A stretch of DNA of 13,940 nucleotides, taken from contig QZKU01000133.1 of assembly GCA_003598085.1 (NCBI GenBank), positions 1 through 13,940 on the forward strand, given 5' to 3'. This document shows, piece after piece, positions 1 through 13,940 of this stretch. The position numbers and the translations under genes are program-made. The notes beneath the pieces are model-generated. The model saw only the letters and a list, made by a program, of their open reading frames with translations. It made no database searches and had not been told where the DNA came from. The stretch's first letter is position 1. Every line of letters starts with the position of its first letter. Source of the stretch: Candidatus Abyssobacteria bacterium SURF_5. Its GTDB lineage: Bacteria > Abyssobacteria > SURF-5.

Positions 1-167
1 CTTTCAAGTATCCTCTTCAGACACTCGATATACAGGATTTAGTTCATGCTTTTCAATTATTTATGACTTTTTCTCACCCACAAATTCTCGCGAGGACCCC
101 ATTATTATTATTCGTTATCGAAAATAGCGTCTTAAATGCTAAAGGTGCGGGAACAGCCGTTGCCGAC

Positions 168-173
168 GGAGGG
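168..173 (+). promoter_or_regulatory. Ribosome binding site that sets the start of the first gene
   Basis: GGAGGG lies 7 bases before the ATG at 181. The in-frame ATG at 136 has no comparable site. Starting at 181 also puts a clean basic-plus-hydrophobic signal peptide at the N-terminus. No convincing -35/-10 pair was found in bases 1-167, so the promoter may lie outside the window. Confidence 0.75.
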
Positions 174-180
174 TAAAACA

Positions 181-2109
181 ATGTTTACACGCGGTCGGTT
201 TCTCAAACTCCCCGGGTTCTGTCTTGTGATGCTGTGTCTATCGATTGTTGTATTTGACTACGGTTCTCCGCGCGTCATTCATGCTGCAGGAGGGACAGGA
301 TATGCCGGCTCTGACGCCGGCCGATCTATTGTCAATGCGTTTAAGCATTTGATTTGGGTGATGGATAAGTTTCACAAGAAATTGGATGTTTATACCGACC
401 TCTCGGCGGGCGGCAACCATTTCGTAATGTTCGGGAAGATGTCCGATCCGCCGGGTGCAGAGGATAACGTGACGATAAATCCGGGATGGAGAGTCGGCGC
501 GCACAGCGGAGCGACATGCATCCGGAACACTCTGCTTGCCGAGGGGGATAACTGGGGCGGATTCTATTTCTTAAATGGCGTGCTCGAAGGACAAGAGACG
601 CAGCCTAAAGCAAACTGGGGAGAATATGCGGATGCGGGAGTTAACCTCACGGGCGCAACAATGATTACCTTTTGGGTAAAAGGCGATGAGGGCGGAGAGA
701 ACGTCGAATTCTTCGCCTTTGGCGTCGGAAGAGATCCAGTAACGGGCGCACCCTTCATGCCGAATCCCGACTCATCTCCGAAAGTCTCGGCCGGTTTGCT
801 GTCACTGACAACGGATTGGCAGGAAATAACTCTCGCAGTCTCGAGTGCAGATTTGAGTTACGTGCTGGGAGGCTTTGGATGGGTTGCCGCCTCGAATATG
901 AACGGCTACGAAGATATAACATTTTATCTGGACGACATTCAATATGATAAAGCTCGCCTAAACCAGCCGCGGTTCCTGTTGAGTTATGAAACGATTCCGT
1001 CGGAACTTGACTTTGACAAAGTCATGAAAAACTGTTCATTTGTCTATGACGATTCCCTTGCACTGATTGCGTTTCTCGCCACACGCAGGCCTCAGCTTGT
1101 TGCGCGCGCAGGCTTGATTGCGGAAGCCCTTGTGTACGCGGCGCAGAATGATCGCTCCTTCAGCGATGACAGGTTACGCAATGCATATCAGGCCGGCGAT
1201 TTAATTCTCCCTCCAGGCTGGATACCGAATGGGAGGGCGAACACCGTGAGGATGCCGGGCTGGTGGGATTTTGAGTCCGACAACTGGTTCGAGGACCCGA
1301 TACAGGTGGGGACCTATACCGGGAACATCGCATGGGCCATGCTTGCACTCTTGTCATATTATGAAGAACAGGGCGGACAACAATACCTGACGGCCAGCGA
1401 GCGGTTTGGGGAATGGGTCGAAAGAGAATGTAAGAACACTGCCACACCTCTTAAGGGATACATGGGCGGATACGAGGGCTGGGAGCCGGTCCAAACAAAG
1501 CTCACCTGGATATCTACCGAACACAATATCGACCTCTACGCCGCTTTCATGAGGCTCTTTAACCATACCGGAGATGTCAAATGGAGAGACAGGGCTCTCC
1601 ATGCCAAACATTTTGTGGAGTCGATGTGGAATGCTGAAGCAGGGCATTTTTGGACAGGCACGCTTGATGACTGCGCCACGATAAATACGAGTGTGATCCC
1701 CGTCGATGTGCAAGCGTGGGCGCTGATGGTGTTTGGCGATGTCAATGACTACTCGCGCGGCATTGAATGGGTCGAGGCGAACTGTTCCGTGAACGCTGAC
1801 GGCGTGAGAGGATTTTCCTTCAGCGATTATGATGCCAGTCATGTCTGGTTTGAAGGAACTGCGCAAGTGGCGGGCGCTTACAAACTGCTGGGGAATACAT
1901 CAAGTGCGGCAACGTATCTGCGCGAGATCGAGAAGGCTCAAAAATATGCGCCGAATGGCAACCGGCTCGGCATTGTAGCCTCTTCCGGCGATGGATTGGA
2001 GACGGGATTCGGTTGGGCCTATTATTCGAGACTTCATGTCGGCGCGACCGCCTGGTACATTCTGGCCAAGATGGGTATAAACCCATTCTGGGGGACTGCG
2101 CTCAAATAA
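181..2109 (+). CDS. Secreted protein with jelly-roll-like domain and alpha-barrel glycosidase-like domain
   Basis: A 642-residue exported protein of uncertain function. It begins with a signal peptide: MFTRGRF, a hydrophobic stretch, then an Ala-rich cleavage site near VIHAA at about residues 32-36. Residues about 68-256 are rich in Gly, Trp and beta-type segments and end with a YLDDIQYD-like strand. That resembles carbohydrate-binding jelly-roll modules such as those attached to glycoside hydrolases. From about residue 275 on, repeated helices with aromatic and acidic residues (YDDSLALIAFL at about 289-299, ending in TAWYILAKMGINPFW) suggest an (alpha/alpha) barrel of the six-hairpin glycosidase type. 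I cannot assign a glycoside hydrolase family or name catalytic acids. A carbohydrate-active or surface-polysaccharide role is inference. The gene stands alone, and nothing beside it clarifies a substrate. Confidence 0.8.
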   Translation: MFTRGRFLKLPGFCLVMLCLSIVVFDYGSPRVIHAAGGTGYAGSDAGRSIVNAFKHLIWVMDKFHKKLDVYTDLSAGGNHFVMFGKMSDPPGAEDNVTINPGWRVGAHSGATCIRNTLLAEGDNWGGFYFLNGVLEGQETQPKANWGEYADAGVNLTGATMITFWVKGDEGGENVEFFAFGVGRDPVTGAPFMPNPDSSPKVSAGLLSLTTDWQEITLAVSSADLSYVLGGFGWVAASNMNGYEDITFYLDDIQYDKARLNQPRFLLSYETIPSELDFDKVMKNCSFVYDDSLALIAFLATRRPQLVARAGLIAEALVYAAQNDRSFSDDRLRNAYQAGDLILPPGWIPNGRANTVRMPGWWDFESDNWFEDPIQVGTYTGNIAWAMLALLSYYEEQGGQQYLTASERFGEWVERECKNTATPLKGYMGGYEGWEPVQTKLTWISTEHNIDLYAAFMRLFNHTGDVKWRDRALHAKHFVESMWNAEAGHFWTGTLDDCATINTSVIPVDVQAWALMVFGDVNDYSRGIEWVEANCSVNADGVRGFSFSDYDASHVWFEGTAQVAGAYKLLGNTSSAATYLREIEKAQKYAPNGNRLGIVASSGDGLETGFGWAYYSRLHVGATAWYILAKMGINPFWGTALK

Positions 2110-2140
2110 GAAAGCAAAAAGATCAGGAGTCATGTCTAAA

Positions 2141-2178
2141 GGGCCTGTCACCTGAAATGCTTTTTCAGTCAATGGCCC
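2141..2178 (+). other. Nested inverted repeat downstream of the first gene
   Basis: An outer GGGCC/GGCCC pair (2141-2145 with 2174-2178) encloses an inner CTGAAA/TTTCAG stem (2152-2157 with 2163-2168). It lies about 30 bases after the stop codon of the secreted protein and could aid 3' end formation. No T-run follows, so it is at best a weak terminator. Confidence 0.3.
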
Positions 2179-2261
2179 GATGGCTTGCGTGAGCCGCAGG
2201 AAAGCGTCGTGAACTTCGATTGGATGTTGATGATCTCCAGATCGGAAGAGTTGTTCAGCGC

Positions 2262-2292
2262 AAAACAATAACGGCGGCCCGATGGACCGCCG
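2262..2292 (-). terminator. Rho-independent terminator of the tRNA-Gly transcript
   Basis: On the minus strand a 9-bp stem (2284-2292 with 2272-2280, one G-U pair in RNA, loop of 3 bases) starts 15 bases after the encoded CCA end of the tRNA. It is followed by a T-rich stretch, TTATTGTTTT. Hairpin plus T-tract on the correct strand supports a factor-independent terminator. Confidence 0.65.
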
Positions 2293-2305
2293 GAGCGTTT
2301 ATCGA

Positions 2306-2381
<76 letters not shown>

Positions 2382-2391
2382 AACGTACGTT

Positions 2392-2420
2392 ATTATACCC
2401 CGCTGCCAGAGCTTTGTCAA
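2392..2420 (-). promoter_or_regulatory. Consensus sigma70-type promoter of tRNA-Gly
   Basis: On the minus strand a perfect TTGACA (-35, 2415-2420) is separated by exactly 17 bases from a perfect TATAAT (-10, 2392-2397). The predicted start lies near 2385, only a few bases before the mature tRNA 5' end at 2381, so the 5' leader would be very short. Such a strong promoter fits stable RNA synthesis. Confidence 0.9.
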
Positions 2421-2455
2421 CCCGCCATGCTAAAAAATAATTTTCATTCGCGAGC

Positions 2456-2486
2456 AAAAATGCGAGGGCGGCCCTGAGGCCGCCCC
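2456..2486 (-). terminator. Rho-independent terminator of the dihaem/MopE-repeat gene
   Basis: On the minus strand, 30 bases after the stop codon of the leftward gene ending at 2516, a perfect 8-bp GC-rich stem GGGCGGCC/GGCCGCCC (2478-2485 with 2466-2473, loop of 4) is followed by TCGCATTTTT. Hairpin and T-run match a factor-independent terminator. It also insulates the tRNA promoter just beyond it. Confidence 0.75.
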
Positions 2487-2515
2487 CATCCTCTATTCAG
2501 GCCAGCATCCTTCTC

Positions 2516-4024
2516 CTATTTTCGTTTGCTGTTGCTCTCCTCTCCCACTAGTACCTGCGTCACTTCCGTGGCGATATCATTCGAGGGATTCGGATCGCCC
2601 GGGATCACGATCTCCGCTTCCCAGGTGCAAAGGGGTGCGTCCTCAACCGCGACCGCGATCCGGAACATGTGCATCCGTCTGTTGTCATGACCCTTCGAAG
2701 GAACAGGCACGCTCCCTACCAGCACTCCATTTTTGTAGAGATTGAGCGAGCCTCCCACCTTCTTGTTGCCCTTGCCTCTTAACCCGAACAGCACGGATAC
2801 GCGGACCATAGAGGCGTCATCATCATCCACTTCCACTTTGCGAGGAGCTTTGATTTTCTTGATCAGTCCATCAACCACGGCGGCCCTCTCGCAGTCGGAA
2901 TCGGCCTGATCAACCAGTCCGTCGCAGTCGTTGTCGATGCCGTCGTCGCACACTTCCGCGGCGCCGGGATTCACGGCTGCGTTATTATCATCGCAATCGA
3001 CATCGGCTGCATACCCATCCGCATCGAGGTCGTCATCGGGCGTGGCCGGATTGCAATCGTCGTCGATCCCATTATACGGAACTTCAGTCGCGCCGGGATT
3101 GACGGCGGGATTGGTGTCGTCGCAGTCGACGTCTGCCGCATAACCGTCGCCGTCCTGGTCGACCGGCGGCTGCTCGCAGTCGGAATCGGCCTGATCAACC
3201 AGTCCGTCGCAGTCGTTGTCGATGCCGTCGTCGCACACTTCAGCGGCGCCGGGATTCACGGCTGCGTTATTATCATCGCAATCGACATCGGCTGCATACC
3301 CGTCCGCATCGAGGTCGTCATCCGGTGTGGCGGGTTCGCAATCATCATCAATCCCATTGTACGGAATCTCTGTCACTCCCGGGTTGATGTCGGGATTGGT
3401 ATCGTCGCAATCTCCGCCGCCATTTAGAGGATCGGGATTGCACGCCGAGTCTTCATAGCCGTCGCCATCGGCATCCTGGCAAGCCGGCAGTTCATAGACT
3501 TCGAATTCATTCGTGTCGACAGTTTCCTCTACATGAGGAAAGACAGTAGAATTATCTTCGTCAAAGGGAGAGCCGAACCATGAGACGCTCCACGTGTAGA
3601 AACCGGGCGCTGAAGGCGCCGGCGCCGCAAGCAGGACGGGGAACTGCAGGTCGCTCGAACCTGACCCGTCGTCGCCCACTCCTGTGGGGCCGGTTACTCT
3701 ATCTATCTCAAAACCATCCTGATCGTAAAGGATCGCTCGAATCCACCCCTGCCGATACCCTCCGCTGAATGTGACAGTCACCGTCTGCCCCGGCTGGTAG
3801 CGGTCCAGATCGGTCGTCGCCGTCAGATTGATAACCGATTTGGTCGCGTCCTGCCACACACCGTGGGCATGACATCCATTGCAGGTAGGAGTATCATCGG
3901 TATGACATCCGGCACAATTGGTCGTAAAGTACTCGGACACCGCGAATGCTTTACCCGACGAGAAGCCCATCGCCAATACGGCCACGAAGAGCCATGTCGA
4001 TACGACCATCCATTTGAATCTCAT
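2516..4024 (-). CDS. Secreted dihaem protein with four MopE-type Asp/Cys repeats and two beta-sandwich domains
   Basis: A 502-residue exported protein with a Sec signal peptide (residues 1-28, cut after AFA). Two c-type haem motifs follow, CAGCH at 37-41 and CNGCH at 48-52. Residues about 64-178 look like an immunoglobulin-type beta-sandwich. Residues about 182-380 contain four repeats of the pattern DCDD(T/N)N...NPG..E...(N/D)GIDxDC, the putative metal-binding MopE motif (Cu-binding_MopE family), interleaved with DxDGDGY or DADGY calcium-loop-like segments. Residues about 384-495 form a second beta-sandwich resembling CARDB-type domains. An AAAGGAGA ribosome site (4031-4038) lies 6 bases before the ATG. 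An extracellular or cell-surface role in electron transfer or metal binding is inference. No partner cytochrome is adjacent and the substrate is unknown. Confidence 0.88.
   Translation of the reverse strand: MRFKWMVVSTWLFVAVLAMGFSSGKAFAVSEYFTTNCAGCHTDDTPTCNGCHAHGVWQDATKSVINLTATTDLDRYQPGQTVTVTFSGGYRQGWIRAILYDQDGFEIDRVTGPTGVGDDGSGSSDLQFPVLLAAPAPSAPGFYTWSVSWFGSPFDEDNSTVFPHVEETVDTNEFEVYELPACQDADGDGYEDSACNPDPLNGGGDCDDTNPDINPGVTEIPYNGIDDDCEPATPDDDLDADGYAADVDCDDNNAAVNPGAAEVCDDGIDNDCDGLVDQADSDCEQPPVDQDGDGYAADVDCDDTNPAVNPGATEVPYNGIDDDCNPATPDDDLDADGYAADVDCDDNNAAVNPGAAEVCDDGIDNDCDGLVDQADSDCERAAVVDGLIKKIKAPRKVEVDDDDASMVRVSVLFGLRGKGNKKVGGSLNLYKNGVLVGSVPVPSKGHDNRRMHMFRIAVAVEDAPLCTWEAEIVIPGDPNPSNDIATEVTQVLVGEESNSKRK
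2888..3322 (-). repeat. Tandem 285-bp duplication inside the MopE-repeat gene
   Basis: Bases 2888-3037 recur at 3173-3322 with only two differences in 150 positions, by direct comparison. The spacing is exactly 285 bases (95 codons), so the reading frame is kept. Past this block the two copies diverge clearly, while still encoding the same kind of repeat. The pattern indicates duplication or gene conversion of one pair of MopE units, more recent than the origin of the other units. Confidence 0.92.
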
Positions 4025-4078
4025 CGTGTATCTCCTTTAAATGTTTCGCCCAACAACACCGCTGTGAACTCGCCCTTC

Positions 4079-4111
4079 GTGATGCGCGCCTCAATGCTTC
4101 ATAGGCATCAC
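4079..4111 (-). promoter_or_regulatory. Leader hairpin upstream of the dihaem/MopE gene
   Basis: A perfect 7-bp inverted repeat, GTGATGC/GCATCAC (4079-4085 with 4105-4111), lies 55 bases before the start codon on the strand that would be transcribed as the 5' leader. An alternative shorter pairing, GCCT/AGGC, exists inside the loop, so two folds may compete. No known riboswitch consensus was recognised. Function unknown. Confidence 0.35.
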
Positions 4112-4140
4112 TCCTTCCCGGAGCAAAATCATCCCCCCAT

Positions 4141-4165
4141 TCAGTACGGAAAAATTCCGCACTGA
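4141..4165 (-). promoter_or_regulatory. Stable 11-bp leader hairpin upstream of the dihaem/MopE gene
   Basis: Read on the minus strand, bases 4165-4155 pair with 4151-4141 over 11 positions with a UUU triloop. The single non-Watson-Crick pair is G-U on this strand but A-C on the other, which favours a role in leftward RNA. It lies about 120 bases upstream of the start codon at 4024. No T-run follows it. Confidence 0.4.
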
Positions 4166-4708
4166 CGAACGTGCCTTGCGCGAATGTTTTCTAATCTGGG
4201 GGACTTTGGGGGGACTGTGTTACGATTAAGTCTGGGAACTTACTAAATTGAAAGGAGCAGGTGAATTATCGGCGCATTCTTTGATCCTGCGACGCTGCCA
4301 TGAACTTCAAGTTCTTCACGTTTTTCAAATGCCACCGATGTTCCATGCCCATTGCGGCTCAGCCCAGCCTCCGGACAAAAAGCAACTAATATGCCAACCC
4401 TCTTGCACAGGGGAAGGGGCGAGGACAGCCGTGAATACCGGTTTCATTCTCCTCAAAAGCTGATTCCGCTTCTGAAAAGAATACGTAAGGAAAATACTGA
4501 TATCTCTTCTATTAAGAAGCATGATCGGCGAGGGGGCAGGTGATGCGCATACACAGAGCAGAACTGGTGGAACAGACGGAAGAATCGTCCGCCCAATGAT
4601 GCTCCGGACAACGGACAGCATCCTCGGAGTAATTGAGCCATGCCTTCGCCTCATTTCGGGCGAAGGTTGTAGTTCCTATTTCCGCTTCACTCGCGAGAGA
4701 GAATAGAT
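4166..4708. other. Intergenic region with no supported gene
   Basis: About 540 bases between the leftward VOC gene and the leader of the dihaem/MopE gene. Open frames here are short, lack family resemblance and mostly lack ribosome sites. It contains a G-rich stretch with two GGGGGACT-like units (4198-4216) and an 8-bp hairpin, CCTTCGCC/GGCGAAGG (4643-4650 with 4659-4666), 43 bases after the end of the VOC gene. That hairpin might help end the VOC transcript, although no T-run follows. The rest looks like decayed or spacer sequence. Confidence 0.6.
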
Positions 4709-5149
4709 TCAGCCGCGCCGGAGGAACTCCATCAGCTCGATAACTTCGCCGTCCGGACCGTAAAACGCGCACGCTTTCGCCATTCCGAGATCCTGCGGCG
4801 GACTGACGAACTCAATCCCGTTGCTTTTCAGTTCCTGATAAACAGCTTCGGCGTCATCCACCGCGAACGCGAAATGATGAATGCACTGATCGTATGGTCG
4901 CAGCTTACGGGCGACGTTCTCGCCCTTGGGGTTTCGGATCTCGAGCAGGTTGATGCTTGCGCCCTTGTTATTGAAGAGGACATAGCGCATCTTCAATCCC
5001 TTGACACCCAGCACAGTTTCTATGCCGCGGTTGTCGGCGACTTCGAAATCCATCATCACCTCGAGCCCGAGCAGGTCCCGATAAAATGCGAGCGACTTCT
5101 CCATGTCGCTCACGCTGATGGCGATATGCTGCACTTCTTTCAAATGCAT
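4709..5149 (-). CDS. VOC-superfamily protein (glyoxalase/bleomycin-resistance/dioxygenase fold)
   Basis: A 146-residue cytoplasmic protein made of the two beta-alpha-beta-beta-beta modules of the vicinal oxygen chelate fold. Module one starts with VQHIAISVSDMEKSLAFYRDLLG (shown here across residues 6-28), and module two has the HHFAFAV strand near residue 92 followed by GPDGEVIELMEF near the end. The candidate metal ligands are the His in QHIAI, the His in HHFAF and the Glu in VIELMEF. Family members include glyoxalase I, methylmalonyl-CoA epimerase and ring-cleaving dioxygenases; the exact reaction cannot be read here. An AGGAGGA ribosome site (5154-5160) precedes the ATG. It lies 96 bases downstream of the octahaem cytochrome gene on the same strand, so co-transcription is plausible. 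Confidence 0.9.
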   Translation of the reverse strand: MHLKEVQHIAISVSDMEKSLAFYRDLLGLEVMMDFEVADNRGIETVLGVKGLKMRYVLFNNKGASINLLEIRNPKGENVARKLRPYDQCIHHFAFAVDDAEAVYQELKSNGIEFVSPPQDLGMAKACAFYGPDGEVIELMEFLRRG

Positions 5150-5165
5150 ATTCTCCTCCTGAAAT

Positions 5166-5208
5166 GGTGCGCATCGGGGCGCGATGAATCGCGCCCATTC
5201 ATCGCACC
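5166..5208. repeat. Strong nested palindrome between the octahaem gene and the VOC gene
   Basis: A perfect 9-bp inverted repeat GGGCGCGAT/ATCGCGCCC (5177-5185 with 5188-5196, two-base centre) lies within an outer GGTGCG/CGCACC pair (5166-5171 with 5203-5208). On the leftward transcript it would sit a few bases before the VOC ribosome site. No T-run follows, so it is more likely an mRNA-stabilising or intercistronic structure than a terminator. Confidence 0.6.
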
Positions 5209-5245
5209 GTGCGGGAGCACAACAAAATTGCGCATCAGATCTCTC

Positions 5246-6589
5246 TTACTGCCCGTAGCGCTCCTCGTAAAATTTCTTTATGTGCTCGCGCTGCTCGGGG
5301 CTGAGTCCCTTCGTCCATTGATGCGGATCGGCCGCCATGAATTCCTGCGTCACGCCCGGCAGCAGGTGCTCGGCCTGCGGAACGAATTCCATGTAGAAGC
5401 GGTGCGCGACCTCATAAAAGCCGTGCCACTGCGTGTAGTCGGGTCCCATCATCGCCGCGCCATGGCGCGCGCGCCGGCCCTCATGATGCCACAGGAAGAA
5501 ATAGGTCCACTCGATCTCCTCATCGAACGGAGTAGCATTGATATTGCCGGCGTCCGCCAGCTTCTTCACTATCGCCGTGGCCGGTTTCGCAAACTTCTCG
5601 TTATACAATTCCACCACGTCGTCGTACTGCGCATAAAAGCTGAGGACGTAATCGGGCGCGTGGCAGTTCCGGCAGACCTTCTGCATGTTCTCGCGGCGCT
5701 GCTCCCAGTTGTCGAGTTTATTCGAGATCGCCGGCCGCAGCGTCCAACTGATCCGCGTGCCGACGTCATGCGTCAGCGGCATGTCCTTTGTCGCGCTCAT
5801 ATGGCACGACGCACACGTCGGCGCCGCAAAATAATCTTTGCCGAGAACCCAACTGTCGCTCTTGAGGTTCATGTCGTCGATCATCGCGCGGAACGCGATG
5901 CCGTGCTTCGATTCAGTGTAGATTTCATATTGCGGATGGTCCGGCCCGAGATGACATTTGCCGCAGTTCTCAGGCTGGCGCGCCAGCATCGGAGAAAACG
6001 AATGCCGCGAATGGCACGCGGCGCATGAGCCTTTGCTTCCATCCGGATTGATGCGGCCGATGCCCGTATTGGGCCACGTCGCGGGATCAAGCTTCCCGTT
6101 CGCCAGCATCTTCACGTGCGAGCCGTGACACTGCTTGCACCCTGAATTCGCCGCAGGCTCGCCCTCGACCACGTCGCCGAGCACGTTGTCGAGCGAGCCA
6201 AGTATTTCTCCCGCGCGCGCATGATGGCTCGCATCGAATTCCGCCGTCTCCTGCGAATGACATTGGCCGCAGTCTTTCGGTGAAACTATCGTCGAGATGA
6301 TCGTATCGTAATGATTGAATGCATCCGCCTCGCCCTCTGCCGCCTGATGACACTCGTAACAGCCAACGCCGTTGGCCGCATGCGCGCTCGATTCCCACTG
6401 ATGCACGATCACCGGCGCGACGCCGGCCTCCTCATGGCACACGATGCATTTCTTTGTTTCCTGCGACTGGTCTTCGAATCGTTCGTCGGCGGACGCCGCG
6501 GCCTGATACAAGAGCGGCGGGATCACGAAGAAAATAATAAGTGAAATGATTTTTCGAAACGGACCGAAACATTGCAACACGCTCCTCAT
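5246..6589 (-). CDS. Octahaem c-type cytochrome, hydroxylamine oxidoreductase (HAO) type
   Basis: A 447-residue exported protein: signal peptide at residues 1-33, then eight CXXCH motifs at 48, 77, 107, 151, 189, 209, 259 and 306. The segment TGIGRINPDG (176-184) running into CAACHSRHSF (189-198), and the tail segment MGPDYTQWHGFYE (381-393), are typical of the HAO family. This family includes ammonia-oxidiser HAO, anammox hydrazine dehydrogenase and reductive enzymes acting on nitrite or hydroxylamine. In the oxidative members a C-terminal Tyr crosslinks the catalytic P460 haem; Tyr385 is a candidate here, but this needs an alignment. The protein is shorter than classical HAO. An AGGAGAG ribosome site (6594-6600) precedes the ATG. 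No dedicated electron-partner cytochrome is adjacent, so the direction of catalysis is open. Confidence 0.92.
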   Translation of the reverse strand: MRSVLQCFGPFRKIISLIIFFVIPPLLYQAAASADERFEDQSQETKKCIVCHEEAGVAPVIVHQWESSAHAANGVGCYECHQAAEGEADAFNHYDTIISTIVSPKDCGQCHSQETAEFDASHHARAGEILGSLDNVLGDVVEGEPAANSGCKQCHGSHVKMLANGKLDPATWPNTGIGRINPDGSKGSCAACHSRHSFSPMLARQPENCGKCHLGPDHPQYEIYTESKHGIAFRAMIDDMNLKSDSWVLGKDYFAAPTCASCHMSATKDMPLTHDVGTRISWTLRPAISNKLDNWEQRRENMQKVCRNCHAPDYVLSFYAQYDDVVELYNEKFAKPATAIVKKLADAGNINATPFDEEIEWTYFFLWHHEGRRARHGAAMMGPDYTQWHGFYEVAHRFYMEFVPQAEHLLPGVTQEFMAADPHQWTKGLSPEQREHIKKFYEERYGQ

Positions 6590-6637
6590 CTTTCTCTCCT
6601 TTCACAACTGCAATCACATTAGCGGAAGGATATGACT

Positions 6638-6643
6638 ATTATA
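6638..6643 (-). promoter_or_regulatory. -10 element of the octahaem cytochrome promoter
   Basis: A perfect TATAAT on the minus strand predicts a transcript start near 6631, leaving a leader of about 41 bases before the ATG at 6589. No good -35 hexamer lies at the 17-base position, which suits an activator-dependent promoter with the palindrome at 6666-6681. Confidence 0.6.
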
Positions 6644-6665
6644 TCCTGAACAATAACTACCCGCA

Positions 6666-6681
6666 TATGATAAAAATCACA
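6666..6681 (-). promoter_or_regulatory. CRP/FNR-superfamily binding site upstream of the octahaem cytochrome
   Basis: Minus strand TGTGA-N6-TCATA matches the CRP-type palindrome TGTGA-N6-TCACA at 9 of 10 defined positions. Its centre is about 42 bp upstream of the predicted start, the class II activator position used by CRP, FNR and relatives. HcpR and other nitrosative-stress regulators of this superfamily bind similar half-sites, so nitrogen-oxide or redox control is plausible. The identity of the regulator is inference. Confidence 0.55.
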
Positions 6682-6765
6682 GCGCGTTTTTGGACCAAAA
6701 TGGGCCATCCGAATCTCGCCATAATAGGTCGGAAAAGTTTTTTCTAGATAATGTGGCTTTAGGAC

Positions 6766-6794
6766 TTGACAGCTACCATATGTCGTGGTATAAT
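6766..6794 (+). promoter_or_regulatory. Consensus sigma70-type promoter of the lysine-rich minigene
   Basis: A perfect TTGACA (6766-6771), a 17-base spacer and a perfect TATAAT (6789-6794). The predicted start is near 6801, just before the left arm of the inverted repeat at 6804. With both hexamers ideal, this is expected to be a strong constitutive promoter. Confidence 0.9.
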
Positions 6795-6803
6795 TCTGCA
6801 TGA

Positions 6804-6992
6804 CACTTGGGGCCAGTAGATCCATTGACCCATGATTCCCGTTAGCACGAAGTAAGAACTTGCCATGGGGAGGAAACTATATGGCCGAAAAGAAAAAGGC
6901 GACTAAAAAGGCCGCCAAGAAGAAACCCGCAAAGAAAGCTACGAAAAAGACCGCAAAGAAGAAGAAGTAGTATCATCCACTGGCCCCAAGTG
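6804..6992. repeat. 14-bp perfect inverted repeat enclosing the lysine-rich minigene
   Basis: CACTTGGGGCCAGT at 6804-6817 is exactly complementary to ACTGGCCCCAAGTG at 6979-6992. Pairing continues for three more bases after one mismatch (6819-6821 with 6977-6975). The left arm begins at about the predicted transcript start, and the right arm begins a few bases after the stop codon. The two ends of a roughly 190-base message could therefore pair into a closing stem. Flanking target-site duplications, expected for a mobile element, are not seen. Confidence 0.9.
6881..6970 (+). CDS. Very small lysine-rich basic peptide (histone-H1-tail-like)
   Basis: A 29-residue peptide that starts MAEKKKATKK and continues almost entirely as Lys, Ala and Thr with a single Pro, in KKAxKK-type repeats. 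Such sequence resembles the C-terminal tails of histone H1-like and AlgP-like bacterial DNA-binding proteins, where it binds nucleic acid non-specifically. Here the tail stands alone, without a folded domain. A GGGGAGGA ribosome site (6867-6873) lies 7 bases before the ATG, and a perfect promoter is upstream. The mixture of AAA/AAG and of Ala codons argues against a simple nucleotide repeat. Nucleoid, ribosome or RNA binding is inference. A dual coding and structured RNA is also possible, because the gene lies inside a long inverted repeat. Confidence 0.8.
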   Translation: MAEKKKATKKAAKKKPAKKATKKTAKKKK

Positions 6993-7058
6993 CCCACTTC
7001 AGAGTTCCTGCCACGGTCAAATCGAAATTGTCGCCACAAAACCCGCCGTCCCGTTTTC

Positions 7059-7087
7059 TTGAACAGCCCCACAGCCTGTGTTAAGAT
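7059..7087 (+). promoter_or_regulatory. Probable promoter of mutL-miaA
   Basis: TTGAAC (7059-7064), a 17-base spacer, then TAAGAT (7082-7087) preceded by TGT, an extended -10 feature. Start predicted near 7094, giving a leader of about 50 bases. The spacer contains a small palindrome, CACAGCCTGTG (7070-7080), that could be an operator. Hexamers match consensus at four of six positions each, so this is a moderate candidate. Confidence 0.45.
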
Positions 7088-7142
7088 ACCCGTGCAGCAA
7101 AAGAAAACGTTTGATTAAAAGAAATTTGGTCGTTCGCTATCC

Positions 7143-8915
7143 ATGCCGACAATAAATATTCTTTCCGAAGACACTGCAAATAAAATCGCCGCCGGCGAAA
7201 TCATCGAGCGGCCGTCGTCGGTGCTGAAAGAGCTCGTCGAGAACTCGATCGATGCGGGCGCAAAGAAAATCTCGATCGAGCTGATGGGCGGCGGCAAAAC
7301 GATGATCCGCGTGATCGACGACGGTTGCGGGATGTCTTCCGACGACGCGCTTCTCTGTCTCGAACGGCACGCCACGAGCAAGATCTCGAGCGCCGACGAT
7401 CTTTACGCCATTCGCACGTTCGGATTCCGCGGCGAGGCGATCCCGAGCATCGCGGCCGTATCCAAAATGGAAATCATCACGCGCGCTCACGACAGCATCT
7501 CGGGAACACGCATCGTCATCGAGGGCGGCGTCATCCACAGCGTCAGCGAAAAGGGCGCGCCGGCCGGAACGCAAATGACCGTCCGCCAACTTTTTTTCAA
7601 TACGCCCGCCCGGCAGAAGTTCATGAAGTCCGCCGCCACCGAATACAGTCATATCCTGAATATCCTGCAGCGCCAGGCGCTCGCTCAACCTCAGATAAAT
7701 TTTCGCCTGGTCAACGGCGAGCGCGAGATGCTGAATCTTCCGCCGGCTCGCACGATCGCCGACCGGCTCGCGCTCGTTTGGGGAAACGATTTCCTCGTGC
7801 ACATGAAATACGGAGAGGCGGCGCATAACGATCTCTCGATAACCGCTTACCTCGGCACGCCCGCGCTCACCCGCTCGAATCGCGATCACCAGTTCTTTTT
7901 CCTGAACCGCAGGCCGATCTCCAACAGGCTCTTGACCAAAGCGTTGTCGGATGCGTATCGCGGCTTCGTGATGAGCGACCGCTTTCCCGTCGCCTTTATC
8001 TTTATCGAGATCGACCCCGCTCTTGTCGATGTCAACATCCATCCGACGAAACGGGAGGTTCGCTTCTCCGATCCCAATCTGATTTCGGAGCAACTGCTCA
8101 AAACCTTTTCGTCGGCATTCGGGAGAGGCGGCGCACAACGAAGCGAGCAGTCGGCGACGATCTCTCTGCCGCGGCCCGACGATGCTGCGCCGCGCCGCGA
8201 GGAGCCGCTGTTTCAACGCATCAGGATCGATGACAATTTCACGGCGGCGCCGCCCGAAATAGAGAAAGATTTTCCTTCGGCCGCTGCGCCCGTCGTCCCG
8301 GTCACCCGGCCGACGGCCGATTTCTCGCCGGTCCCGACCGATGCCCGATTCGTCAAGCAGGTGTTCAACGCTTACCTGCTGTGCGTGCAGGGAGAGGACC
8401 TGCTGATCATCGACCAGCACGCCCTGCACGAACGGATGCTGTACCAGGAACTGGTCGAGCGTTCGGGGCGCATGCCGGCCCTGATTCAGCAGATGCTGAT
8501 TCCGCTTCCGATCGAGTTGCCCCCCGACCGCGCGGAGATTCTGACCGCGCATCTCGATCTGTTCGCGCAGATCGGCATCGCCATCGAGCCGTTCGGCCCA
8601 CGCTCTTTCGCGGTGACGGCGCTCTCATTCGCTCATAAGGAGCAGCGCGTTGTCGAGATCGTGCGCGACGGCGTCGACGAGCTGTACCTCGGCCTCAAGC
8701 TGAAAGCGCCGCGCGAGATACTGCGCCGTCTCATGACGATCTCCGCCTGCAAAAACTCGATCAAGTCGGGCGACCCGCTCAGCGACAGCGAAGCCGAGAT
8801 GTTGCTCGAAGGCCTCAAGCGCATCCCGCAGCCGGCAACCTGCCTGCACGGGCGCCCGCTCGTTCTCAGGCTGACCGAGTCGCAGATCGCGCGCGCGTTC
8901 GGGCGCAAGGGATAA
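7143..8915 (+). CDS. mutL: DNA mismatch repair protein MutL (endonuclease type)
   Basis: 590 residues, normal length for MutL. It couples mismatch recognition by MutS to strand cleavage and excision. The GHKL ATPase domain is clear: NKIAAGEI (13-20), LVENSIDAGA with the catalytic Glu (31-40), DDGCGM (59-64) and RTFGFRGEA (91-99). The transducer segment DVNIHPTKREVRF is at 296-308. A Pro/Ala-rich linker spans about 330-400. The C-terminal domain has DQHALHE (424-430), ACKNSIKSG (535-543), CLHGRP (567-572) and a terminal FGRKG, the metal site of endonuclease-type MutL proteins. Two motif positions deviate: Gln replaces the second Glu of DQHA(X)2E(X)4E, and Leu replaces Pro in CPHGRP. No clear ribosome site precedes the ATG. 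miaA follows after 4 bases. No mutS is in the window. Confidence 0.97.
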   Translation: MPTINILSEDTANKIAAGEIIERPSSVLKELVENSIDAGAKKISIELMGGGKTMIRVIDDGCGMSSDDALLCLERHATSKISSADDLYAIRTFGFRGEAIPSIAAVSKMEIITRAHDSISGTRIVIEGGVIHSVSEKGAPAGTQMTVRQLFFNTPARQKFMKSAATEYSHILNILQRQALAQPQINFRLVNGEREMLNLPPARTIADRLALVWGNDFLVHMKYGEAAHNDLSITAYLGTPALTRSNRDHQFFFLNRRPISNRLLTKALSDAYRGFVMSDRFPVAFIFIEIDPALVDVNIHPTKREVRFSDPNLISEQLLKTFSSAFGRGGAQRSEQSATISLPRPDDAAPRREEPLFQRIRIDDNFTAAPPEIEKDFPSAAAPVVPVTRPTADFSPVPTDARFVKQVFNAYLLCVQGEDLLIIDQHALHERMLYQELVERSGRMPALIQQMLIPLPIELPPDRAEILTAHLDLFAQIGIAIEPFGPRSFAVTALSFAHKEQRVVEIVRDGVDELYLGLKLKAPREILRRLMTISACKNSIKSGDPLSDSEAEMLLEGLKRIPQPATCLHGRPLVLRLTESQIARAFGRKG

Positions 8916-8919
8916 AGCG

Positions 8920-9870
8920 ATGCCCGACCTGCTCGTCGTATGCGGTCCCACCGCGGCCGGAAAAACATTGATCGGTGCGCGCCTGGCGGAGCTGCTTAAT
9001 GGGGAAGTGATCTCAGCCGATTCGATGCAAGTCTATCGCGAGCTCGACATCGGCGCCGACAAGCCTCCACCCGATTTGCGCGCCCGCGTGCCGCATCACA
9101 TGGTCGATGTCGTCAGCATTTCCGAGCCCTACAGCGCCGCTCGATACGAGCGCGAGGCCGGCGCAATCGTCGATCGCCTTCTCGCCGAAAACAAGCTGCC
9201 CGTTGTCGTAGGCGGCTCCGGCCTCTACATCAGGATACTGCTCAAAGGGATTTTCCCCGCGCCGCCCGCGTCGGCTTCCGTCAGGACTCGTCTGAAGCGG
9301 GAGGCGGAGGAGCGCGGAGTCGCGATCTTGTATGAGAGGCTTCAATCGGTTGACGCCGAATATGCGCACGTGGCCGCTCCAACCGATCTGCGCCGCATCG
9401 TGCGCGCGCTCGAGGTCTTCGAGCTGACGGGGCTTCCCTTTTCCGAATGGCATCACCGGCACAAGGCCGTTCAGCAGCCGCGCGACGCATTCATGCTGGG
9501 ATTGTCTCGCCCGCGGCAAGACCTTTATCGCCGCATCGAAAAGCGCATCGACGAGATGATCGAGCGGGGACTGGTTGCGGAGGTGAGCAGATTACTGGAG
9601 CAGGGATACGGCGAATCGCTGCGACGGCTGCGCCCGCTCGGATACGTTGAACTGATTGACTATCTCGAGAACCGAGCGTCGCTCGAGGAAGCGATTGACC
9701 TCATCAAACGCAACTCGCGCCGCTACGCCAAACGCCAGATGACGTGGTTCCGAAAGGAAAATGTCGTGTGGGTGGAGATCGATCCAAATGACGATCTCAA
9801 TAAAATCATCGAAAAGGCAATCCCTCTTCTTCCGGAAGCATTCCGCCGCAGTGGCACAGGTGCCTCGTAG
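8920..9870 (+). CDS. miaA: tRNA dimethylallyltransferase MiaA
   Basis: 316 residues, the usual length. The enzyme transfers a dimethylallyl group to N6 of adenosine 37 in tRNAs that read codons beginning with U, the first step of ms2i6A synthesis, and acts in the cytoplasm. Visible motifs are the P-loop GPTAAGKT (9-16), DSMQVYR (34-40), which contacts the substrate base, GADKP (45-49), GGSGLYI (98-104) and RRYAKRQMTWFR (267-278). It begins 4 bases after the mutL stop, the conserved mutL-miaA arrangement of many bacteria, and is probably translated from the same message. The hairpin terminator just after its stop codon closes the operon. Confidence 0.97.
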   Translation: MPDLLVVCGPTAAGKTLIGARLAELLNGEVISADSMQVYRELDIGADKPPPDLRARVPHHMVDVVSISEPYSAARYEREAGAIVDRLLAENKLPVVVGGSGLYIRILLKGIFPAPPASASVRTRLKREAEERGVAILYERLQSVDAEYAHVAAPTDLRRIVRALEVFELTGLPFSEWHHRHKAVQQPRDAFMLGLSRPRQDLYRRIEKRIDEMIERGLVAEVSRLLEQGYGESLRRLRPLGYVELIDYLENRASLEEAIDLIKRNSRRYAKRQMTWFRKENVVWVEIDPNDDLNKIIEKAIPLLPEAFRRSGTGAS

Positions 9871-9871
9871 C

Positions 9872-9896
9872 GCAGGCATCCTGCCTGCTTCTTTTT
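9872..9896 (+). terminator. Rho-independent terminator of mutL-miaA
   Basis: A 7-bp perfect stem, GCAGGCA/TGCCTGC (9872-9878 with 9882-9888), with loop TCC is followed by TTCTTTTT. It begins one base after the miaA stop codon. Confidence 0.8.
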
Positions 9897-10001
9897 CAAG
9901 ATTAATTTATCCGTAGATTTCTTGCTTCCAACCTTGAACTTTGAACTTTGAACCTTGAACTGTCTTTTCCAGGCAGCACAGGCATCCCCCGTCCCGCGGG
10001 A

Positions 10002-10022
10002 AGACTGTAGACTGTAGACTGT
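10002..10022. repeat. Three tandem AGACTGT heptamers
   Basis: AGACTGT occurs three times head to tail without error. It shares the period of 7 with the neighbouring YTTGAAC repeats, reminiscent of short tandemly repeated heptamers known from cyanobacterial genomes. Confidence 0.9.
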
Positions 10023-10064
10023 TACCTGACTTTATATTTCTTGCCTCCAACCTTGAACTTTGAA

Positions 10065-10088
10065 CCCCGGATCAGGGTCCGGGGCATG
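10065..10088. repeat. 24-bp palindromic insert within the second heptamer module
   Basis: The insert contains a perfect 7-bp stem, CCCCGGA/TCCGGGG (10065-10071 with 10078-10084), loop TCAGGG, plus CATG. Comparing the two 50-bp modules shows these 24 bases are extra in the second copy and sit exactly between heptamers. It may be a small REP-like or other dispersed palindrome. It could also act as a 3' end structure for the PAP2 operon. Confidence 0.75.
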
Positions 10089-10111
10089 CTTTGAACCTTG
10101 GACTGTCTTCC

Positions 10112-11146
10112 TCACACCTCGGTCGGCTGCTCGACTTTCTCCTTCTCGGAAGGCTCCGGAGATTCCCCTGTCTTCTGTTCTTCATTGATCCGCCGCAGCA
10201 GCCTCATCTTCAGAAAGACCAGCGGCGAAACCGCCAAAACGATGCCTTGCACAAAATAGGTCAGGTAATCGACGAAATTCGTGTCCGGCAGCTTCATGGC
10301 GCCAAACACCTGAATCGCAAGAAGAACCGCAAGGCCGATCACCGAAGCAATCACCGCGAAAAAAGGATTTCGTGCGCGCCAGCGGAAACCGAGCGCCGGG
10401 TAAATGAGGAAGAAGCCGAGCAGGAACCCTCCGTATTTGAAAGCGTCAGCCTGCCCCCACGCCACAAACAGGTACACTACGGACAGCGCTATCGCGACTA
10501 TCGTTCTCGCGATGGGGGATTGCCGGACTGAATTCTGAAAATGCTCCAGTCCGCCCAGGTGGCTGTAAGTTCCCATTGCGCCGGCAACAATGCCGAAGCC
10601 GAGAAGGAGACCGCCCACCGTATCCGAAAAATAATGGACGCCGAGATAGATGCGGCTGAACGCAAGCACGAGCGCAGGAATCAGGCACAGCGGCCAATAC
10701 TTTCCGATGAACGCGTAGAGCAGCCACGCGTAGTACATACCGGATTGGCTGTGCCCGCTGGGATAGCCGTACCCTTTCGCTTTCCCGATGACCGGAATCT
10801 CGGACGACACCGGCCGATGCAGATCGAAGGCCTCTTTCAAATGTTCGCTGATAGCGGACCCGAACATGACCATCAGCATGAAAATGACGATCTCGGTCGC
10901 ATACCCGAGCCAGAAGACCACGCTGATGAAAATCATCAGGCCCATCGCGTCGCCGAACCACGTGATGACGGTCATCACGATCGTCAACGGAAGAGACTGG
11001 ATCGATTTCACGAATTGAAACGCTGCGACATTGGCCGGCGCCAATATGTGATACTGCTTCATCAGCGCGCCCAGCACGATGACAAGCACTATCGCGCCCA
11101 CCGCTGTCGCGAGTGAATAGTTCAGGTTGTACCTGCGCTGGATCAT
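10112..11146 (-). CDS. PAP2-superfamily integral membrane phosphatase
   Basis: A 344-residue polytopic membrane protein with all three catalytic motifs of the type 2 phosphatidic acid phosphatase family. These are KEAFDLHRP (K104 to P112, the KX6RP motif), PSGH (129-132) and SRIYLGVH (164-171, the SRX5H motif with the nucleophilic-side His). Multiple hydrophobic segments surround them, and a charged, Glu-rich tail ends the protein. Relatives remove phosphate from lipid or polyprenyl phosphates, such as undecaprenyl pyrophosphate, or from phosphatidic acid; the substrate is not determinable here. Its ATG overlaps the stop of the GNAT gene by 4 bases (ATGA), indicating translational coupling in the amino-sugar operon. 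It is the last gene of that operon. Confidence 0.93.
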   Translation of the reverse strand: MIQRRYNLNYSLATAVGAIVLVIVLGALMKQYHILAPANVAAFQFVKSIQSLPLTIVMTVITWFGDAMGLMIFISVVFWLGYATEIVIFMLMVMFGSAISEHLKEAFDLHRPVSSEIPVIGKAKGYGYPSGHSQSGMYYAWLLYAFIGKYWPLCLIPALVLAFSRIYLGVHYFSDTVGGLLLGFGIVAGAMGTYSHLGGLEHFQNSVRQSPIARTIVAIALSVVYLFVAWGQADAFKYGGFLLGFFLIYPALGFRWRARNPFFAVIASVIGLAVLLAIQVFGAMKLPDTNFVDYLTYFVQGIVLAVSPLVFLKMRLLRRINEEQKTGESPEPSEKEKVEQPTEV

Positions 11147-11862
11147 GATTCCGTTTCCTTTCCTTCCGTTTGGATCGCCTCCGTCAGGTCGCGCACAAAG
11201 AACAAAACATCTATCTTTTCCGGAATTATCCCGTCATACATCGTGAACGGATGCCGGGACACCAGCCGAAACCCCCATTTCTTGTAGAACGGGACCGCCA
11301 GCTTATTATACGTGGTTGTTCCGAGGTGGATGCCGGACACGCTATTGCTCTTCAGATATTCCAGATATGCCGCGATCAACAGCGAACCGATACCCATGCT
11401 CCTGTATCCTTTGATCAAATTCATGTGCAGATGAGCCGGATAATCCGTTATCGGTTCTTCGATAAATTCATGGCGCCAGCCGCTTCTCAGGTAACGGTAC
11501 ATGAACCGGAAGAAGCGCATGTCGATCTTGTACCCCAACGTGAACAGCTTCCGGCGAATGCGCGGAATGATGACTGTACTCTGCACTTCCTGTTGAACAG
11601 TCGTGGTTTTACAGCCGACGAGGTAGCCGACAACCGCCCCGTCCGCCTCGGCCACGAAAGCCGATTCCGGCTCGAAATCGGTATAATAATTCATCCAGTA
11701 ATCGGCGAAAAGATCTCGACACCCGAAGTACGGCTCCATCGAGTCGCCCATGAGGCCGGTCTCGTAACAGATGCTGCGCACCGCCGCCCGATCATCGGGA
11801 ACATATTTGCGGATCAAAACACCCAACGCCTGCATTGCCTCTTGCATTTGCCCGCGGCTCAT
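11143..11862 (-). CDS. GNAT-family N-acetyltransferase, resembling the O-GlcNAcase-associated GNAT-like domain
   Basis: A 239-residue cytoplasmic protein. The N-terminal beta-alpha segment IRKYVPDDRAAVRSICYETG (17-36) and the strand ESAFVAEADGAVVGYLVG (66-83) lead to the acetyl-CoA pyrophosphate loop GYRSMGIGSLLI (152-163). A C-terminal FYKKWGFRLV (192-201) follows. These are the ordered motifs of the Gcn5-related fold. The ICYETG start and the long insert between strands recall, by eye, the GNAT-like domain attached to O-GlcNAcases, which would suit its place beside nagA. That resemblance is an impression and needs a profile search. It overlaps nagA upstream by 4 bases (ATGA) and PAP2 downstream by 4. 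Acetyl transfer to an amino sugar is inference. Confidence 0.88.
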   Translation of the reverse strand: MSRGQMQEAMQALGVLIRKYVPDDRAAVRSICYETGLMGDSMEPYFGCRDLFADYWMNYYTDFEPESAFVAEADGAVVGYLVGCKTTTVQQEVQSTVIIPRIRRKLFTLGYKIDMRFFRFMYRYLRSGWRHEFIEEPITDYPAHLHMNLIKGYRSMGIGSLLIAAYLEYLKSNSVSGIHLGTTTYNKLAVPFYKKWGFRLVSRHPFTMYDGIIPEKIDVLFFVRDLTEAIQTEGKETES

Positions 11863-13034
11863 TGCCGCCTGTAGACGATCCTGCCTTCCACCATGGTCAG
11901 CGAAACCTCGAAGTGCTCGTCAACCAGAATGATGTCGGCATCCTTTCCTTCGGCTATCTGTCCTTTGCGCTGCTCGATGCCGATCGCCTTCGCCGGATTC
12001 AGAGACGCCATCAGAAATATCTCCCTCAGCGGAATCTTCGGGAACCACGTGAAAAGATTGCGAATCGCGACGTCCTGCGTGAGCACGCTGCCCGCCAGAT
12101 TCTGAGAGCCCTTCAGCCGGACCGCGCCGCCCTTCACCGCGACCGGCATCCCGAGAAAATCGTGGTCGCCCTCGGGCAGTCCCAGCGCCGCGACCGCATC
12201 GGTGATCAATACGACCTTGTCTCTCGGTTTGCACCGCAGCAGCACGTCCGCCGCCGCGGGAGCGACATGATGTCCGTCGGCGATCAACTCGCTCGAGAGC
12301 AGGTCCATCACCAGTGCCGCGCCGACCGTGCCGGGCTCGCGGTGATGCAGCGGGCGCATCGCGTTATACGTGTGCGAGGTATGCGTCAAGCCCGCCTGCA
12401 CCGCCTGCCGCATCTGCTCGAACGTGGCGTTGCTGTGTCCCGCCGCCGAGACAACGCCCCTTCTGCGCAATTCCGCAATCAATTCGAGCGCCCCCTCGAT
12501 TTCGGGCGCGAGCGTCATCAATTTGATCATGCCATCCGCGGCGCGAAGATATTCGTTTGCTTCTCGGATGTCGGCCCCGCGCATCGCCATCACGTTCTGC
12601 GCGCCGGGCATCTCCGGACTCAGGTAGGGTCCCTCCAGATGGATGCCTACGCACTTCGCGCCGTTGCCTTCGTCAGCGCGCGCGAACTCCATCGCTGTCT
12701 TCACTGCGGAAAGCGTTCCCTCATGCGGGAGCACCGCAAGGGTGGCAAGAAAGCCGGTCGTGCCGTGCCGGGCAATCGTGGAGGCGATTGCGCCGTAGCC
12801 TTCGGCGTCGGAAAACTCGAACATGTGACCGGCCGCGCCATGAATGTGGATGTCGATGAATCCGGGAGAAATGTGGTGACCTGTCGAATCGATCACCTCC
12901 GCCCCTCGCGGCACGCGCAGATCGGTCCCCACCTCCGCAATTTTGCCTTCCTTCACCAGAACGTCGCTCTTGAACAGCACCGTATCGGCGAGCACAACGG
13001 CGCCGTTTTTGAAAAGAACATCTCCTCTTGCCAC
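11859..13034 (-). CDS. nagA: N-acetylglucosamine-6-phosphate deacetylase
   Basis: Removes acetate from GlcNAc-6-phosphate to give glucosamine-6-phosphate, in amino-sugar catabolism and cell-wall recycling. With the GTG start chosen here it has 391 residues, normal for the amidohydrolase-superfamily enzyme. Key residues are HIH (63-65), Glu134 in GIHLEGPY (metal ligand), His200 in AAGHSNATF, His221 in SHTYNAM and catalytic Asp279 in LITDAVAA. The C-terminal beta-sandwich ends DADIILVDEHF...GRIVYRRQ. An upstream in-frame ATG at 13112 would overlap the SIS gene by 65 bases and add a non-family N-terminus. The GTG at 13034 has AAGGGG (13044-13049) 9 bases before it and lies 13 bases after the SIS stop. 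Its own stop overlaps the GNAT start. No nagB is in the window. Confidence 0.94.
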   Translation of the reverse strand: MARGDVLFKNGAVVLADTVLFKSDVLVKEGKIAEVGTDLRVPRGAEVIDSTGHHISPGFIDIHIHGAAGHMFEFSDAEGYGAIASTIARHGTTGFLATLAVLPHEGTLSAVKTAMEFARADEGNGAKCVGIHLEGPYLSPEMPGAQNVMAMRGADIREANEYLRAADGMIKLMTLAPEIEGALELIAELRRRGVVSAAGHSNATFEQMRQAVQAGLTHTSHTYNAMRPLHHREPGTVGAALVMDLLSSELIADGHHVAPAAADVLLRCKPRDKVVLITDAVAALGLPEGDHDFLGMPVAVKGGAVRLKGSQNLAGSVLTQDVAIRNLFTWFPKIPLREIFLMASLNPAKAIGIEQRKGQIAEGKDADIILVDEHFEVSLTMVEGRIVYRRQ

Positions 13035-13047
13035 GATTATGATCCCC

Positions 13048-13785
13048 TTATATATATTTGATGCGGCCGGCCAGCTCCGCCATCGCGGCCTGGATTCGGG
13101 TGTAATCCGCATCGGCCATGTTCCCGCTCGGCAGCGCGAGCGGGCGCGATCCCTTGGACAACATCTTTTCGGCCGCGAGAATGAAAATGGAATTGATCAA
13201 CGCGGCCCCCGTCACGGTTGAAGCCGCTCCCATTGCGCTGTCCAATTCCGGAATCCTGACCACTGCGTCTCCATAGGGCGCGTAATTATCAAGGACCACA
13301 TCGGCGACGTCCATCAGTTTCTTGCCGCCCGGCGCCGCCGACGCCACCGATTCGGAATGAACGATGCTCGTGATGGCGATCACGCGGATTCCCGCTTTCT
13401 TCATCTCGAGCGCCATCTCCACCGGCGCGGCGTTTCTGCCGGAATTCGAGATCACGATGCCGGCATCGGTCGATCTCACCTGATGTCCCGACAGAATCTC
13501 GGCCGCGAGGCCTTCCTGCTTCTCGTTGATCGTGCTGTTCAACGAGCCGCCGCTCAGCAGAATGCGCTCATCGAGAATCGCGTTGACCGGCAGCAGACCG
13601 CCCGCCCGCATGAACGCTTCCTGCGCGATCAGGCTCGAATGGCCGGTCCCGAACAGGTGAATCACGCCGTCATTCATCAACGCGTTCGCAATGATATCCA
13701 CGGCCGCGTCGATTTCCGCCCGCTGATCTTTCAGCAACCGCCCAAGCAGATCCATCAACCGGTTTATATATATTTCCTCATGCAT
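13048..13785 (-). CDS. SIS-domain phosphosugar-binding protein (UPF0309-like)
   Basis: A 245-residue cytoplasmic protein with one sugar isomerase (SIS) domain. Family-typical loops are FGTGHSS (45-51) and SNSGRNAAPVEMA (113-125), where Ser and Thr bind the sugar phosphate. This is followed by a strand GIRVIAITS (132-140) and VVLDNYAPYGDAVV (163-176). Length and sequence suggest the UPF0309 group rather than GlmS or AgaS. Directly upstream of nagA, it may isomerise or sense an amino-sugar phosphate. The ATG at 13785 is preferred over an in-frame GTG at 13830, which would add an Arg-rich extension and has a ribosome site too close to it. No strong ribosome site precedes the ATG. It is probably the first gene of the operon within the window. 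Confidence 0.88.
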   Translation of the reverse strand: MHEEIYINRLMDLLGRLLKDQRAEIDAAVDIIANALMNDGVIHLFGTGHSSLIAQEAFMRAGGLLPVNAILDERILLSGGSLNSTINEKQEGLAAEILSGHQVRSTDAGIVISNSGRNAAPVEMALEMKKAGIRVIAITSIVHSESVASAAPGGKKLMDVADVVLDNYAPYGDAVVRIPELDSAMGAASTVTGAALINSIFILAAEKMLSKGSRPLALPSGNMADADYTRIQAAMAELAGRIKYI

Positions 13786-13830
13786 AGCGTCTTGCTTTCG
13801 CCTTCTCTCTTCCGCCCCTCGCCGCCTCAC

Positions 13831-13851
13831 TCCCCCGTTATAAAAGGGGGA
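13831..13851. repeat. TCCCCC/GGGGGA inverted repeat
   Basis: A 6-bp stem (13831-13836 with 13846-13851) around GTTATAAAA, followed by CTAAG, resembles widely dispersed CCCCC...GGGGGACTAAG elements of environmental genomes. A GGGGGACT unit also occurs twice at 4198-4216. It lies in the leader of the amino-sugar operon. The rest of 13852-13940 shows no gene and no convincing promoter. Confidence 0.5.
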
Positions 13852-13940
13852 CTAAGAGGCTGTCCCATAATTATGTTTTTCAAGACGCTCAGACCTGTTA
13901 AGGCATTGCATGCTGAGGGAAATTGAGCATCAGCGTTATG

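Follow-up and report, generated by a model that had tools for sequence, protein, structure and literature searches.

The window analyzed here, by which we mean the whole stretch of 13,940 nucleotides, carries a lysine-rich minigene that has a divergent multihaem cytochrome gene on one side and mutL on the other. Elsewhere in the window, an open reading frame (ORF) of 657 amino acids at 136-2109 (plus strand) has no Pfam match and a signal-peptide-like hydrophobic stretch near its start, so that its product is possibly secreted. A gene on the minus strand (2516-4024) encodes a 502-residue protein that contains four putative metal-binding repeats of the MopE type (PF11617), and a tRNA-Gly(gcc) gene adjoins it at 2307-2381. 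The minigene was compared in three genomes of this phylum, each belonging to a different genus: that of the window (G000) and two others (G001 and G002). Its features are as follows.

6740-6765, plus strand: candidate UP element, A/T-rich, 5' of the -35 hexamer, TTTTTCTAGATAATGTGG; 17 of 26 columns invariant in three genera
6766-6794, plus strand: sigma-70 promoter with an extended -10, TTGACA-17-TATAAT; 12/12 in all three genera
6804-6821, plus strand: 5' arm of an inverted repeat, about 4 nt past the predicted transcript start
6818-6842, plus strand: invariant leader segment AGATCCATTGACCCATGATTCCCGT; 24 of 26 columns invariant in three genera
6863-6873, plus strand: Shine-Dalgarno (SD) region CCATGGGGAGG
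6881-6970, plus strand: ORF for a 29-aa Lys/Ala/Thr peptide, MAEKKKATKKAAKKKPAKKATKKTAKKKK; 31 aa in G002 and 24 aa in G001
6973-6994, plus strand: 3' block TCATCCACTGGCCCCAAGTGCC, holding the 3' arm (6975-6992), just past the stop; 22 of 22 columns invariant

A first-pass annotation of this DNA had described a perfect promoter, a strong ribosome site, and a 29-codon Lys/Ala/Thr frame. All three are present, and both other genera have them at the corresponding position, the promoter with the same score. In the promoter scan, TTGACA begins at 6766 and, after a 17-nt spacer, TATAAT ends at 6794, with TG preceding the -10; 24 of the 29 columns are invariant across the three genera, spacer counted in (83%). 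The A/T-rich stretch at 6740-6765 is also conserved, compared to 10% conservation in the flank directly upstream of 6740. The SD CCATGGGGAGG lies 7 nt before the ATG at 6881, and its region is 83% conserved, the sole change being G to A in G001. Strong transcription and expression of the minigene is a prediction made from the promoter and the SD only. The mRNA is predicted to be ~190 to 220 nt long and to encode a polycationic peptide of 24 to 31 residues.

Lysine accounts for 16 of the 29 residues of the window peptide, 93% of which are K, A, T, P, V, R, or S, and no hydrophobic membrane segment was found in it. The ORF is 51% conserved across the three genera; its start, stop, and composition are kept while its sequence drifts. 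In composition and in its AKK/KKA repeats the peptide resembles histone-H1-like Lys/Ala-rich proteins (AlgP tails and short Lys-rich ORFs); it has the Lys/Ala/Pro/Thr-rich repeats of that class and matches no curated family model. No Pfam or NCBIfam match was seen at E values up to 1, a test weakened by the low complexity of the peptide, and a profile search was insensitive with such a sequence, missing even the G002 copy. The suggestion of the first-pass annotation that this could be an undescribed family holds as far as the Pfam, NCBIfam, and Rfam libraries reach: the gene and its flanks gave no match, including none to Rfam in 6740-7150 at E values up to 5. We infer that the peptide is histone-H1-tail-like and probably binds nucleic acid non-specifically.

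The ORF of G001 (L003 1561-1632, minus strand) stops early, at 24 codons, and a second in-frame stop lies 10 codons further on, coinciding with the stop position of the other two genera. The early stop suggests a recent truncation or insertion.

The inverted repeat consists of 14 perfect base pairs (6804-6817 and 6979-6992) and extends to 18 nt with a single mismatch (6804-6821 and 6975-6992; 94% complementary, 153 nt apart). It had been claimed that one arm lies at the predicted transcript start and the other directly past the stop, and that so long and close a repeat would arise by chance about once in a hundred windows of this size; both statements agree with what was found. In 300 first-order Markov simulations of the 13.9-kb window, perfect 14-mer repeats spaced by at most 200 nt occurred at a mean of 0.013 per window, with at least one in 1% of the simulations. 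The arm is itself quasi-palindromic (CACT...AGTG), and the centers of the two arms are 174, 177, and 193 bp apart in the three genomes.

Among 41 genomes searched, two further members of the family contained the whole element (79% and 76% identity across ~255 query bases). Promoter, leader, SD, ORF, and the two arms are all there at the corresponding place, and the minigene again lies between the cytochrome gene and mutL. The genera stand far apart, since their cytochromes are only 70 to 71% identical and their MutL proteins only 65 to 66% (65 to 71% for the neighboring proteins overall). Intergenic flanks are 10 to 23% conserved (10% upstream of the element, 14 to 23% in the DNA that follows it). 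The 42-nt leader (+1 to +42) is invariant in 41 of 44 columns (93%), the misses being indel columns, and is thus conserved more than the peptide (93% versus 51%); the 20-nt linker between leader and SD region is 15% conserved. Conservation runs nearly unbroken from the promoter spacer through +42. Across the three genera the 5' arm has no substitutions and one 1-nt deletion, in the window genome. The leader outside the arm has the core GATCCA(N)TTGACCCATGAT, and the segment at 6818-6842 includes an ACCCA able to pair with the 5' arm in a hairpin, H1, as well as two stretches complementary to the SD, CCCATG and CCCGT.

To judge from this alignment, the arms are under very strong selection, and conserved ends and leader amid diverged DNA point to an undescribed RNA-controlled small gene. 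The first-pass annotation had proposed that arm pair and frame be sought in relatives and the arms examined for compensatory changes. Pair and frame are both kept in the two other genera of the phylum; no compensatory change exists, as all 14 core arm pairs are invariant across the three. Since the arms are invariant and show no such change, selection may be acting on the DNA, and we infer the pairing rather than regard it as demonstrated.

Predicted RNA structures have two states. In all three genera, the fold of lowest energy closes the transcript end to end (z-scores of -3.7, -2.7, and -2.9). The alignment folds into an end helix of 18 pairs that contains a single bulged or mismatched base and no covarying pair, since nothing varies. 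The additional GAT/ATC pairs are retained across a bulge in G001 and G002 and across a mismatch in G000. When growth of the transcript was modeled stepwise, H1, formed by UGGG of the 5' arm and CCCA, had a predicted probability of 0.90 to 0.94 in nascent leaders of 35 to 45 nt in the three genera, about 0.93 in the window, and was gone once the 3' arm appeared, the end helix taking over with a probability of 0.93 to 1.0 at full length. In G000, H1 was also lost earlier, at ~100 nt transcribed. H1 survives indels at its stem-loop borders in the three genomes, and it is only modestly better than in shuffles (fractions of 0.21, 0.04, and 0.06). No U-tract terminator was found directly after the 3' arm.

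The SD is mostly paired in two of the three full-length messages, though no more than with shuffled leaders. A lock on the SD by the conserved leader was considered and dropped: SD accessibility was not lower than in the shuffled-leader control, and the idea has no backing beyond composition. Some 25 to 30 nt past the 3' arm, a CCAGTGG can pair with that arm over 8 bp in G002 and 7 bp in G001; this alternative 3' hairpin lies at L002 1772-1784 and at about L003 1480-1490 (minus strand), and it is broken in the window, at ~7012-7020.

The minigene is single-copy and chromosomal and, in the genomes searched, confined to one family-level lineage. A sequence model of the leader, run with strict filters on 386 broadly sampled genomes, matched the three phylum members only. 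When a trans partner of the arm or the leader was sought in the three genomes, near matches to the arm were not in excess, and the leader segment had only scattered two-mismatch matches besides its own locus. A search for relatives by way of the neighboring cytochrome returned, among the matches listed (at least 80 loci), none recognizably of this phylum and none with the leader.

Short stand-alone Lys-rich ORFs do occur elsewhere: a search of 192 genomes for an SD, an ATG, and Lys runs found them in G010 (34 aa), G032 (25 aa), and G007 (53 aa). None of these has complementary arms of more than 8 nt or the conserved leader, and they are probably not homologous to the minigene. The 34-aa ORF of G010 (L005 1488-1592; also L140) is followed by two successive hairpin-plus-T-run terminators, and the ORF of G032 (MATKKKAATKKKGGAKKAAAKKKKK; L147) has strongly structured flanks, with CCCACTTT...AAAGTGGG downstream and GGCCTCACGGGGTGAGGCC upstream; structured RNAs may be a common setting of Lys-rich minigenes. 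Loci that keep the peptide and lack the arms, which the first-pass annotation had named as evidence against its reading, are thus absent from the three genomes of the phylum and appear elsewhere among these similar, probably non-homologous ORFs. Because those ORFs lack arms, the arms are a trait of the gene of this lineage and not of Lys-rich minigenes generally. As far as the sequences go, such minigenes are a recurring kind, and ends that close are peculiar to this lineage.

The explanation we favor, with moderate confidence, is a single-copy gene for a mini histone-H1-like peptide whose mRNA is stabilized or gated by pairing of its 5' and 3' ends. The 5' arm would probably first form the short hairpin H1 in the nascent RNA; after transcription of the 3' arm, the ends of the mRNA would pair over 14 to 15 bp plus 3 bp across the bulge or mismatch. 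The leader would thus be a two-state RNA, open when nascent and closed when finished, and the closed ends would most likely protect the message from decay that depends on its 5' and 3' ends, setting the amount of peptide. This is supported by arms that are nearly identical in three genera while neighboring proteins and flanks have diverged, and by their placement as an inverted pair, one near the predicted start and one directly past the stop. Pairing of 5' and 3' ends also has precedents in the aapA/hok and icaR mRNAs, discussed below. The proposal of the first-pass annotation that the RNA is protected or regulated by end pairing therefore gains from the minimum-energy closure in three genera and the strong conservation of the arms, and it lacks the compensatory changes. 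In addition, the invariant block runs 25 nt beyond the 5' arm, further than pairing of the ends can account for by itself. A fuller version is one that we advance only tentatively: an undescribed class of small bacterial gene in which the conserved leader hairpin is exchanged for the end helix on completion of transcription, giving a pseudo-circular, stable message for a polycationic nucleic-acid-binding peptide, which may in turn bind and regulate the helix.

The main rival to RNA end pairing is a pair of DNA sites. Each arm would be an operator for a dedicated repressor, one at the transcription start and one past the ORF, with repression by a block or a DNA loop, and the complementarity in RNA would be a by-product of how the sites are oriented. 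Such sites would agree with the quasi-palindromic arm, with arms that are invariant instead of covarying, and with the near-continuous conservation from the promoter spacer to +42. The spacings of the arm centers, however, are out of helical phase, no further 14-mer sites occur in the three genomes above a reversed-pattern control, and the GAT/ATC complementarity is one base out of register, which is easier to reconcile with a bulge in RNA than with a site on DNA. We consider this explanation unlikely.

Less likely still is a type I toxin-like mRNA, in which a growth-inhibiting peptide would be encoded by a message that 5'-3' pairing and local anti-SD hairpins keep silent until it is trimmed, an antisense RNA being optional. 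Type I toxin-antitoxin systems are recognized by a small toxic, usually hydrophobic peptide and by an antisense RNA that overlaps the toxin gene or acts in trans, and the hok/aapA class also by long-distance 5'-3' pairing and an occluded SD in the full-length message. The minigene peptide is polycationic and without a hydrophobic membrane segment; a consensus scan, which could miss promoters, found no sigma-70 match antisense to the ORF in the window or in G002, and G001 gave only a 9/12 match close to the start; occlusion of the SD is no greater than with shuffled leaders; and the gene is single-copy, at an identical position in three genera. The layout nevertheless resembles that of the hok and aapA toxin mRNAs, which at full length are inert through long-distance 5'-3' pairing and metastable hairpins (PMC6733600): a small ORF, a short mRNA whose ends are predicted to pair, a 5' strand that can first form a local hairpin, and two leader stretches complementary to the SD. 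The differences are that the 3' arm of the minigene would pair with the extreme 5' end and not with the SD, that its peptide is Lys-rich whereas theirs are membrane-active, and that, by the same scan, no antisense RNA was detected.

The position of mutL downstream in all three genomes raises the idea of a leader peptide or attenuator, in which ribosome transit over the Lys codons would select the partner of the 3' arm, either the 5' arm or CCAGTGG, and so govern readthrough into mutL. CCAGTGG can indeed pair with the 3' arm in G002 and G001, but this third segment is disrupted in the genome of the window, no conserved terminator precedes mutL, the 150 to 257 nt from the 3' arm to mutL are not conserved (14 to 23%), and mutL is not a lysine gene, all of which makes the idea quite improbable. 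A miniature mobile element (MITE), for which the short length (~190 bp) and terminal inverted repeats would speak, was rejected as scarcely credible: each genome has a single copy, the synteny is the same in all three genera, the element has a promoter of its own conserved outside the repeats, and the leader patterns had no matches in viral contigs.

Returning to end pairing, the icaR mRNA of Staphylococcus aureus, in which the 3'UTR pairs with the SD and thereby controls the message (PMC3868564), is similar in that two untranslated ends of one mRNA pair. In icaR it is a UCCCC motif of a long 3'UTR that pairs with the SD, giving an RNase III substrate, whereas the predicted minigene helix is longer, connects one extreme end of a very short message to the other, and does not involve the SD. 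We have not grouped the minigene with hok, aapA, or icaR because no hydrophobic toxin and no antisense RNA were found and because the SD lies outside the end helix. Where those three pair the 3' end with the ribosome site, the minigene would close its ends without the SD.

To our knowledge, few bacterial mRNAs are governed by end pairing. If end closure and the 42-nt leader are what has been preserved across genera, the minigene would offer a clean natural test of whether end pairing alone stabilizes or times a message. It would also be a starting point for work on mini-H1 peptides, for which the searches above returned no curated family model.
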